Shown piece after piece: positions 1-64,000 of a DNA stretch of 64,000 bases. A program made the position numbers and the translations under genes. The stretch spans positions 30,778-94,777 of the forward strand of contig JAGATB010000005.1 of assembly GCA_017621495.1 (NCBI GenBank). The letters are read 5' to 3'. Below the pieces are notes generated by a model. It was given only the letters and a program-made list of their open reading frames with translations. It ran no database searches and had not been told where the DNA came from. Numbering within the stretch: the first letter of the stretch is position 1; each line of letters opens with the position of its first letter. The DNA comes from Clostridia bacterium (GTDB lineage: Bacteria; Bacillota; Clostridia; UMGS1810).

Positions 1-1
1 C

Positions 2-187
2 GACTCATATATAGAAAAGGCATCTCATAAGCTGGCCTCGGAGTACTTTGTGAGAGTAGCTACATCGGACAATCTGGAACAGATGATAATCCTGGGTGCA
101 GGAGCACTGAGAGTACCTGCTCCTCAGTTTGAAAAGGAAGTGTCCGACGTAGAGAAGGCTATACGGGAGTTTTTGGATAAGCAATGA
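2..187 (+). CDS. C-terminal part of a YacP-like NYN-domain protein (5' truncated)
   Basis: The open frame enters from the left edge and ends in TGA at 185-187. The visible 61 residues include DSYIEKASHKLA and then VRVATSDNLEQMIILGAGA. This resembles the C-terminal half of YacP/NYN-domain proteins (PIN-like fold, proposed RNA nucleases), in which a V-x-T-S-D-x-x-E-Q motif follows a conserved E-x-x-x-x-x-L helix. The start and the first acidic residues lie outside the window, so activity cannot be judged. It converges on the GH30 gene, with a strong hairpin between them. The family call is from memory of the motif. Confidence 0.65.
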   Translation, partial: DSYIEKASHKLASEYFVRVATSDNLEQMIILGAGALRVPAPQFEKEVSDVEKAIREFLDKQ

Positions 188-267
188 ATTTTCAGCTTTT
201 CACTGCCTGCAGGTTTCGAAAAAGCATCATGTTGACGTTTTATCAACAGTGTGTATCTACCTCTCAC

Positions 268-299
268 ACCACCGTACATAGGGTTACCTATACGGCGGT
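268..299. repeat. Imperfect GC-rich hairpin, possible mobile-element remnant
   Basis: ACCACCGTACATAGG and CCTATACGGCGGT form an imperfect hairpin with a GTTA loop. It stands out in an AT-rich intergenic stretch. A very similar CACCACCGTA...TATACGGCGGTT motif is, from memory, common in clostridial genomes next to mobile elements (I associate it with group II intron ORFs). No intron or transposase is visible here, so it may be a leftover end. Low certainty. Confidence 0.3.
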
Positions 300-316
300 T
301 CAATCATATTGAGTAC

Positions 317-369
317 AAAGACTTGCATGCTGTGGATATATCATAATATCCACGGCATGCAAGTCTTTT
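317..369. terminator. Bidirectional terminator between convergent genes
   Basis: A 23-bp stem with one G-T wobble: AAAGACTTGCATGC(T)GTGGATAT pairs with ATATCCACGGCATGCAAGTCTTT across a very short loop. A-rich and T-rich flanks lie on both sides. It sits between the 3' ends of the NYN gene (plus) and the GH30 gene (minus), as expected for a shared terminator. Confidence 0.75.
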
Positions 370-417
370 GTTATTTAGAAGATATTATAAATTTGTCTCA
401 TTAATAAAATGTTTGGT

Positions 418-1743
418 TTAAAATTTAAATATATATGTAGCAATAGAATGTGGCTCCAGTTGTGTTTTCAGCATATTACCCTCAATGCTAAAACAGAACT
501 GTTTTTCTTTGTCTGTGGCATTAAGTACCACAGATACAACACTTCCATCGGGATTTTTAAACGAAACTGTGTCAATATCTGATGTCCACTTGCTGCTACC
601 TATTCTTTTAGCACCTTTTTTTACAAACTTGCTGAAATGGCCTATATAGTAATACGAATCATGAATATGAATTTTATCATTAACCGTATCTGCCATAATA
701 GGCGCATCGCAATAGTTACCTACATGGTTTGGTCCTCCTTTTTCATCAAGAACCAAATTCCAGTCACAAAAAACATTGCAATAATTATTGAAATTACCAA
801 TCATATCATGAGCATACTTCTCTCCTATTTGTACGGTTTCCTTTTTTCCAAGACTATATTCATAGCACCCCTCCGAAAAGACTATGTCTTTTTCGGGGTA
901 GAGCTTGTTAAACATCTCAAGCTGTTCAAAATGGTCACCGCTGTACCAGTGAAAAGCTATTCCGTCTACATATTCCATTGTATCGCGGTCACCTAATACG
1001 GTCTTTGCGCGTTCAAGTACTCTTTCCTTGTTATGATCCCAAAACAGCAGTTTTACTCCCAAAGGTTTTAGCCTTTTACCAAGATGATTCTTAATAAAAT
1101 CCCTTTCTTCTTCGGCTGTATATATACACGAATCCCATCTTTGAATTGCCTTCGGCTCGTTTTGAACCGAGACAGTACTTATATTAATTCCTTCAAGTTC
1201 ATATGCCTTTATAAATTCAACGAAATATTGTGCCCATAGGTCATTATATTTACTTTTAAGTTTTCCGCCGCAGTTCATCTGTCCGTTAGTTTTCATGTAA
1301 GCAGGCGGACTCCACGGGGATGCAAACATATCAATATCGTTATATTTCATTGCATCTTTTATCATAGGAATTATAAATTTTTTATCTCTTGAAATATCAA
1401 ATGTTTCAAGAGTTTCATCGTCATCTTTAACATAGCAATAATTCTCTAATGAAAAATCACAGCTATTTATATGAACACGACCAAAATTATATCCGATACC
1501 CTCACAGTTATCAAAATATAATTTTAGGATTCTATCTCTATTCTTCTTGCTTAATTTGTCAATTGTTGTAGCTGCGGCTTCTGTAAAAGCTCCGCCAAAG
1601 CCTTTTATTTCCTGGTACTCTACATCAGGAAATACACATATAAGCTCCCCTTCCCTATCTTTGTCATTGCAAACCGACACATCATTACGTTCTTTAAATG
1701 GTTCTTGTCCAAATACTGTTTTAACTGCCTTTATTTTCATCAT
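418..1743 (-). CDS. GH30-family glycoside hydrolase (glucosylceramidase-like)
   Basis: 441 residues, no signal peptide, so probably cytoplasmic. The N-terminus has the GH30 signature QEIKGFGGAFTEAAA. The expected acid/base is Glu196 in SVQNEPKA and the nucleophile is Glu291 in VFSEGCYE, with AFHWYSGDH between them; this spacing fits the clan-A retaining GH30 barrel. A beta-rich C-terminal segment closes the fold. GH30 members act on beta-glucosides, beta-1,6-glucans, xylans or fucosides; the substrate cannot be read here. The start is ATG 1743, with an AGGGGGT ribosome site a few bases upstream; the alternative ATG is the next codon. It is the last gene of the minus-strand glycan cluster, 19 bp after the EutH-like gene. 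Confidence 0.85.
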   Translation of the reverse strand: MMKIKAVKTVFGQEPFKERNDVSVCNDKDREGELICVFPDVEYQEIKGFGGAFTEAAATTIDKLSKKNRDRILKLYFDNCEGIGYNFGRVHINSCDFSLENYCYVKDDDETLETFDISRDKKFIIPMIKDAMKYNDIDMFASPWSPPAYMKTNGQMNCGGKLKSKYNDLWAQYFVEFIKAYELEGINISTVSVQNEPKAIQRWDSCIYTAEEERDFIKNHLGKRLKPLGVKLLFWDHNKERVLERAKTVLGDRDTMEYVDGIAFHWYSGDHFEQLEMFNKLYPEKDIVFSEGCYEYSLGKKETVQIGEKYAHDMIGNFNNYCNVFCDWNLVLDEKGGPNHVGNYCDAPIMADTVNDKIHIHDSYYYIGHFSKFVKKGAKRIGSSKWTSDIDTVSFKNPDGSVVSVVLNATDKEKQFCFSIEGNMLKTQLEPHSIATYIFKF

Positions 1744-1762
1744 ATTGACCCCCTAAAAGAAA

Positions 1763-2839
1763 TTAGTTTTTTGTAGTGACTTTATCAAATATCAAATATG
1801 TAAGAATTACCGAAGTTAAGCCGGATACAATCTTGCCTACTATCACAGGAAGTATGTAATTGGCGTCAAACGCCATTGTAAATGCCAGATGGCTTCCCAA
1901 AACAAAAGCTCCCGAAACGGCAAAAGCAGAGTTTATAGCCGCACCTTTTTTGTCCATTTTGTCCATCATTCCAAATGCAGTTGCACTTGTGACAAGAGTT
2001 GAAATGACGCCTATAACCGAAATTTCGTTTATTCCAAAATGTTTGCCGACATCTTTAAGCGGTTTTGCCAAAAGCTTTGAAAGAATACACATAAACGGAA
2101 ATGAACCCGACAAAACGATTGCAATATTAAGGCAGATTGCCGCACCTTCTTCGATTGTGGCAAGCCCTTTAATAACTTCAAATCCTGTCAAAAATCTTAT
2201 AATTCCAAGTAACAGACCAAATGTAATCACAATGGAAATTAACACACTGAACACCTTGAAAATCTTTATACATATATTCGGTGTCAAAACAAGACCTACA
2301 GCTATGATCGCAGAAAAAAGTATAAGAGGGATAAGATTAATTATAAGCATCGCAAACGGTATCTTGCAGATAATTCCCGAAACAAAACATCCCACAGGGA
2401 TAGTTACTATTCCGCATAAAAAACCGTACATAAGTTCTTGCTGGCGAGTTTTTTCAACCACACCAAAGGCAAACGGAATAGTAAAGGAAATCGTGCACCC
2501 CATCATTGATGAAACTACAAGTGCATTATAAAGACCGATTTTTTGATTTGCAGCCATTTTGATTGCCATAGGTGCACCACCCATATCATTTGCAAACAGA
2601 GATGCAGGAATAACAGAAGCATCTAAATGCAAAACTTTTTGAAAAAATACCGCTATCGGAACCATTATTTCTGCCAGAAATGGGGATATTATTATCATAC
2701 CAATCATTGAAAGCGCCATTACGCCCAAAAGATTAAATGCTTTTTCAAATTCTTTACCTAAACCAAAGCGATTGCCAAATATCTTATCAAAAGCTCCCAA
2801 TATCGAAAAAAACACTACTATGGTTGTAAAATATTTCAT
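1763..2839 (-). CDS. EutH-family membrane permease
   Basis: 358 residues, strongly hydrophobic, about ten membrane segments. It contains the EutH-like block SLFANDMGGAPMA and, near the C-terminus, AFVLGSHLAFTMAF. EutH proteins are ethanolamine permeases of eut operons. No ammonia-lyase, shell or other eut gene is near it; it lies between a PHP phosphatase and a GH30 glycosidase, 12 bp after the former. A role in uptake or export of an amino-alcohol or another small solute tied to the glycan locus is possible but unproven. The start is ATG 2839 with AGAAGGAGAG upstream. Family call good, substrate unknown. Confidence 0.8.
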   Translation of the reverse strand: MKYFTTIVVFFSILGAFDKIFGNRFGLGKEFEKAFNLLGVMALSMIGMIIISPFLAEIMVPIAVFFQKVLHLDASVIPASLFANDMGGAPMAIKMAANQKIGLYNALVVSSMMGCTISFTIPFAFGVVEKTRQQELMYGFLCGIVTIPVGCFVSGIICKIPFAMLIINLIPLILFSAIIAVGLVLTPNICIKIFKVFSVLISIVITFGLLLGIIRFLTGFEVIKGLATIEEGAAICLNIAIVLSGSFPFMCILSKLLAKPLKDVGKHFGINEISVIGVISTLVTSATAFGMMDKMDKKGAAINSAFAVSGAFVLGSHLAFTMAFDANYILPVIVGKIVSGLTSVILTYLIFDKVTTKN

Positions 2840-2851
2840 ACTTCTCTCCTT

Positions 2852-3682
2852 CTAAAGCGAAACCGCTTCAAATCCGTTTTTAGTCAAAATATATCTTTCC
2901 TTAAATCCGCATTCTTTCAAAAGTGCTGCCGCTTCATCAAACTTATAATCAAGCTTCATTTTATTATGACAATCCGAGGATATAACAGCGCCAAAACCAA
3001 GTCTTTTTAGTTCTTTTAACAACAAAAAATCCGGATAAGGTGTAGTTCTGTACCCCCTCGCCATTGCTCCCGTATTAATTTCAAAAAAAGGAATTTTTCC
3101 ACGCAAGGCTTCCATGGCATCCAACGCAGTGCTTAGATATTCTTTTGACTCCACATCAAAAAATTTTCTTGTTTCGCAATGCTTGGTTATTAAATCAAAG
3201 TGCCCAATTATATCAAAATCGCCATAATCCGGAAGCTGTGCTAAAGCAGAATAATACGCTTTGGCATACTTTATTGCATCTGCACCGTAAAAGTCATTTA
3301 TAATATTTTCAACATCATCAACACTCTTATCAAAATCAATATATTTATCTCCGTCTCTAAGATAATGGACTGAACCGATGAGATAATCATAATTCGACAT
3401 ATCAGGATTGGAATACATATCCACCTCAAGTCCAAGATAAATTTCTATTTGACCTTTGTATTTTTCCTTCAAATCGGCTACACACTTTTTATATTCTTTG
3501 GTGTGATCGCCTATTTTTGCAAATGCCTTAGAATAATGTGTAAATGAATGTCCCGAAAATCCAATCGAACTAAACCCCTTTTCAATAGCAAAAAGGACGA
3601 TTTCTTCCGGAGTGTCTAAACCATCGCAAAACTTTGTATGAGTATGTAAATTCTGAATAGGTTTAATTTTAATCTCCTCCAA
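2852..3682 (-). CDS. PHP-domain phosphoesterase (HisJ/histidinol-phosphatase type)
   Basis: 276 residues. NLHTHTKFCDG near the N-terminus is the first metal-binding PHP motif. GFSGHS, GLEVDMY, IGSVHYL, IGHFDLI, EINTGAM and VISSDCHN follow in the usual PHP order, giving His, Asp and Glu ligands for a trinuclear site. HisJ-type enzymes hydrolyse histidinol phosphate, but no his gene is present; in a sugar operon it may act on another phosphomonoester. The frame opens at TTG 3682. The only good Shine-Dalgarno (GGAGGAG) lies inside the first codons, so initiation may really be slightly downstream. It begins 9 bp after the stop of the beta-PGM gene. Confidence 0.8.
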   Translation of the reverse strand: MEEIKIKPIQNLHTHTKFCDGLDTPEEIVLFAIEKGFSSIGFSGHSFTHYSKAFAKIGDHTKEYKKCVADLKEKYKGQIEIYLGLEVDMYSNPDMSNYDYLIGSVHYLRDGDKYIDFDKSVDDVENIINDFYGADAIKYAKAYYSALAQLPDYGDFDIIGHFDLITKHCETRKFFDVESKEYLSTALDAMEALRGKIPFFEINTGAMARGYRTTPYPDFLLLKELKRLGFGAVISSDCHNKMKLDYKFDEAAALLKECGFKERYILTKNGFEAVSL

Positions 3683-3691
3683 ATCGGATTA

Positions 3692-4327
3692 TCAAATTAG
3701 TTCTCCCAGAGACTTTGCGCTGTATGTAGCTATTTCATATGTACCGGCATAGCCAACTGCCAAGACATCCATCCCTGCGCTAATGGCAGCATCAACACCT
3801 GCATAAGCATCTTCTACTACCATACAATCCTTGGGATTAACACCGAGCTTTTTAGCGGCAACTAAAAAAACATCGGGTGCCGGCTTGGAATTCTTGATGT
3901 CATTTCCATCTGCTATTGCATCGAAAATCCCGTCGCATTGAACTTGTTTAAGAATAGTCATTGTATTTTTGCTCGAAGAACCGATTGCCACCTTCAAACC
4001 GACTGATTTTGCCATATCTATAAACTCTAATGCACCATCAAGAATTGCACTTTGGTCAAGAGTTTGAATTTTTTCTACATAATAATTATTTTTTCTTGTT
4101 GCCATTTCAAGTTTTTCTTCGTCGGTATATTGCTTTTGTGCACGCTCAAGAACTATTTCGAGCGACTCCATACGGCTGACACCTCTCAGCCTTTGATTTA
4201 TTTCTCTGTCAAAATAAATCCCTTCTTCATCTGATAGCATTTTCCATGCCTCGTAATGACATTCGTCAGTAGATACGATTACACCGTCCAAATCAAAAAT
4301 TACAGCTTTATATTTTTTAAAATTCAT
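3692..4327 (-). CDS. pgmB: Beta-phosphoglucomutase (HAD superfamily)
   Basis: 211 residues from the chosen ATG 4327, which has AGGACGG nine bases upstream; an in-frame ATG 51 bp earlier lacks a good site and would make an unusual N-terminus. HAD motif I is VIFDLDGVIVST, with nucleophile and acid/base Asp two residues apart. The cap region has HYEAWK and LRGVSRMESLE, typical of beta-PGM. Motif II is AIGSSSKN, and motifs III/IV are KPAPDVFL and VVEDAYAGV. It converts beta-glucose-1-phosphate to glucose-6-phosphate, the step that follows an inverting GH65 phosphorylase; that phosphorylase lies upstream in the same strand run. The length matches the family. A strong hairpin separates it from the ABC binding-protein gene. 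Confidence 0.9.
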   Translation of the reverse strand: MNFKKYKAVIFDLDGVIVSTDECHYEAWKMLSDEEGIYFDREINQRLRGVSRMESLEIVLERAQKQYTDEEKLEMATRKNNYYVEKIQTLDQSAILDGALEFIDMAKSVGLKVAIGSSSKNTMTILKQVQCDGIFDAIADGNDIKNSKPAPDVFLVAAKKLGVNPKDCMVVEDAYAGVDAAISAGMDVLAVGYAGTYEIATYSAKSLGELI

Positions 4328-4365
4328 ATTTGTTTTCCGTCCTTGTGCTATTTTACTATAATAGT

Positions 4366-4398
4366 GTTTTGTCCTCAAAAAAATTTTGAGGACAAAAC
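4366..4398 (-). terminator. Hairpin between binding-protein and beta-PGM genes
   Basis: A perfect 15-bp inverted repeat, GTTTTGTCCTCAAAA / TTTTGAGGACAAAAC, with a 3-base loop lies just after the stop of the solute-binding protein gene. It can act as an intra-operon attenuator or mRNA 3' stabiliser, which would give more binding protein than the downstream enzymes. This layout is common in sugar ABC operons. Confidence 0.65.
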
Positions 4399-4416
4399 AG
4401 TTTGTTATATAATATA

Positions 4417-5832
4417 TTAATACACCAGATTATCAAGATAGTTTGCCTGGAAATCTGCATTCGCCTTCTTCATAACCTTGGCACAATCAGCATTCTTATT
4501 AGTCAATACTTCCTGAATACAAGCATCAAGTATTGCATAAAGCTCCTGTGCACAAACAGGTTCTTCCGGCTGAATATCAGCAGGGCAATTCGCAACGAAA
4601 TCATTATATAATTTTACATGATTGATATTTGCATTTGCCTTTGAATCAATATACTTGTGATACCATTTAAGTGCCTCTGTATCCACATTCCATGGGCTCA
4701 TACTCTTGATACCGACATGACGTCCTTCGTTGAGCTGACTTTCGATAGACGCTTCTGCATTCTTCTTGTATTCGTCTGTCAGGCTGTAATTGTATGCAGT
4801 TTCAATCCAGCGAATTGCAGCATCAATCTGGTCTTCTGTTGCATCAGCTTTAACACAAAGAACTTCACCACCAAGAAGAGTTACATGACGCTTTGGTCCT
4901 GCAGGTGTTGCCAGCATACCAACCTTATCTGCTGTCATACCGTATTTTACAACACGTCTGGGATAGTCACCTGCTGTTATAGTCATAGCACCATTGCCTG
5001 TTGCAAACTGTTTGTACCATTCTTCGCCGTTAATCAATGTATTTGCGGGAAGAACATTGTGCTTCCATTTTAAGTCTTTGATAAACTGAAGTGCCTCTGC
5101 AGCTTCCTTGGTATCAAAGGTTGCTTTCCATTTGCCGTCGGCATCCTTTTCCATAAAATCAACACCAAAGGACCATGCAATAGATGTAAATATCCAACCG
5201 CCGCTGTTTCCTGCTGTAGGAAGAACGATACCAGGCTTGCCTGTTGCTTCTTTAATCTTAACAGCGAACTCAACAACCTCATCCCAATCTTTTGGCTGTT
5301 TGGGTGTGCCGTCTTCTTCCATGAGACCTGCTTTTTCAAACATTTCTACGTTATATGCAAGACCAAGAATGTATGCCATAGTCGGGAAAGCCATAATCTT
5401 TCCGTTGTCACTTACAACATCCATTATACCATCATTGAACTTACCGTCATAACCACGTTTTTTCAAAACCTTTGTAAGGTCAGCAGAATACTCCGAAGTG
5501 ATTATTTCGGGTACCTCTGTGAAGCCCGCCATATAAACTGTGGGAAGCTGTCCGCCTGCCGCTTTTGAATAGAAGGTCTGTCTTTCAAAAGCCCAGGTAT
5601 CAGGAACTATTACAACATCCTCATTAGCTTTTTCAAAACGGTCTTTTCTGTCATTCATCTTATCAAGTGACTCGCCCTCAGCGCTGGGCCATGAACCAAC
5701 AGAAATAACTGTTCTGCCCTCTTCATCTTTGTCTGTTGCCTTTTTGTTACAACCTGTAAATAAGCCGCAAACAAGCAGCATTGACATTACAAGTGCAACA
5801 ATTTTGATACTTTTCTTTTTTCCTTTAAACAT
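4417..5832 (-). CDS. Sugar ABC transporter substrate-binding lipoprotein
   Basis: 471 residues. A lipoprotein signal peptide with lipobox LFTGC gives Cys28 as the lipidated residue. The mature part is a family-1-type extracellular solute-binding protein, with AAGGQLPTVYMAG and WVTAYNYS-like C-lobe features. It heads the transporter trio (binding protein, then genes for two permeases upstream on the same strand). The start is ATG 5832 with AAAAGGAGAG. No ATPase gene is in the window, so a shared MsmK-like ATPase elsewhere is inferred. The likely ligand is the oligosaccharide later cut by the GH65 phosphorylase. Confidence 0.85.
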   Translation of the reverse strand: MFKGKKKSIKIVALVMSMLLVCGLFTGCNKKATDKDEEGRTVISVGSWPSAEGESLDKMNDRKDRFEKANEDVVIVPDTWAFERQTFYSKAAGGQLPTVYMAGFTEVPEIITSEYSADLTKVLKKRGYDGKFNDGIMDVVSDNGKIMAFPTMAYILGLAYNVEMFEKAGLMEEDGTPKQPKDWDEVVEFAVKIKEATGKPGIVLPTAGNSGGWIFTSIAWSFGVDFMEKDADGKWKATFDTKEAAEALQFIKDLKWKHNVLPANTLINGEEWYKQFATGNGAMTITAGDYPRRVVKYGMTADKVGMLATPAGPKRHVTLLGGEVLCVKADATEDQIDAAIRWIETAYNYSLTDEYKKNAEASIESQLNEGRHVGIKSMSPWNVDTEALKWYHKYIDSKANANINHVKLYNDFVANCPADIQPEEPVCAQELYAILDACIQEVLTNKNADCAKVMKKANADFQANYLDNLVY

Positions 5833-5871
5833 AGTTTTTTCTCTCCTTTTTATAATAATATTTTTATTATA

Positions 5872-6783
5872 TTACCCTTTGACACCGCCGATATTAATTC
5901 CGCCCATAATTCTCTTCTGGAATACGGCGAATATAATGAACGGCGGAATACTTGCAAATACAAGCGCCATAAAATATGTGTTCATCTGTGTGCTGGAATC
6001 ACCCTGAAGTCTGTAAATTCTAAGCGGGACAACAACATTTTTGTCAAGTACCAGAAGCGGAGTAAAGAAATCTGACCATGCACCGCTTAAGACACCAATA
6101 GATTCATATATTATAATAGGCATAGCAAGAGGAAGCATTATCTTAAAAAACACACCGTAGTTGCTGCAACCATCCAGCTTTGCTGCTTCTACATAAGAAT
6201 TGGAAAGCCCGTCAAAAGCGTTTTTAAACAGAAGTACAGCAAATGTATCACCGCCCGCACCCAGCCACATAGGCCAGTATGTATCAAGAAGATTTGCACC
6301 CATAGGATTATCAGATGCAAATGGGAAGTGCAGCCAGGAAATATAATTTGGTACCATTCTTATCTGCCCGGGCATCATCATTGTCCATACAACGAGAGTA
6401 AATATAAGCTTTGTTCCTGTTGGCTTTAGCTTTGAAAGAACGTATCCGCCAAAACCACACACAACAATTTTAAAAGCAAGATTTCCAAGAGAAAGTACGA
6501 TTGTGTTCACAATCTCATCAGAAAGCTGAAGAACCTGCCACGACTCTGATATTCTTTTTACAATTATATCCCAAGATAAATTTCTGGGGAATATACTAAA
6601 TGCTTCATATATTTCCTGTGTTTCCTTAAATGATGTAAGTACAGTCCATATAGCCGGAAAAACCGTTATAACACATGTCAGACAAAGTACCGCAAAGAAA
6701 AACCAATACAAAGTCTTGCCTCTTGCAGTTTTCAAATCGGAGAAACATAAAATACCTGCCTGTTTATTTCTAAACTTTTTCAT
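5872..6783 (-). CDS. Sugar ABC transporter permease, MalG type
   Basis: 303 residues with six predicted membrane helices. The inner-membrane coupling loop has EAAKLDGCSNYGVFFKI, followed by MLPLAMP, the EAA motif that contacts the ATPase. C-terminal KRIMGGINIGGVKG is characteristic of MalG-like subunits. The start is ATG 6783 with GGAGGGAG upstream. It lies 16 bp after the MalF-type gene and 39 bp before the binding-protein gene, so the three are co-transcribed. Confidence 0.9.
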   Translation of the reverse strand: MKKFRNKQAGILCFSDLKTARGKTLYWFFFAVLCLTCVITVFPAIWTVLTSFKETQEIYEAFSIFPRNLSWDIIVKRISESWQVLQLSDEIVNTIVLSLGNLAFKIVVCGFGGYVLSKLKPTGTKLIFTLVVWTMMMPGQIRMVPNYISWLHFPFASDNPMGANLLDTYWPMWLGAGGDTFAVLLFKNAFDGLSNSYVEAAKLDGCSNYGVFFKIMLPLAMPIIIYESIGVLSGAWSDFFTPLLVLDKNVVVPLRIYRLQGDSSTQMNTYFMALVFASIPPFIIFAVFQKRIMGGINIGGVKG

Positions 6784-6799
6784 AAATATCTCTCCCTCC

Positions 6800-7735
6800 T
6801 TAATGTCTGTCTTCTACTTTGCGGTTAAGCCAAAAATAGAATATCGTGAAAACTATCAAAATTAAAAATATGATAACACCAAGAGCCATAGCCTGCCCTG
6901 TACCTTTTCCGCCGCTGTTAAAACCGTAATTATACAGCTGCAGAGACAAAGGTGTTGATGCACCGTTCGGTCCGCCGCCGGTCATAGCCATCGGTGCTTC
7001 CATTATCTGAAATACGCTTATTATCTGTCTTACTATATTGAGCAGTAGCAATCCTTCGATTGCAGGTCTTGTTACATTCCAGAATCTCTTAAACGAGCTT
7101 GCCCCGTCAATCAGAGCAGCTTCATACAATTCTGCTGAAACTCCTTGAAGTGCAGCAAAATACAAAAGCATCGTTCCGGGAAAAGCTTTCCAGGTAGAAT
7201 ATATTACTATACCAAGTTTTGCAAATTTGGGATCATTTAGCCATATGTAAGGTTCCACACCTAACTTTGCAAGAAGCATATTCAAAAGACCCGTATTGTC
7301 AGGATAGTACATAAAATACCACATCAGCATAGCCGCTATACCGGGTATTACTGTAGGCAAATATATAAGCACTCTGAAACCGCTTTTGAAATGTACCATT
7401 TCATTTACCATAATAGCAATTACAAGTGGCGGTAAAAAGCCAATTGCAATCGACCACAAAACATACTGAACTGTGTTCCACAGCATAGGCAGAAATTGTG
7501 TATGCGACAAAACTATCTTATAATTGGCAAATCCGCAAAACTCGCCTACCGAGTATGCCTTCATTCTAAAGAACGACCAGACACCGCCCAATACAGTAGG
7601 ACGCCACACAAACAGATAAAGAATAATAACCATAGGAAGCATTAAAATCCATGCATCTATGTCATTACGAAGCTTCATTTTGCGTCTGTTACGTTTCATG
7701 TTTTTTTGAAGCTGTATTTCTTGCTTGGTTTTCAT
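6800..7735 (-). CDS. Sugar ABC transporter permease, MalF type
   Basis: 311 residues from ATG 7735, preceded by GGAGGGGG at good spacing; an in-frame ATG 18 bp upstream overlaps that ribosome site and is less likely. Six membrane helices follow a basic cytoplasmic N-terminus. The coupling loop is YEAALIDGASSFKRFWN. It pairs with the MalG-type subunit to form the channel. No ATP-hydrolysing subunit is encoded nearby. Confidence 0.9.
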   Translation of the reverse strand: MKTKQEIQLQKNMKRNRRKMKLRNDIDAWILMLPMVIILYLFVWRPTVLGGVWSFFRMKAYSVGEFCGFANYKIVLSHTQFLPMLWNTVQYVLWSIAIGFLPPLVIAIMVNEMVHFKSGFRVLIYLPTVIPGIAAMLMWYFMYYPDNTGLLNMLLAKLGVEPYIWLNDPKFAKLGIVIYSTWKAFPGTMLLYFAALQGVSAELYEAALIDGASSFKRFWNVTRPAIEGLLLLNIVRQIISVFQIMEAPMAMTGGGPNGASTPLSLQLYNYGFNSGGKGTGQAMALGVIIFLILIVFTIFYFWLNRKVEDRH

Positions 7736-7775
7736 AATTTTAACCCCCTCCAATTTGTTAGATTACAGAAACACT

Positions 7776-8492
7776 TCAGATTTCTATTATGTCGCCGTCA
7801 TTGGTTATATAATAGTCTATCTCAAGCTTTTCCTCGTTTTCTTTCAAAAGCTTTACTTTGTCATCTCTTACATGATTAAAAAGAATTTTCTTTGTCCGTG
7901 TTTTGTTAAATTTAGGAATTGCTGTTTCTACACTAAAATGTGTAAGTTCACATACGACAGCGTCAAAATACATCTGTTCTGTGATAACAGGATAATCGCC
8001 AAAATCATCTGACAAATCGCCGGAGAACAAAATTCTCTTTCCTTCTGCTTCAATCATATATGCATACGATTTGCCCCTGGATAGATGCTTTGTGGGGATA
8101 GCTGTTACCTTTATGTTTCCGTCATCATAGAATTCTCCGTCGGAAACACTTCTTATTTCGCACGGATTTCCGTGTTCGTATGCCCATTCACAATGGTAAA
8201 ACCATATCAGTTTTTTCATACCCTCTATATCCGACTCTTCCGGAACATAGAGAGCATTTTTACAATGGAACACACATGAAAATATGTGCATTGCATGGTC
8301 ATCGTGCATATGTGTTATAAATGCCGTTTCAAGCTTTTCTCGGGGGATTATATCCATATTTTTGAGCAGATATACAAAGGGTGCACCTGCATCAATAAGA
8401 TACATTTTCCCATTTGATTCCAGTACAGAACAGGTAAGAAATCTCCCCTTTTCCTGAGCTCCGTGACAAGTTCCTAAAAAATAAATCTTCAT
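7776..8492 (-). CDS. MBL-fold metallo-hydrolase
   Basis: 238 residues from ATG 8492, which has GGGAAGG eight bases upstream; a GTG nine bases earlier overlaps that site. It carries the metallo-beta-lactamase motif FITHMHDDHAMH, then a second histidine at the LSRGKSYAY region, an Asp in ILFSGDLSDD and a late His in ILFNHVRDD. This set can bind two zinc ions. It resembles RNase Z/PhnP-like hydrolases rather than beta-lactamases. The position between the GH65 and MalF genes suggests a phosphodiesterase or lactonase step in sugar use, but no substrate is visible. Confidence 0.75.
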   Translation of the reverse strand: MKIYFLGTCHGAQEKGRFLTCSVLESNGKMYLIDAGAPFVYLLKNMDIIPREKLETAFITHMHDDHAMHIFSCVFHCKNALYVPEESDIEGMKKLIWFYHCEWAYEHGNPCEIRSVSDGEFYDDGNIKVTAIPTKHLSRGKSYAYMIEAEGKRILFSGDLSDDFGDYPVITEQMYFDAVVCELTHFSVETAIPKFNKTRTKKILFNHVRDDKVKLLKENEEKLEIDYYITNDGDIIEI

Positions 8493-8533
8493 TTTCAGCA
8501 CCTTCCCAAAATTATTTATACCATATGTGTTTA

Positions 8534-10780
8534 TTATACAGAAATTTCTTTTCCGTTTAGTGTAAGTGTAACCTTATCTCCCAAAACGCGTTCTATATTG
8601 CAGCCATTTTTGTCTACAATTACATTTAGCTTACTGCCTTTAAACCATACAGGGAACGAATAGCTTTCCCAGCTTTCCGGCAGGACAGGGTTAATTGACA
8701 AACCTCCGGTGTTTATTCTGAGACCACCGTATCCCATAACGATTGCCAGCCATATTCCACCGATTGAGGCTGAATGTATACCTGCATCCGAATTGTTGGT
8801 GTTGTCGCCAAAATCAACACAACAGCAATCATAAAACAGCTTATCTGCCATTTCCTTCATACCGAGGCGAACAGCAACAAGTGCATGGATACACATACTG
8901 AGCGACGAATCGTGCAGGGTTCTTTTTTCGTAATATTCAAAGTTTTTGCGAATTGTTTCTTCATCAAATATTTCTCTCATAAGATAAAACAGCATAACAA
9001 GGTCTGCCTGCTTAAACACCTGCATCTCAAGGATTTCTGCAAAACCGTAATCCTTAAAAATGTCAAACACACTGTCTAAGCTCTTGTAATATGATATGTC
9101 TTTTTCTTTTAGTGCTTTGCATCCGTCAAACTGAGAGATAATACCGTCACCTTCAGGTACCGGCAAATACAGTCCGTCGGCAACCTCAATAATTTTGGCT
9201 TTAATATCTTCTATGTTATACTCTTTTTCGAGTTTTTTCAACAGTTCATCCGGCTTGGAATCAAGAATTTTTGAGGCAAGGATAAGATTCTTGTGTGCCA
9301 TATAATTTGTATATGCGTTATTGTCTATATCCTCTTTGTACTCATCAGGGCCTATTACACCTAAAATTTCATATCTTCCGTTCTTTTTGTCTGCTCTTTG
9401 CGACCAATATATTGCGGTACGAACTATGATTTCGTTTCCGTACTCCTGCATAAACTTTTCATCACCGGTCAGACAATAGTACTGCCATACTGCAAATGCT
9501 ATACCGGCTGTAACATGAATTTCGGTTTCGCCCATTGTAAAGCGGCGTCTTTCGCCTGTTAACAAATCCATATCACCAAATTCTATACAGGCTTCGCCAT
9601 CAGTTATCCATGTACTTTCCCAAGGAAACATTGCCCCCTCAAAGCCATACTTTGCCGCCTTTTCCTTTGCAACCGGAAGCAGATGATAACGATATTCCAA
9701 AAGTCTACGGGCAACATCCGGCTGTGTGCACAGATAATACGGAAATATAAATATCTCAGTATCCCAATAAGAATGACCCATATAGCCTTCACCACTAAGC
9801 GCCTTTGCACCAATGCCAAGACGGTTATCATCTCTGCTTGCCATAATATGCAAATGGTACTGTGAAAAAATTACTGCCCCGTCTATCAGATCATTATTCG
9901 AATTTACACTAACTAAGGATTCAGACCAAAACTTTTCCCACGAAGCAGCACTTTCCTGCAGTAAACCGTTATATCCAAGTTTAACTGCTTCGGTCAAATA
10001 TGCTTTTCCGTCACTTCTCAAAGATTCGTTACTATATTCAAAGTCAGCATATTCAAAATCTCTCGACATAGCATAAGACACTATTTTTTCCATAGTCAGT
10101 TTTTGGTTTTTAGCAAGAGTTTTTGTAACCTCTGAATATACGCTTCTCCTGTCGATAATTATTCTTTCACTGCATTCCTCGCTAAATTTAAGAATATAAT
10201 GAATAGCCACATCTACTTGTGACTGCAATGTAGTAAGATACATTCCCTTTACTAAATCACTGTATGCTCGTTTTTCCGGATTAGTAAAATGCTGAACTCC
10301 TGTGTTTGTAACCTTGCCGTCTAATCCCGTAATCAAACAAATCTCTGTTTCCTCCGAAAGAGGAGTAATTGAAACTGTCTGTGCCATAATGTGCTTTCTT
10401 GCATCAGACACTATTCTTGAAAATTCTATTATGTACTTTTTTCCTTTCGGGCTTTGCCAATTAAGACTTCTTTTGAATTCCCCCGTTTTCATATTAAGAC
10501 TTGTATAGAATTTTTCAAAGCTTCCGCAAGTCATATTAAATATTTCGCCGTTTAATGTAATCTGACAATTAGTTGCATCAGGCAAAACAGCCAATTCTGC
10601 AACTTCTTCCTTTGGACAATCAAACAATCCGTTAATAAGAGTATTTTGGGTAGACTGAAGATAATTTTCTTCAAATGAAGCCCTTACTCCCATATAACCA
10701 TTACCTTGAGTCCAGATAGACTCACGCTTTTTGTTTTTAGTCCAATCAAGTTTTTCAGATTCTAAAATCCATTTTTCCAT
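8534..10780 (-). CDS. GH65-family glycoside phosphorylase
   Basis: 748 residues, the normal length for GH65 maltose/kojibiose/nigerose/trehalose phosphorylases. It has the N-terminal beta-sandwich and an (alpha/alpha)6 barrel with SGEGYMGHSYWDTEIFIFPY, a substrate-binding motif. The general acid is Glu480 in VIGPDEYKED, and a phosphate-binding His-Ser region lies at GIHSASIGGIW. The reaction is inverting phosphorolysis of an alpha-glucoside to beta-glucose-1-phosphate; the beta-PGM gene downstream supplies the next step. The disaccharide linkage cannot be assigned by eye. The start is ATG 10780 with GAGGT upstream. No signal peptide, so it is cytoplasmic. Confidence 0.9.
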   Translation of the reverse strand: MEKWILESEKLDWTKNKKRESIWTQGNGYMGVRASFEENYLQSTQNTLINGLFDCPKEEVAELAVLPDATNCQITLNGEIFNMTCGSFEKFYTSLNMKTGEFKRSLNWQSPKGKKYIIEFSRIVSDARKHIMAQTVSITPLSEETEICLITGLDGKVTNTGVQHFTNPEKRAYSDLVKGMYLTTLQSQVDVAIHYILKFSEECSERIIIDRRSVYSEVTKTLAKNQKLTMEKIVSYAMSRDFEYADFEYSNESLRSDGKAYLTEAVKLGYNGLLQESAASWEKFWSESLVSVNSNNDLIDGAVIFSQYHLHIMASRDDNRLGIGAKALSGEGYMGHSYWDTEIFIFPYYLCTQPDVARRLLEYRYHLLPVAKEKAAKYGFEGAMFPWESTWITDGEACIEFGDMDLLTGERRRFTMGETEIHVTAGIAFAVWQYYCLTGDEKFMQEYGNEIIVRTAIYWSQRADKKNGRYEILGVIGPDEYKEDIDNNAYTNYMAHKNLILASKILDSKPDELLKKLEKEYNIEDIKAKIIEVADGLYLPVPEGDGIISQFDGCKALKEKDISYYKSLDSVFDIFKDYGFAEILEMQVFKQADLVMLFYLMREIFDEETIRKNFEYYEKRTLHDSSLSMCIHALVAVRLGMKEMADKLFYDCCCVDFGDNTNNSDAGIHSASIGGIWLAIVMGYGGLRINTGGLSINPVLPESWESYSFPVWFKGSKLNVIVDKNGCNIERVLGDKVTLTLNGKEISV

Positions 10781-10846
10781 ATGTTATTTACCTCTAAAAT
10801 TTTTGCAAAAATCACCGTCATAATACTGCATGACAGTGACTGCCAA

Positions 10847-10878
10847 CTGCTAAAACACATCTGTGATATATTTAGCAG
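10847..10878 (-). terminator. Imperfect hairpin between the secreted-glycosidase and GH65 genes
   Basis: CTGCTAAA and TTTAGCAG pair across a 16-base loop, with further imperfect pairing outside. It lies in the 137-bp gap that separates the exported half of the locus from the cytoplasmic half, about 40 bp after the stop of the 1361-residue protein. No long U run follows, so partial termination or RNA processing is as likely as full termination. I saw no convincing promoter in this gap. Confidence 0.4.
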
Positions 10879-10917
10879 TCAGCAATACACTTTAAATGTC
10901 AACTATTTTTTTAAACT

Positions 10918-13900
10918 TTACTTTTCCACTCTTAAAAGCAGCGGAGTGTGTCCTTTTACAGTAATACTTTCTCCATACTTTCCAAAGTTAATCAAATCTT
11001 CGCAATTAGCAACCTTTTTGCCGTTGATATAAACCTCGGCTTCTCTGTCGTCCCATGTATAGCTGCAAAGATTTATAATATACGCACCGTCATATTCAGC
11101 TGTAATCCAATCTGCATCTGTGAGATTTTCGCCTGTTAATTTGTCTTTTACAACAACAGTATCAAGGCTAAGTGATTTAACCAGCGATGTGATTTCCTTC
11201 TTTATAGCCTGCTTGCTGATACCTGCGATTGTGGTTCCGGCATCTTCATAGCCAAGGCATACGGCTTTGGCCTTTATAGCTGTTATGGAATCTGCATTAT
11301 GATTATCACCATATTCATTAACAGTTAATGCTTTGTCACCGATAACAATAAGCTTTCCGCCGTTTTCCGCAAATAGTTTCAGCTGCTCAAGAGTTTCCTC
11401 TCTTACGCTGACGCTTCCGGGAATAATAATAGCTTTATAATTTAACATATTATCAAGCTGACTCTCAACTACAAATCTTGTCTTTTGTCCGTTTTCGCCA
11501 AGAGATGCGGAAACAGAGCGTATGATATCAAGCATCTCATCATTATACGGAACACTTGCATCGGAATATAGTACAGCTATATCGCTTTTGGCATTCTGAA
11601 GTGCTACAACCTCATTGGAGAGTCTGTTAAGGTCAAGAGTTGTCTTGCCCAGGGTAGCAACGGAATCAGGGCGTGCCGTAAGAAGTGAGTTAAAGTAAAT
11701 TGTACCGTTCTTTGACCTCGAATATCTGTCCCAGAGCCAAAGTACAGAACCGCCTCTGCCGTGAACCGCACCATTCCAGATATCTGCAACGTTATAGATT
11801 ACTTCTTTGTCATTATACGTAAGAACCCTCGCATCTACGATGATGTGGTCTTCTGTGTTGTAGATAGGAGCTGTCTTAACTGATGTAAGGAAGTCATAGA
11901 AGAGATTCTTCCATCTTGAATCATCGGTGGCAATCATTGACCATGCGTCGCATCCGTTGATGTCGGTGACATCTTTGAGAATTTCATAATTATCACTGGA
12001 GCTTATACGGAAGTTTACACCTGTTTTAAAGGTATCCATAACCTTTACATGTGTAAATACCTCGGGGTCAATGGACTTGATATACTCACTTACCTTTCCA
12101 ATCCAGTTGGGAAGGATTGTATCGTTATATTCTTTCCAATCGTAGTATCTGGGTGTTGCCTCAATACCTGTAGGGAGCTCCACCTCATCGAAGGATTTAT
12201 ATGTTGTTCCCCATCTTTCATTGAGCTTTGCAATATCCTGATATTTTTCTTTCATAGCCTCACGATAATCATCTATAAATGCCCAACTGTCGAGCATTGA
12301 GTTGTACTGCGGTTCGTTAGCAAGGATAACACCATCAAAGGATTCCTTGTCCTTGATTCTCGGGATGAGAGTTTTGTAGAATATCTCATACATCTCCAAA
12401 AGCTTGGGATGATTGGGATCCTGATGGTTGAAGTTACCCCACTGCTCAGGAAGATTAATCTCCGGATAATCCTCCAAAACAAATGTTGGAACATAATGCG
12501 GTGATGCACCAAACTGTCCCGAAATATTGTATTTTGCAAGGTTATCAAAGGTTTCTTCAAACTTTTTGACTACCCTTTCGTCTATTGCATAATACTGCTC
12601 TTCGGGATACCTTCCTTCAAAATCACCGTTTAAAAGAAGATTTTTGCTTGTTCCTGCCTGACGAATATACGCATCATCTACCAAAATAGCATCCGCCTTA
12701 TTCTCTACAAGTATGATAAAGCTGAGTGTATTTTCGTTGGGTCCTGTTGTGTAGGTAAGCTTGTCGTCACGCCAGTCGAATGTTCCGTTAAGACTCTGGC
12801 GCATTGCTCTGTTACCAACACCCGTTAAGCCGTTGGTTGTAAGAATATAGAATGCTCCCAGTACATTTTTACTCTTTACGGAAACACCATATTCATATGT
12901 AGTATTGGGCTTTGCATCTATTGTCTGTATGAGATATTTATAGTTGTTGCTCACATATGGCAATGCTGACGAGAGCTTAAGCGCTGAACTTCCGCTTCGT
13001 ACATCATCTGTAGATGCATCTACATCAACCTCATAATTTCCAACACCTCTAAGTCCCCAGCTCTTAACCGGAATTGCCTCTGTCATAATATCCCAGGGAC
13101 CAAGCTCCGGATGTGAACAGTTAAACCCAACCTTAGAAAGTGTTTCTATTACATCTGCCTGTCTGGAAGGCTCCCAATGTCCCGCCCCTACGAAGAATAC
13201 GGGTCGCTGTTCCAAGGTGCCGTCTTCTCTACGTGTTGTAGCTACAAAATGATTGTCTACAACTTCAATAGGTGATGTAACATATCTGGGGACAGATACA
13301 GGTTCTATTGTTCCTGCAAGTAAGCCTTCAAGTTCTTCTTTTGCTTCATTATAAAGACGAGTAAGAACCTTATCCTGATGAGCAATTCTGGTAAGGTCAT
13401 TGTCCGCCAGATCCTCCTCAAGATACTTTATAAACAGTTCGATTGTATAATACTTAACCTTCTGATACTCAATAGGTATTGACTTTGTAATACATTTTGA
13501 GATAAGGTCGGTAAGTTCATTATAATTTTTCTTGTGTTTTGCAATTATTTCAACGGTTATAGCTTCATCTGCACATACATTTGTAACTACAGAGTCGTTT
13601 CTGGTACTCTTGCCGTCTGTTACCGAAACATCCATAACAGTTTCGCCATAGCCTGTGAGTTTTGCAGAAAATTTGACACTTGCGGATTTTCCGCCTTCAA
13701 GGCTGATTTCCTTTTTTACAGAGGCTTTTTCACTGGAAACAGTAAATGTCTTTGTTTTATCGGTCTGGTTAAACAAATCTACAGAATAATTTGCTGTTTC
13801 ACCTGTAGCTATATCCTTGTCTCCCTGAAAGAAGGTTGTAAACTCATCTTCGTCTCTTAAAAGCATCATTTTGGGGAAAAGCTGACTTCCCTTGTACATG

Positions 13901-15003
13901 GAAATACCGGGAGCGACATCAATACATCCCTTTCTGCCGTGTCCGTCGTTATCATTGTCATTGACAATAGCGCAGAAAAGCACAACACTTGGGATTTTGC
14001 CAAAATATGCTGACCATGGAATTGCAACTTCATATGTAGTTTTATTTCCTGTCCTTTTGGTATCGGTTATTATTGCTGTATCACCAAATTCCACAGTAGC
14101 ATCATTTTGCTCGTCATATACCGCACCATAAGAAATACCAAAGGTTTCATCCGTGCCGCATATGGTAAACTGTAAGCCGTCTCCGTTCCAGTAGCTTCCG
14201 GCAGTAACCGGTGAGTGAGCATCATCTTCTACATCAAGTAGGAAATAGAAGTTATCATCATCATAAGCATAGCTGATTTCACCTGCAACACTCTGAGGCT
14301 GCTTTGTGAAATCGGTATATATATCAAGCTTTCTTGAAGTAACCTCTGACCATTCATCAGCCTTGCCGTCAATAACTATGTCAGTTTTTTTGTGTACGGG
14401 TATAATATCCTGACTTGCTTCTTCTGCAGAAGAGGCCGGAGCATTTTCTTCAAACGAGGGATTTTTGATAAGATTGTTTTCAGGTGTATTCGGAAGCGAA
14501 GCATCATAAAAATACACATCGTCTATCCAAAGGGCATCTGTAACATTTTCCATTACAAATCGTAATGCCACCTGTGTCTTATCCAGATTGGTATATGCAA
14601 ATTCAAAGCCTCTCCAATCTGCTGTTTTGCCTGTTGGAGTAAGATAACCAAGATTGGTACGGTCCCAGTTTATCTGTACGTATGCTTTGTTGGCGTTTTT
14701 CACCTTTGCCTTAAAGCCGTATATGTATGTATGACCGGGTGTAACAGGTATCTTTTCGTAGCTTATTCTTACATATTGTTCCTCTGTTCTGGGTGTCTGA
14801 TTGTTTAGCTTCATTGAAGCCTTACCGCTGTATTTTTCGGTTGTGTCAACCGTAACTCCTCCCACAGTATTAGAGGATTTATCCAATACCCAACCGGGCG
14901 GCGTGATGTCTTGTGCTGCACTTGCGATTAGCTGAGGAAAAGTAGTTGCTGTGCAACTTACAGTAAGTGCTATCGCAATTATATGTCTAAGAAATTTTTT
15001 CAT
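10918..15003 (-). CDS. Secreted multidomain clan-A glycoside hydrolase (GH42-like) with CBMs
   Basis: 1361 residues with a Sec signal peptide. Visible domains in order: a CBM4/9-like jelly roll (about 33-170); a CBM9-like module beginning DIVIDGKADEW (about 205-385); a beta-sandwich (about 390-480); a helical linker (about 490-570); a TIM barrel starting RPVFFVGAGHWEPSRQ. Acid/base Glu897 lies in ILANEPQY and nucleophile Glu1051 in YNTEDHII. After the barrel come an alpha/beta domain like the GH42 trimerisation domain (IAVLYSDASVPY ... KLIVIGDKAL) and a C-terminal beta domain. A further CBM-like insert interrupts the barrel after its first strand. The start is ATG 15003 with AGAGGA upstream. 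It is a paralogue of the next gene. It probably acts on galactosides or related polymers at the cell surface; specificity is inferred. Confidence 0.8.
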   Translation of the reverse strand: MKKFLRHIIAIALTVSCTATTFPQLIASAAQDITPPGWVLDKSSNTVGGVTVDTTEKYSGKASMKLNNQTPRTEEQYVRISYEKIPVTPGHTYIYGFKAKVKNANKAYVQINWDRTNLGYLTPTGKTADWRGFEFAYTNLDKTQVALRFVMENVTDALWIDDVYFYDASLPNTPENNLIKNPSFEENAPASSAEEASQDIIPVHKKTDIVIDGKADEWSEVTSRKLDIYTDFTKQPQSVAGEISYAYDDDNFYFLLDVEDDAHSPVTAGSYWNGDGLQFTICGTDETFGISYGAVYDEQNDATVEFGDTAIITDTKRTGNKTTYEVAIPWSAYFGKIPSVVLFCAIVNDNDNDGHGRKGCIDVAPGISMYKGSQLFPKMMLLRDEDEFTTFFQGDKDIATGETANYSVDLFNQTDKTKTFTVSSEKASVKKEISLEGGKSASVKFSAKLTGYGETVMDVSVTDGKSTRNDSVVTNVCADEAITVEIIAKHKKNYNELTDLISKCITKSIPIEYQKVKYYTIELFIKYLEEDLADNDLTRIAHQDKVLTRLYNEAKEELEGLLAGTIEPVSVPRYVTSPIEVVDNHFVATTRREDGTLEQRPVFFVGAGHWEPSRQADVIETLSKVGFNCSHPELGPWDIMTEAIPVKSWGLRGVGNYEVDVDASTDDVRSGSSALKLSSALPYVSNNYKYLIQTIDAKPNTTYEYGVSVKSKNVLGAFYILTTNGLTGVGNRAMRQSLNGTFDWRDDKLTYTTGPNENTLSFIILVENKADAILVDDAYIRQAGTSKNLLLNGDFEGRYPEEQYYAIDERVVKKFEETFDNLAKYNISGQFGASPHYVPTFVLEDYPEINLPEQWGNFNHQDPNHPKLLEMYEIFYKTLIPRIKDKESFDGVILANEPQYNSMLDSWAFIDDYREAMKEKYQDIAKLNERWGTTYKSFDEVELPTGIEATPRYYDWKEYNDTILPNWIGKVSEYIKSIDPEVFTHVKVMDTFKTGVNFRISSSDNYEILKDVTDINGCDAWSMIATDDSRWKNLFYDFLTSVKTAPIYNTEDHIIVDARVLTYNDKEVIYNVADIWNGAVHGRGGSVLWLWDRYSRSKNGTIYFNSLLTARPDSVATLGKTTLDLNRLSNEVVALQNAKSDIAVLYSDASVPYNDEMLDIIRSVSASLGENGQKTRFVVESQLDNMLNYKAIIIPGSVSVREETLEQLKLFAENGGKLIVIGDKALTVNEYGDNHNADSITAIKAKAVCLGYEDAGTTIAGISKQAIKKEITSLVKSLSLDTVVVKDKLTGENLTDADWITAEYDGAYIINLCSYTWDDREAEVYINGKKVANCEDLINFGKYGESITVKGHTPLLLRVEK

Positions 15004-15018
15004 TATATCATTCCTCTC

Positions 15019-17907
15019 TTACTTGCCCAAACTTTGCGATGCCATATATGGCTTTAAATTATCTACACTGTTTATCAAAAATGATTTCATCATATATGGA
15101 AGGGGCTTGTTTTGCTTTATTTCAAAGCCAAGCGAAGATGTAACCTTGCCGTTCTTATCCGCAGTGCCCGATGTCTTTACGACGGTTTCCAAGGTTTTGT
15201 CCGATGAATATATTGCAAGAAGATGAACATATTCGGAAAAAGGCTCTAAAACCGCATTGACCTTTGAAGTAATGTTATCGGTTTTAATTTCTGTTGCCCT
15301 GGTTCCGTCGGAATAACGGAAACTCATTGTAGATACTGCATTTTTGAGCTTTACAAGCTTTGTTTCGTATGGTTTAAGAGTAAAACTGTTTGATATATTT
15401 TTGTTTTCTGTTAAATCATATACAGTTTCATCATATGCCAATCCGTCAAGCAGTATAGAAATATCCGCATCGGAACCTCCATAGTTACAAAGATTTATAA
15501 CATAATCATCTGTGTACTTCGCACTTGTCCATTCGGTTTCACCGTTTGAGCTTGTTACAGATACAACTCTGTCAAAGCCGGCAATAGCACTGCCTATGGC
15601 ATTATGTACATCTTCATATCCCGAAAGAGTTACTGTGGAAGAATTAAAGCTTCCAAACGATACCCTACCGGAATTATTTAAAACATTATTCTTTAGTGTG
15701 GTATCGAGCGACTTTCCGTTTTCGTTATAATAATCATTGTTATATTCAACGAAAATTACCTTTTTGCCATTTTCAATAAATTCGTTTATCTCGGTCCATA
15801 CCTTTTCGGGCATATACTGGCATACAGGAACTATCAAAAGCTCAAGGTCTGTATTTTCATTTAATTTTTCGGGATATGTATCATTTACTATGTAGACCTT
15901 TTCGCCGTTATTCTGCAGGTATCGGTATACCTCATACATAGCCGAAAGATGAAGCGAAGAAAGTCCTACCTGTGTATAGTTGGAATACATAACTGCACAT
16001 CTTGCACTCTTTTTCTGAATTGCTGTTATCTCATTTGCCATACGATTAAGGTCAAGGTTGACCTTGCCGATTGCAGCAACATGGTCAGCACGGTATGCAA
16101 GGTTTGAATTATAATAGTATGTACCATTCTGCGCTCTTGAGGATTTGTCCCATAGCCAGTAAACAGAACCTGCTCTGCCGTGGATTGCACCCTGCCACAT
16201 ATCTGCTATGTTCATAGCAAGCTCGTTGGCATTGTATGTAATCTCTGTACTATCCCTTAATATATGGTCCTCACTGTTTATTACAGGAGCATTTTTCATA
16301 GATGTCATAAAGTCATACCACATAGTCTTGCCCTGAAGCTTATTGGCATTTTCTCCGTAAATACCCCAGGCATCGCATCCATTGATATCCATAATGGGCG
16401 ACCACTGCTCGTAGTTAGTACCGCAGAAAATTCTTCTGTTTCCATTTCCGCCGCTTGATATATATGCAGAGCACTTGGTATGAACAGGTATAGTTTCGTC
16501 GATATCCTTGACTACATCTTTTAAAAATGCAAACCACTCGGTAAGTATTGAGTCGTTGAACTCTCTCCAGTCATTATACTGTGCACCGACCTTTGGAGTT
16601 TCGGGCATGGTTACACTGTCAAAACTATAATAGTACTTGCCGTGTGCATTCCTTAAATTGGATATTGTGCTGTATTTGTTCTTCAAAAATTCGCGGTATT
16701 CTCCGATATAAAAATCAGGATACTCGTACGAAATAAAGAATGGTTCATTAGCCAGGCAAACACTATGGAAAGACTTGTAATCCTTGATTTCGGGAATCAC
16801 GACTCTTAAGAAAGCTTCGAGAGCTGCCTTTACCTCATCATGTGTCGGATTATACGGCATAAAATCAGGGAAAGTGCCACTTCCACTATTGTTTATTTCA
16901 GGATAATTGTCATATATAAACTGCGGGAAATAGTGCATAGCCGTCATAAACATAATAGAAAGATTGTTGTCCTCGGCTGTCTTGAAGATGTTTTTTACAT
17001 TGGCTACCGCCGATTCATTTATGTCGTACTTCCTTCCCTCTGTTCCGGGCTTTAATACTGAGCTTGGGCCCAATTCGTAATGAGTATAATTTACACCCAA
17101 ATCTGTAAAGGTTGTATAATCAGAGAGTGCATCTGCCCAGTGTCCGTATCCGTTGAAGAAGACGGGCTGTGTAAGCTTCTGCCCCTTTACATCTACTGTT
17201 GCAATAAGGCTTTGTCCGTCCTGACTAATCTCAGAACTAACATATATGGGAGCAACCTTTTCATCTATTGTGCCATCAAGATAACCGGTCAATAATATTA
17301 TGGTTTCGTCTGCAAGGCTTGAAATCACTGTATAGTTGTGGTTGTATTCCTCTGCAAGGTTCTTTTCTATATAGCTATCAAGAAAAGACTCAAATCTCTT
17401 TATAACACTGAGATTTACCTTTTCGTACTCGGCGGAAATATTTCTATCTTCACACTCGGCTAAAAGAAGCTCTATCTCTCTTATTTTTTCTTTAAGTATC
17501 TGTCTGTTTGCTGTGTACCGGCAATTATAAACGAAGGATATTGTGGATTGTCCTTCTTTGTCATTACCATTTATATATGCAGTAAGGTTTTTGCCCTGAG
17601 CTTCGCTCTTGAGCCCAAAGGTAAAGGAAAACGCACCGTTTGCCTTGCTTTGTGTTTCCTCCATTGCATATATAGTGCCGTTTGCATCATCTGTTATCTT
17701 TAAGGTGATTATTTTTCCCGTGCCGCCTGAATGCACACCCGAAAATACCACATTGCACTCAGTGCAAACCGGTTGCGAAAGAGTAACAGCACCGACACTA
17801 TTAACAGAAGCTACATCAAAGCATCCGCTCCCGTCTGCATAGCAGACGGGACAGATTGATAAAACTATTGATATTATAAGTAAAAAACTAAGAGCTTTAT
17901 ATTTCAT
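15019..17907 (-). CDS. Secreted clan-A glycoside hydrolase (GH42-like), shorter paralogue
   Basis: 962 residues with a Sec signal peptide ending near CYADG. An N-terminal beta-sandwich carries AFSFTFGLKSEAQ, and a helical linker (about 130-215) resembles the one in the 1361-residue paralogue. The TIM barrel starts PVFFNGYGHWADALSD; acid/base Glu388 is in LANEPFF and nucleophile Glu546 in INSEDHIL. Shared blocks with the paralogue include MDINGCDAW and HGRAGSVYWLWD. The trimerisation-like domain (CAVMYSNYTQ ... KKVIFVEYN) and a C-terminal beta domain follow. It lacks the CBMs and the barrel insert. It starts 15 bp before the paralogue (minus strand), consistent with co-expression after an old duplication. 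Confidence 0.8.
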   Translation of the reverse strand: MKYKALSFLLIISIVLSICPVCYADGSGCFDVASVNSVGAVTLSQPVCTECNVVFSGVHSGGTGKIITLKITDDANGTIYAMEETQSKANGAFSFTFGLKSEAQGKNLTAYINGNDKEGQSTISFVYNCRYTANRQILKEKIREIELLLAECEDRNISAEYEKVNLSVIKRFESFLDSYIEKNLAEEYNHNYTVISSLADETIILLTGYLDGTIDEKVAPIYVSSEISQDGQSLIATVDVKGQKLTQPVFFNGYGHWADALSDYTTFTDLGVNYTHYELGPSSVLKPGTEGRKYDINESAVANVKNIFKTAEDNNLSIMFMTAMHYFPQFIYDNYPEINNSGSGTFPDFMPYNPTHDEVKAALEAFLRVVIPEIKDYKSFHSVCLANEPFFISYEYPDFYIGEYREFLKNKYSTISNLRNAHGKYYYSFDSVTMPETPKVGAQYNDWREFNDSILTEWFAFLKDVVKDIDETIPVHTKCSAYISSGGNGNRRIFCGTNYEQWSPIMDINGCDAWGIYGENANKLQGKTMWYDFMTSMKNAPVINSEDHILRDSTEITYNANELAMNIADMWQGAIHGRAGSVYWLWDKSSRAQNGTYYYNSNLAYRADHVAAIGKVNLDLNRMANEITAIQKKSARCAVMYSNYTQVGLSSLHLSAMYEVYRYLQNNGEKVYIVNDTYPEKLNENTDLELLIVPVCQYMPEKVWTEINEFIENGKKVIFVEYNNDYYNENGKSLDTTLKNNVLNNSGRVSFGSFNSSTVTLSGYEDVHNAIGSAIAGFDRVVSVTSSNGETEWTSAKYTDDYVINLCNYGGSDADISILLDGLAYDETVYDLTENKNISNSFTLKPYETKLVKLKNAVSTMSFRYSDGTRATEIKTDNITSKVNAVLEPFSEYVHLLAIYSSDKTLETVVKTSGTADKNGKVTSSLGFEIKQNKPLPYMMKSFLINSVDNLKPYMASQSLGK

Positions 17908-17917
17908 ATGATTTTAC

Positions 17918-20149
17918 CTATTCATACAATTTGCAGGTTTTAAGAGGTGTCATTCCTTCGAGGCTATCCCAAAGGAACATCTTCATAGTTTTGCCTGCAG
18001 GGATTGTAACTGATTTTTCTAACTTTGTGGGTGTTGCAGATGTATCAGAAGTTTTAGTAATTGTTGTCTTTTCGGTCATCTCTACAAAGTCCAGAGTATC
18101 TCCGTCGTATACAACAAGGAAAAGCTGTGCTGTGTAGTTGTCCTTGGTGCAGTTTCTGATATCAACGCTTACTGTAACTGTGTTTCCGCTTGCAGACACA
18201 TTAAAATCGCTGATGTAGTCACCTGTGGGTTCAAAATCTCTCTTTGCAAAAAGCTCGCCAAAGCCGTTTTCAGTAGCAGTATTAGTTGTATAATCTGCTG
18301 TCCATTCATATATTTCTACATCATCAATGAATGCTTTGAATTTACCTTCAAAGTAAAACATTTCGCCGGGAAGGAATGCAGGAGTACCGTTTCCATCACT
18401 ATCTTCCGGTCTGTCTACATATATCGGATATTTTGATTTGAATGTGTACCAACCATTTTCATTAGTGAGTTTCCAACGATCTCCATTATTTGGTACAGAT
18501 ATTCCTGTTTCAGAGGTGCCTGATATTGTTGCATAATATACTGCCTTGGTTTTTCCGTTACGGGCATTCTGAGGTTTGATTTGTATAAGACCACTCTGGT
18601 TTTCGGCTATATAGATTGAGAACTGTATACCATATGCTGTCTGTTCTTCCATCTCAAAATCATCTGCACAGCTACCGAGACCTACAGCACCTGTTGTAGA
18701 ATCAACATAGAGAGAATGTTCACCACCATGTGCAAATGTATTTGTTACACCATATGTACCTGTGGTAGCAGAATGTTTGAATAATCCCACATTTGTATCC
18801 AAATCTGCTGTATCGGGTATTACGGGACCTGAAGGCTCTTCCGGTTCATTCGCAGGTTCAAAATCTCTTTTGCCAAGCAAGGTAGTTCCCATACCATTGG
18901 CAATACCTGAGCCGGATACCGGTTCTTTTGTCCAGTTGTATATCTCAACGTCGTCAATAAACGCTTTGAACTTGCCTTCAAAGTAGAACATGCTTCCGGA
19001 TATGAAATCGGCAGCTGCTGTGTTATCAACCATAATGGGATATATAGATTCAAAGCTATACCAGCCTGTGTTTTCATCCTTGGTAACAGTCCATCTGTCT
19101 TTACAAGCACCGCTTACATTCAATCCATCGTTGGAGGTTCCGGTTATCAGTGTATAATAAACAGCTGAACAGGTGGTGTTTCCACCATTTTGGGGTCTAA
19201 TCTGAAGCTCACCACTCTCATTTTCAGCTATATATATTGAAAACTTAAATCCATAGGGTGTACCTTTTACCATATTAAAATCATCTGCACAGCTACCAAG
19301 ACCTACAATACCGCTTGTGGAATCAACATAGAGTGAATGTTCGCCGCCATGTGCAAATGTATCTGTAACACCATATGTGCCTGCTGTGTTTTCGTGTGAT
19401 GTTAAATTAACACTCTGTGTATCTAAATCAGCTGCATCAGGTATCACGGGTCCTGAAGGTTCTGTGTTTATCTCTTCTTCAAAGTCCTGAGTAAATACGG
19501 GGGTTTCACCTCTGGTACCGCTGTTCTGAGTTGTAGTATATCCTGTCCATTCATACACATTTATGTTGTCAACCTTTACCTTCATTTCACCATCGGTATA
19601 CCACATATATCCTTTTCCGTAGCCGCTTACATCGCTGAAGTCACCATCCTCGGCGATAATAGCTGTTGTATTCCAGACTCTGTACCAACCGGCTTTTTCA
19701 CCGCTTTCTATCTTTTCCAAGCCCCAACGGCCTTTGTTGGTATCTTCAAGATAAATGCCATTACCGCCATGAGCCAAAGAAGCATAATAAACAGTCGGAT
19801 ATGTAGTATTATCATTTCCTGTGGGCTTGAGCCAGATTTTTCCGGAAGTCCAGCTATCTACATAAATGTAAAATTCAAGTCCGTATGCTTTAGTGGGATC
19901 CATACCGAAGTCGCCCACAGGGTCACCCATCCATACATGAGAGCCGGATTTTGCATCAATGGCAATAGAACGGCTGCCACTGTATGCCATATCTGTCGCA
20001 TATGTAACTGTACTTTCTCCGCTGTAATCAACATATAAACCGTCGATTACCCCCTTGTCTGCAGCTGAAACGGTTGCAAAGGACATTGCACTGATTATCA
20101 TCATAAGTGCAAGTGTCATAGACAATAAACTTCTAAATTTTCTTTTCAT
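17918..20149 (-). CDS. Secreted triple-repeat CBM-like protein
   Basis: 743 residues with a signal peptide (cut near VSAADKG). Three consecutive beta-sandwich modules of about 190 residues follow, at roughly 30-230, 235-440 and 445-640. Repeats 2 and 3 are close copies (GGEHSLYVDSTSGIVGLGSC against GGEHSLYVDSTTGAVGLGSC), and each ends FEGKFKAFIDDVEIYNW-like. The linkers have PSGPVIPD. A C-terminal beta domain of about 100 residues ends KMFLWDSLEGMTPLK, a module I remember from other clostridial surface proteins. No catalytic motif is seen, so glycan binding or a structural role is inferred. The start is ATG 20149 with AAAAAGGAG upstream. It is co-directional with the two glycosidases. Confidence 0.7.
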   Translation of the reverse strand: MKRKFRSLLSMTLALMMIISAMSFATVSAADKGVIDGLYVDYSGESTVTYATDMAYSGSRSIAIDAKSGSHVWMGDPVGDFGMDPTKAYGLEFYIYVDSWTSGKIWLKPTGNDNTTYPTVYYASLAHGGNGIYLEDTNKGRWGLEKIESGEKAGWYRVWNTTAIIAEDGDFSDVSGYGKGYMWYTDGEMKVKVDNINVYEWTGYTTTQNSGTRGETPVFTQDFEEEINTEPSGPVIPDAADLDTQSVNLTSHENTAGTYGVTDTFAHGGEHSLYVDSTSGIVGLGSCADDFNMVKGTPYGFKFSIYIAENESGELQIRPQNGGNTTCSAVYYTLITGTSNDGLNVSGACKDRWTVTKDENTGWYSFESIYPIMVDNTAAADFISGSMFYFEGKFKAFIDDVEIYNWTKEPVSGSGIANGMGTTLLGKRDFEPANEPEEPSGPVIPDTADLDTNVGLFKHSATTGTYGVTNTFAHGGEHSLYVDSTTGAVGLGSCADDFEMEEQTAYGIQFSIYIAENQSGLIQIKPQNARNGKTKAVYYATISGTSETGISVPNNGDRWKLTNENGWYTFKSKYPIYVDRPEDSDGNGTPAFLPGEMFYFEGKFKAFIDDVEIYEWTADYTTNTATENGFGELFAKRDFEPTGDYISDFNVSASGNTVTVSVDIRNCTKDNYTAQLFLVVYDGDTLDFVEMTEKTTITKTSDTSATPTKLEKSVTIPAGKTMKMFLWDSLEGMTPLKTCKLYE

Positions 20150-20215
20150 TTTTTTAATCTCCTTTTTAAAAATATTTATTTATCTAAAGACTTTTGCGTA
20201 CAAAGTCAATTATTT

Positions 20216-22777
20216 TTAAAGATTTCTGTATACAAACAGGCATGTTACCAGAGATTTTGATATCGTAGCAAATACGTAGTCGCCTGATGAAAGTTCACTA
20301 AGCGAACCAACCTTTACGTTATCCATATCTGCTTCAAAAATCAGCACAGGGATTGTCGGCGATACCTTGAGTGCCAATCTGTTGGGGCATTCAAGAAGAA
20401 GCTTTCCGTTTGCAGCATCTACCTTTACAAAATATCCCTGAACAGGGTCATACGCATGCAGATAGCTCGGTGCATAAGGAACTATATCACTGTCTATATC
20501 AAATACTGACTTTATATTATCTATATATCCTTTGGCATTTACATGAATTTGTATGATGTCTCCGGGATTAATGCCGTTTGCTATCTCATCATTTGCTGTA
20601 AGCATAGATAGTCCGAGATATGTGGAGGATGCCACACTTATTTGAGTAGCAGGTGTTCCCTCGTTGTCAAGAGTTTTGGAAACCTTGCGGACCATATATG
20701 CCGAAGCATCCGCAGCTATACTTGTGCTGGTGTTCTTGGTGCGTTTAACAAGCACAAGATCCATAAAGTTGTACTCGTCAACATTGTAACCAATATATGA
20801 ATCTATAGCTTCATCAATCTGGAAAGAGTAGTTGTTACCAACATCATACAAATCTTCATTGTCAAGTTCATCTGTAGGTATAAATATAACCTTTGTGTCG
20901 GCATACATATAATGAGTACTGTCAAATGATGTATTGTTGTATCGGAAATATTTTCCTGTTATTTCTTCAGTTTTACTAAGTCTTTCATCACTGACACTTT
21001 CATCATAAGCAACAGGAAGCTCCAGAGTCTTTATCTTGCCTTCGTTGTCGAGTTCGTAACCGATAATTTCTCCCACATACTTATCTGCTTCATCCCTGGC
21101 TTCCTTAACGGTTTTTCCGCTTTTGCCGTTTATCCTCACCTTGTCGGCGAAGTAGAGTTCAAGCCAGTCGGCATTGGTATCAAATAATTTTATTCCCTCT
21201 TCCTCTTTAAATCCGGAAGCCTTGGAATTTGATGTTTCTCTTAAATATCCATAGCTTAAGGCATTATCAGAGGCAACCTTTGCTCCTGCAACTTTGCCGT
21301 TAACATCAAGATAAAGCTGATATTTTTTACCTGCGGAAATTGTCTGTGCATATTTTTCGCCTTTAGCATTTGCAGCAAAGTATGTATCCGAAAGTTCGTA
21401 TATTGTATCATTTGCCAGGATTTCATTTTCTGATGTATTGTATTCTGCAACCGTAACAACCGGTTTTTCCGTTGATATATGTATATCTATGCTCTTGCCG
21501 GATTTTCCCTTGGACTCAAAAACGCTGAGAACATCTCCGGGTCGGATATCTTCAAAAGTTGCAGCTTTTCCATCATAGAAAAATCTCACACAGTCGCTGC
21601 TGTCGTCATAGTCATCAAGAACAAGTGATTTTAGTGCATCGTCATATTTGGAATATTCGCTGTTTATGGTTTTGCTTGAAGCCGATACTGTCGAAACTAT
21701 CATAACCTTAAATGAGTCAAGCTTGATTACATCGATAGTCTTGTCTCCATCATTATCAATAAGTGTGAGTACCGAATCTGGTTTCTTCAGGTCTGCCACT
21801 GTATAATCGCTTGTAGCTGCATTGTTATAGACAAATGCAACAGATGCCTTTATTGTGTTCTTTTTTGTTGTTGATGAATTGTCATCTACGTAATATTCAA
21901 TACTTCTTATATCCGATGAAACATTTTTTATATCTTCTGTCTTAAGTATTGTCACATTATTCTCTTCGTGAGGCTCGGCATAGATAACTTCGTAATTTCC
22001 GTCAGGCTTTTTCTCTGCAAAAGCCCGTACCTTGTAGCCAAGTGCATCAAAAATCAAGCCCTGTGGGTCATAGAAAGTATAATCATTGATTTTTACACTG
22101 TCATCATCTGTGCCTTCTATCTTTGTCAAACCGGAAGTCTTATTGGCATCCACAACGCCTTCAACAGTATAAATCTTGCGGTATCTGCTGAGAATCGTAA
22201 CATCTTCGTACTGTGTATAATGTCTTGTGTATTCGTCACCGTTTACCCCTATTGCATCTATCTCAGCAATAGGTGCATCCATTGTGTTATACAAAAGCTT
22301 GTATGCATCAGCATTGCTCATTTCCTGATTTATAGTGACATCCATTGTCAAATCAATCTGATTTGCCTTTGACAAAAATCCAACCGGATAGCCGCCGCTG
22401 TTCAGGCAAAGCTCACGGTAGCCCAAAAGACACATTGCCATCTTTACAGCTTCGTTGCCTTTTAATGTATCTCCGGCCCTAACCGCTTCTGCGTTATCAA
22501 TAATTTTAAGCCCTTCTGCCATTTTGAGTGCTTCTTCACTATAGAGAGCGCTAAATTTGCCGCCATACATGATATTAAGAAGGAAATTAATAAATGTACT
22601 CTTTTCCATTATGTCGAGCAGTTTATCTTCTGTTTCATATCCGTTCACAATTTCAAGAGCCTTTAAAGCATCAACCTTTGTATCATCAACTGCAAATGCA
22701 GCGGGTGCTGCACTAACACATACCATACTCAAAAGCATTGATACAGAAATTAAAATGCATATTATTTTCTTAGCCAT
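20216..22777 (-). CDS. Large exported protein with diverged SLH-like N-terminus
   Basis: 853 residues with a signal peptide. The first ~190 residues hold helical segments resembling diverged SLH repeats (VDALKALEIVNGYETE, EALKMAEGLKIIDN, DAYKLLYNTMDAP). Repeated beta-rich units follow (for example KINDYTFYDPQGL, RPGDVLSVFESKGKSGKSID and AGKKYQLYLDVNGKVAGA). No enzyme motif is recognised. It probably sits on the cell wall and presents or spaces the secreted glycosidases; this is inference from order and export signal. The start is ATG 22777 with TAGGAGGT. Confidence 0.6.
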   Translation of the reverse strand: MAKKIICILISVSMLLSMVCVSAAPAAFAVDDTKVDALKALEIVNGYETEDKLLDIMEKSTFINFLLNIMYGGKFSALYSEEALKMAEGLKIIDNAEAVRAGDTLKGNEAVKMAMCLLGYRELCLNSGGYPVGFLSKANQIDLTMDVTINQEMSNADAYKLLYNTMDAPIAEIDAIGVNGDEYTRHYTQYEDVTILSRYRKIYTVEGVVDANKTSGLTKIEGTDDDSVKINDYTFYDPQGLIFDALGYKVRAFAEKKPDGNYEVIYAEPHEENNVTILKTEDIKNVSSDIRSIEYYVDDNSSTTKKNTIKASVAFVYNNAATSDYTVADLKKPDSVLTLIDNDGDKTIDVIKLDSFKVMIVSTVSASSKTINSEYSKYDDALKSLVLDDYDDSSDCVRFFYDGKAATFEDIRPGDVLSVFESKGKSGKSIDIHISTEKPVVTVAEYNTSENEILANDTIYELSDTYFAANAKGEKYAQTISAGKKYQLYLDVNGKVAGAKVASDNALSYGYLRETSNSKASGFKEEEGIKLFDTNADWLELYFADKVRINGKSGKTVKEARDEADKYVGEIIGYELDNEGKIKTLELPVAYDESVSDERLSKTEEITGKYFRYNNTSFDSTHYMYADTKVIFIPTDELDNEDLYDVGNNYSFQIDEAIDSYIGYNVDEYNFMDLVLVKRTKNTSTSIAADASAYMVRKVSKTLDNEGTPATQISVASSTYLGLSMLTANDEIANGINPGDIIQIHVNAKGYIDNIKSVFDIDSDIVPYAPSYLHAYDPVQGYFVKVDAANGKLLLECPNRLALKVSPTIPVLIFEADMDNVKVGSLSELSSGDYVFATISKSLVTCLFVYRNL

Positions 22778-22787
22778 CTTGTACCTC

Positions 22788-24536
22788 CTATCTTGAAATA
22801 TTATAGATTATCACAGCCGCTTCTGCTCTTGTGCAAAAACGTTTGGGTTCAAAGTCACCTTTATCTGTTCCATTTATAATACCCATACTGTAAAGCTCTT
22901 TAACTGCTTCTTTTGCATAATCAGCAATTAATCCATCGTCACCAAAGCTTGCATACTCTCTTTGAGCCTCGCCCATTTTACCTGTAAGCTTTAATACTCT
23001 GGAAGCTATGAGTGTAGCATCCTCTCTTGTTATAGCAGCATTGACACCAAACAGTCCGAGTGTGTCTCCGATTACAATACCTTTTTCAAAAGCTGCACTT
23101 ACATATGGATAAAACCAATCGCTGTCAAACACATCGTGGAAGTGGCTCGATGCAGTTTCATCCTCAAGGTTAAATGCTGCAATTATCATCTTAACAAATT
23201 CCTCACGTTTTACAGTTTGTGCAGGATAGAAATTACCTGTGCCATCGCCGGAGATAACGCCGTCTTGCTGCATCTTAGTGATCGCGGTGTATGCCCAATG
23301 GCTTTGGGGAACGTCTGCAAAGCTTCCGCTGCTTTGTGCAACACCACTTTCCTGACCAATTTGAATCTGTTCCTGCGGTCCTGCTACACTGAATCCGCCC
23401 TTGCCGCCGCTTACCTTGTTGTTTTGAGAACCAAAGACTTCTTCTTCGTCATCATCTTCATCTGCAACAGCACTATCCAATGCTTTAAGAAGCTCCTTTG
23501 TATTCTGTGCAGCTTTTTCTGCCAGTATATCAACCAGGTTACTGTTTACAGTTGAATTTGCACTATCTTCATAAGCTTTGTATTCTTTCTCATCTTCTAT
23601 TTCCAAAAGCTTTGCGTATCCTTTGACCTCATCTTCTATATCCAGAACCTTCGCTTTGTTTATGGAATAAAGTGCACATGACTCGTTGTAAAAACTGAGG
23701 ATTTCTTCCAAAGTATCATAGGGCTTATTTAAAACAACTGTGCTTTTTATCCACTCTTTTTTGTCGGTGTTTGTTATCTTGTCAAATTTGACATCTTCAA
23801 ATTCGGGATTAAGTCGCATGACTGTTTCCTTTGCCAAGGAATCGCCGCCTTCATTTATTCTGCAAACTGCTTCAGATTCTTTATAAACGTCTGCAAAAAC
23901 ATCCTCTGTCATAGAACTGTTTGGAGCAATTTTTACCAATTTAGTTATAATAGCCTTTTGGAGTGCGGGCAAATAATCTTTGTATTCATCCACATTTATT
24001 CCTACGGATACTGCATCGGAGTAGTTATCCTCGCTAACTATGATATCGTGAATTTCATCTGCTGCCTTGGCAATGTTTTCCGGTGTCAAATTCTCCGGCT
24101 TCTCTTTTGGCGTAACAAGACACTCATTTATCTTGTTCACAAATCTCTGCCTTCCGGTTGTGTCTGAATAAACGAAACTTTTTTCAGTCTTGCCGTCCTT
24201 ATCTGAAACGACTATTTTGTATTTGTCAGCACTCTTTAGCCCGAAGCTAAAGGTAAATGTCTGAGCATCGGGATACAACTCACCAAATCCTTTGATGTCA
24301 CTTTTGGTTAAGTTTTCAACTCCTTCCGAATATACCTCAAAGGTGATAGCTTTTGATAATTTAGACTCGGTATCATCAGAATCTGTTACATAGCTATCCG
24401 TAGTAACAGTCACCGAAATCAGCCCCGACTTTGATGTGATGCCCTTTATTTGTGTGGAAGCCATAGCAGAGCTCTGTGTAACCAAAAGTGAAGAGAGCGC
24501 CACACATAACAAGGCGGTGTTTTTTTTCTTTTTCAT
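22788..24536 (-). CDS. SLH-domain surface protein
   Basis: 582 residues from ATG 24536; an in-frame TTG nine bases upstream with AAAGGA close to it is an alternative start. Signal peptide, then a beta-sandwich with TFTFSFGLKSADK and KSFVYSDTTGRQR, then a long helical region, an acidic DEDDDEEE stretch, and three C-terminal SLH repeats: FADVPQSHWAYTAI, FHDVFDSDWFYPYV and a third ending RAEAAVIIYNI. SLH domains bind pyruvylated secondary cell-wall polymer. The N-terminal sandwich resembles the one in the 962-residue glycosidase. It is first in the minus-strand run and divergent from an AraC gene, and so is probably the promoter-proximal anchor of the apparatus. Confidence 0.8.
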   Translation of the reverse strand: MKKKKNTALLCVALSSLLVTQSSAMASTQIKGITSKSGLISVTVTTDSYVTDSDDTESKLSKAITFEVYSEGVENLTKSDIKGFGELYPDAQTFTFSFGLKSADKYKIVVSDKDGKTEKSFVYSDTTGRQRFVNKINECLVTPKEKPENLTPENIAKAADEIHDIIVSEDNYSDAVSVGINVDEYKDYLPALQKAIITKLVKIAPNSSMTEDVFADVYKESEAVCRINEGGDSLAKETVMRLNPEFEDVKFDKITNTDKKEWIKSTVVLNKPYDTLEEILSFYNESCALYSINKAKVLDIEDEVKGYAKLLEIEDEKEYKAYEDSANSTVNSNLVDILAEKAAQNTKELLKALDSAVADEDDDEEEVFGSQNNKVSGGKGGFSVAGPQEQIQIGQESGVAQSSGSFADVPQSHWAYTAITKMQQDGVISGDGTGNFYPAQTVKREEFVKMIIAAFNLEDETASSHFHDVFDSDWFYPYVSAAFEKGIVIGDTLGLFGVNAAITREDATLIASRVLKLTGKMGEAQREYASFGDDGLIADYAKEAVKELYSMGIINGTDKGDFEPKRFCTRAEAAVIIYNISR

Positions 24537-24591
24537 ATTCTTCAACCATTCCTTTCTGCATTTTGGATTTGTTGTTGCAAAACATTACCAA

Positions 24592-24710
24592 ATGTTCATA
24601 AATTTGTCTGAAACATAATCAAAACTTTTTCCTTGTTAAATTTTTCACAAATCAGTCAAAATACAATAGATTTCTCCATAATTTAGTGATATTTTTTATG
24701 TTTCGAACAT
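24592..24710. promoter_or_regulatory. Two inverted ATGTTC-type half-site pairs in the divergent region
   Basis: ATGTTCA-N10-TGAAACAT (24592-24616) and ATGTTTCGAACAT (24698-24710) share the ATGTT(T)C half-site in inverted orientation. They lie between the SLH gene and the divergent AraC gene, in AT-rich DNA. They are candidate operators for the AraC protein; no assay or motif match supports this beyond position and repetition. Confidence 0.4.
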
Positions 24711-24775
24711 AATTTTTTAATAAATTGAATTTAACACTACCTTAACTTTGAATTCATTATATCATTTTTTTGGAC

Positions 24776-24804
24776 TTGATAAAATACACAAATAGTGGTA
24801 TAAT
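24776..24804 (+). promoter_or_regulatory. Sigma-A promoter of the AraC gene
   Basis: TTGATA, a 17-bp spacer, then TATAAT. The start codon is about 32 bp downstream of the -10. Confidence 0.75.
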
Positions 24805-24835
24805 ATACACAAATGTTATCTATGAGGTGAGTTAT

Positions 24836-25675
24836 ATGCTTTTTCAACATAATTTTAACAAAAAATATCCAATTATCTTTAGAACAACTAATCTTGATAT
24901 ATCATCGGATATATCAGTTGTTGAAATAGGTTACAACCGTGTACCTGCAGGATTATGTCAGACTATGAGAAGAGATGTTTACATTATACACTACATAGGT
25001 TCCGGCAAAGGTGTTTTTTTGAACGAGAGATTTTGTGAAACAGACGGTTATGCGGTTGTTCCAAAAGAGCTTGAAATAGTCACTTCCGATACTGAAAATC
25101 CTTATGAATGCTATTGGATTATGTTTCGCGGTGCCAATGCTCACGAGATTATGAATATGATAAGACTAAAACACAACTGTGTTTTTTCGTTCAAGTATAA
25201 CCGAGAATGCGTTGAATTAATAAAAAAAGCCCTCTTTTACGAGGACTACTCAAATGAATATGAAGAAGCCTACACACTCCAATCCGTTTTTTATCAAATA
25301 ATTGCTTTTCATATGAAAAATACAATTGAAGAGGACAATATGCTTCCATCTATTGCACAAAATGTTGCAAAGCATATAGAAAAAAACTATTATAGCGAAA
25401 TATCTATAACTGAACTTGCAAAAATCTTCCACATCAGCCGGAACTATTTATATAGCCTATTTAAACAAGAGTATGGCGTTTCGCCACAAGATTATCTTAT
25501 TTCCTGCCGCATAAAAAGAGCCAAGAGACTTCTTAAAAACAAACAATCACAGCTTTATATAAAAGAAATTTCTTCTGCCGTCGGATTTGATAATCCATTA
25601 TACTTTTCGAGGATTTTTCATGCACGAACAGGTATGTCTCCCTCCGAATACAGAAAGAAACACAAAAACCCATAA
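24836..25675 (+). CDS. AraC-family transcriptional regulator of the glycan locus
   Basis: 279 residues from ATG 24836, preceded by GAGGTGA; an upstream in-frame ATG would start inside the -35/-10 region and is rejected. The N-terminal half is a cupin-like sensing domain with RVPAGLCQTMRRDVYIIHYIGSG. The C-terminal half has two helix-turn-helix units, ITELAKIFHISRNYLYSLFK and IKEISSAVGFDNPLYFSRIF, ending RTGMSPSEYRKK, the AraC/XylS signature. Divergence from the 24-kb minus-strand cluster makes it the likely sugar-responsive activator. The inducer is unknown. The 3' end of the gene forms half of a terminator stem. Confidence 0.85.
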   Translation: MLFQHNFNKKYPIIFRTTNLDISSDISVVEIGYNRVPAGLCQTMRRDVYIIHYIGSGKGVFLNERFCETDGYAVVPKELEIVTSDTENPYECYWIMFRGANAHEIMNMIRLKHNCVFSFKYNRECVELIKKALFYEDYSNEYEEAYTLQSVFYQIIAFHMKNTIEEDNMLPSIAQNVAKHIEKNYYSEISITELAKIFHISRNYLYSLFKQEYGVSPQDYLISCRIKRAKRLLKNKQSQLYIKEISSAVGFDNPLYFSRIFHARTGMSPSEYRKKHKNP

Positions 25676-25697
25676 ATACGGTGTTTTTGTGTTTCTT
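25655..25697 (+). terminator. Terminator overlapping the AraC stop codon
   Basis: A perfect 15-bp stem, AAGAAACACAAAAAC / GTTTTTGTGTTTCTT, with a 13-base loop that holds the stop codon. It is A/T-rich and nearly symmetrical, so it could work in both directions. Confidence 0.6.
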
Positions 25698-25759
25698 AGT
25701 GGACATTTGTTATACCATAGGTGCAAGCCTTTTTAATGGCTTGCTTCCTTTGAGGGTTC

Positions 25760-25816
25760 AATAAACACATGTTTGCGGGCGATTCGTGAATCGCCCCTAC
25801 ATTCGTTGTGTTTATT
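25760..25816. repeat. Nested palindrome, REP-like
   Basis: The outer stem is AATAAACACA / TGTGTTTATT; inside it is a perfect inverted repeat GGGCGATTC-GT-GAATCGCCC (25777-25796), followed by CCTACA. The GC-rich core with a CCCTACA end resembles the dispersed repeats at 36.8 and 38.1-38.3 kb. It is placed where it could also terminate the AraC and feo transcripts, which converge here. Confidence 0.55.
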
Positions 25817-26012
25817 ATAAATTGTTTTCAGTGTTTTGACAGCCGCAGGTGCACTGTGTGGTTTTGCCGCTCTTGCTCGGGCAGCAGCCGCCGGAGGGGC
25901 AGCCTATGCACTTAACACCTTTTTTCTTCTGGCGTATGATATATGATATTGCCAGTCCCAGAATTGCTATTAAAATCAGTGTAACAATTACATTTTTTAT
26001 CATATCAAACAA
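25815..26012 (-). CDS. FeoB-associated Cys-rich membrane protein
   Basis: 65 residues: one membrane helix (about 5-26), a basic stretch, then a Cys-rich tail with GVKCIGCPSGGCCPSK and CTCGCQ. Small proteins of this form commonly follow feoB and are thought to assist iron(II) uptake; the mechanism is not settled. It begins 4 bp after the feoB stop, so it is translationally linked. Confidence 0.8.
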   Translation of the reverse strand: MFDMIKNVIVTLILIAILGLAISYIIRQKKKGVKCIGCPSGGCCPSKSGKTTQCTCGCQNTENNL

Positions 26013-26016
26013 TCCT

Positions 26017-28035
26017 TTATACAGTTACTTTTGTTTTAGTGTTTTTCTTACCGTTCAAGTCGTATTCAGCTTTAAGCTCCTTGTTGGTCTTGGAGATAAG
26101 GTACACAACTATAGCTGCCATTGCTGCAACAGCGATTAAACCGGGTATAAATCCTGCACCAAATTTGCCTGTGGTGATAAGTGTGCCAATCTGATACACA
26201 AGGAAGCCTATTGTATATCCTGTGCCAAGCTGCAGCATAATGCCGCCGAACATCCACTTTCTGTCTCTGATTTCTGAATTCATAGCTCCGATTGCCGCAA
26301 AGCAAGGAGGTGAATACAGATTAAACATAAGGCACGCAAGAGCTGCCGCCTTTGTGAGTCCGAGCACTGCCGCAACCTCACCGCCTGCACCTGCTTCCAG
26401 AGCAAGCTCATCTGTATTGATGAAGTTGGATATAGCATAAACAGAAGCTATGGTACCAACTACATTTTCCTTGGCAATAAAGCCTGTAACAGCGGCTGCT
26501 GCCATCTGCCATACACCGAAACCAAGCGGTATAAGCAGAAATGCTACAGGACTTGCAATTGAGGCAAGGATTGAGTCATCGGGGTCAACCACCTTGAAGC
26601 TCCAACCATAAGTCTGCATGATTGTAACTACTGCGTTACAAACAAGAATGATTGTACCTGCCTTAACTATGTACGCCCAACCACGTGAACACATGGACTG
26701 AATTGCTCTCCAAAGGCTGGGAACCTTGTACTCCGGAAGCTCCATGATAAAGAAGGACTTTCTTACCTTGTGACCGGCAATTTTATTTACAAGAATTGCT
26801 CCCAAAAGTATCAAAATAATACCCACAAAATACATAAGTGTACCTACCCAGGAAGCATCACCGAAGAATGCCCCTGCAAAAAGTGCTATAACCGGCAGCT
26901 TAGCTCCGCAAGGCATAAATGGTGTAAGCATAGCTGTGGCTCTTCTCTCTCTTTCATTGCGGATAGTACGGCAAGCCATGATACCGGGGATAGCGCAGCC
27001 TGTACCTATAACGAAGGGTATAACAGACTTACCGGAGAGACCTACCTTCTTGAAGATGGGATCAAGAACTACCGTAGCACGAGCCATATAACCGCAGTCT
27101 TCCAAAAGTGCTATAAGGAAGTACATCACCATAACAAGCGGCAGGAAGCCAAGTACGGCACTGACACCGCCGATGATACCGTCTACAACTATGGTACGGA
27201 GTATAGGAGCTGTGCCCTCCATCCAGCCTGCTACGATTTCACCAAATCCGTCAATAATGGGACAAAGCACACTCTCTGCAAGCCAGGGACCAAGCGCAGC
27301 CTGAGATACCCAGAACACGAACCACATAACAGCAGCAAACACAGGAAGTCCAACCCAAGGGCTTGTGAGAACTGCGTCTATTTTATCCTGGGCATTTTTA
27401 TCTTTGGTAAACACCTTACGTGTTTCTACTTCCGATACAATCTTATTTACAAAGTCAAATCGTTCTCTGTCGGCAGCCTCCACTGCGGCTTTGCTGCTGT
27501 AATTAACATTTTTCTGCATATAGGGAGCACTTTGTCCTATGCCCTTTAGACTAACTACGGTATCTATAACCTTTTTAAGGCCCTTATCACTTGTAGATAT
27601 GGTCTCCACTACCGGGCAACCGAGCTTAGCCGAGAGCTTCTTGGTATCTATTTTTGTCTGTTTCTTGGCATTGATATCGCTCTTATTAAGCGCTACAACC
27701 ACCGGAATACCAAGCTCCAGAAGCTGTGTAGTAAAGAATAGGCTTCTGCTCAGATTGGTGCCGTCAACAATATTTATGATTACATCAGGATTTTCGTTCT
27801 TTACATAACTGCTGGTTATGCTCTCCTCAGAAGTGAAGGGAGACATTGAGTATGCACCGGGAAGGTCAACTGCAATGAGTTCTTCCGAACCACTGTAATA
27901 GCTTTTCTTAATCAAACTTTCTTTCTTGTCAACGGTAACGCCTGCCCAGTTACCCACCTTTTCGTTTCTGCCGGTGAGTGCATTGTACATAGTGGTCTTA
28001 CCGCTGTTTGGATTACCCGTTAAGGCAATACGCAT
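26017..28035 (-). CDS. feoB: Ferrous iron transport protein B
   Basis: 672 residues. The N-terminal GTPase domain has G1 GNPNSGKTT at 7-15, G3 DLPGAYS and G4 NKSD. A helical insertion follows, then the membrane channel with paired Gate motifs, including VIGTGCAIPGIMACRTI and FMPCGAKLPVIALFAG. FeoB imports Fe(II) across the cytoplasmic membrane. The length is near the usual for clostridial FeoB. The gene lies 90 bp after feoA, with a palindrome and a hairpin in that gap. Confidence 0.95.
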   Translation of the reverse strand: MRIALTGNPNSGKTTMYNALTGRNEKVGNWAGVTVDKKESLIKKSYYSGSEELIAVDLPGAYSMSPFTSEESITSSYVKNENPDVIINIVDGTNLSRSLFFTTQLLELGIPVVVALNKSDINAKKQTKIDTKKLSAKLGCPVVETISTSDKGLKKVIDTVVSLKGIGQSAPYMQKNVNYSSKAAVEAADRERFDFVNKIVSEVETRKVFTKDKNAQDKIDAVLTSPWVGLPVFAAVMWFVFWVSQAALGPWLAESVLCPIIDGFGEIVAGWMEGTAPILRTIVVDGIIGGVSAVLGFLPLVMVMYFLIALLEDCGYMARATVVLDPIFKKVGLSGKSVIPFVIGTGCAIPGIMACRTIRNERERRATAMLTPFMPCGAKLPVIALFAGAFFGDASWVGTLMYFVGIILILLGAILVNKIAGHKVRKSFFIMELPEYKVPSLWRAIQSMCSRGWAYIVKAGTIILVCNAVVTIMQTYGWSFKVVDPDDSILASIASPVAFLLIPLGFGVWQMAAAAVTGFIAKENVVGTIASVYAISNFINTDELALEAGAGGEVAAVLGLTKAAALACLMFNLYSPPCFAAIGAMNSEIRDRKWMFGGIMLQLGTGYTIGFLVYQIGTLITTGKFGAGFIPGLIAVAAMAAIVVYLISKTNKELKAEYDLNGKKNTKTKVTV

Positions 28036-28054
28036 TTTATATTCCTCCTCATTC

Positions 28055-28072
28055 GGTTAGCTATAGCTAACC
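28055..28072. promoter_or_regulatory. 18-bp perfect palindrome upstream of feoB
   Basis: GGTTAGCTATAGCTAACC is a perfect palindrome 20 bp before the feoB start. Its GTTAGC/GCTAAC arms recur upstream of feoA. The arms resemble the TTAGG-type half-sites of DtxR/IdeR/MntR-family metal regulators, so a metal-dependent repressor site is likely. Confidence 0.6.
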
Positions 28073-28088
28073 ACATATTAAAATATAT

Positions 28089-28115
28089 ACGGCAACACTC
28101 CGGATGCATTGCCGT
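28089..28115 (-). terminator. Hairpin between feoA and feoB
   Basis: ACGGCAA / TTGCCGT with a 13-base loop, followed in the minus direction by an A/U-rich tract. It may partly terminate after feoA or protect the feoA mRNA. Confidence 0.45.
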
Positions 28116-28125
28116 CTATAAAATT

Positions 28126-28347
28126 TTACACAATAATCGCTTCTGCAAGCTCTTTGTCTATATTGTATCTGCCGTCCTTGATAGATACTATACAACCGCC
28201 CCTGAGGTGCGAAATAACGGTAATAAGCTCACCGCTGTAGCAACCAAGCGAAAAAAGAAACGAATTGAGCTCCTCATCGTCTGTCTCAATAGCTTTGATT
28301 ACATACTCTTTCTCTGTCTCTGCTTGTGTTAAGTTCATGTTTCTCAC
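28126..28347 (-). CDS. feoA: FeoA-family SH3-like protein
   Basis: 73 residues with the small SH3-like FeoA fold: an N-terminal MNLTQAETEKEYVIKAI, then SFLFSLGCYSGELITVI and GRYNIDKELAEAIIV. FeoA is a cytoplasmic partner of FeoB and modulates Fe(II) transport. It is the first gene of the feo unit, directly after a sigma-A promoter and an operator-like palindrome. Confidence 0.9.
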   Translation of the reverse strand: MRNMNLTQAETEKEYVIKAIETDDEELNSFLFSLGCYSGELITVISHLRGGCIVSIKDGRYNIDKELAEAIIV

Positions 28348-28360
28348 CTCTTTGCGCGCG

Positions 28361-28376
28361 GTTAGCTTTCGCTAAC
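28361..28376. promoter_or_regulatory. Operator-like palindrome at the feoA start site
   Basis: GTTAGC-TTTC-GCTAAC. It begins 7 bp downstream of the -10 box of the feoA promoter, so a bound protein would cover the transcription start. It shares both arms with the 28055 palindrome. Confidence 0.6.
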
Positions 28377-28383
28377 TTTGTAC

Positions 28384-28412
28384 ATTGTACCACTATTTAC
28401 AAGATTTGTCAA
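28384..28412 (-). promoter_or_regulatory. Sigma-A promoter of feoA
   Basis: On the minus strand: TTGACA, a 17-bp spacer, TACAAT. Confidence 0.75.
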
Positions 28413-28463
28413 GAGGTTTTTTTCAAATTTTTTTCTCTGTGTGTAAATTTAAAATTAATCTTT

Positions 28464-29333
28464 TCAAAACTCCCCGTTTTCACGTGCGTAATAAAACAAA
28501 TACTGTTGTGCAAAGCCTGCGTATTTACCAAAAATCTCCGCCGCTTTCTTTTCTATCTGTTTATTGGTGGCAGTGTCATCCATATAGAGTGTGCGCATGG
28601 TTCTCTGCACCCACACATCCACGGGAAATGCTTCGCTCTTGCCTGCTGAAAACAGCAATACACAGTCTGCAACCTTAGGACCTACACCGCGAATTTTCAT
28701 AAGCTCGGCTTTTGCCTCGGTATACGGCAGGGCTTTTACTCTGTCCAGGTCCACTTCGCCGGTCAAAAGCTTCCGGACGGCATCTGTTATGTAGCCGGCT
28801 CTGTATCCGGCTTTAAGTCCCGACAAATCCTCCGGACATAAATGCTCCAGCTGCTTTAATGTAGGGAAAGCATAAAGAGTCTTATCTCCTATTGTGCACG
28901 CAGTGCCGTACATTTCACTTAAAGCGGCTACTATCTTTTTAATCCTGGGTATCTGATTTTGAGTGGATATAATAAATGATATAAGGCACTCAAACATATC
29001 CTGATTGAGTATGTGTATACCGTAGCCGAATTCCATAGCCTTAGCTACATACTTATCCCCGGAATAAAGGCTCTTTATCTCAGAATAATCACGCTTTAAA
29101 TCAAGATAATCCACCCATATGCTGTTTACATCCTCCAAGGTGGTATTACTTATAATGAGGCTGTCGCCCTCCAGGCGCATAGACACTGCCTTGCCGCAGG
29201 CTATACCCGTGTAGGTGTTGTCATCATCAGGATACCATCGGAAGCACTGACCGCACATAAATGTATGTGTCAAATCAAAATGCTCTACTCCGCTTATAAC
29301 TGCGGTGGTGTCATCTCTCATGGTTATATTCAT
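28464..29333 (-). CDS. ogg: 8-oxoguanine DNA glycosylase (OGG1 type)
   Basis: 289 residues. The N-terminal OGG domain has FDLTHTFMCGQCFRWY. The HhH-GPD core follows: RGVGPKVADCVLLF holds the catalytic Lys220 and AFPVDVWVQRTM holds Asp239. The 19-residue spacing is that of human OGG1 Lys249/Asp268. It removes 8-oxoguanine opposite C in base-excision repair. Its own promoter lies upstream; no operon partner is evident. It ends 116 bp before feoA, on the same strand. Confidence 0.92.
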   Translation of the reverse strand: MNITMRDDTTAVISGVEHFDLTHTFMCGQCFRWYPDDDNTYTGIACGKAVSMRLEGDSLIISNTTLEDVNSIWVDYLDLKRDYSEIKSLYSGDKYVAKAMEFGYGIHILNQDMFECLISFIISTQNQIPRIKKIVAALSEMYGTACTIGDKTLYAFPTLKQLEHLCPEDLSGLKAGYRAGYITDAVRKLLTGEVDLDRVKALPYTEAKAELMKIRGVGPKVADCVLLFSAGKSEAFPVDVWVQRTMRTLYMDDTATNKQIEKKAAEIFGKYAGFAQQYLFYYARENGEF

Positions 29334-29371
29334 AAAATCTCAACTCACTTAATTTAAAATTTACAGTCCTA

Positions 29372-29400
29372 ATTTTATATGAAATCCACATATATGTCAA
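29372..29400 (-). promoter_or_regulatory. Sigma-A promoter of the OGG gene
   Basis: On the minus strand: TTGACA, a 17-bp spacer, TAAAAT. Confidence 0.75.
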
Positions 29401-29440
29401 CCCAAAATTTAGTTTACTGATAATTTCAGTATCTTTAATA

Positions 29441-30316
29441 TTATAATTTGTTATCTCTTACCGAAATCATATATTCCGACGGTGTCATGGAAACTATTGA
29501 TTTGAAACGCTTCGAGAAATACTGCAGGGATGAAAATCCCAGATACTCGCTTATCTGTGAAAAATTCATCTCCTTCTCACGTATCAGATGCTTGGCGCAG
29601 TTGATTTTACAACGGGAAAAGTACTCCATGGCACCCATTCCTATATGGTCATGAAACAATTTTTTCATATTGCTTGAGCTTATACCGAATCGCTTACACA
29701 AATCGCCAAATTTAATATCACTGCACACATTAGCCTCCAGGTATGAACAAACCTCCGATAAGAAAGGCTCTGTAATGTGTGTAAGCGGTGCTGACTTGGC
29801 AGGCCTGAATGCACTCTCCCTGATACAACTGAGCAAAAACAATTCCAGATATATCTTAACCAAATTCTGTGCACCCAAGGAAGCATTGGGGTTTTTCACC
29901 AATCTGGTGCTGTAGGGCTCCCCCAAAGGTGTGGAAAAGGCTTCATGCGCTGCCGCAATCAGTTTTGAGATATATTCCTTCTTTTCATCATCGCATTTGA
30001 TTGTTTGCCCTGCAGTCTTTGTAAGCTTTTCGTTTTCGCAGATAAAGGAAAATATCACCGCATTTGCCGATTTGCCTGCTACGGGTTTCACCGAATGGAA
30101 TTCCATGGGGCTGATAAGTCTGAAATGACCGGGAGGTATCAGCTCTTCTTTGGAACGGACCGTAACGGAAAGCCAGTCCTTGTCCGAATATACAACCTCC
30201 CAGAAGTCATGCATCTCGCCCGAAAATATAAAATCTCGTGAATATTCAAAATAGTGAACAGCTACAATTTGTTTGATTTCAACTTCACTGTCAAGAGTAA
30301 TCGGAGTATATACCAT
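29441..30316 (-). CDS. AraC-family transcriptional regulator
   Basis: 291 residues from ATG 30316, with GGTG upstream; a GTG 12 bp earlier has no ribosome site. The N-terminal cupin segment has YFEYSRDFIFSGEMHDFWEVVY and PGHFRLISPMEFHSVKP, typical of sugar-sensing AraC proteins. The C-terminal double HTH (FGDLCKRFGISSSNMKKLF and FSQISEYLGFSSLQYFSKRF) ends MTPSEYMIS. It is divergent from a phosphohexomutase gene, which may be a target; the effector is unknown. Confidence 0.85.
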   Translation of the reverse strand: MVYTPITLDSEVEIKQIVAVHYFEYSRDFIFSGEMHDFWEVVYSDKDWLSVTVRSKEELIPPGHFRLISPMEFHSVKPVAGKSANAVIFSFICENEKLTKTAGQTIKCDDEKKEYISKLIAAAHEAFSTPLGEPYSTRLVKNPNASLGAQNLVKIYLELFLLSCIRESAFRPAKSAPLTHITEPFLSEVCSYLEANVCSDIKFGDLCKRFGISSSNMKKLFHDHIGMGAMEYFSRCKINCAKHLIREKEMNFSQISEYLGFSSLQYFSKRFKSIVSMTPSEYMISVRDNKL

Positions 30317-30332
30317 ATCTATCACCACATTT

Positions 30333-30361
30333 ATTATACACCATAATCAAAAATAGGTCAA
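30333..30361 (-). promoter_or_regulatory. Sigma-A promoter of the second AraC gene
   Basis: On the minus strand: TTGACC, a 17-bp spacer, TATAAT. It lies back to back with the phosphohexomutase promoter. Confidence 0.7.
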
Positions 30362-30393
30362 CCAAAAGTATAAATTTAATGTCCTAATTTATT

Positions 30394-30422
30394 TTGACAC
30401 CGATAAAAATACATAGTATACT
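30394..30422 (+). promoter_or_regulatory. Sigma-A promoter of the phosphohexomutase gene
   Basis: TTGACA, a 17-bp spacer, TATACT; the start codon is 36 bp downstream. Confidence 0.75.
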
Positions 30423-30457
30423 TACATTATTAAGAAAATTAAAAGCAGGTGAAACAA

Positions 30458-31873
30458 ATGATAAAATTTGGTACAGGCGGCTGGAGAGCCGAAATCGGCA
30501 AGGACTTCAACATGGAAAACATACAAAAGGTAGCTCAGGGTCTCTGCCAATACATGAAAAAGAAAAAGCAGGATAAATTACCTGTCATCATAGGCTACGA
30601 CAGACGATTTCTCTCAGATGCAGCTGCAAAATGGATTGCAGAGGTGCTTAGCGCAAATGACATCAAGGTTTTGTTTTTAAACAGAAGTGCCCCCACTCCC
30701 CTTATAATGCACTATGTAATGAAAAATAACCTTTACTTCGGACTTGAGGTCACAGCTTCTCATAATCCTTCAAATTACAACGGTATCAAAATCATTGTTA
30801 AAGAAGGCAGAGACGCACCCCTGGAGACCACCGAGGCACTGGAGAAAATCATTGCCGATATAGATACAGATGACATTATCTCACATTCATTTGAGCACGG
30901 TCTGAAAGATAAAACCATATGTTATCTTAAAAATCCCTTCAATGACTTTGTAGACGATATACTGGAGCTTCTGGATGTTCAGGCAATCCGCAACAGGGGA
31001 TTAAGGATACTCTTTGACCCTATGCACGGTTCATCCTCATATCCGCTGATGGTAATCCTTCACACAGCTCGCTGTACTGTTGATATTATCAACGGAAACC
31101 GTGATGCTTATTTCGGCGGCAGTATGCCCGCCCCCTCGGAATCAACTCTCAAAGGACTTGCAATGGAGGTTGTACACGGAGGGTATGATTTGGGAATAGG
31201 TGTAGACGGAGACGGTGACAGACTGGGTATCATAGACAGAAACGGTCAATACATCAGCGCAAACAGTATCCTGGTTCTGCTATACTATTATCTGCACGAA
31301 TACAAAGGCTGGAAGGGTCCCGTAGTAAGGAACCTGGCAACAACACACCTTCTGGACAAGGTTGCCACAGACTTCGGCGAAGAATGCTACGAGGTTCCCG
31401 TAGGATTCAAATACATTTCTTCAAAGATTGATGAGGTTGACGCAGTGCTGGGCGGTGAATCCAGCGGCGGTCTTACAGTGCGCGGACACATCCACGGCAA
31501 AGACTCGGTTTATGCCGCTTCGCTCTTTGTAGAAATGATAAGCAAAACCGGCAAGACCCCTACCGAACTTCTGAAAAAAATCCAGAGAAAATACGGTTCA
31601 TATATTATGGTGCAGGAAAACTTAAAATTTGAACCCGAGAAAAAAGAAGAAATCATAAACATCGTAATGAACGAAAAGAAGCTGCCTCAATTCCCCCTCA
31701 AGATGACAGCAGTAAACTACGAAGACGGATGCAAGGTATACTTTGATGATTCCTCCTTTGTTATCTGCCGTTTCAGCGGTACCGAGCCGCTCCTGAGAAT
31801 ATTTGCAGAGAGCTCCGCCAAGGAAAAAGCAGCCGAACTGGTAAATGCATGGAGAAGCTTCCTGAATCTTTAA
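30458..31873 (+). CDS. Phosphoglucomutase/phosphomannomutase family protein
   Basis: 471 residues from ATG 30458, with GCAGGTG upstream; a GTG nine bases earlier overlaps the site. N-terminal KFGTGGWRAEIG; the phosphoserine loop TASHNPSNYNG with Ser101; the metal loop DGDGDR with Asp250, 252 and 254; the sugar-binding loop GGESSGGL; the phosphate-binding RFSGTEPLLRIF near the C-terminus. It interconverts alpha-hexose 1- and 6-phosphates. Glucose or mannose preference cannot be read. It may supply sugar nucleotides or link glucose-1-phosphate to glycolysis. It is monocistronic, with a terminator at the stop. Confidence 0.92.
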   Translation: MIKFGTGGWRAEIGKDFNMENIQKVAQGLCQYMKKKKQDKLPVIIGYDRRFLSDAAAKWIAEVLSANDIKVLFLNRSAPTPLIMHYVMKNNLYFGLEVTASHNPSNYNGIKIIVKEGRDAPLETTEALEKIIADIDTDDIISHSFEHGLKDKTICYLKNPFNDFVDDILELLDVQAIRNRGLRILFDPMHGSSSYPLMVILHTARCTVDIINGNRDAYFGGSMPAPSESTLKGLAMEVVHGGYDLGIGVDGDGDRLGIIDRNGQYISANSILVLLYYYLHEYKGWKGPVVRNLATTHLLDKVATDFGEECYEVPVGFKYISSKIDEVDAVLGGESSGGLTVRGHIHGKDSVYAASLFVEMISKTGKTPTELLKKIQRKYGSYIMVQENLKFEPEKKEEIINIVMNEKKLPQFPLKMTAVNYEDGCKVYFDDSSFVICRFSGTEPLLRIFAESSAKEKAAELVNAWRSFLNL

Positions 31874-31891
31874 GATTCGGGAAGCTTTTTT
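31855..31891 (+). terminator. Rho-independent terminator after the phosphohexomutase gene
   Basis: AAGCTTCCTGAATC pairs with GATTCGGGAAGCTT across TTTAA, followed by six T. It overlaps the stop codon. Confidence 0.85.
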
Positions 31892-31994
31892 GATTTGAGT
31901 ACTTTTTTACTGACCAATATATCACATTTATGGACATTTGACACTGTATTTCTGTATTATTTGCAAAATATGGACAAAAAGGCAAAAAAATAAT

Positions 31995-32022
31995 TTGAAA
32001 TTTCATATAAATATGGTATAAT
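31995..32022 (+). promoter_or_regulatory. Promoter of the DUF1934-argS unit
   Basis: TTGAAA, a 16-bp spacer, TATAAT. The 195-bp gap between the phosphohexomutase stop and the next start otherwise holds the upstream terminator and AT-rich DNA. Confidence 0.65.
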
Positions 32023-32068
32023 TATAAATATATATACTATTCACATACCGGAAGGAGTAATTTTTGAC

Positions 32069-32497
32069 ATGGCAAAAAAGTATACAGTCAGCATAAAGGG
32101 CTTTCAGGCTTATCAGGATACCGGTGACAATAATGATGTGGAGCTTATAAGTGAATGTGACTTCTACAAGGCAGACGGTGTGTACTTCTGCGATTATGCA
32201 GAATCCGAGATAACCGGGCTGGAAGGCTGCAACACCTCTATAGAAATCGGCGATGATTACGTGTGTCTGGGCCGTACGGGAGCTATGAATACACAAATGC
32301 TCTTCATGGAGGGCAGACAGACCACATCACAGTATGCAATGCCGTTTGGCTCCATGGTAATAGATATACATACCAACAAGCTTGAAACAGATATAGGAGA
32401 CAGCGGCGGCAAGATATTTATAGATTATATAATCAACATTCACAATTTAAGTACTGCACGACATACATTTGACATAACCATAAAGGAGGATAACTAA
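32069..32497 (+). CDS. DUF1934 (YwiB-like) small beta-barrel protein
   Basis: 142 residues, predicted cytoplasmic. FCDYAESEITGLEGCNTSIEI, YVCLGRTGAMNTQMLF and MPFGSMVIDIHTNKLE match the DUF1934 pattern of lipocalin-like small barrels. In Bacillus subtilis the homologue ywiB lies next to argS, and here too argS follows, one base after the stop. No function is established. The start is ATG 32069 with GGAAGGAGT. Confidence 0.8.
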   Translation: MAKKYTVSIKGFQAYQDTGDNNDVELISECDFYKADGVYFCDYAESEITGLEGCNTSIEIGDDYVCLGRTGAMNTQMLFMEGRQTTSQYAMPFGSMVIDIHTNKLETDIGDSGGKIFIDYIINIHNLSTARHTFDITIKEDN

Positions 32498-32498
32498 C

Positions 32499-34205
32499 AT
32501 GAATGACATTATAAGACACATTAAAAGTCAGATTTCCCAAGTTACAAAGGATGCTCTGCAAAACATGGAAATCAACGGCAAGGATACAGAAGAATTTAAA
32601 TCGGCTCTCCAAGGGGATATAGAAATCGAAATTCCCAAGGAAAAGGCTCACGGTGACTTCTCCATAAACACAGCTATGAAAATGACTAAGATTCTTAAAA
32701 ATTCACCCGTAAACATTGCAAAGGCACTTACTGCTGCGATGAACTTTGACGGTACATACATTGAAAAATGCGAGATAGCCGGTCCCGGATTTATAAACTT
32801 CTATTTAAGCGAAGCATGGCTCTATGACGGGCTTAAGCTCATAGACCAAAAGGGCGATGACTTCGGCCGTATAGATATAGGCGGCGGCAAGAAGGTAATG
32901 GTAGAATTCGTAAGCGCGAACCCCACAGGCCCCATGCACATGGGCAATGCCAGGGGCGGTGCACTTGGTGACGGCATAGCCAGCGTACTGGAGCACGCAG
33001 GCTATGATGTAACACGTGAGTTCTACATCAATGACGCCGGCGCTCAGATAGAAAAATTCGGCAAGTCCCTGGAAGCAAGATACATGCAGATTTATAAGGG
33101 CGAGGAAGGATTCGATTTCCCCGAGGACGGATATCAGGGAAATGACATCAGAGTTCATGCCAAAAATTACTCCGATGCCAACGGAGACTGCCTGGTAGAC
33201 TTAAGCTCCGAGGAGAGAAAGCAGAAGCTTGTGGACTACGCTCTGCCCATAAACATAGCCAACCTCAAAAGAGACCTTGAGAAATACAGGATTAATTACG
33301 ATGTGTGGTTTAAGGAAAGCACCATACATGCCAACGGTGAAGTAGCAGAGACAATCGAGCTGCTCAAAAAGAGCGGGCTCACATATGAAAAAGATGATGC
33401 ACTCTGGCTCAAAACCACCGAATTCGGCAGTGAAAAAGACGAGGTGCTTATTCGTGCCAACGGCATACCCACCTACTTTGCAGTGGATATAGCATACCAC
33501 AGAAACAAGTTTGAGATGAGAGGCTTTGACAAGGTAATAAACATCTGGGGCGCAGACCACCACGGACACGTAGCCAGGATGGAGGGCGCCATGGACGCCA
33601 TAGGCTGTGACAGCAGCAAGCTCAAGGTGGTAATCATGCAGCTGGTAAGGCTTATAAAAGACGGCGATATAGCCAGAATGTCCAAGCGTACAGGTGAGAT
33701 GATAACCCTCTCCGACCTTATAGACGAAATCGGCGTTGATGCGGCGAGATTCTTCTTCAATCTGCGTCAGGCAGGAAGCCATCTGGAATTTGACATGGAT
33801 CTGGCAGTGGCTCAAAACAACGACAATCCGGTATTCTACGTGCAGTATGCCCATGCGAGAATTTGCTCCATACTGCGTACACTTGCAGAGGAGGGTATCA
33901 CATTAAAGGATATCTCGGATATAGATTTGAGTCTGCTTAAAACAAATGAAGAAACCGACCTTATAATCAAGCTGAACTCCTTCCCACAAGAAATAGAAGC
34001 CGCAGCAAATTCGCTGGAGCCCAGCAAGCTTACCAGATATCTGCTTGACCTTGCGGCACTGTTCCACTCATTCTACAACAGCTGCAGAGTTAAAGGCGAG
34101 GACGAAGACCTCATGCAGGCGAGAATGACACTTATATCACTTACAAGAACCGTTATCAGAAACACCATGGCAATACTAAAAATTGACGCACCGGAAAAAA
34201 TGTAA
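32499..34205 (+). CDS. argS: Arginyl-tRNA synthetase
   Basis: 568 residues, class I aminoacyl-tRNA synthetase. The N-terminal Add-1 domain has KAHGDFSINTAM. The HIGH-like motif is NPTGPMHMGNARGG; the KMSKS-like motif is ARMSKRTGEMITL; a DALR anticodon-binding domain closes the C-terminus with NSCRVKGEDEDLMQAR. It charges tRNA-Arg with arginine. The length fits the family. It is coupled to DUF1934. Confidence 0.97.
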   Translation: MNDIIRHIKSQISQVTKDALQNMEINGKDTEEFKSALQGDIEIEIPKEKAHGDFSINTAMKMTKILKNSPVNIAKALTAAMNFDGTYIEKCEIAGPGFINFYLSEAWLYDGLKLIDQKGDDFGRIDIGGGKKVMVEFVSANPTGPMHMGNARGGALGDGIASVLEHAGYDVTREFYINDAGAQIEKFGKSLEARYMQIYKGEEGFDFPEDGYQGNDIRVHAKNYSDANGDCLVDLSSEERKQKLVDYALPINIANLKRDLEKYRINYDVWFKESTIHANGEVAETIELLKKSGLTYEKDDALWLKTTEFGSEKDEVLIRANGIPTYFAVDIAYHRNKFEMRGFDKVINIWGADHHGHVARMEGAMDAIGCDSSKLKVVIMQLVRLIKDGDIARMSKRTGEMITLSDLIDEIGVDAARFFFNLRQAGSHLEFDMDLAVAQNNDNPVFYVQYAHARICSILRTLAEEGITLKDISDIDLSLLKTNEETDLIIKLNSFPQEIEAAANSLEPSKLTRYLLDLAALFHSFYNSCRVKGEDEDLMQARMTLISLTRTVIRNTMAILKIDAPEKM

Positions 34206-34226
34206 TTACCAAAGGATGTTTGTAAA

Positions 34227-35201
34227 GTGAAAAAACTGTTTATAACATTAATATGCATCATATGCCTTATGCCCTGCTGTGTTTCAGCTTCACAGGATGC
34301 AGATGAATTTGCTCCCCTGTATGAGCATATAATGCAGACCCGGCTTCAGCCTGCCGAAAATACAGTGACGGTGCAGGAAGCCAACTCAATTATAAAAAAA
34401 CTGTTTGGTGAAAAGCCCTTTAAAGGGGATAAGGTATTAAACTGTCAACTAATAGGCTATCTGGCATCCAAATGTCAGGGTGAAGGCAGTATATCTCCCG
34501 GGTATAAAGACATAGGGCTTGTAAGCAAGGATTACCGCAACGCATACGCAGTGCTCTCATCTGCAGGCAAGCTGTACAGCGACGAGGGATATGTGTATCC
34601 CAACAGTGAGCTGACATATGGTATGCTCACAGGTGCGCTATCCTGCTTTGAAGATGATATACTAAGTCACTGCGGTATAGAAGTCGTAAGCGGTGAGGTA
34701 TCTCAAATTTATATGGAAAGCGGCCGAACATACATAGATGTATTTTCGGGGAACGCCAAAACCAAGGTGAGCTCCAAAGATATATCCTGTGTAACAGTAT
34801 ACAAAGACGGCAATTTAGCCCCATATTCCAGGAATATATCCCGGGGCGATAGCATGAGTTTTTATACAGATGCAGGCGGCGAGCTTATATATATCAAAGC
34901 GAACCAAAGCCAAATCAGCATCAGTAAAAGCTTCACCGACAAGTACACACTGTACAAAGCCAAGCTGTATTACCTGGACGGCGATATGCTCATAACCAAC
35001 AACGCATATGTATACACAGATAAAGGCTACTCCCCCTCCGGCGACCGTTATAATGAATTTGTAATCACCGATAACACATACATTAAGGAAAACTTCAATA
35101 TAATTGACAAGGATGTCATCAACAGATGGCTGCTTGACCAAAACAGCTACATCATATGCAACAAAGAGGGCGAAGTCCTCTACATAAATGTGTGCAAATA
35201 A
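34227..35201 (+). CDS. Exported protein of unknown function
   Basis: 324 residues from GTG 34227, with AAAGGATG as ribosome site. A signal peptide ends near CVSASQ. The mature part has a helical segment (about 30-145) with SLH-like spacing, then beta-rich units YIDVFSGNAKTKV, ISRGDSMSFYTDAGGELIYI and EGEVLYINV. The plan recalls the 853-residue SLH-like protein in miniature. I do not recognise a family. It lies 9 bp before the S41 protease frame, so it may be a partner or substrate of that protease. Confidence 0.6.
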   Translation: MKKLFITLICIICLMPCCVSASQDADEFAPLYEHIMQTRLQPAENTVTVQEANSIIKKLFGEKPFKGDKVLNCQLIGYLASKCQGEGSISPGYKDIGLVSKDYRNAYAVLSSAGKLYSDEGYVYPNSELTYGMLTGALSCFEDDILSHCGIEVVSGEVSQIYMESGRTYIDVFSGNAKTKVSSKDISCVTVYKDGNLAPYSRNISRGDSMSFYTDAGGELIYIKANQSQISISKSFTDKYTLYKAKLYYLDGDMLITNNAYVYTDKGYSPSGDRYNEFVITDNTYIKENFNIIDKDVINRWLLDQNSYIICNKEGEVLYINVCK

Positions 35202-35222
35202 ATTTAAAGGATGGGAAATAAA

Positions 35223-36734
35223 TTGAAAACAAAAAAACTGATTTCATTACTTATAAGTATACTGCTTACCCTCTCCGTAGCGACAGCAGCCGCTGAGGAA
35301 GCTGTAGTGCCCGAGGCACTTACCCAAGACGAACAAACTGCAGAAAGCGCCGATGAACCCATACTTACCGACGGTGAAGCGGCAAAGGTACTGGTAACTC
35401 AGAGTGCCAACCTGATACTTCTTAAATACAAATACGACGTCACCCGTGAAGAACTTTACGAGGACACCCTCATGAAGCTGATTGAGGCTCACCCGGAGCT
35501 TATAGAAGAAGCCTACGAGGCTATGTTCTCCGGTCTGGACGAACACTCCCAATACTACACCGAGGAAGAATACAAATACTTCATAGAGAATATGAGCGGT
35601 GAATTTGCAGGCATAGGTGTGGTAATCACCATGCTGCCGGAGGGACTTCTCATCACAAGCGTTACCGCAGGTTCATCCGGTGCGGAAGCAGGGCTCAAGC
35701 AGGGCGACATCATAACAACCGCCGACGGCATAAGCTTAGTGGGGATGTCCCTGGAACAGGCACGCTCCTACATCGTAGGCGAAATCGGCACCACAGTAAA
35801 GGTGGGCGCTTTAAGAGGCGGAGAATATTGGTCATTTACCGTTACCAGAAAGCCCGTAGTGGTAGAACCCGGCAGATATCAGATTGTAGAGGGCAATATA
35901 GGCTATATAGAGCTTGAGTCATTTGACGGCTCTGCTCCGGAGCTGGTAAGCCATGCCCTTGATGAATTTGACAGACACGGTATCACCAATATTATATTTG
36001 ACCTCCGCTACAATCCCGGCGGCTCGGTGAATGCTTTCTCCGAGATTTGCCAGAGAATCATACCGGAAGGCCCCACAATTCACTTTGAATACAAAAAAGA
36101 AAGTCAGAACTTTGCACTATATTCACAGTGTGCAGACCCCAAGTATAAGCTCATAGTGCTTGCCAACGAATACAGTGCCAGTGCAGCGGAAGCCTTCTGC
36201 GGAGCTGTGCAGGACAGCGGTGTGGGCATAGTGGTAGGTACCAACACCTACGGCAAGGGCACCATGCAAAACTTAACCAACTTCCGCATAGGCGGCGGTG
36301 TTAAGCTCACAGAAGCCGAGTACCTCACCAGAAACGAACGTCACATAGACGGCGTGGGTATAAAGCCCGACTACTACTCCGAGGATAAAATAATCAGAAT
36401 GAACCGCTCCGACTTCAGCAATTTTGACTTTGAAACCAAGATGCAGCTCGGTGACAAGGGCGAAACGGTTCTTGCGCTTAATCAAAGACTGTGGGCTATG
36501 GGCTACGATGTAGGCATACCGACCGATGAATTCACCGAAAAAACCTACTACGCAGTTTATCAGTTCCAGGGTACCAACGGCCTCTACCCCTACGGTGTAT
36601 GCGACATAAGCACTCAGCTTGCCATACAAAACATAATGCAGACTCTGGACTTCCCGGACAACAAACCGTTTAAGGAAGCAGTGGAGATATTTAAATCCGG
36701 TTCACTGGAAAAGTATCTGGAAATAGCAGAATAA
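35223..36734 (+). CDS. S41-family carboxy-terminal processing protease
   Basis: 503 residues from TTG 35223, with AAAGGATGGG at good spacing; an ATG 12 bp upstream overlaps that site. Signal or anchor peptide, then an N-terminal cap. The PDZ domain has GVVITMLPEGLLITSV and GLKQGDIITTADG. The peptidase domain carries NPGGSVN and the Ser-Lys dyad motifs NEYSASAAEAF and TYGKGTMQ. The C-terminal module LGDKGETVLALNQRLWAMGY is a PG_binding_1 domain that binds peptidoglycan. CtpB-like proteases act outside the membrane on exported proteins. It is the last gene of the argS run before a terminator. Confidence 0.9.
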   Translation: MKTKKLISLLISILLTLSVATAAAEEAVVPEALTQDEQTAESADEPILTDGEAAKVLVTQSANLILLKYKYDVTREELYEDTLMKLIEAHPELIEEAYEAMFSGLDEHSQYYTEEEYKYFIENMSGEFAGIGVVITMLPEGLLITSVTAGSSGAEAGLKQGDIITTADGISLVGMSLEQARSYIVGEIGTTVKVGALRGGEYWSFTVTRKPVVVEPGRYQIVEGNIGYIELESFDGSAPELVSHALDEFDRHGITNIIFDLRYNPGGSVNAFSEICQRIIPEGPTIHFEYKKESQNFALYSQCADPKYKLIVLANEYSASAAEAFCGAVQDSGVGIVVGTNTYGKGTMQNLTNFRIGGGVKLTEAEYLTRNERHIDGVGIKPDYYSEDKIIRMNRSDFSNFDFETKMQLGDKGETVLALNQRLWAMGYDVGIPTDEFTEKTYYAVYQFQGTNGLYPYGVCDISTQLAIQNIMQTLDFPDNKPFKEAVEIFKSGSLEKYLEIAE

Positions 36735-36748
36735 TAATGTATTTTAAA

Positions 36749-36782
36749 AAAGGCAGAAACGATTAATTCCGTTTCTGCCTTT
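36749..36782 (+). terminator. Rho-independent terminator after the S41 protease gene
   Basis: A 13-bp stem AAAGGCAGAAACG / CGTTTCTGCCTTT with an 8-base loop, 15 bp after the stop codon. Confidence 0.8.
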
Positions 36783-36784
36783 CA

Positions 36785-36858
36785 TTGTAGGGCACAGCGT
36801 TTACGATGTGCCGTAAATACTGCGCATTCGGTTCGTCGGAAACCGCCGAACCCTACAA
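36785..36858. repeat. 74-bp TTGTAGGG...CCCTACAA element (REP/MITE-like)
   Basis: Exact 8-bp terminal inverted repeats TTGTAGGG and CCCTACAA enclose GC-rich palindromic DNA, including GGCACA...TGTGCC and GGTTCGTCGG...CCGCCGAACC. The right half recurs inside the broken RAYT gene at 38305-38334. The rest of this 196-bp gap holds a small hairpin (GAGGCGATGCCTC) and AT-rich DNA. Confidence 0.65.
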
Positions 36859-36930
36859 ATTTTTAATTTAAATATGTTGCCAAAATTTTATAGTTGAAGC
36901 TAGTAGAGGCGATGCCTCGTACCGGTTACA

Positions 36931-37665
36931 TTAATAATCTGTGGTCAAAACTGCAAAATCATTAATTGTACAACAGAAGTTACCGAACCAACGCTCTGTG
37001 CGACCATCAATTTCAACTTTAAGCTTAAGTGCGTTACCAGTATCAAATTCAAAATTTATAGGAGATACAGATTTTGTCATTATTGGGGATTGATATAATA
37101 AATTTCCACGCTCATTATAAAATTTTATTTTATATTCGGCAAATTTTTTAAAGGTAGGTGCTACAAACGTACCTCTTACTTTCTTTGCTAATCCATCCAA
37201 GGGATAAGTTACAGAATTATGGTATTCAAAGTAATCATCTATAACTTCATATGTACCTAAGGTAAAACTAATATATTGAGTACCAATATCATCATTTTTC
37301 CCACATTTAAATTCCGATGGTATCTCACACTCCAAATACGGCTTATCATACAAATAAACCTCTTTTGCAGGCTTAACAATATCCCCTACAAAAACAGTCG
37401 CTGTTTCTCCATCCCAATGCACATCCTTATTGAACGCCTCACCAATTGCTCTTACCGGGAGATATGTAGTTCCATTGTAAATAAATGGCTCAACAACATT
37501 TCCATTCACATCTTTGGGTATAATCTCTTCACCGTCAATTACCAGCTTGACATTCATGTAAACAGCATCTATAGCCTTCTGAATGTTTTTTGAGTAAACC
37601 ACCCCACTTGTCAGAATTGCACCAATTACAACACCTGCAATTAACCCTTGTAATCTCTTCTTCAT
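36931..37665 (-). CDS. Exported stalk-domain protein (copper amine oxidase N-terminal-like)
   Basis: 244 residues. An uncleaved or weakly cleaved signal anchor (LIAGVVIGAILTSGVVYS) is followed by a short helix. A stalk domain carries VKLVIDGEEIIPKDVNGN, FIYNGTTYLPVRAIGEAF and WDGETATVFVG, the repeat pattern of the Cu-amine-oxidase N-terminal/stalk family. That family is common in clostridial surface proteins and is not catalytic. The C-terminal ~130 residues form a beta domain that I cannot place. It is divergent from a small HTH gene; the two share an overlapping promoter region with matching operators. Confidence 0.75.
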   Translation of the reverse strand: MKKRLQGLIAGVVIGAILTSGVVYSKNIQKAIDAVYMNVKLVIDGEEIIPKDVNGNVVEPFIYNGTTYLPVRAIGEAFNKDVHWDGETATVFVGDIVKPAKEVYLYDKPYLECEIPSEFKCGKNDDIGTQYISFTLGTYEVIDDYFEYHNSVTYPLDGLAKKVRGTFVAPTFKKFAEYKIKFYNERGNLLYQSPIMTKSVSPINFEFDTGNALKLKVEIDGRTERWFGNFCCTINDFAVLTTDY

Positions 37666-37684
37666 TTAAAAAACCTCCTTGTTG

Positions 37685-37702
37685 TATATCCAAATGGATA
37701 TA
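37685..37702. promoter_or_regulatory. Operator 1 of the stalk/HTH divergent region
   Basis: TATATCC-AAAT-GGATATA, an inverted repeat placed at the predicted transcription start of the stalk-protein gene. A near copy lies at 37742. It is the probable binding site of the adjacent HTH protein. Confidence 0.6.
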
Positions 37703-37707
37703 ATTTA

Positions 37708-37741
37708 TTAACATTATAACATACTAGTGTTAAAATGTCAA
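37708..37741. promoter_or_regulatory. Overlapping face-to-face sigma-A promoters
   Basis: Plus strand: TTAACA-17 bp-TAAAAT (37708-37736) for the HTH gene. Minus strand: TTGACA-17 bp-TATAAT (37741-37713) for the stalk gene. The two promoters occupy the same 34 bp, so the polymerases would exclude each other. Confidence 0.7.
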
Positions 37742-37758
37742 TATATCCAAATAGATAT
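37742..37758. promoter_or_regulatory. Operator 2 of the stalk/HTH divergent region
   Basis: TATATCCAAATAGATAT, a near copy of operator 1, just downstream of the -10 of the HTH gene promoter. It would allow autoregulation. Confidence 0.6.
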
Positions 37759-37774
37759 TTTAGGAGTTTTTAAA

Positions 37775-37993
37775 TTGGCTTATTATAAAAGATTAAGAGA
37801 TTTGCGTGAAGATAATAATTATACTCAGAAACAAATAGCAGATTTGCTCTACACAACACAACCACAATATTACAGATATGAAAGTGGCTTACGTGATCTT
37901 CCATGTGAATTAGTAATTATGTTAGCGAAAATTTATAATGTTTCTATTGATTATATTCTTGGATTAACCAATGAGATAAGGACTTATAAATAA
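37775..37993 (+). CDS. Small XRE-family HTH regulator
   Basis: 72 residues from TTG 37775, which has TAGGAG nine bases upstream; an in-frame ATG 48 bp earlier lies within the promoter/operator region. It is a single HTH_3 domain: RLRDLREDNNYTQKQIADLL, then TQPQYYRYESGLRDLP and MLAKIYNVSIDYILGL. It has no second domain. It probably represses itself and the divergent stalk gene through the paired operators. Confidence 0.85.
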   Translation: MAYYKRLRDLREDNNYTQKQIADLLYTTQPQYYRYESGLRDLPCELVIMLAKIYNVSIDYILGLTNEIRTYK

Positions 37994-37996
37994 TGG

Positions 37997-38518
37997 ATGT
38001 GTATGAATTTTATGGAATCACCAAAAAGAAAACCAACAAGATTAAAAGGATATGATTATTCTTCACCCGGTATGTATTTTCTCACGATATGTGTAAAAGA
38101 TAGAAAACAGCTGCTCGGCAAAATTGTAGGGGGCGGCGATTTCGACGCACCGCAAATGCTTCTATCCGAGTACGGACAAATTCTCGATAAAAATATTAAA
38201 TTAATGAATGAAAAATATCCTCATATCAAAATAGACAAATATGTAATTATGCCAAATCATTTTCATTTGATACTAAACATTACAGATTATGTAACCACGA
38301 AAAACGGTTCGTCGGAAACCGCCGAACCCTACAATAGTGAAACTTCTAAATTTGTATAATTATTAAAACGATATTGCAATAGAGAATATGGTAAAAATAT
38401 TTGGCAATCTTCATGTAATGACCACATTATCCGTGGCGAAAAGGATTACCAAAAAATATGGGAATACATAGACACAAATGTGATAAGATGGGAAAAAGAT
38501 TGTTTTTATATTGCATAG
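37997..38518 (+). pseudogene. RAYT/IS200-like Y1 transposase, interrupted by one in-frame stop
   Basis: The frame reads RLKGYDYSSPGMYFLTICVK and then YVIMPNHFHLIL, the HUH-type metal motif of REP-associated tyrosine transposases. At 38357 a TAA interrupts it. Beyond the stop the same frame continues with LLKRYCNREYGKNIWQ, DHIIRGEKDYQKIWEYID and WEKDCFYIA to the TAG at 38516, the normal C-terminal blocks of the family. So one nonsense mutation splits an otherwise full gene of about 173 codons. TTGTAGGG (38124) and CCCTACAA (38327), the ends of the nearby REP-like element, both lie within the frame. The start is uncertain (GTG or ATG near 37997). Confidence 0.8.
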
Positions 38519-38545
38519 AGGTCGCAGCAATTTTGCTGCGACCTC
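38518..38545. terminator. 13-bp hairpin between convergent genes
   Basis: GAGGTCGCAGCAA / TTGCTGCGACCTC with a 2-base loop. It lies between the RAYT remnant and the 3' end of the NfnB-like gene. No strong U run follows, so it may be a weak bidirectional terminator or a repeat end. Confidence 0.55.
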
Positions 38546-38556
38546 TTATCAGCTCA

Positions 38557-39945
38557 TTATTTTTTTAGCTCTTCATCTATAGCCGCAGCCGCCTTCTTGC
38601 CTGCGCCCATTGCCAGGATTACGGTTGCTGCGCCTGTTACCACGTCGCCTCCGGCGTAGACCATTTTCTTGGTTGTGGCACCATTTTCATCGGCTACTAT
38701 GCATCCTCTGCTGTTTGTTTCAAGACCTTCTGTGGTCTGCTTTATCAGTGGATTGGGGGTCTGTCCTATGGCGATTACTGCCGTATCTATACCAAGTATA
38801 TGCTCCGAGCCTTCCACGGGAGCCGGTCTCCTTCTGCCGCTTTCGTCGGGTTCGCCGAGCTCCATGTTAACAAGCTCCACACCGCAGAGCCAGCCCTTTT
38901 CGTCACCTATAAACTTGGTGGGATTTTTCAGCAGTGCAAACTGCACTCCCTCCTCCTGGGCATGCATGATTTCCTCTGCTCTGGCAGGGAGCTCATTAAA
39001 GCCCCTTCTGTATACTATATATACATTCTCCGCACCCAGTCTCTTGGCACTTCTGGCAGCGTCCATAGCTACGTTACCGCCTCCGAATACCGCCACATCC
39101 TTGCCTACGTATACAGGTGTATCATATTGAGGGAATTTGTAGCCCTTCATAAGATTAATTCTCGTCAGAAATTCATTTGCGGAGTAGACACCGTTCAAGG
39201 TCTCTCCCTCAATCTTTAGAAATGACGGAAGCCCTGCCCCCGAACCGATGTATACTGCATCATAGCCGTAATCTTCAAACAGCTCATCTACCAGGATAGT
39301 CTTGCCTATGATTACATTTTTCTCTATCTTGACACCCATTTTTTCCAGCTTTTCAATTTCCTTCTGAACTATATCCTTAGGAAGTCTGAACTCCGGTATA
39401 CCATACATAAGCACACCGCCCGCAGTGTGAAATGCTTCATATATAGTCACGTCATATCCCAGCTTAGCCAGGTCTCCTGCAGCGGAAAGTCCCGATGGAC
39501 CCGAGCCTACTACTGCCACCTTTTTGCCATTGGCAGGGGCTGTCTTTACATCGTCACTGCCGTGATTCATATGATAATCAGCTACAAATCTCTCCAGTCT
39601 GCCTATAGCCACAGGTTCCCCCTTGGCACAGCGCACACACTTGGACTCACACTGACTCTCCTGGGGGCACACCCTGCCGCAGATAGCCGGCAGAGAATTA
39701 TCCTCTGTAATCTTCTGATACGCTTCCTCGAATTTACCTTCAGCTACCAAAGCCATAAATTCCGGAATTTTAACCCCTACCGGGCACCCGGTAACGCAGG
39801 GCTTGATTTTACATCTGAGGCATCTTTGAGCTTCGTCCATTGCCATAGCAGGAGTATAACCCGTGCTCACCTCAAGGAAGTTTTTGTTTCTTATCTCCGG
39901 TGCCTGTTCGGGCATGGGATTTTTCTTAAGTGACATATTAGGCAT
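38557..39945 (-). CDS. NfnB/GltD-like NADPH oxidoreductase subunit
   Basis: 462 residues. The N-terminal Cys-rich iron-sulfur domain has CLRCKIKPCVTGCPVG and CGRVCPQESQCESKCVR, enough for two [4Fe-4S] clusters. The FAD-binding Rossmann motif is VVGSGPSGLSAAGDL; the NAD(P) motif is VAVFGGGNVAMDAARSA; AVIAIGQTPNPL is near the end. This is the GltD family, often labelled homotetrameric glutamate synthase. The preceding NfnA-type partner makes an NADH-dependent ferredoxin:NADP+ oxidoreductase (NfnAB), an electron-bifurcating enzyme, the better call. It overlaps the partner gene by 8 bp. Confidence 0.88.
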   Translation of the reverse strand: MPNMSLKKNPMPEQAPEIRNKNFLEVSTGYTPAMAMDEAQRCLRCKIKPCVTGCPVGVKIPEFMALVAEGKFEEAYQKITEDNSLPAICGRVCPQESQCESKCVRCAKGEPVAIGRLERFVADYHMNHGSDDVKTAPANGKKVAVVGSGPSGLSAAGDLAKLGYDVTIYEAFHTAGGVLMYGIPEFRLPKDIVQKEIEKLEKMGVKIEKNVIIGKTILVDELFEDYGYDAVYIGSGAGLPSFLKIEGETLNGVYSANEFLTRINLMKGYKFPQYDTPVYVGKDVAVFGGGNVAMDAARSAKRLGAENVYIVYRRGFNELPARAEEIMHAQEEGVQFALLKNPTKFIGDEKGWLCGVELVNMELGEPDESGRRRPAPVEGSEHILGIDTAVIAIGQTPNPLIKQTTEGLETNSRGCIVADENGATTKKMVYAGGDVVTGAATVILAMGAGKKAAAAIDEELKK

Positions 39946-40786
39946 GATGTGTCCTCCCTATCCTGCACTTGCCGTCCTCACAAGCGCTTTTTTCAAACTC
40001 TTTGAACATATTCTGACGGTTAAGTGCCGCCTGCCAGTCTATGAGATGTCCGTCAAAATCAGGACCGTCTACACAGGCAAACTTGGTCTCGCCGCCTACA
40101 ATCACTCTGCATCCACCGCACATGCCGGTGCCGTCTATCATCACCGGGTTCATAGAAACCGTGGTGGGTATATCGTACTGCTTGGTAAGAGTGCATACAG
40201 CCCTCATCATCACAAGCGGTCCTATGGCTATGACCTCATCATACTTTTCACCTGCAGATATCTCTTCATTGAGCCTGTCGGTTACAAATCCCTTAACGCC
40301 GTTGGAGCCGTCGTCTGTGGTGATTATGAGCTTATTTGCAACAGCCTTAAGCTCCTCCTCCAGAATAATGAAATCCTCACTGCGAAATCCTGCAATCACG
40401 GTAACATCAGCCCCCAGCTTACTGAGCTTTTTTGCCTGAGGATAAGCTATAGCAGTGCCCAGACCTCCGCCTATAACGGCAACCTTCTTCTTGCCGTCAA
40501 GCTTTGTCGGCACACCCAAAGGTCCCGCAAAATCCAAAACTTCATCACCTGTGCCAAGCTTTGACAAGTCCATGGTAGTCTTACCCACAGCCTGCACAAT
40601 TATGGTCACGGTGCCCTCTGCCCTGTCATAGTCTGCTATGGTAAAGGGAACCCTCTCTCCGTATTCATCTATTCTCAAGATTATAAACTGCCCCGGCTCT
40701 GCTTTCTTTGCCACCAAGGGTGCCTCTATCTTCATAAGGAAAATCTGAGGATTAAGCTCTTTTTTTTCTAATATCTTGTATGCCAT
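39938..40786 (-). CDS. NfnA-like ferredoxin-NADP+ reductase subunit (sulfide dehydrogenase family)
   Basis: 282 residues from ATG 40786; an ATG six bases earlier, closer to the GAAGGG site, is an alternative. The N-terminal FAD domain has PGQFIILRIDEYGERVPF. The NAD-binding part has VAVIGGGLGTAIAYPQA. The C-terminal [2Fe-2S] Cys cluster has DGTGMCGGCRVIVGG and FACVDGPDFDGHLIDW. This is the layout of the NfnA/SudB and dihydroorotate dehydrogenase electron-transfer subunits. With NfnB it would balance NADH, NADPH and reduced ferredoxin, useful beside the NADP glutamate dehydrogenase gene on the other strand. Confidence 0.88.
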   Translation of the reverse strand: MAYKILEKKELNPQIFLMKIEAPLVAKKAEPGQFIILRIDEYGERVPFTIADYDRAEGTVTIIVQAVGKTTMDLSKLGTGDEVLDFAGPLGVPTKLDGKKKVAVIGGGLGTAIAYPQAKKLSKLGADVTVIAGFRSEDFIILEEELKAVANKLIITTDDGSNGVKGFVTDRLNEEISAGEKYDEVIAIGPLVMMRAVCTLTKQYDIPTTVSMNPVMIDGTGMCGGCRVIVGGETKFACVDGPDFDGHLIDWQAALNRQNMFKEFEKSACEDGKCRIGRTHHA

Positions 40787-40837
40787 ATACATATTTCCCT
40801 TCAAAATGTAATATAAATAATAGTTTCCTATTATAAT

Positions 40838-40866
40838 ATAATATAATTTTTTAAATAAAAAGTCAA
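40838..40866 (-). promoter_or_regulatory. Sigma-A promoter of the nfnAB-like pair
   Basis: On the minus strand: TTGACT, a 17-bp spacer, TATTAT. The -10 region is A/T-rich and could be read one register away. Confidence 0.6.
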
Positions 40867-40999
40867 GACTTACAGCGTTGTTTTTCTCATTTTATAGGGG
40901 TTACAGTGCATGATGTATATAAATTCTGCAACTTAAATCCCAAAAAATGTCAAAATTTGAAATATTAATTTTTAAAACGGCTTTTTTTGAAATTTTTTG

Positions 41000-41028
41000 T
41001 TGCATTTCATGCAAAACAGTGCTATAAT
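41000..41028 (+). promoter_or_regulatory. Sigma-A promoter of gdhA
   Basis: TTGCAT, a 17-bp spacer, TATAAT. It leaves a leader of about 124 nt before the start codon. Confidence 0.75.
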
Positions 41029-41051
41029 TAATCTTAATTAAATAAGCAATA

Positions 41052-41110
41052 GGTGTATCTCTTACACCATTGAATAATTCTCTTATTATTCCTTGCTCCG
41101 CAATAAGAGA
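41052..41110 (+). promoter_or_regulatory. Two leader hairpins upstream of gdhA
   Basis: GGTGTA-TCTCT-TACACC (41052-41068) and TCTCTTATT ... AATAAGAGA (41079-41110, 14-base loop). They lie between the promoter and the ribosome site. No U run follows them, so they may be regulatory or stabilising rather than terminators. Confidence 0.5.
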
Positions 41111-41158
41111 TATCTTAAAATTTATGCCGGGAGCGGAGCGGCAGATTGGAGTATTTTT

Positions 41159-42502
41159 ATGACATATGTAGAAAGAGTTCTTGAAGATCTCAAGAAGAAA
41201 AATTCCGAACAGCCCGAATTTATCCAGGCTGCTACAGAGGTTTTGACAAGCCTTGCTCCTGTAATTGAACAGCACCCCGAATACGAAAAGGCTGCACTTC
41301 TGGAAAGAATCGTTGAGCCTGAAAGACAGATTATGTTCAGAGTACCGTGGGTAGATGACAACGGTAACGTTCAGGTAAACAGAGGTTTCAGAGTACAGTT
41401 CAACAGTGCTATAGGACCTTACAAGGGCGGTTTGAGATTTGCTCCCAATGTATACCTGGGTATCATCAAGTTCCTCGGTTTTGAACAAATATTTAAAAAC
41501 AGCCTCACAGGTCTGCCCATCGGCGGCGGCAAGGGTGGAGCTGACTTCGACCCCAACGGCAAATCCGATGCAGAAATCATGAGATTCTGCCAGTCATTTA
41601 TGACAGAATTGTACAGACACATCGGCGCAGAGACAGACGTTCCTGCAGGTGACCTGGGTGTAGGTGCCAGAGAAATCGGATATATGTTCGGTCAGTACAA
41701 GAGACTCAAGAACGTATACGAAGGCGTACTTACAGGTAAAGGTCTCTCATATGGCGGTTTAAGCGGCAGAACAGAAGCTACAGGATACGGTATAGTATTC
41801 TATGCGAGAGAAATGCTCAAGCACTTCGGTGAAGAATTAAAGGGCAAGGAAGTAGTAGTATCCGGTTTCGGTAACGTTAGCTGGGGTACAGTACAGAAGC
41901 TCAATCAGCTCGGTGCTAAGGTTATCACAATCTCCGGTCCCGATGGTTACATATATGATCCCGACGGTGTAACACCCGGCGAAAAGGAAGATTTCCTCTT
42001 AGAATTAAGAGCTTCCGGCAAGAACATCTGCTCACCTTATGCAGAGAAGTTCCCCAATGCTAAGTTCTTCCCCGGTGAGAAGCCCTGGGGCGTAAAGGCT
42101 GACCTCTACATCCCCTGTGCTACACAGAACGAAATCACCATGAAGGAAGCTGAAGCTATGGTTAAGAATGGCTGTAAGTTCCTTTGCGAAGGCTCCAACA
42201 TGCCCACAACCAACGAGGCTATGGCATACCTCCAGGAGAATGGCGTAGTTATAGGTCCCTCCAAGGCAGCTAACGCAGGCGGTGTTGCTTGCTCCTGCAT
42301 CGAAATGGGTCAGAACGCAGGTCACACAGTATTCTCTCCCGACCAGGTATATGCTCAGCTGGAAAACATCATGATAAACATTCACGACAGCTCCGCTGCT
42401 GCATCTGAAAAATTCGGCTTAGGCTACAACCTCGTAGCAGGTGCTAACATTGCAGGCTTCTTAAAGGTTGCTGAAGCAATGATGGCTCAGGGCGTTTGCT
42501 AA
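41159..42502 (+). CDS. gdhA: NADP-specific glutamate dehydrogenase
   Basis: 447 residues from ATG 41159, with TTGGAG upstream; in-frame codons before this lie in the leader. RVPWVDDNGNVQVNRGFRVQ, GPYKGGLRFAPNV and the active-site Lys in LPIGGGKGGADFDP place it in the hexameric small GDH group. VVVSGFGNVSWGTVQKL is the nucleotide-binding fold, and SNMPTTNEA is typical of NADP enzymes. It makes glutamate from 2-oxoglutarate and ammonium. A terminator follows the stop. Confidence 0.95.
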   Translation: MTYVERVLEDLKKKNSEQPEFIQAATEVLTSLAPVIEQHPEYEKAALLERIVEPERQIMFRVPWVDDNGNVQVNRGFRVQFNSAIGPYKGGLRFAPNVYLGIIKFLGFEQIFKNSLTGLPIGGGKGGADFDPNGKSDAEIMRFCQSFMTELYRHIGAETDVPAGDLGVGAREIGYMFGQYKRLKNVYEGVLTGKGLSYGGLSGRTEATGYGIVFYAREMLKHFGEELKGKEVVVSGFGNVSWGTVQKLNQLGAKVITISGPDGYIYDPDGVTPGEKEDFLLELRASGKNICSPYAEKFPNAKFFPGEKPWGVKADLYIPCATQNEITMKEAEAMVKNGCKFLCEGSNMPTTNEAMAYLQENGVVIGPSKAANAGGVACSCIEMGQNAGHTVFSPDQVYAQLENIMINIHDSSAAASEKFGLGYNLVAGANIAGFLKVAEAMMAQGVC

Positions 42503-42523
42503 TATTAAATACAACTTTATTTG

Positions 42524-42558
42524 CAGGGAACGGCACAGACCGTTCCCTGTATTTTTTT
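42524..42558 (+). terminator. Rho-independent terminator of gdhA
   Basis: CAGGGAACGG / CCGTTCCCTG with a 6-base loop, followed by a T-rich tract. Confidence 0.9.
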
Positions 42559-42666
42559 GTAATAAGTCATTTTTAAAAAAGCATAATTATTATTTATATG
42601 GTAATAATTATATGAACATAATCATATTTATATTTATTTATCATTATAAAATTTTTTTAAAATGTA

Positions 42667-42695
42667 TTGATATATTTTTCAAAATGTGATATCAT
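42667..42695 (+). promoter_or_regulatory. Promoter of the candidate structured RNA
   Basis: TTGATA, a 17-bp spacer, TATCAT. The predicted start of transcription, about 7 nt downstream, coincides with the first base of the RNA's closing stem at 42702. Confidence 0.6.
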
Positions 42696-42701
42696 AATTA
42701 T

Positions 42702-42859
42702 GCCAAATAAGTTTCATAAAAATTTTTAAGGATATTTTTATCAAGGAATATACCTTTGTTTTGAGTACACAATAATCATGTGAATCTGATAAAAATGCAA
42801 ATTCCTTCAGGTTATTGTGTATTGGTAATATCCTTATAATTATCTGAAACTTGTTTGGC
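42702..42859 (+). ncRNA. Candidate 158-nt structured RNA
   Basis: Its two ends pair over 15 bp with one G-U: GCCAAATAAGTTTCA (42702-42716) with TGAAACTTGTTTGGC (42845-42859). Inside are AAGGATATT (42728) with AATATCCTT (42827), a small hairpin CAAGG/CCTTTG (42742-42758), TACACAATA (42766) with TATTGTGTA (42813), and an apical ATCTGA/TCAGGT. The result is a long rod with a three-way junction. A promoter sits just before it and a terminator at 42883-42918. No protein frame fits. A 6S-like RNA or a cis-regulator of the next gene are both possible; I cannot match a known family by eye. Confidence 0.55.
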
Positions 42860-42882
42860 GACAATCGGAGTTTGCGTTTTTT

Positions 42883-42918
42883 ATGCGTCGGCTCACTTTT
42901 TGGTTGGCGCATTTTTTT
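42883..42918 (+). terminator. Terminator after the candidate RNA
   Basis: ATGCGTC / GGCGCAT with a 16-base loop and then seven T. It lies between the structured RNA and the ribosome site of the 146-residue protein, so transcripts starting at 42702 would end here or be regulated here. Confidence 0.65.
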
Positions 42919-42952
42919 ATGCTTATTTTAATTACAAAGGAGACTAACTATC

Positions 42953-43393
42953 ATGAACAAAATTTTAAAAATCACAGGTATTGTTGCAGCAGTAATTGGA
43001 GTTATAGCCGTAGTGTGCTATTTTGCACCCGTTCGCGGTATAACGATGACGGATTTATCAGACAAAGAATTTTATGTGAGTGAACAGCAAGGATATATTA
43101 TGGATATCTCCGGTGGTTTATTTACAAGTGTAAGCAGCCTGCGCATAGTTTCGGATAACCCCGAAATCGCAGATATCAAATGCAGTATGGAGGGGCTTAG
43201 TATAGTAAGATATCCTGTGGTATCAATTACACCGAAGGCAGAAGGCACGATGAAATTTCACATAGAAACCAAGGACGGAAAGATAAAATCCAAAACAACA
43301 GAAATCACAGTAAAAAAAAAGCAAAGAATAAAACCGCAATCATATATAAGCAAATTCGCATACAATTGGGCATGCATTGCGGTTAGTTTTTAG
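42953..43393 (+). CDS. Small single-pass membrane or exported protein, unknown function
   Basis: 146 residues. One N-terminal hydrophobic helix (ITGIVAAVIGVIAVVCYFA) with few preceding basic residues. A beta-rich outside domain carries DKEFYVSEQQGYIMDI, RIVSDNPEIADIKC and VSITPKAEGTMKFHI, which looks like a Big-type immunoglobulin fold. The C-terminus is basic. The start is ATG 42953 with AAAGGAGAC. It lies just after a terminator hairpin that follows a structured RNA, so its expression may depend on read-through. Confidence 0.65.
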   Translation: MNKILKITGIVAAVIGVIAVVCYFAPVRGITMTDLSDKEFYVSEQQGYIMDISGGLFTSVSSLRIVSDNPEIADIKCSMEGLSIVRYPVVSITPKAEGTMKFHIETKDGKIKSKTTEITVKKKQRIKPQSYISKFAYNWACIAVSF

Positions 43394-43413
43394 AATACGT
43401 TTTAGTAATTTTC

Positions 43414-43451
43414 TTTACAAAATGTTTACATTTCTTTACAATTTTATTACA
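43414..43451. promoter_or_regulatory. Tandem TTTACA boxes (WalR-like) upstream of the M23 gene
   Basis: TTTACA at 43414, 43425 and 43435 and ATTACA at 43446, spaced 11, 10 and 11 bp. Two adjacent pairs (the first and the last) have the exact N5 gap. Read on the other strand they fit the WalR (YycF) box TGTWAH-N5-TGTWAH. They end 9 bp before the -35 of the M23 peptidase promoter, a position suited to activation. Confidence 0.55.
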
Positions 43452-43459
43452 ATTTTTTC

Positions 43460-43488
43460 TTGATTTTTCATCTTAGATGTGTTATAAT
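43460..43488 (+). promoter_or_regulatory. Sigma-A promoter of the M23 peptidase gene
   Basis: TTGATT, a 17-bp spacer, TATAAT. Confidence 0.75.
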
Positions 43489-43587
43489 ACCAAACTGTGT
43501 CCGCTTGTTTTGCTTATACAAACCAAGAAAGTAACGGTTTTAGTAAAACTCATAGAAATAAATAAAGACAAACCATGAGGTGACAAA

Positions 43588-44949
43588 ATGATATCAAGAG
43601 AAAGATTGGCAAAGCTTTGCCAATGGTTCAAAAGAAAGTCATTCGTTATATGCTGTGGTATTGCTCCGGTAATTCTTCTATCTGCTTTATTAGTAACATG
43701 CGATTTTGGATGTAATGTTATAGTCGACGGAGAAATAATAGGTACTGCCCCCTCCCGGGAGTACGTACATAATCTCATAGACAGTATAAACGAAGAGCTC
43801 GCGCCCTATCTCGGCGGCAGCGACGCAATAACGGTAACTCCCGTTACCACTCCAAAGCTTATAATCGGCAAAAGCTTTACTACCGGTCATGAGCTGGGAG
43901 AAGCATTAAAGAGTACCTGTCCATATCTGGAGACAGCCTACTCCATAAAGTCAAATGACAAAACCGTAGTAGCGTTTAAAACCGAAAAAGAAAGGCAGAA
44001 ATGCTACGATAAGTTCATTGACAACATGACTAAAGGAAGCACATCATACGAAATTCTCGACGAAATCAGCTTCAAGCACGAACTGGTACCCTACGGTATG
44101 ATTAAGTCTGGTGACAGCGCTATGAAGATGCTTTCAAGGAAATACGAATTCAACGACAAGATAACCATAAACGCCGATTGCAGATTAAGCGATGTACTTA
44201 CCGCTTACTGCATCACAGAAAGTGATTTTAAGTCTCTGAACCCCAAATACAAAGAGGGCAAGCAGAGCTCGGTTAAAATCAAATCAGCCATACCCTATAT
44301 ACGCGTGGTTTCTTCTCAGAGTGTCACAGAGAAAACTCTCATAAAGCACTCTATAAAATATGAAGCTGATGACACTATGCTGCAAGGTGAAACCAAGCTC
44401 AAAACCGAGGGTAAAGACGGTGAAATATCTACTAAAAAGACCACCTTTACAGTAAACGGTAAGTCTGTGTATATATCTACAGATGAAAAGACCGTAGCCG
44501 AAGCAGGAACACAGGTGCTCCTGTACGGTACCAAGGAACCTGCCAAAGGCACTGCCTCCGGCAATATAGCAAGGCCCGTAAACGGTGTACTTACTTCACG
44601 ATACGGCTCTCGCGGCGGCAGACAGCACAAGGGTATAGACATAGGCGGCACAGTAGGCAGCGATATCACTGCAGCAGACGGAGGCGTAGTAAGCTATGCA
44701 GATTGGGATGACAGCGGATATGGCTACGTGGTAAAGATAGACCACAAAAACGGCTACTCTACCCTATATGCACACTGCAACGAGCTATATGTCAAAAAGG
44801 GTGAAAGTGTAGCTCAGGGCGATGTAATTGCCGCACTGGGAAACACCGGCAGAAGCACAGGACCCCATGTGCATTTTGAGGTTATCAATACCAAAGACGG
44901 TTCTACCATAGACCCGCTGAAGTTTTTTGATGTGAAACCTATAGCATAA
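43588..44949 (+). CDS. M23 peptidoglycan endopeptidase with G5 domain
   Basis: 453 residues. One N-terminal membrane helix (FVICCGIAPVILLSALLVTC) anchors it with an outside domain. The middle holds a LysM-like or CAP segment and a G5 domain (VVSSQSVTEKTLIKHSIKYE ... KKTTFTVNGKSV). The C-terminal LytM/M23 domain has the zinc ligands in RQHKGIDIGG and GPHVHFEV and the conserved LYAHC. It cuts peptide cross-links in the wall during growth. The start is ATG 43588 with GAGGTG. It stands alone between a WalR-like control region and a tRNA gene. Confidence 0.9.
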   Translation: MISRERLAKLCQWFKRKSFVICCGIAPVILLSALLVTCDFGCNVIVDGEIIGTAPSREYVHNLIDSINEELAPYLGGSDAITVTPVTTPKLIIGKSFTTGHELGEALKSTCPYLETAYSIKSNDKTVVAFKTEKERQKCYDKFIDNMTKGSTSYEILDEISFKHELVPYGMIKSGDSAMKMLSRKYEFNDKITINADCRLSDVLTAYCITESDFKSLNPKYKEGKQSSVKIKSAIPYIRVVSSQSVTEKTLIKHSIKYEADDTMLQGETKLKTEGKDGEISTKKTTFTVNGKSVYISTDEKTVAEAGTQVLLYGTKEPAKGTASGNIARPVNGVLTSRYGSRGGRQHKGIDIGGTVGSDITAADGGVVSYADWDDSGYGYVVKIDHKNGYSTLYAHCNELYVKKGESVAQGDVIAALGNTGRSTGPHVHFEVINTKDGSTIDPLKFFDVKPIA

Positions 44950-44981
44950 TCAAATTTTTTCAAAAACTTTTCAAAAAACTA

Positions 44982-45010
44982 TTGACTAACAGGCAAAAAA
45001 CTGTTATAAT
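44982..45010 (+). promoter_or_regulatory. Promoter of tRNA-Ser
   Basis: TTGACT, a 17-bp spacer, TATAAT; the mature tRNA starts about 42 bp downstream. Confidence 0.8.
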
Positions 45011-45051
45011 ATTCAAGTCGGTTTACGAAGTGCGTATTCCGACTTATATAT

Positions 45052-45143
45052 GGAGATGTATCGAAGTGGTCATAACGAGCACGATTGGAAATCGTGTTGC
45101 CGTGATGAGCGGCACGTGGGTTCAAATCCCACCATCTCCGCCA
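45052..45143 (+). tRNA. tRNA-Ser (anticodon GGA)
   Basis: Acceptor stem GGAGATG pairs with CATCTCC, followed by discriminator G and encoded CCA. The anticodon stem-loop CACGATTGGAAATCGTG gives anticodon GGA, reading UCC and UCU. A long variable arm typical of serine tRNAs (TGCCGTGATGAGCGGCA) precedes the T arm, GTGGGTTCAAATCCCAC. Confidence 0.95.
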
Positions 45144-45184
45144 AAATCGACAGGTTTCGTAAGGGACCTGTCGATTTTACTTTT
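45143..45184 (+). terminator. Terminator after tRNA-Ser
   Basis: AAAATCGACAGGT / ACCTGTCGATTTT with a 10-base loop, then TACTTTTT. Confidence 0.9.
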
Positions 45185-45309
45185 TACCTATTCCCTCTTC
45201 ACTTTTTCTCAAAAAACGTGTTGCAAAGCAGAATTTTGATTCTTACAGTTTAAACCACCAACATAACCCAATCAAATAATACCTTTAAATTACAATTTTA
45301 ATTTACCTC

Positions 45310-45338
45310 TTGACTTTATGCTCAAAATAGTGTATTGT
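45310..45338 (+). promoter_or_regulatory. Promoter of the topoisomerase pair
   Basis: TTGACT, a 17-bp spacer, TATTGT. The 276-bp gap from the tRNA to the next start otherwise holds the tRNA terminator and AT-rich DNA. Confidence 0.65.
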
Positions 45339-45419
45339 AAACTACGTAGGCGCAGATTTCAAAGCACAAAATATAGATTAAATGCACGAAAAAGCGCACA
45401 ATATGTAGAGGTGAAATTA

Positions 45420-47411
45420 ATGGCAGAAAAAAAGAAAGCTAAAGCTTATGATAACGAAAGTATATCTATGCTCAAAGGTGCTGACCGCGTAAGGCTAAAG
45501 CCTGCGGTTATATTCGGCTCCGACGGCCTGGAGGGCTGTGAACACGCTGTGTTTGAGATACTCTCCAACTCCATAGACGAAGCCAGAGAGGGTCACGGTA
45601 ACGTAATCGAAGTTACCAGATATCTGGACAAGTCCATAGAGGTAGCCGACTATGGCAGAGGTATACCGGTAGACTATAACCCCATAGAGGACCGATATAA
45701 CTGGGAGCTGGTATTCTGTGAGCTCTATGCCGGCGGTAAATACAAAAACAACGACGGTGAAAACTATGAATACAGCTTAGGTCTCAACGGTTTGGGTGCA
45801 TGTGCCACTCAGTATGCTTCGGAGTACATGGATGTAACTGTGCTTCGTGACGGCTATAAATACAGCCTCCACTTTGAGAAAGGTGAAAACGTAGGCGGTC
45901 TTGGCAAGACGGAGTTCAGACACCGCCATACGGGTACCACTACCAGATGGCGTCCCGACCTGGACGTGTTCACCGATATTGACATACCAAGCGAATACTT
46001 TGAAGAAATCTTAAAGAAGCAGGCAATTGTAAACAAAGGCCTCTGCTTTAAGTATAAAAATGAGATTGCCAAAGGCGAATTTGAAGAAAAGGAATTTATA
46101 TATCAGGAGGGTATCACCGACTATGTAAAGGAAATAGGAGGCGAGGACACTCTCACGGATATCACATACATAGAGTGTGAGCGCAAGGGTCGTGACCGTG
46201 CAGACAAGCCCGAATACAAGGTTAAGCTATCTGTGGCATTCTGCTTTTCAAACAAAGCCACCCTGCTGGAATACTACCACAACTCCAGCTTCCTGGAGCA
46301 TGGCGGCTCACCGGATAAAGCTGTGTCTAATGCATTCGTGTACAGCATAGACCAGTACCTCAAAAACAACAATAAATATACCAAAAACGAGAGCAAGATA
46401 AACTTCGGCGACGTAAGAGACTGTCTGCTCCTGGTATCCAATTCATTCTCCACTATCACCAGCTACGAAAACCAGACCAAAAAAGCCATAAACAACAAAT
46501 TCATACAAGACGCCATGGTAGAATGGCTTCGCCATGAGCTTGAAGTTTATTTCATAGAAAACAAGGCAGAAGCGGAAAAAATAGCCGCTCAGGTGCTTAT
46601 AAACAAAAGAAGCCGTGAACATGCCGAAAAAGCCAGAGTTAATATAGCCAAAAAGCTGTCCGGCAGCCTGGATATATCAAATCGGGTAGAAAAATTCGTA
46701 GACTGCCGTACCAAAGATATATCACGCAGAGAAGTGTACATAGTTGAGGGTGACTCGGCTCTGGGCTCCTGTAAGCTGGGCAGAGACTCCGAATTTCAGG
46801 CTATAATGCCCATACGAGGCAAGATATTGAACTGTCTCAAGGCGGACTACGAGAAGATATTCAAAAGCGACATCATAGTAGATCTGCTCCGAGTACTTGG
46901 CTGCGGTGTGGAGATAAGCTCCAAACACAACAAAAACCTAAACACCTTCGACATAAACAACCTGCGCTGGGATAAAATCATCATATGTACAGATGCCGAT
47001 GTAGACGGTTTCCAGATACGCACACTTATACTGGCTATGATTTACCGTCTGGTGCCCTCTCTTATAAATATGGGCAAGGTTTATATAGCGGAATCGCCGC
47101 TGTTTGAGATAAATACCAAGGACAAGACTATGTTTGCATATACCGAGAAAGAGAAAGCAGACATACTCTCATCCCTCGGCAATACCAAATACACAATTCA
47201 ACGTTCAAAAGGTCTTGGTGAAAACGAACCGGAAATGATGTGGGAAACTACCATGAACCCGGAGACCAGACGACTGATACGAGTAATGAATGAAGATGTA
47301 GAGCCTACATCCACGATGTTTGACCTGCTGCTGGGAGACAACCTGGCAGACCGTAAGGAATACATCGCCACCAACGGACATCTGTATCTTGACATGCTCG
47401 ACTTAAGCTAA
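45420..47411 (+). CDS. Type IIA topoisomerase subunit B (ParE-like)
   Basis: 663 residues from ATG 45420, with GAGGTG upstream; earlier in-frame codons overlap the promoter region. The GHKL ATPase has AVFEILSNSIDEAREG, VADYGRGIPVDY and YSLGLNGLGACATQY. TOPRIM acidic residues are in YIVEGDSALGSCKLG and ICTDADVDGFQIR. The C-terminal part has RSKGLGENEPEMMWETTM. It forms the ATPase half of a topoisomerase with the next gene's product. Sequence detail (GLKV-poor, short) is closer to clostridial ParE than to canonical GyrB. Confidence 0.88.
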   Translation: MAEKKKAKAYDNESISMLKGADRVRLKPAVIFGSDGLEGCEHAVFEILSNSIDEAREGHGNVIEVTRYLDKSIEVADYGRGIPVDYNPIEDRYNWELVFCELYAGGKYKNNDGENYEYSLGLNGLGACATQYASEYMDVTVLRDGYKYSLHFEKGENVGGLGKTEFRHRHTGTTTRWRPDLDVFTDIDIPSEYFEEILKKQAIVNKGLCFKYKNEIAKGEFEEKEFIYQEGITDYVKEIGGEDTLTDITYIECERKGRDRADKPEYKVKLSVAFCFSNKATLLEYYHNSSFLEHGGSPDKAVSNAFVYSIDQYLKNNNKYTKNESKINFGDVRDCLLLVSNSFSTITSYENQTKKAINNKFIQDAMVEWLRHELEVYFIENKAEAEKIAAQVLINKRSREHAEKARVNIAKKLSGSLDISNRVEKFVDCRTKDISRREVYIVEGDSALGSCKLGRDSEFQAIMPIRGKILNCLKADYEKIFKSDIIVDLLRVLGCGVEISSKHNKNLNTFDINNLRWDKIIICTDADVDGFQIRTLILAMIYRLVPSLINMGKVYIAESPLFEINTKDKTMFAYTEKEKADILSSLGNTKYTIQRSKGLGENEPEMMWETTMNPETRRLIRVMNEDVEPTSTMFDLLLGDNLADRKEYIATNGHLYLDMLDLS

Positions 47412-47428
47412 AAGGAGGTGCTTACGAA

Positions 47429-49603
47429 ATGTATAATTCAGACCAGAAAATTACAGACACACTGAGAGAAAACTACATGCCATATGCCATGAGTGTCATC
47501 ATTTCCCGTGCACTTCCGGAGATAGACGGCTTCAAGCCATCCCACAGGAAGCTCCTGTACACCATGTACAAGATGAACCTGCTCACAGGCAACAAGACCA
47601 AGTCGGCAAACGTAGTAGGTCAGACCATGAAGCTTAACCCCCACGGTGACGGTGCCATATACGAGACTATGGTGCGTCTTACCAGAGGTAACGACTCCCT
47701 CCTCCACCCCTTCGTAGACTCCAAGGGTAACTTCGCCAAGCACTACTCCAGAGATATGGCTTATGCAGCATCCCGTTACACAGAGGTAAAGCTGGACGAT
47801 ATCAGCAAAGAGCTCTTTAAGGACATAGACAAAAACACCGTTGACTTTATGGACAACTACGACGGCACCCTGAAGGAGCCTGTGCTGCTGCCGGTAACCT
47901 TCCCCAATATATTGGTTAACCCAAACCAGGGCATAGCTGTTGGTATGGCAAACTGTGTGTGCTCATTCAACTTAAAAGAAGTATGCGACACTACCATTGC
48001 ATACCTGAAAAATCCCAAATGTGATATTACGGAGACCCTCATAGCTCCGGACTTTACCACAGGCGGCGAGCTCATATATAATAAAGAGGATCTCAGCAAA
48101 ATATACGAAACAGGCAGAGGGAGCTTCAAGGTACGCAGTAAATACCGCTATGATAAGAAAAACGGCTTCATAGAGATTTATGAAATCCCCTATACCACCA
48201 CTGCCGAAGCTATAATTGACAAGATAGTAGACCTTATAAAAGGAAACAAAATTCGTGAAATTACTGACCTGAGAGATGAAACGGACCTGAAGGGTCTCAA
48301 AATAACTCTCGACGTAAAGCGCAATACCGATGCCGATTCACTTATGCAAAAGCTGTATAAGATGACACCTCTGGAGGACAGCTTCAGCTGTAACTTCAAC
48401 ATCCTTGACGGCAATGTACCCAAGGTAATGGGTGTAAGAGAGATACTGGAGAAGTGGACAGAATTCAGAAGCAAATGCATAATCCGCAAAACCAAGTACG
48501 ATATAAACAAGCTGACACACAAGCTGCACCTTTTGGAGGGGCTCAAAAAGATACTTCTCGACATTGACAAAGCTATAGAGATAATCCGCAACACCGAGAA
48601 GGATGAAGACGTAGTACCCAACCTGATAAAAGGCTTTGGCATCGATGAAATTCAGGCGGAATACGTAGCTGATATCAAACTGCGTAATCTTAATAAACAA
48701 TACATCCTAAACCGTCTGGACGATATAGAAGACCTCATAGCAGAGCTGGATAAGCTGGACAAAATAGTTAAAGACCCCAAAGAGGTTAAAAAGATAATCA
48801 TATCCGAGCTTAAAGAAATAAGCAAAAAATACGGCGTAGACCGCAGAACCACCATACTGGCAGAAGATGAGGCAGAGGTATACAACGAGGCTGAAAGCAT
48901 AGATAACTACAATCTGAGAGTGTTCCTCACATCGGACAACTATCTAAAGAAGATATCTCACGTGTCTCTGCGTTCCAGTGGTGCTCAAAAGATGAAGGAT
49001 GACGCCCACATGATATGCGAATGGGATACCACCAACGTAAGCGACCTGGTGCTCATAAGCGATATGCACAATGCATACAAGGTGAAGCTCTACGATATAG
49101 CCGATTGCAAGGCAAGCGACTGGGGACACTTCCTGCCGAATATAATCGAAATGGAACCCGGCGAAAGAATAGTGTACGCAGTACCCACCAACGATTACAA
49201 GGGCTCTATGCTCTATGTATTTGAAAACGGCAGAGCTGCCAAGATACCATTCAACAGCTACGAAACCAAGACAAACCGCAAGAAGCTCATAAATGCTTAT
49301 TGCAAGAAATACCCCTTGGTGGATGTGAAGTACCTTGCCGAGGATACCGACATAGTACTCTACACCAACCTGGACAAGGTAGTGGTATTCAACACTGCCT
49401 CCGTACCGGAAAAAATTGTGCGTGACACCCAAGGTGTGATAGTGATGAACCTTAAGAAAAAGAGCATCCTGTCCAAGGTGAAGCTGCTGAGCGAAGTATC
49501 CTTCACCAATCCGGATTACTACAGAGCTAAGAATATACCGGCTGCCGGATATTATCTTAAGGACGAGGATAATACAGAAAGTGAACAGACAAGCTTATTT
49601 TAA
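47429..49603 (+). CDS. Type IIA topoisomerase subunit A (ParC-like)
   Basis: 724 residues with AAAGGAGGTG before ATG 47429, 17 bp after the B subunit. The winged-helix DNA-cleavage domain has GFKPSHRKLLYTMYKM and the catalytic Tyr117 in AASRYTEVKL, with PHGDGAIYETMVRLT before it. A long coiled-coil arm (about 330-500) follows. The C-terminal domain is short, with GAQKMKDDAH in place of a GyrA box (QRRGGKG). Lack of that box and the length below about 800 argue for decatenation/relaxation (ParC) rather than gyrase. A strong terminator follows. Confidence 0.87.
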   Translation: MYNSDQKITDTLRENYMPYAMSVIISRALPEIDGFKPSHRKLLYTMYKMNLLTGNKTKSANVVGQTMKLNPHGDGAIYETMVRLTRGNDSLLHPFVDSKGNFAKHYSRDMAYAASRYTEVKLDDISKELFKDIDKNTVDFMDNYDGTLKEPVLLPVTFPNILVNPNQGIAVGMANCVCSFNLKEVCDTTIAYLKNPKCDITETLIAPDFTTGGELIYNKEDLSKIYETGRGSFKVRSKYRYDKKNGFIEIYEIPYTTTAEAIIDKIVDLIKGNKIREITDLRDETDLKGLKITLDVKRNTDADSLMQKLYKMTPLEDSFSCNFNILDGNVPKVMGVREILEKWTEFRSKCIIRKTKYDINKLTHKLHLLEGLKKILLDIDKAIEIIRNTEKDEDVVPNLIKGFGIDEIQAEYVADIKLRNLNKQYILNRLDDIEDLIAELDKLDKIVKDPKEVKKIIISELKEISKKYGVDRRTTILAEDEAEVYNEAESIDNYNLRVFLTSDNYLKKISHVSLRSSGAQKMKDDAHMICEWDTTNVSDLVLISDMHNAYKVKLYDIADCKASDWGHFLPNIIEMEPGERIVYAVPTNDYKGSMLYVFENGRAAKIPFNSYETKTNRKKLINAYCKKYPLVDVKYLAEDTDIVLYTNLDKVVVFNTASVPEKIVRDTQGVIVMNLKKKSILSKVKLLSEVSFTNPDYYRAKNIPAAGYYLKDEDNTESEQTSLF

Positions 49604-49610
49604 ACACTAA

Positions 49611-49650
49611 AAACCAATGCCCCGAAGACATCATCCCGGGGCATTGGTTT
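49611..49650. terminator. Bidirectional terminator between convergent genes
   Basis: ACCAATGCCCCG / CGGGGCATTGGT, a 12-bp stem with a 12-base loop, flanked by A and T runs. It serves the topoisomerase pair (plus) and the binding-protein gene (minus). Confidence 0.9.
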
Positions 49651-49652
49651 TA

Positions 49653-51308
49653 TCATTTAACCTCAATATATATTTCACCGATATCGGCATACAGGTTTGT
49701 CAGGTTAGGTTTTATCTTGCCTTTTACTCTTGTATTTACAAACATCGCCTCATTCATATGATACAGAGGTATCTGGGGAACGTTTTCTTTGAAAAATATT
49801 CTCAGATTATTGTATGCTACCTTCATGGCTTCGGTATCTTTGGCTGAGTTTATATTGCTGATGATATCATCAAGCTTTGAATCTTTATAATCACATATTG
49901 CAGATATCTGTGATGTGGGCACGGGCTCATGGATTTCATCCGGGATATCGGCTTCATCGCCGGACTCGGTATCGGCGGAGGTATCCTTATCATCTACCTT
50001 TACCACCATATCCTCTGCATTGGGTGCTGCAGTCTGCGGTGCACGGTCAAACATAAAGCTAAGGTCGCAGTCGCGGCGCATATCCACCTCGCCTACATAG
50101 AGCTGATAATCACCCGTCTCTATCTTACGGCAATAGGTCTCGAAATCCACCTTGGTGAGCTTTACCTTGACGCCGGCTTCTTCAAGGATAGTTTTGGCAT
50201 AGAGTGCCATCTCCTCTTTACGTACACTCTCTTCATTGTACAGCATATACACTGAGAGTCTCTTGGACTTAAGCTCTGAGGGGGTAGCTTTTTTGTCGTC
50301 ATCATCACTGCGGTAGTAGCTGCCCTTGGCAGACAGTGGAGTGTCGGCAGGTGACGCATGAGAAAACATAAGTGAATCCGCTATGAATTCTTTATCAAAA
50401 AGTGCCGCTACACTGCGTCTGAGCTCCACATCAGCAAAAGCAGAGCTCGCGGTATTGATGCCTATAAAGCTGTATTTGGTGGTTGTAACCTCATACGTCT
50501 CATATTTACCTGTATGAGAATACTCCCCCCAGCGTCCCCTCTCGGTGGTGATAAGGTCTGTCTCACCTGCATCGAAGGCATACAGGATTGCATCATTATC
50601 CTTTACATAACGTATGCAAACCTGTGGTATATACACCTTGGTATCGCCGTGCCAATGAGGATTTTTTTGCAAAACCATGCTCTCGTAGGGATTGGTCTTA
50701 TGATACATATATCTGCCTGTACCGTTCATGGTAAATGCATAATTAGGCGCTTCAAAATCCTTTGCCTTGAGCCCCGATGGCAAAATGGGAAAATCAAGGT
50801 TATTTAAAAACAGTGCCCCGGGTGAATTAAGTGTTATTACCACGGCGTGGTCTCCGTCGGCATTATATCCCTTTACGTTATCAAACACGTCTGAGTACGG
50901 GTTGTCATAGGATTGTATATACTCAAATGTGGCGATTACATCATCAGAATTAAAGGCACTGCCATCGTGAAATTTAACGTCTTTTTTAAGCTCTATGCGA
51001 AATACGGTGTTGTTTTCTGTTATTTTATATCCCGATGCCAGTACATTCTTTACCGTAAGGTCCTCATTTACTATGAAAAGTCCCTCATAAGCCAGATGCA
51101 AAAAATCCCTCACACATGAATACTGTGTAGTCAAAGGATTCAAAGTATCCGGTGAATAAGAAGCCAGATTAAGCACGCCTCCCTCAGAGGGCAATGCACC
51201 TGCATTGGCATCCAGATTGGCATCGTCCTTTTTTTGACATCCGGATAATATTATACAAAGTACCAGAGCAAGCACCGCAAGCTTGCCTGTAATCTTCTTA
51301 ATAAACAT
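49653..51308 (-). CDS. Family-5 (oligopeptide-type) ABC substrate-binding lipoprotein
   Basis: 551 residues from ATG 51308; an upstream in-frame TTG would overlap the previous gene. A lipoprotein signal has lipobox ILSGC with Cys24. SBP_bac_5 features: LNLASYSPDTLNPLTTQYS, FRIELKKDVKFHDGSAFNSD and SFMFDRAPQTAAP-like late regions. An acidic Ser/Thr insert (DKDTSADTESGDEADI) is unusual. It would capture peptides or similar solutes for an ABC importer, but no permease or ATPase gene is nearby. The start is 4 bp from the ymdB stop, so it is coupled. Confidence 0.85.
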   Translation of the reverse strand: MFIKKITGKLAVLALVLCIILSGCQKKDDANLDANAGALPSEGGVLNLASYSPDTLNPLTTQYSCVRDFLHLAYEGLFIVNEDLTVKNVLASGYKITENNTVFRIELKKDVKFHDGSAFNSDDVIATFEYIQSYDNPYSDVFDNVKGYNADGDHAVVITLNSPGALFLNNLDFPILPSGLKAKDFEAPNYAFTMNGTGRYMYHKTNPYESMVLQKNPHWHGDTKVYIPQVCIRYVKDNDAILYAFDAGETDLITTERGRWGEYSHTGKYETYEVTTTKYSFIGINTASSAFADVELRRSVAALFDKEFIADSLMFSHASPADTPLSAKGSYYRSDDDDKKATPSELKSKRLSVYMLYNEESVRKEEMALYAKTILEEAGVKVKLTKVDFETYCRKIETGDYQLYVGEVDMRRDCDLSFMFDRAPQTAAPNAEDMVVKVDDKDTSADTESGDEADIPDEIHEPVPTSQISAICDYKDSKLDDIISNINSAKDTEAMKVAYNNLRIFFKENVPQIPLYHMNEAMFVNTRVKGKIKPNLTNLYADIGEIYIEVK

Positions 51309-51312
51309 AGCT

Positions 51313-52089
51313 TTACTCACTTTCTGCAATTCGTTCCAGCTTTACTGCTTTATTGGTAACATCATCTATTGTGAGGATTGCTCCGCACAGCTTTGCCTTG
51401 CCGTCTGCGTGGTCAAACTTCTGTGGCATAGAGTACATAAACCTCTCTATTATTATGTCCGGTTTCACGCCCAATACACTCTCCGCCGCACCTGTCATAC
51501 CCAAATCCGAGATATATGCCGTACCCTTTGGCAGTATGCACTCATCAGCCGTCTGCACATGGGTATGTGTACCGAATACACAGGCTGCTTTACCATCCAA
51601 AAAGTACCCCATGGCTCTCTTTTCACTGGAAGCATCTGCGTGAAAATCTACTATTATAATATCCGTTTGGTCCTTTATAGCCTCTATTTCCTTTTCACAA
51701 GCCTTGAACGGACAATCGATATTCATTATATTCACCCGTCCCATGGCATTGATTACGCCTATTCTCTTAGAACATCTATTTATAATCACACTACCCTTGC
51801 CGGGAGTACCCTCCGGATAATTTATAGGTCGTATGACACTGTTTTCATTGGTAAAAATTTTTAATATATCCTTCCTGCCGAAGGTGTGATTACCCATGGT
51901 GATTACATCCACCCCCAAATCTATGAGGGCATCATAATCCGCATAGGACAAGCCGTTACCGCCGGATGCATTTTCAGCATTGGCGATTATCATATCTATG
52001 GATTCCCTGTCAACAATCTCCGGCAGCATATACTTAACATAATTCATACCACATTCGCCGAAAATATCTCCTATAAGTAAAATTTTCAT
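51313..52089 (-). CDS. ymdB: YmdB-family metallophosphoesterase
   Basis: 258 residues. Metal-binding motifs: LIGDIFGECG, IANAENASGGNGLS, TMGNHTFGRKD, IIVDFHADASSEKRA and VFGTHTHVQTAD, the dinuclear site of the TIGR00282/YmdB family. YmdB is a phosphodiesterase that hydrolyses cyclic nucleotides in vitro and affects biofilm choice in Bacillus. The rny-ymdB neighbourhood is conserved, and rny lies just upstream here too. A hairpin separates them. RBS GGAGG before ATG 52089. Confidence 0.92.
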   Translation of the reverse strand: MKILLIGDIFGECGMNYVKYMLPEIVDRESIDMIIANAENASGGNGLSYADYDALIDLGVDVITMGNHTFGRKDILKIFTNENSVIRPINYPEGTPGKGSVIINRCSKRIGVINAMGRVNIMNIDCPFKACEKEIEAIKDQTDIIIVDFHADASSEKRAMGYFLDGKAACVFGTHTHVQTADECILPKGTAYISDLGMTGAAESVLGVKPDIIIERFMYSMPQKFDHADGKAKLCGAILTIDDVTNKAVKLERIAESE

Positions 52090-52120
52090 ACGATGTCAAC
52101 CTCCATATCATCATCAGCCA

Positions 52121-52151
52121 AAAAGAACGGGCGATTAGTGCCCGTTCTTTT
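52121..52151. terminator. Hairpin between rny and ymdB
   Basis: AAAAGAACGGGC / GCCCGTTCTTTT, a 12-bp stem with a 7-base loop. T-rich on the minus strand, so it probably terminates part of the rny transcripts before ymdB. Confidence 0.8.
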
Positions 52152-52169
52152 GATTGATGTTTAAAAATG

Positions 52170-53708
52170 TTATTTTGCGTAGTTTACTGAGCGTGTTTCC
52201 CTGATTACATTTACTTTAATCTGACCGGGATACTCCAGCTCACTCTCTATCTTCTTAACAATATCGCGAGCAAGCAATACTGTTTCTTCATCTTTAACAG
52301 CGTCGGGCTTAACCATAATTCTGATTTCTCTGCCCGCCTGGATAGCGTAGGATTTCTCAACTCCGTGGAAGGAATCTGCAATAGCCTCCAGCTTCTCCAG
52401 TCTCTTAATATATGTTTCAAGGTTTTCTCTTCTGGCTCCGGGTCTTGCTGCGCTTATAGCATCGCAAGCCTGAACTATACATGCAATAATAGTGTTCGCT
52501 TCCACATCACCGTGGTGTGCCTGAATAGCGTGTATCACCTCAGCGGATTCACGGTATTTCTTGGCAATATCCACACCGATGTCCACATGCGAACCTTCAA
52601 TCTCGTGGTCAACGGATTTACCGATATCGTGAAGGAGTCCTGCCCTCTTGGCAGTCTTGACATCCACACCAAGCTCACCTGCCATAATACCTGCAAGGTT
52701 TGCTACCTCGGTGGAGTGCTTGAGTACATTCTGACCGTAGCTTGTACGATACTTCATCCTACCCAACAGCTTGATAAGCTCGGGGTGCAAGCCGTGAACA
52801 CCTGTATCAAAGGTTGCCTGCTCACCCTCCTGCTTGATGATTGCTTCAATTTCTTTTCTTGATTTCTCAACTGTCTCTTCAATTCTGGCAGGGTGAATTC
52901 TGCCGTCAACAATGAGTTTTTCAAGTGCCATTCTGGCGATTTCTCTTCTTACCGGGTCAAATCCCGAGAGAACTACCGCCTCCGGCGTATCGTCAATAAT
53001 CAAATCAATACCGGTAGCAGTTTCCAGTGCACGAATGTTTCTGCCCTCTCTACCGATAATTCTACCCTTCATTTCATCGTTGGGAAGTGCCACAACGGAT
53101 ACCGTAGCTTCTGCCACGTGGTCTGCTGCACACTTCTGAATTGCTGTGCTGATGATGCTCTTAGCCTTTTTATCGGCTTCTTCTTTTGCCTGCGCTTCAA
53201 TATCTTTAATCATGATCGCGGCTTCATGTCTTACTTCGGACTCTATGTTCTTAAGAAGGTAAGATTTTGCTTCTTCAACCGAAAGTCCGGATATTCTTTC
53301 CAGGATTTCCAGCTGTGCATTCTTAACCTTTAATGTCTCTTCCTTAAGTACATCTACTTCTTTGAGCTTTTTATTAAGTTGCTCATCTTTCTTTTCGAGA
53401 GAATCGGCTTTCTTATCAAGCGATTCTTCTTTTTGCTGAACACGTCTTTCCTGACGGTTCATCTCGGACCTTCTGTCCTTGATTTCTCTTTCAAACTCTG
53501 TTCTGCTCTTATGGATTTCGTCCTTAGCTTCGAGCAAAGCTTCTTTCTTTTTGGTTTCTGCTGTTTTTTTGCCTTCTTCTATAATCTGCTTGGCCTTTTC
53601 TTCAGCTCCGCCTATTTTACTCTCCGCAATCATCTTTCTGCAGAAAAAACCTATCGCAAATCCTGCAATTAATGCGACAACTGCGGCGATTATTGTAATA
53701 ATTATCAT
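52170..53708 (-). CDS. rny: Ribonuclease Y
   Basis: 512 residues. An N-terminal membrane helix ([20 protein letters not shown]) and a long charged coiled coil (about 30-200). The KH domain has [17 protein letters not shown]. The HD domain has [10 protein letters not shown] and [18 protein letters not shown], with the catalytic His-Asp pair. RNase Y is the main membrane-anchored endoribonuclease of many Firmicutes and starts mRNA decay. The start is ATG 53708; the AGGAGG site is about 14 bases away, longer than usual. A structured 5' leader precedes it. Confidence 0.95.
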
Positions 53709-53774
53709 AAAGAACCATTTAACCTCCTTTTCTAAGTATTTTTATTGCGTTAATTTCAAAGAACCTTAAAACTA

Positions 53775-53849
53775 TGGGTTATATGTGAATTTATATAAAT
53801 ACCTTGAAAAAGTCGTAAAGTGGTATTTAATACAAAACAACATAACCCA
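53775..53849 (-). promoter_or_regulatory. Structured 5' leader of rny
   Basis: The outer stem TGGGTTAT / ATAACCCA joins 53775-53782 to 53842-53849; the inner stem is AAATACC / GGTATTT (53797-53803 with 53822-53828). The outer stem's 5' strand is predicted to start at the transcription start, so the mRNA 5' end would be base-paired. Confidence 0.5.
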
Positions 53850-53855
53850 ATGTAT

Positions 53856-53884
53856 ATTTTATAATATTTTTGCATATATGTCAA
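53856..53884 (-). promoter_or_regulatory. Sigma-A promoter of rny
   Basis: On the minus strand: TTGACA, a 17-bp spacer, TAAAAT. Confidence 0.8.
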
Positions 53885-53925
53885 CTGAAAATTAGCAAAA
53901 AAATCTTATTTTTTCATTTTATTTA

Positions 53926-53954
53926 TTGAATAATTAAAAAAATTATGGTAAAAT
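53926..53954 (+). promoter_or_regulatory. Promoter of the LysR gene
   Basis: TTGAAT, a 17-bp spacer, TAAAAT. It is divergent from the rny promoter, with about 40 bp between them. Confidence 0.65.
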
Positions 53955-53988
53955 AGTAATAATTAATACATAAGGGAGGTAACATGTC

Positions 53989-54912
53989 TTGAATATCCTT
54001 CACCTCAAATACGCAGTTGAGATAGAAAAAACCAAATCCATAAGCCAGGCTGCCAAGAACCTTTATATGGCTCAGCCAAATCTGAGCCGTGCTATAAAAG
54101 AGCTTGAAGAAAAACTCGGAATCACTATTTTTGACAGGACCACCAAGGGTATATCCATTACACCCAAGGGTCAGGAGTTTTTAAACTACTCCAAAAAGAT
54201 ACTCAAGCAAATAGATGATATAGAAAACATGTTTACCGAGAATTATAACGATAAGCAGCACTTTTCCGTATCGGTGCCCCGTGCAAGCTATATATCGCAC
54301 GCCTTCAGCAGATTTGTAAGCTGCATTTCCAGAGACATGCCTATAGAAATCTTTTATAAAGAAACCAATTCCAACCGTGCCATAAGCAACATTCTAAAAG
54401 CGGACTACAAGCTGGGAATAATACGTTATGCCAAAAATTATGATAAATACTTCAAAGAGATGCTTACCGAGAAGGGGCTCTCATACGAGACCATCACGGA
54501 ATTTACCTACGTGCTCTCCATGTCGGCAGAGAGCCCCCTTGCAAAGCTTAATGAGATAACCTTTGATGACCTGGAAAATTTTGTAGAGATAGCCCATGCA
54601 GACCCGTATGTGCCCTCACTGCCCCTTGCCACAGTGCGTAAGGAGGAGCTCCCGGACAACATCAATAAGAGAATATTCGTATACGAGAGAGCCAGCCAGT
54701 ATGAACTGCTCAGCACCAACCCGGACACATTTATGTGGGTGTCGCCCACTCCCGAAGATTTGCTGAAAAAGTACAACCTGGTGCAAAAGAAGTGCAAAGC
54801 AAATACTAAAGTATACAAAGACGTGCTCATATATAAAAACGGATATCACTTAAGTGAACTGGACAATATCTTCATAACAGAGCTTTGCAACGCAAAACGT
54901 AAATATATATAA
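53989..54912 (+). CDS. LysR-family transcriptional regulator
   Basis: 307 residues from TTG 53989, with GGGAGGT eight bases upstream; a nearby ATG is out of frame and stops at once. The N-terminal winged helix has SISQAAKNLYMAQPNLSRAI, then KELEEKLGITIFDRTTKGIS and a linker helix. The C-terminal LysR substrate-binding domain (about 90-300) follows. The co-inducer and targets are unknown. It is divergent from rny and precedes the rex-adhE unit, which could be a target. A hairpin follows the stop. Confidence 0.88.
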   Translation: MNILHLKYAVEIEKTKSISQAAKNLYMAQPNLSRAIKELEEKLGITIFDRTTKGISITPKGQEFLNYSKKILKQIDDIENMFTENYNDKQHFSVSVPRASYISHAFSRFVSCISRDMPIEIFYKETNSNRAISNILKADYKLGIIRYAKNYDKYFKEMLTEKGLSYETITEFTYVLSMSAESPLAKLNEITFDDLENFVEIAHADPYVPSLPLATVRKEELPDNINKRIFVYERASQYELLSTNPDTFMWVSPTPEDLLKKYNLVQKKCKANTKVYKDVLIYKNGYHLSELDNIFITELCNAKRKYI

Positions 54913-54923
54913 ATGTATTGGTT

Positions 54924-54971
54924 AATATCCATAACCGTCAGCCTGTGTAGGGCTTTCGTGTTATGGATATT
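54924..54971 (+). terminator. Hairpin after the LysR gene
   Basis: AATATCCATAAC / GTTATGGATATT, a 12-bp stem enclosing a smaller AGCC/GGCT stem. The 3' strand abuts the Rex-like site. Confidence 0.6.
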
Positions 54972-54987
54972 GTTATATCGATAAAAA
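54970..54987. promoter_or_regulatory. Candidate Rex operator
   Basis: TTGTTATATCGATAAAAA matches 11 of 14 fixed positions of the clostridial Rex consensus TTGTTAA-N4-TTAACAA. It lies 25 bp upstream of the -35 of the rex-adhE promoter. An imperfect second half makes this tentative. Confidence 0.45.
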
Positions 54988-55011
54988 TATATCTATATAT
55001 TTTAAATATAT

Positions 55012-55041
55012 TTTACAATATATGACCTTTTGTGATAAAAT
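55012..55041 (+). promoter_or_regulatory. Promoter of the rex-adhE-hydrogenase unit
   Basis: TTTACA, an 18-bp spacer, TAAAAT; the rex start lies 40 bp downstream. Confidence 0.65.
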
Positions 55042-55080
55042 GATAAGCGTAGTAAGAATTAAGCTCAAAGGAGGTATGAT

Positions 55081-55719
55081 ATGTCAGGACTTAAAATTTC
55101 AAAAGCATCACTTGCCAGACTGCCTATATATCTGGATTGTCTGAAGTCTCTGCCCCACTCGGCAGGCGAATACACCTCAGCTGCACAGATAGCATCAGCA
55201 CTGAAGCTTGGCGAAATACAAGTTCGTAAAGATTTAGCGGCTGTATCTCAAGGCGGCAAACCTCGCATAGGATATAAGACAGAGTCGCTTATAAATGACA
55301 TTGAAAGCTACCTTGGCTACAACAAGACAATAAACGCCGTTCTCGTAGGCGCGGGGAAACTTGGCAAGGCGCTTCTGGAGTATAGCAGGTTTTCAGAATA
55401 CGGTCTCGATATCGTAGCGGCGTTTGATATATCCGAGGATAACCTTGGAAGCGCAAACAACGGAAAAATAATATATCACTTAGATAATTTTTCCGAAATC
55501 TGCAAAAATTGCAACGCACAGATAGGTATAATTACCGTACCCTGTGCAAGCGCTCAGGATGTGTGCAGCCTGATGGTTGAAAGCGGAATCAAAGCCATAT
55601 GGAACTTCGCTTCATCACATCTTGATGTACCCGAAGATGTATGGGTACAAAATGAAAATATGGCGGCGTCGGTAGCTCTGTTGTCAGGGCACCTGACAAA
55701 CAACCAAAAAATTCTGTAA
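55081..55719 (+). CDS. rex: Redox-sensing transcriptional repressor Rex
   Basis: 212 residues. The N-terminal winged helix has ISKASLARLPIYLDCL and ALKLGEIQVRKDLAAVSQ. The Rossmann NADH-binding motif is AVLVGAGKLGKALLEY. The C-terminal swap helix ends VALLSGHLTNNQK. Rex represses fermentation genes when NAD+ is high and lets go when NADH rises. AdhE is a known Rex target and follows 13 bp after the stop. RBS AAAGGAGG before ATG 55081. Confidence 0.95.
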   Translation: MSGLKISKASLARLPIYLDCLKSLPHSAGEYTSAAQIASALKLGEIQVRKDLAAVSQGGKPRIGYKTESLINDIESYLGYNKTINAVLVGAGKLGKALLEYSRFSEYGLDIVAAFDISEDNLGSANNGKIIYHLDNFSEICKNCNAQIGIITVPCASAQDVCSLMVESGIKAIWNFASSHLDVPEDVWVQNENMAASVALLSGHLTNNQKIL

Positions 55720-55732
55720 AGGAGAATCAGTA

Positions 55733-58351
55733 ATGAGCAACAAAGTTTATGAAATTGTAGACGCACCCGAAAAGCTGGAAGCTAAAATCGCAAGCGTCAG
55801 AGAGGCACAGAAGATTTTTGCCACCTACACACAGGAGCAGGTTGACAAGATTTTTCTGGCGGCTGCAAGTGCGGCAAACAAGGCAAGAATTGAGCTTGCC
55901 AAGATGGCTGTAGAAGAAACAGGCATGGGTATAGTAGAAGATAAGGTTATAAAGAACCACTACGCTTCCGAATATATCTACAATGCTTACAAAGACACCA
56001 AGACATGCGGTGTTATAGAAGAAGATGCCTCCTACGGTATCAAGAAGATTGCAGAGCCTATAGGTCTTATAGCTGCGGTTATACCTACAACTAACCCCAC
56101 ATCCACTGCTATATTCAAGACACTTATCTCGCTTAAGACCAGAAACGGTATTATCATAAGCCCCCACCCCAGAGCAAAGAACAGCACAATTGCCGCTTCT
56201 AAGATTGTCCTGGAAGCAGCAGTAGCAGCAGGTGCTCCGGAGGGTATCATAGGCTGGATTGACGTACCCAGTCTTGAGATGACTAACTTAATAATGAAGG
56301 AAGCTGACACAATCCTGGCCACAGGCGGCCCCGGCATGGTTAAGGCAGCATACTCCAGCGGTAAGCCCGCACTGGGTGTAGGAGCAGGTAACACCCCGGC
56401 TATCATCGACGAAAGTGCAGACATCGTGCTGGCAGTAAGCTCCATCATACACTCCAAGACATTTGACAACGGTATGATTTGTGCTTCCGAACAGTCTGTA
56501 ATCGTTCCTTCATCCATATATGCAAAGGTTAAGAAGGAATTCCAGACACGAGGCTGTTATTTCTTAACAGCAGAAGAAACCGAAAAGGTTCGTAAGACAA
56601 TCATCATAAACGGTGCATTAAATGCCAAGATAGTGGGTCAGAGTGCACACAAGATTGCCGCTTTGGCAGGTGTAGACGTACCGGAAAAGACAAAGATTAT
56701 AATCGGCGAAGTAGAGAGTGTAGACCTCTCTGAGGAATTCGCTCATGAAAAGCTCTCCCCCGTACTCGCTATGTACAAGGTTAAGGACTTTAGCGAAGCT
56801 CTCGCCAAGGCAGAAGTACTGGTTGCAGACGGCGGCTACGGCCACACATCTTCACTGTATATAAACACAACCACCGAAAAGGAAAAAATGGCAGAGCACG
56901 CTGCAAGGATGAAAACCTGCCGTATAGTAATAAACACTCCTTCATCCCACGGCGGTATAGGCGACCTCTACAACTTCAGACTTGCTCCCTCGCTGACACT
57001 TGGCTGCGGTTCCTGGGGCGGTAACTCCGTATCTGAGAACGTAGGAGTAAAGCACTTAATCAATATCAAAACTGTTGCCGAGAGGAGAGAGAATATGCTT
57101 TGGTTCAGAGCACCCGAAAAGATTTATATTAAGAAGGGCTGTCTGCCTGTTGCTCTTGATGAACTTAAAAACGTAATGAACAAAAAGAGAGCCTTCATAG
57201 TAACAGATACCTTCCTTTATGAGAACGGATATACGAAATGCATCACAGATAAGCTGGATGAAATGGGTATAGCGCACTCCACATTCTTCAACGTAGCTCC
57301 CGACCCCACACTTGCCTGCGCTAAGGAAGGTGCTGAGCAGATGAGAGCCTTCAAGCCCGATACTATCATAGCACTGGGCGGCGGTTCTGCTATGGACGCT
57401 GCTAAGATTATGTGGGTGATGTATGAGCATCCCGAAGCCGACTTCATGGATATGGCTATGAGATTTATAGATATCAGAAAGAGAGTATACACCTTCCCCA
57501 AAATGGGTGAAAAGGCATACTTCATAGCTATCCCCACATCTGCAGGTACAGGCTCCGAGGTAACTCCCTTTGCAGTTATCACAGATGAACAGACCGGAGT
57601 TAAATATCCGCTGGCAGACTACGAGCTCCTGCCCAACATGGCTATAGTTGACACAGACCTCCACATGTCTGCTCCCAAGGGTCTCACAGCAGCATCCGGT
57701 ATAGATGCTGTAACCCACGCTCTCGAAGCTTATGCTTCCATGCTGGCTACAGATTACACAGACGGCTTGGCACTGCGCTCACTGAAGATGGTATTTGAAT
57801 ACCTCCCCAGAGCTTATGACAACGGTCTCACAGATGTAGAAGCACGTGAAAAGATGGCTAATGCAGCTACAATGGCAGGTATGGCGTTTGCTAACGCATT
57901 CCTGGGTGTATGCCACTCTATGGCTCATAAGCTGGGTGCATTCCACCACCTGCCCCACGGTGTGGCAAATGCCCTCATGATAGACGAAGTATTGAAGTTC
58001 AATGCAGAAGAATGCCCCGTAAAGATGGGTACATTCTCTCAGTATGACCACCCACACACACTTGCAAGATATGCAGAAGTAGCTGACTACCTGGGTATCA
58101 AGGGTAAAAATAATGAAGAAAAGCTTGAAAACCTCATCAAAGCTCTCGATGAGCTCAAAGAAAAGGTTGGCATAAAGAAGACCATCAAAGAATACGGTAT
58201 TGATGAAAAGGTATTCCTGGATAACCTCGACGAAATGGTAGAACAGGCATTTGATGACCAGTGCACCGGTGCTAACCCCAGATATCCGCTTATGAGTGAA
58301 ATCAAGCAGATGTATCTCAATTCATATTACGGTAAAAATGAACGCGTGTGA
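55733..58351 (+). CDS. adhE: Bifunctional acetaldehyde-CoA/alcohol dehydrogenase
   Basis: 872 residues, full length. The N-terminal aldehyde dehydrogenase domain has PTTNPTSTAIFKTLISLKTR and the catalytic Cys250 in DNGMICASEQSV. The C-terminal iron-dependent alcohol dehydrogenase has GGGSAMDAAKIMWV, IDAVTHALEAY and the metal-binding GVCHSMAHKLGAF and HHLPHGVANA. It reduces acetyl-CoA to ethanol via acetaldehyde with two NADH and forms spirosome filaments. It is under Rex control by position. RBS AAAGGAGAA. Confidence 0.97.
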   Translation: MSNKVYEIVDAPEKLEAKIASVREAQKIFATYTQEQVDKIFLAAASAANKARIELAKMAVEETGMGIVEDKVIKNHYASEYIYNAYKDTKTCGVIEEDASYGIKKIAEPIGLIAAVIPTTNPTSTAIFKTLISLKTRNGIIISPHPRAKNSTIAASKIVLEAAVAAGAPEGIIGWIDVPSLEMTNLIMKEADTILATGGPGMVKAAYSSGKPALGVGAGNTPAIIDESADIVLAVSSIIHSKTFDNGMICASEQSVIVPSSIYAKVKKEFQTRGCYFLTAEETEKVRKTIIINGALNAKIVGQSAHKIAALAGVDVPEKTKIIIGEVESVDLSEEFAHEKLSPVLAMYKVKDFSEALAKAEVLVADGGYGHTSSLYINTTTEKEKMAEHAARMKTCRIVINTPSSHGGIGDLYNFRLAPSLTLGCGSWGGNSVSENVGVKHLINIKTVAERRENMLWFRAPEKIYIKKGCLPVALDELKNVMNKKRAFIVTDTFLYENGYTKCITDKLDEMGIAHSTFFNVAPDPTLACAKEGAEQMRAFKPDTIIALGGGSAMDAAKIMWVMYEHPEADFMDMAMRFIDIRKRVYTFPKMGEKAYFIAIPTSAGTGSEVTPFAVITDEQTGVKYPLADYELLPNMAIVDTDLHMSAPKGLTAASGIDAVTHALEAYASMLATDYTDGLALRSLKMVFEYLPRAYDNGLTDVEAREKMANAATMAGMAFANAFLGVCHSMAHKLGAFHHLPHGVANALMIDEVLKFNAEECPVKMGTFSQYDHPHTLARYAEVADYLGIKGKNNEEKLENLIKALDELKEKVGIKKTIKEYGIDEKVFLDNLDEMVEQAFDDQCTGANPRYPLMSEIKQMYLNSYYGKNERV

Positions 58352-58364
58352 GGAGGAAAAGTAA

Positions 58365-59114
58365 ATGAAACTTGATAAGATTATTGCAGTAAGAACCAAT
58401 AAGACAGTATATCGCGAAGGCGACAATGCTGTGAAGGTTTTTGACAAGGAATTCTCCAAGGCTGATGTACTCAACGAAGCATTAAATCAGGCTCGTATAG
58501 AGGAAACCGGCATCAATATTCCCAAAATAAAGGAAGTTACCGTTATAGACGGCAACTGGGCTATTGTATCCGAATATATAGAAGGCAAGACCCTGGCACA
58601 GCTCATGCAGGAGAACCCCGACAAATATGACGAATATCTTGAAATGTTTGTGGACCTTCAGTTGGAAATCCACAAGCACAAGGCACCTCTGCTCAACAAA
58701 CTCAAGGATAAAATGAACAGAAAGATTTCCGAAGCAGAACTGGACGCTACCACAAGATATGAGCTCCACACACGTCTGGACTCCATGCCCAAGCACAACA
58801 AGGTGTGCCACGGTGACTTCAACCCCAGTAACGTTATCGTAAGCACAGACGGCACCCTCTACGTGCTCGACTGGTCTCATGCAACTCAGGGTAATGCTTC
58901 CGCTGACGTAGCAAGAACCTACCTCCTCTTCTGGCTGAGCGGCGATATCGACGGTGCCAAGAAGTATCTGGACCTCTTCTGCAAGAAGAGCGACACAGCT
59001 AAGCAATACGTGCAGAAGTGGATGCCGATTGTAGCTGCATCACAGTCCGTTAAGGGCAAACCCGAGGAAAGAGAATTCCTGCTTTCTTGGGTAGACGTAG
59101 TAGATTACGAATAA
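58365..59114 (+). CDS. APH/choline-kinase-fold phosphotransferase
   Basis: 249 residues with a protein-kinase-like fold. The N-lobe has KTVYREGDNAVKVFDKEFSK; the hinge has VSEYIEGKTLAQLM; the catalytic loop is VCHGDFNPSNVIV with Asp and Asn; the metal-binding Asp is in YVLDWSHATQGN. This family phosphorylates small molecules (aminoglycosides, choline, sugars) or, rarely, proteins. Its place between adhE and a redox-sensing hydrogenase, with a PP2C-type phosphatase downstream, is unusual. I remember a similar order near rex-adhE in Clostridium thermocellum. The substrate is unknown. Confidence 0.8.
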   Translation: MKLDKIIAVRTNKTVYREGDNAVKVFDKEFSKADVLNEALNQARIEETGINIPKIKEVTVIDGNWAIVSEYIEGKTLAQLMQENPDKYDEYLEMFVDLQLEIHKHKAPLLNKLKDKMNRKISEAELDATTRYELHTRLDSMPKHNKVCHGDFNPSNVIVSTDGTLYVLDWSHATQGNASADVARTYLLFWLSGDIDGAKKYLDLFCKKSDTAKQYVQKWMPIVAASQSVKGKPEEREFLLSWVDVVDYE

Positions 59115-59131
59115 TAAGGAGAAAAACTGAC

Positions 59132-59374
59132 ATGAAAATTACAGTATGTATCGGCAGCTCCTGCCATTTGAAAGGTTCCAGACAGGTAGTTGAACAGCTT
59201 CAGTATCTCATATCAGAAAACAATTTAAAAGATAAGGTAGACTTGGGCGGAACCTTTTGCATGGGTGACTGCCAGAATGGCGTGTGCGTAAAGATAGACG
59301 ACAAGGCGTACTCCGTGGATCCCGACACTACCAATGAATTCTTTAAAACCGAAGTTTTGGCTAAAATAAGCTGA
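59132..59374 (+). CDS. [2Fe-2S] ferredoxin-like protein (NuoE-type thioredoxin fold)
   Basis: 80 residues from ATG 59132; a longer in-frame version starts inside the kinase gene. Four cysteines sit in VCIGSSCHLKGS and GTFCMGDCQNGVC, the spacing of thioredoxin-like [2Fe-2S] ferredoxins that feed hydrogenases or Complex I-type enzymes. It begins 17 bp after the kinase stop. It probably carries electrons to or from the two hydrogenase-like proteins that follow. A terminator-like hairpin separates it from them. Confidence 0.88.
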   Translation: MKITVCIGSSCHLKGSRQVVEQLQYLISENNLKDKVDLGGTFCMGDCQNGVCVKIDDKAYSVDPDTTNEFFKTEVLAKIS

Positions 59375-59401
59375 CACTTCCGGTACAGCATACAATAAAT
59401 T

Positions 59402-59442
59402 AAAGGATTCGGATACAAAATGTTCGAATCCTTTTATTTTTT
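59402..59442 (+). terminator. Internal terminator/attenuator before the sensory hydrogenase
   Basis: AAAGGATTCG / CGAATCCTTT with a 13-base loop, then TATTTTTT. It lies between the ferredoxin and hydrogenase frames; with a good ribosome site right after, partial read-through is likely. Confidence 0.7.
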
Positions 59443-59466
59443 CCAAAAATAACGGAGGAAGCAAAA

Positions 59467-61143
59467 ATGGCTGAATGGCTTAAATTAAAAAAATCGAACT
59501 GTAAAAACTGTTATAAATGCATCCGTCATTGCCCGGTGAAATCCATAAAATTCTCCGGTAATCAGGCACATATAGTAGGAAATGAATGTATTCTCTGCGG
59601 TCAGTGCTTTGTGGTCTGTCCCCAAAATGCAAAGGAAATTGTAGATATGACGGAGAAAGCTAAGGTACTCATACAGACAGGCGCTCCGGTAATTGCCAGC
59701 ATAGCACCTTCCTTCGTGGCAAACTACGAAGGGGTAGGCATAGACTCCATGAGGGAAGCACTACGTAAGCTCGGATTTGCCGATGCAGAGGAAACTGCCC
59801 TGGGTGCCACAACAGTAAAAAATGAATATCACAGAATGCTTAGTGAGGAAAAACGAGATGTACTCATATCCTCCTGTTGCCATTCAGTGAATCTGCTCAT
59901 ACAGAAATACTTTCCAAATGAGCTCAAATACCTTGCCGACACACTCTCACCCATGCAGGCTCACTGCATGGATATAAAGAAACGATATCCCGATGCCAAA
60001 ACCGTATTTATAGGTCCCTGTGTTGCAAAAAAAGATGAGGCTGATTACTACGAAGGCTATGTAGATGCAGTGCTCACCTTTGAGGAACTCACCGAATGGC
60101 TTAAGGAAGCAGGTATAGAGCCGGAAAAGAAGCTTGATTCAACCAACGAAAGCCGCACAAGACTCTTCCCCACTGCAGGCGGTGTGCTGAACTCCATGAC
60201 CGAGAGAGTCTCGGGATATACATACCTTGCCATAGACGGAGTGGAAAACTGTATAGCAGCATTAAAGGAAATAGAAAACGGCGATATACACAACTGCTTC
60301 ATAGAGATGTCCGCATGTCACGGCAGCTGCATCGGCGGCCCGGTAATGGAAAAAAGCCACAAGCAACCGCTCAAAGAATACCGTGCCATCACCCGTTACG
60401 CAGGTGACAAGGATTTCGATGTAGCACCCGCAGACACCAAGGAGCTGTACAAGCACTTGGAAGCAATAGGCAAAAAGCTGGCAATGCCCGACGAAAGCCA
60501 AATAGCAGAAGTAATGCGTAAAATGGGAAAAATAAAGCCCGAGGACGAGCTCAACTGCGGTTCCTGCGGATACAACACATGCCGCGAAAAGGCCATTGCC
60601 ATATTCCAGGGCAAGGCCGAGATTTCAATGTGCATACCATACCTTAAGGAAAAAGCAGAAAGCTTCTCGGATAATATAGTAAACAACACACCCAACGGAA
60701 TTATAGTATTAAATGAAGACCTTGAAGTTCAGAAAATAAATAAATCTGCAAGAAACATCATGAATATACGTTCTGCAAATGACGTACTGGGCGAACCTGT
60801 AATACGCATACTTGACCCCGTGGTGTTCAACTCAGTACTTACCACCGGCAGAAATGTACGCGACAAGCGTGTATACCTTGCGGAATATCAGAAATATGTA
60901 GAGCAGACTATCCTCTATGATAAAGACTACCACATGCTCATATGTATAATGCGCGATATCACAAGCGAAGAAGAAGCCAAGAGCCAAAAGGAAAGTCTAA
61001 GTCTGCAGACCGTGGAAATTGCAGATAAGGTGGTAGACAAGCAGATGCGTATAGTGCAGGAAATTGCATCTCTACTCGGCGAAACCGCCGCTGAAACCAA
61101 GATAGCACTTACAAAATTAAAGGAGTCGATTTCCAATGAATGA
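59467..61143 (+). CDS. hydS: Sensory-type (group C) [FeFe] hydrogenase with PAS domain, HydS-like
   Basis: 558 residues. Two [4Fe-4S] ferredoxin motifs near the N-terminus (CKNCYKCIRHCP and CILCGQCFVVCP). The H-cluster domain has SSCCHSVN (Cys137, Cys138), GPCVAKKDE (Cys185) and SACHGSCIGGP (Cys284, Cys288). The second-sphere pattern is not the usual TSCCP of catalytic group A enzymes. A further cluster motif, CGSCGYNTCREKA, and a PAS-like domain (about 410-510) follow. Such PAS-linked group C enzymes are thought to sense H2 and regulate rather than make it. It overlaps the phosphatase gene by 8 bp. Confidence 0.85.
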   Translation: MAEWLKLKKSNCKNCYKCIRHCPVKSIKFSGNQAHIVGNECILCGQCFVVCPQNAKEIVDMTEKAKVLIQTGAPVIASIAPSFVANYEGVGIDSMREALRKLGFADAEETALGATTVKNEYHRMLSEEKRDVLISSCCHSVNLLIQKYFPNELKYLADTLSPMQAHCMDIKKRYPDAKTVFIGPCVAKKDEADYYEGYVDAVLTFEELTEWLKEAGIEPEKKLDSTNESRTRLFPTAGGVLNSMTERVSGYTYLAIDGVENCIAALKEIENGDIHNCFIEMSACHGSCIGGPVMEKSHKQPLKEYRAITRYAGDKDFDVAPADTKELYKHLEAIGKKLAMPDESQIAEVMRKMGKIKPEDELNCGSCGYNTCREKAIAIFQGKAEISMCIPYLKEKAESFSDNIVNNTPNGIIVLNEDLEVQKINKSARNIMNIRSANDVLGEPVIRILDPVVFNSVLTTGRNVRDKRVYLAEYQKYVEQTILYDKDYHMLICIMRDITSEEEAKSQKESLSLQTVEIADKVVDKQMRIVQEIASLLGETAAETKIALTKLKESISNE

Positions 61144-62308
61144 CCTTTGTGCAGAAATCGGTTACAGAAGCATAAATCACCACGGTGAGGAGCTATGCGG
61201 TGACCACGTGGAAATTGTAAGCGGAGACGAAAATTCAAACGTAATCGTGCTCGCAGACGGGCTCGGAAGCGGTGTTAAGGCGAATATACTCTCCACACTT
61301 ACATCCAAGATAATCTCAACTATGCTCTCTGCCGGCATGACAATTGAAAACTGCGTTGAGACCATAGCTGCTACCCTGCCCGTGTGTTCGGTAAGAGGAG
61401 TGGCATACTCAACCTTTACGATTATAAACCTGGTAAACAACGAGGAGGCAGAAATAATACAATACGATAACCCCTCTGTAATAGTCCTGAGAAATTATGA
61501 GAACTATGACTACCCCAAAACCGAGCTGAACATCGGCGGCAAGAAAATATACAAATCCGTAATTAAGCTTCAGGAAGACGACATATTTGTTGCAATGAGC
61601 GATGGCTGTCCTCACGCAGGAATCGGCATATCGTACAATTTCGGTTGGAAGCACGAGGAAATTGTTGATTTTATGCAGTCTGTGGCAATGGGCGGCTATA
61701 ACGCAAAGAACATGGCAACAATGCTCACCGACGAATGCTACCGTCTTTACGGCGGAGAGCCCGGCGATGATGCAACTGCGTGTGTAGTACACATAAGGAA
61801 ACGCTGCCCCATAAATATCCTCTTCGGTCCTCCGTCAAACAGAAACGATGGTGATAAGATGATGTCGCTGTTTTTCTCAAAGGCGGGTAAACATATAATC
61901 TGCGGAGGCACCACATCGGGAATTGCTGCCAAATATCTCGGCAAGGAGATAGAACCCACTCTGGACTTCCCGGACCCGGAAATTCCGCCCATAGCCAAGC
62001 TGGAAGGCGCAGACCTCGTAACAGAGGGAGTCATAACCGTAAACAAAGTTTTGGAATACGCCAAGGACTTTGTCTCGGAGAACACTAAGTACAGCCATTG
62101 GGAGTACGCCCGGGATGGTGCATCACTCATAAGCCGTATGCTTTTTGAGGAAGCAACGGACATCAACTTCTACGTAGGTCAGGCAGTAAATCCCGCACAT
62201 CAGAACCCCAACCTGCCCATAAACTTCAACATTAAAATGAATCTTGTAAAAGAGCTTACCGAATGTCTATCGAAGATAGGTAAGCGTATAAAAGTGAGCT
62301 ACTTCTAA
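61136..62308 (+). CDS. SpoIIE-family protein phosphatase
   Basis: 390 residues. PP2C-type metal and acidic motifs: VLADGLGSGVKAN, AMSDGCPHAGIGI and GEPGDDATACVVH. This fold removes phosphate from Ser/Thr on regulatory proteins (SpoIIE, RsbU). The C-terminal ~150 residues (from PINILFGPPSNRN) are an added alpha/beta region. Its translation is coupled to the sensory hydrogenase (8-bp overlap), which suggests the PAS-hydrogenase controls it. The phosphoprotein target is unknown; the kinase-like gene three places upstream is a candidate partner. Confidence 0.88.
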   Translation: MNDLCAEIGYRSINHHGEELCGDHVEIVSGDENSNVIVLADGLGSGVKANILSTLTSKIISTMLSAGMTIENCVETIAATLPVCSVRGVAYSTFTIINLVNNEEAEIIQYDNPSVIVLRNYENYDYPKTELNIGGKKIYKSVIKLQEDDIFVAMSDGCPHAGIGISYNFGWKHEEIVDFMQSVAMGGYNAKNMATMLTDECYRLYGGEPGDDATACVVHIRKRCPINILFGPPSNRNDGDKMMSLFFSKAGKHIICGGTTSGIAAKYLGKEIEPTLDFPDPEIPPIAKLEGADLVTEGVITVNKVLEYAKDFVSENTKYSHWEYARDGASLISRMLFEEATDINFYVGQAVNPAHQNPNLPINFNIKMNLVKELTECLSKIGKRIKVSYF

Positions 62309-62332
62309 AATATCGAAAGGAACTGAAATCCC

Positions 62333-63760
62333 ATGAGAAAATTTGATACCAAAGTTCAGCATTTAAAATACAAGGTACTTAGAGAGGTTGCAAGGCTCGC
62401 ATGGAATGACACCCTACTGGAAAAAGTAACCGATATTCCCGAAATGATAGCACCCGGCTCAGAGGCTACCATGCGCTGCTGTGTATACAAGGAAAGAGCC
62501 ATCCTGTCCAAAAGAGTGAAAATTGCTATGGGCGGTGACTCTTCAAATCCCAATGTAATTGAGGTTATAGACATAGCATGCGACGAATGTCCCGTGGGCG
62601 GTTACGAGGTTACCAACGCCTGCAGAGGATGTCTGGCACACAGATGTGAGGATGTGTGCAAAAGAGGTGCCATAACTTTTGATAATCACCAGAAGGCTCA
62701 CATAGACAAATCCAAGTGCGTTGAATGCGGTGCCTGTGCCAAGGTGTGCCCATACAGTGCCATAACAAGCAACAAAAGGCCCTGTCAGAACGCATGCAAG
62801 GTCAAGGCAATATCAATGAACGAACAAAAAACCGCAGTCATCGACAACAACTCGTGTATATCATGCGGAGCGTGTGTGTACCAATGTCCCTTTGGTGCTA
62901 TAACTGATAAATCATTTATACTGAACGTCATAGACATCATAAAAAAGAGCGACTGCAACAGAAAGTACAAGGTGTATGCAGTTGTTGCTCCGTCAATATC
63001 CAGCCAGTTTACATATGCCAAGCTTGGGCAAGTGATTACGGCTATCAAGAAACTGGGTTTTTACTCGGTGATTGAAGCTGCTTTGGGTGCTGACATTGTG
63101 GCGTATGACGAATCCAAAGAGCTCGTGGAGAAGGGCTTTCTTACAAGCTCCTGCTGTCCGGCATTTGTTGACTTTGTGGAGAAAAGCTTCCCGGATTTGA
63201 AACAGTTTGTATCCCATAATCTTTCTCCTATGGCTGTGATTGCCAAGTATATCAAGGCGATGGAGCCCGGCTCTAAGGTGGTGTTCATAGGCCCTTGTAC
63301 CGCCAAGAAGATGGAATTTCAAAAGGAATCTGTAAGACCGTATATAGATGCAGTGATGACTTTTGAGGAGCTTCAGGCACTATTCGACAGCAAAGATATG
63401 GAAATAGCTACCCTGGAGGAGGATGTATTGGACAATGCCTCCTACTACGGCAGGATATTTGCCAGAAGCGGCGGACTCAGCGATGCAGTAGTTCAGGCAC
63501 TCAAAGAGCAAAATATTGACGACTTCGAACTGAAGGCAGTACCCTGCGACGGCATAGAAGCCTGCAAGATGGCTCTGCTCAAGGCAAGAAAAAATGTCCT
63601 CGAAGGAAACTTCATAGAAGGCATGGCATGTATCGGCGGCTGTATAGGCGGTGCGGGCTGTCTGACCCATGGTGTCAAAGACAAAAACGAAGTGGACAAA
63701 TACGGCATGGAGGCATACGAAAAAACAATCAGCGATGCAATTAGCGTGCTGAGAAGCTGA
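62333..63760 (+). CDS. Group B [FeFe] hydrogenase
   Basis: 475 residues. An N-terminal Cys-rich region (CDECPVGGYEVTNACRGCLA, CEDVCKRGA) and two ferredoxin motifs (CVECGACAKVCP and CISCGACVYQCP). The H-cluster loops are SSCCPAFV (Cys274, Cys275), GPCTAKKME (Cys322) and MACIGGCIGGAGCL (Cys433, Cys437, Cys443). This is the group B arrangement (TIGR04105-like), a ferredoxin-linked type whose direction and rate are little studied. It begins 24 bp after the phosphatase stop. It may be an H2-producing partner controlled by the upstream module. Confidence 0.88.
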   Translation: MRKFDTKVQHLKYKVLREVARLAWNDTLLEKVTDIPEMIAPGSEATMRCCVYKERAILSKRVKIAMGGDSSNPNVIEVIDIACDECPVGGYEVTNACRGCLAHRCEDVCKRGAITFDNHQKAHIDKSKCVECGACAKVCPYSAITSNKRPCQNACKVKAISMNEQKTAVIDNNSCISCGACVYQCPFGAITDKSFILNVIDIIKKSDCNRKYKVYAVVAPSISSQFTYAKLGQVITAIKKLGFYSVIEAALGADIVAYDESKELVEKGFLTSSCCPAFVDFVEKSFPDLKQFVSHNLSPMAVIAKYIKAMEPGSKVVFIGPCTAKKMEFQKESVRPYIDAVMTFEELQALFDSKDMEIATLEEDVLDNASYYGRIFARSGGLSDAVVQALKEQNIDDFELKAVPCDGIEACKMALLKARKNVLEGNFIEGMACIGGCIGGAGCLTHGVKDKNEVDKYGMEAYEKTISDAISVLRS

Positions 63761-63774
63761 GAAAAAATATCTGC

Positions 63775-63799
63775 GACGGCTGCATTTAATGCAGCCGTC
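63775..63799 (+). terminator. Hairpin after the hydrogenase gene
   Basis: GACGGCTGCA / TGCAGCCGTC with loop TTTAA, 14 bp after the stop. The following tract is only moderately T-rich. Confidence 0.7.
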
Positions 63800-63838
63800 A
63801 TCTTGTATCATTGAATTTTTGGGTGAACAGATAAAGAA

Positions 63839-63861
63839 CACAAGGGGACGGTTCTCTTGTG
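63839..63861. repeat. Small hairpin CACAAG...CTTGTG
   Basis: CACAAG-GGGACGGTTCT-CTTGTG. From memory, repeats with GGGACGGTTCT are common in clostridial genomes near IS200-type or IS3-type elements. It lies between the hydrogenase terminator and the IS3 end. Confidence 0.4.
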
Positions 63862-63879
63862 AACCCATACCCGTTTAGT

Positions 63880-64000
63880 AGACAGCTCAAATAACAAAAA
63901 GTTTGTGGGAACCCCAATCAGGGGTTCTCGTTTTATGCTACTTTTTGTCTTTCTCTATGATATTCCATTGGTGATAGACAACCAAGTTTTTTCTGATAAC
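63880..64000 (-). mobile_element. End of an IS3-family insertion sequence (runs off the edge)
   Basis: The region from about 63880 (near TAGTAGACAGCTC) to the edge includes the 3' end of an IS3-type transposase gene on the minus strand. The element boundary is not exact because the other end is outside the window. Confidence 0.55.
63933..64000 (-). CDS. IS3-family transposase, C-terminal end (5' truncated by window edge)
   Basis: On the minus strand the visible frame reads QKKLGCLSPMEYHRERQKVA and then a stop. The block LGxLSPxEY is the C-terminal signature of IS3-type integrase-core transposases (OrfB). It shows only the last ~21 residues. Confidence 0.7.
   Translation of the reverse strand, partial: YQKKLGCLSPMEYHRERQKVA

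What the first reader, a model, noticed from the sequence alone, without database searches (positions are those of the whole stretch)
58365..63760. Kinase-fold protein, ferredoxin, PAS-linked hydrogenase and PP2C phosphatase in one rex-adhE operon
Between adhE and a group B [FeFe] hydrogenase lie an APH-type phosphotransferase, a NuoE-like [2Fe-2S] protein, a group C [FeFe] hydrogenase with a PAS domain, and a SpoIIE-type phosphatase whose start overlaps the hydrogenase stop by 8 bp. The order suggests a signalling chain: H2 or redox state is read by the H-cluster and PAS, and the phosphatase (perhaps against the APH protein's product) sets activity of AdhE or the group B hydrogenase. HydS-type sensors beside phosphatases are known in clostridia; a role for the APH protein in the same circuit is, to my knowledge, not described.
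Basis: partly seen in the sequence, partly recalled or inferred. Interest (0 to 1): 0.75.

Follow-up and report, generated by a model that had tools for sequence, protein, structure and literature searches.

The report
AdhE-linked kinase in H2-sensing operon
This is the predicted hydrogen- and ethanol-forming gene set known from the rumen bacterium Ruminococcus albus 7; across the genomes compared its kinase gene travels with the ethanol-enzyme gene adhE far more than with the hydrogen-sensor gene, so the kinase is likely a partner of AdhE rather than the counterpart of the sensor's phosphatase.

Summary
The genes are there as described. The block matches the Ruminococcus albus 7 locus (LysR, rex, adhE, phosphotransferase, two 2Fe-2S, HydS, SpoIIE phosphatase, hydrogenase; pRUMAL01) with one 2Fe-2S gene fewer. 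Signalling from HydS through PAS to an adjacent "Ser/Thr kinase" was proposed in 2014 (known here second-hand), so the circuit idea is not new. In 391 genomes APH tracks adhE (both 82, adhE only 35, APH only 6, neither 268), much less HydS (42, 68, 46, 235). It lies beside HydS in 27 of 110 HydS genomes, and occurs as an adhE-APH pair in genomes where no HydS was found; Collinsella has the pair with no hydrogenase nearby. In four genomes without adhE, APH has diverged faster relative to HydS than in 17 of 18 others. Best reading: an AdhE-linked kinase joined to a HydS-phosphatase-hydrogenase module; substrate unknown, fold nearest to small-molecule kinases. A terminator-like hairpin found only in this genome among 75 loci lies before hydS. 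An ordinary operon with one modest new inference.

The parts
53989..54912 (+).
   Evidence: PF00126 66.4 bits; LysR in the same place in R. albus 7; LysR match of 250 bits or more in 25 of 37 named loci with 6 kb or more upstream, rex in 14 of 37
54970..54987 (+). Rex-operator-like site TTGTTATATCGATAAAAA upstream of rex (consensus recalled)
   Evidence: 1 mismatch to TTGTTANNNNNNTAACAA; 2 such sites in the window, 0.43 expected, 7 of 100 shuffles reach 2: suggestive only
55012..55041 (+). sigma-70-like promoter TTTACA-18-TAAAAT with TG before the second hexamer
   Evidence: 10 of 12; promoter-like sites as a class are not above chance there (24 found, 20.0 expected)
55081..55719 (+). rex, redox-sensing repressor
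   Evidence: NF003994 270 bits, cut-off 130
55733..58351 (+). adhE, bifunctional acetaldehyde-CoA/alcohol dehydrogenase
   Evidence: NF010378 1394 bits, cut-off 951
58365..59114 (+). APH-fold kinase gene, 249 aa; K24, E38, H149-G-D151, N156, D169 present
59132..59374 (+). 80-aa thioredoxin-like [2Fe-2S] protein (NuoE-like C-terminal half)
   Evidence: PF01257 33.7 bits; 57 of 75 loci and R. albus 7 have two in tandem
59402..59434 (+). terminator-like hairpin, 14 pairs, followed by TATTTTTT; sits where most relatives have the second 2Fe-2S gene
   Evidence: RNA fold of 59375-59460 -25.8 kcal/mol, z -6.1; found by script in 1 of 75 APH-HydS loci, this one
59467..61143 (+). HydS: 2 x [4Fe-4S], H-cluster domain, C-terminal FeS motif, PAS, C-terminal tail
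61136..62308 (+). SpoIIE/PP2C-type phosphatase (about 1-223) with a conserved C-terminal 166-aa region of no Pfam family
62333..63760 (+). group B1 monomeric [FeFe] hydrogenase (HydA2/HfsD counterpart)
   Evidence: TIGR04105 572 bits, cut-off 450
63775..63799 (+). hairpin after the last gene (weak T tail), possible operon end

Best explanation
This is the R. albus 7-type rex-adhE-APH-[2Fe-2S]-hydS-phosphatase-hydrogenase locus, in which the HydS-phosphatase pair would report H2, and the APH-fold kinase is likely a partner of AdhE, predicted to act on AdhE itself or on its pathway rather than to oppose the phosphatase. Shown here: gene order, family assignments, kinase and phosphatase motifs, the statistical tie of APH to adhE, and the faster divergence of APH relative to HydS in four genomes without adhE. 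Inferred: H2 binding at the HydS H-cluster changes the PAS/C-terminal part; the phosphatase, whose gene overlaps hydS, then dephosphorylates an unknown protein; this, with Rex (NADH) and perhaps LysR, sets transcription of ethanol and H2 genes. Inferred and weaker: the APH protein phosphorylates or binds AdhE and tunes the ethanol branch.
For: Same locus in R. albus 7 (APH 71% identical). 391-genome survey (tables): APH with AdhE of 65% identity or more 82 / AdhE only 35 / APH only 6 / neither 268 (odds ratio 105); APH with HydS 42/68/46/235 (3.2). Counting any AdhE at E 1e-200: 83/91/5/212. Of genomes with HydS at 60% or more, those with AdhE (65%) have APH 19 of 19, those without 6 of 23; two of these 6 (G262, G362) show AdhE cut at a contig end; with any AdhE the figures are 20 of 23 and 5 of 19. 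No APH in 211 of 211 genomes without AdhE (65%) and HydS. In the window's own family, genomes with adhE and no HydS have APH in 3 of 3, with HydS and no adhE in 1 of 4. 75 of 93 APH rows lie within 800 bp of AdhE, 73 directly downstream (one gene, in G039, counts twice). adhE-APH with no hydrogenase gene in the 12.7 kb shown in Collinsella, another phylum. APH/HydS divergence ratio 1.09-1.37 in 4 genomes without adhE, 0.36-1.28 (median 0.58) in 18 others. Literature: hfsB deletion raised adhE transcript and ethanol, with hfsC and hfsD needed in that study; the R. albus eight-gene cluster fell 111-fold in co-culture with an H2 user.
Against: APH lies beside HydS with no adhE next to it in G153, G343, G235, G126, G386 and G010:C13 (the last two genomes have adhE elsewhere), so it is not tied to adhE alone. 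35 genomes with AdhE at 65% or more lack APH, five of them in a genus where five others have it (g14), so AdhE does not need it. G374 breaks the rate rule (adhE beside APH, ratio 1.28), and long APH branches also occur in adhE-linked rows (G192, G207, G066/G166). The conserved H144 is lost in 3 of the 4 genomes without adhE but also in two with adhE beside APH (G209, G248), so it does not discriminate. Counts are not corrected for phylogeny, G235 and G126 share a genus, and many genomes are incomplete MAGs. A scan of AdhE for residues that follow APH found diffuse differences and no clear phosphosite. The fold says kinase, not which substrate. Against the H2-signal part: in T. thermosaccharolyticum hfsD alone, in a strain without hfsABCD, gave the ethanol phenotype, which fits electron flow without HydS or phosphatase. 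Odds set at 0.60 (0.62 in the draft) for the H144 recount.
Confidence: 0.6

Rival explanations
1. APH and the SpoIIE-type phosphatase are an opposing kinase/phosphatase pair on one protein, driven by HydS.
For: Same block in this window and in 54 of 66 close named relatives with readable downstream DNA; six loci keep APH beside HydS with no adhE next to it, all six with D151; Zheng's proposal as told in PMC5707799. The genome's one STAS/RsbW-like pair lies on another contig.
Against: 68 of 110 HydS genomes have no APH, 66 of these with the phosphatase beside HydS; 46 of 88 APH genomes had no HydS; APH divergence relative to HydS rises where adhE is absent; the genome has other kinases (6 PF00069 matches).
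Confidence: 0.2
2. APH is a small-molecule kinase that serves the AdhE pathway (for example removing or activating a metabolite), with no part in signalling.
Against: No candidate metabolite is evident from the neighbours; identity of 70-82% in 62 of 92 rows other than the window's own would be high for a lone metabolite kinase but proves nothing.
Confidence: 0.3
3. The conserved order is only a shared promoter under Rex and LysR: the proteins do not interact and the APH-adhE link is inherited gene order.
For: Rex-like site and promoter-like site upstream, both weak by statistics; strong inheritance of order in related MAGs.
Against: In HydS-bearing relatives APH is mostly absent where adhE is absent and diverged where it stays; adhE-APH also in Collinsella with other flanks.
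Confidence: 0.15

Closest known systems
Ruminococcus albus 7 locus on pRUMAL01 (RUMAL_RS17350-RS17385; Zheng et al. 2014; Greening et al. 2019)
   Same: Same genes in the same order and strand, LysR upstream, 8-bp HydS/phosphatase overlap
   Different: One [2Fe-2S] gene instead of two; a terminator-like hairpin before hydS; R. albus has an electron-bifurcating hydrogenase, while this incomplete genome shows two PF02906 proteins and one PF01512 protein, in a frame of 442 aa
hfsABCD of Thermoanaerobacterium species
   Same: HydS with PAS (HfsB), serine phosphatase (HfsC), ferredoxin-linked hydrogenase (HfsD); hfsB deletion changes adhE expression
   Different: Described as four genes, none named as a kinase; adhE is discussed there as a separate locus
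HydDB group C3 [FeFe]-hydrogenases, phosphatase-linked (putative)
   Same: PAS-bearing H-cluster protein beside a Ser/Thr phosphatase gene
   Different: Cys kept at the first position of the CC pair in motif L1 (104 of 109 rows), where TmHydS and TamHydS have Ala (mapping recalled)
APH/choline-kinase fold phosphotransferases (PF01636; TIGR02172 nearest NCBIfam model, below cut-off)
   Same: Fold and catalytic motif
   Different: A family of about 249 aa found mostly beside adhE; none of the 25 NCBIfam models listed (of 29 matched) reaches its cut-off

Membership tests
R. albus rex-adhE-hydS operon | gene content and order rex, adhE, kinase-like, 2Fe-2S, hydS, phosphatase, hydrogenase | tested here: met
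   one of two 2Fe-2S genes missing
R. albus rex-adhE-hydS operon | single transcript, lowered with an H2-using partner | not testable with these tools
   terminator-like hairpin before hydS leaves the transcript open
HydDB group C3 sensory [FeFe]-hydrogenase | H-cluster Cys, N-terminal FeS, C-terminal FeS, PAS | tested here: met
HydDB group C3 sensory [FeFe]-hydrogenase | Ser/Thr phosphatase gene beside it | tested here: met
   109 of 115 rows in the survey
HydDB group C3 sensory [FeFe]-hydrogenase | H2 sensing | not testable with these tools
   putative also in the literature read
APH-fold kinases (PF01636) | Pfam score above cut-off, kinase fold, HGDxxxxN and D(F/W) | tested here: met
Hanks-type Ser/Thr protein kinases (PF00069) | score above Pfam cut-off | tested here: not met
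   25.2 bits, cut-off 31.7
Protein kinase by function | phosphorylates a protein | not testable with these tools
   substrate unknown
SpoIIE/RsbU-type PP2C phosphatases | PF07228 and metal-binding Asp (positions recalled) | tested here: met
RsbU/SpoIIE partner-switching module | STAS and RsbW-like partners in the locus | tested here: not met
   one STAS/HATPase_c_2 pair (C27), a STAS domain in a 560-aa frame (C33) and a weak HATPase match (C3) in the genome, none on the window's contig

The most novel reading that the evidence does not exclude
adhE and this APH-fold gene form an undescribed two-gene module in which the kinase phosphorylates AdhE and sets the ethanol branch; in gut and rumen Clostridia the module was joined to a HydS-phosphatase-hydrogenase module, so that H2 acts on transcription while the kinase acts on the enzyme, and loss of adhE frees the kinase to drift.
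Probability: 0.28. Interest if true: 0.68.

Novelty: new member of a known kind. Interest (0 to 1): 0.36.

Why it matters
How anaerobes choose between ethanol, acetate and H2 when H2 builds up is a standing question in rumen and biofuel microbiology, and this operon is a leading candidate switch. The proposal in print runs from HydS to the adjacent kinase. If the kinase instead belongs to AdhE, the signal path has to be looked for elsewhere, and AdhE gains a candidate dedicated regulator that can be tested with two purified proteins.

Tried and rejected
AdhE residues that follow APH presence (88 AdhE beside APH, 33 not): differences diffuse and mixed with phylogeny; S333, S603 and S769 are the best Ser columns against 17 close APH-less rows but not convincing. 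H144 as a mark of adhE loss: rejected on recount, two adhE-linked rows lack it too. Terminator as a conserved attenuator: rejected, 1 of 75 loci. A partner switch (STAS/RsbW) in the locus: none found. Structure of the phosphatase's C-terminal region: barely touched by the structural matches, so its fold is untested; no Pfam match. The phylum-wide search with the Collinsella APH gave 5 of 398 genomes, four of them already seen and one 40% match not looked into. Literature on an adhE-phosphotransferase pair: none seen in the listings, in a library of open-licence papers only. Rows dropped or set aside before counting: 11 HydS matches in long frames (757-919 aa, 33-39% identity; 7 genomes had only these, so 117 genomes became 110); AdhE rows under 65% identity; AdhE rows past the end of the list could not be sorted by identity and count as absent in the 65% tables (174 genomes became 117; the table with all 174 is); APH rows under 50% (3 of 96 rows, 90 genomes became 88); G066, G262 and genomes without full-length APH and HydS in the fetched loci left out of the rate test.
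Full report
What is there. The window end holds, on the + strand, LysR (53989-54912), rex, adhE, an APH-fold protein, an 80-aa [2Fe-2S] protein, a HydS-type [FeFe] hydrogenase with PAS, a SpoIIE-type phosphatase overlapping it by 8 bp, and a group B1 [FeFe] hydrogenase. Gaps are 13 nt (adhE-APH), 17 nt (APH-[2Fe-2S]), 92 nt ([2Fe-2S]-hydS) and 24 nt (phosphatase-hydrogenase), read from the coordinates. The 92-nt gap holds a 14-pair hairpin with a T-rich tail (z -6.1). Of 75 loci with APH and HydS, 57 have two [2Fe-2S] genes there, and none of the other 74 shows such a hairpin by my script. A Rex-like site and a promoter-like site lie before rex; neither is strong by statistics.

Known or not. 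R. albus 7 plasmid pRUMAL01 carries LysR, rex, adhE, phosphotransferase, two (2Fe-2S) proteins, HydS, SpoIIE phosphatase and a 4Fe-4S hydrogenase in this order, with the same 8-bp overlap. From rex on that is eight genes, which fits the eight-gene cluster that Greening et al. 2019 found 111-fold down in co-culture with the H2 user Wolinella (passages read). Zheng et al. 2014 was not held; PMC5707799 (passages and discussion section) says they proposed sensing by HydS and transduction through PAS to an adjacent Ser/Thr kinase. I recall its abstract as listing a kinase, a phosphatase and the repressor in one unit. One of the 120 homologues listed bears the name 'RIO-like serine/threonine protein kinase', others 'phosphotransferase', so 'protein kinase' is an annotation. 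In T. saccharolyticum, hfsB (HydS) deletion raised ethanol and adhE transcript, while hfsC (phosphatase) and hfsD were needed. A 2025 study in T. thermosaccharolyticum (passages) found that hfsD alone, in a strain without the hfs operon, gave the ethanol phenotype, which favours an electron-flow account over signalling. HydDB names phosphatase-linked hydrogenases C3, role undetermined (passages).

Neighbourhood test. I searched the same 391 genomes of the class for APH, HydS, phosphatase and AdhE and compared positions. HydS has the phosphatase within 2 kb in 109 of 115 rows; the 6 others include pieces at contig ends. APH is within 800 bp of AdhE in 75 of 93 rows and of HydS in 28. APH and AdhE (65% or more) co-occur in 82 genomes (35 AdhE only, 6 APH only, 268 neither); APH and HydS in 42 (68, 46, 235). 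Among genomes with HydS at 60% identity or more, AdhE+ have APH in 19 of 19 and AdhE- in 6 of 23; two of the 6 have AdhE cut at a contig end. With any AdhE at E 1e-200 the figures are 20 of 23 and 5 of 19. Genomes with neither AdhE (65%) nor HydS: 0 of 211 have APH. Among 80 named loci, the best of 512 candidates and so biased to close kin, 76 of 76 readable ones have AdhE upstream and 54 of 66 have HydS downstream, all 54 with phosphatase. Collinsella aerofaciens has adhE-APH (54% identical) with no hydrogenase gene in the 12.7 kb shown; Monoglobus has [2Fe-2S]-HydS-phosphatase-hydrogenase with no APH or adhE in the 13.7 kb shown. These counts are not corrected for relatedness, and AdhE is also often without APH (35 genomes).

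Loss of adhE. In four genomes that are not among the 174 with an AdhE match at E 1e-200 (G153, G343, G235, G126) APH stays beside HydS. In G153 LysR directly precedes APH; G343 has a 405-aa iron alcohol dehydrogenase in adhE's place. Their APH branches are long: 1.17 for the G235/G126 stem, 0.74 and 0.43, against an end-branch median of 0.17. The distance of APH to reference genomes relative to that of HydS is 1.09-1.37 in these four and 0.36-1.28 (median 0.58) in 18 others, two of which have adhE elsewhere; one-sided Mann-Whitney p 0.0003, uncorrected for kinship; G374 (1.28, adhE beside APH) is the exception. APH genes away from both adhE and HydS also sit on long branches (G243 0.66, G027 0.56, G352 0.5, stem of G321/G233/G357 0.55), but so do some adhE-linked ones (G207 0.62, G192 0.54, stem of G066/G166 0.6), and G386 (0.18) and G010 (0.094), with adhE elsewhere, do not. 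H144, kept in 49 of 54 survey rows and in the 80 named rows, is lost in three of the four genomes without adhE but also in G209 and G248, which have adhE. I read the rate result as adhE helping to hold APH in place; it is suggestive, not decisive.

HydS and phosphatase. The 15 FeS and H-cluster cysteines tallied are kept in 109 of 109 HydS rows (some proteins appear under two names). The first Cys of the CC pair in motif L1 is also kept in 104 of 109, whereas a paper says that this proton-relay Cys is Ala in TmHydS and TamHydS (passages); the mapping rests on the recalled CC motif. The phosphatase has D41, D156, D211 and D212 invariant in 60 rows and a fold like SpoIIE, plus a conserved C-terminal 166 aa with no Pfam family.

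Genome. G000 (89% complete) has two PF02906 proteins, both in this operon, HydF on the same contig 3.3 kb before the window, one PF01512 protein in a frame of 442 aa, which in length looks like RnfC rather than a bifurcating-hydrogenase subunit (inference), four SpoIIE-type matches, one weak, and six PF00069 matches.

Verdict. An ordinary member of a described operon type.

Noticed in passing
53989-54912: A LysR-type regulator precedes the rex-adhE block in R. albus 7 and is in 25 of 37 named loci with enough upstream DNA, more often than rex (14 of 37); in L121 (G153) it stays while adhE is missing. It may be the operon's regulator.
   Followed up: partly
59402-59434: Terminator-like hairpin in the place of the second [2Fe-2S] gene; not found in 74 other loci read.
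   Followed up: yes
61808-62305: C-terminal 166 aa of the HydS-linked phosphatase, strongly conserved (GGTTS, DGA and TEG motifs), matches no Pfam family.
   Followed up: partly
59869-59886 (HydS residues 135-140): This HydS family keeps Cys where characterised sensory hydrogenases have Ala (104 of 109 rows).
   Followed up: partly
P0121-P0240: Sister family of the APH protein (about 48-64% identical to it in the rows aligned), with Asn for the catalytic Asp in 103 of 120; possibly weakly active or inactive kinases; two of this Asn type, G207 and G027, were met in the survey, one beside adhE.
   Followed up: partly
L111 11927-14670: In G152 the adhE-APH pair is followed by another gene group: an RsbW-like HATPase, a second type of PF02906 protein and a protein that looks PHP-like by eye.
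   Followed up: no
G000:C11:26368-27516 (outside the window): HydF maturase gene 3.3 kb before the window start.
   Followed up: no
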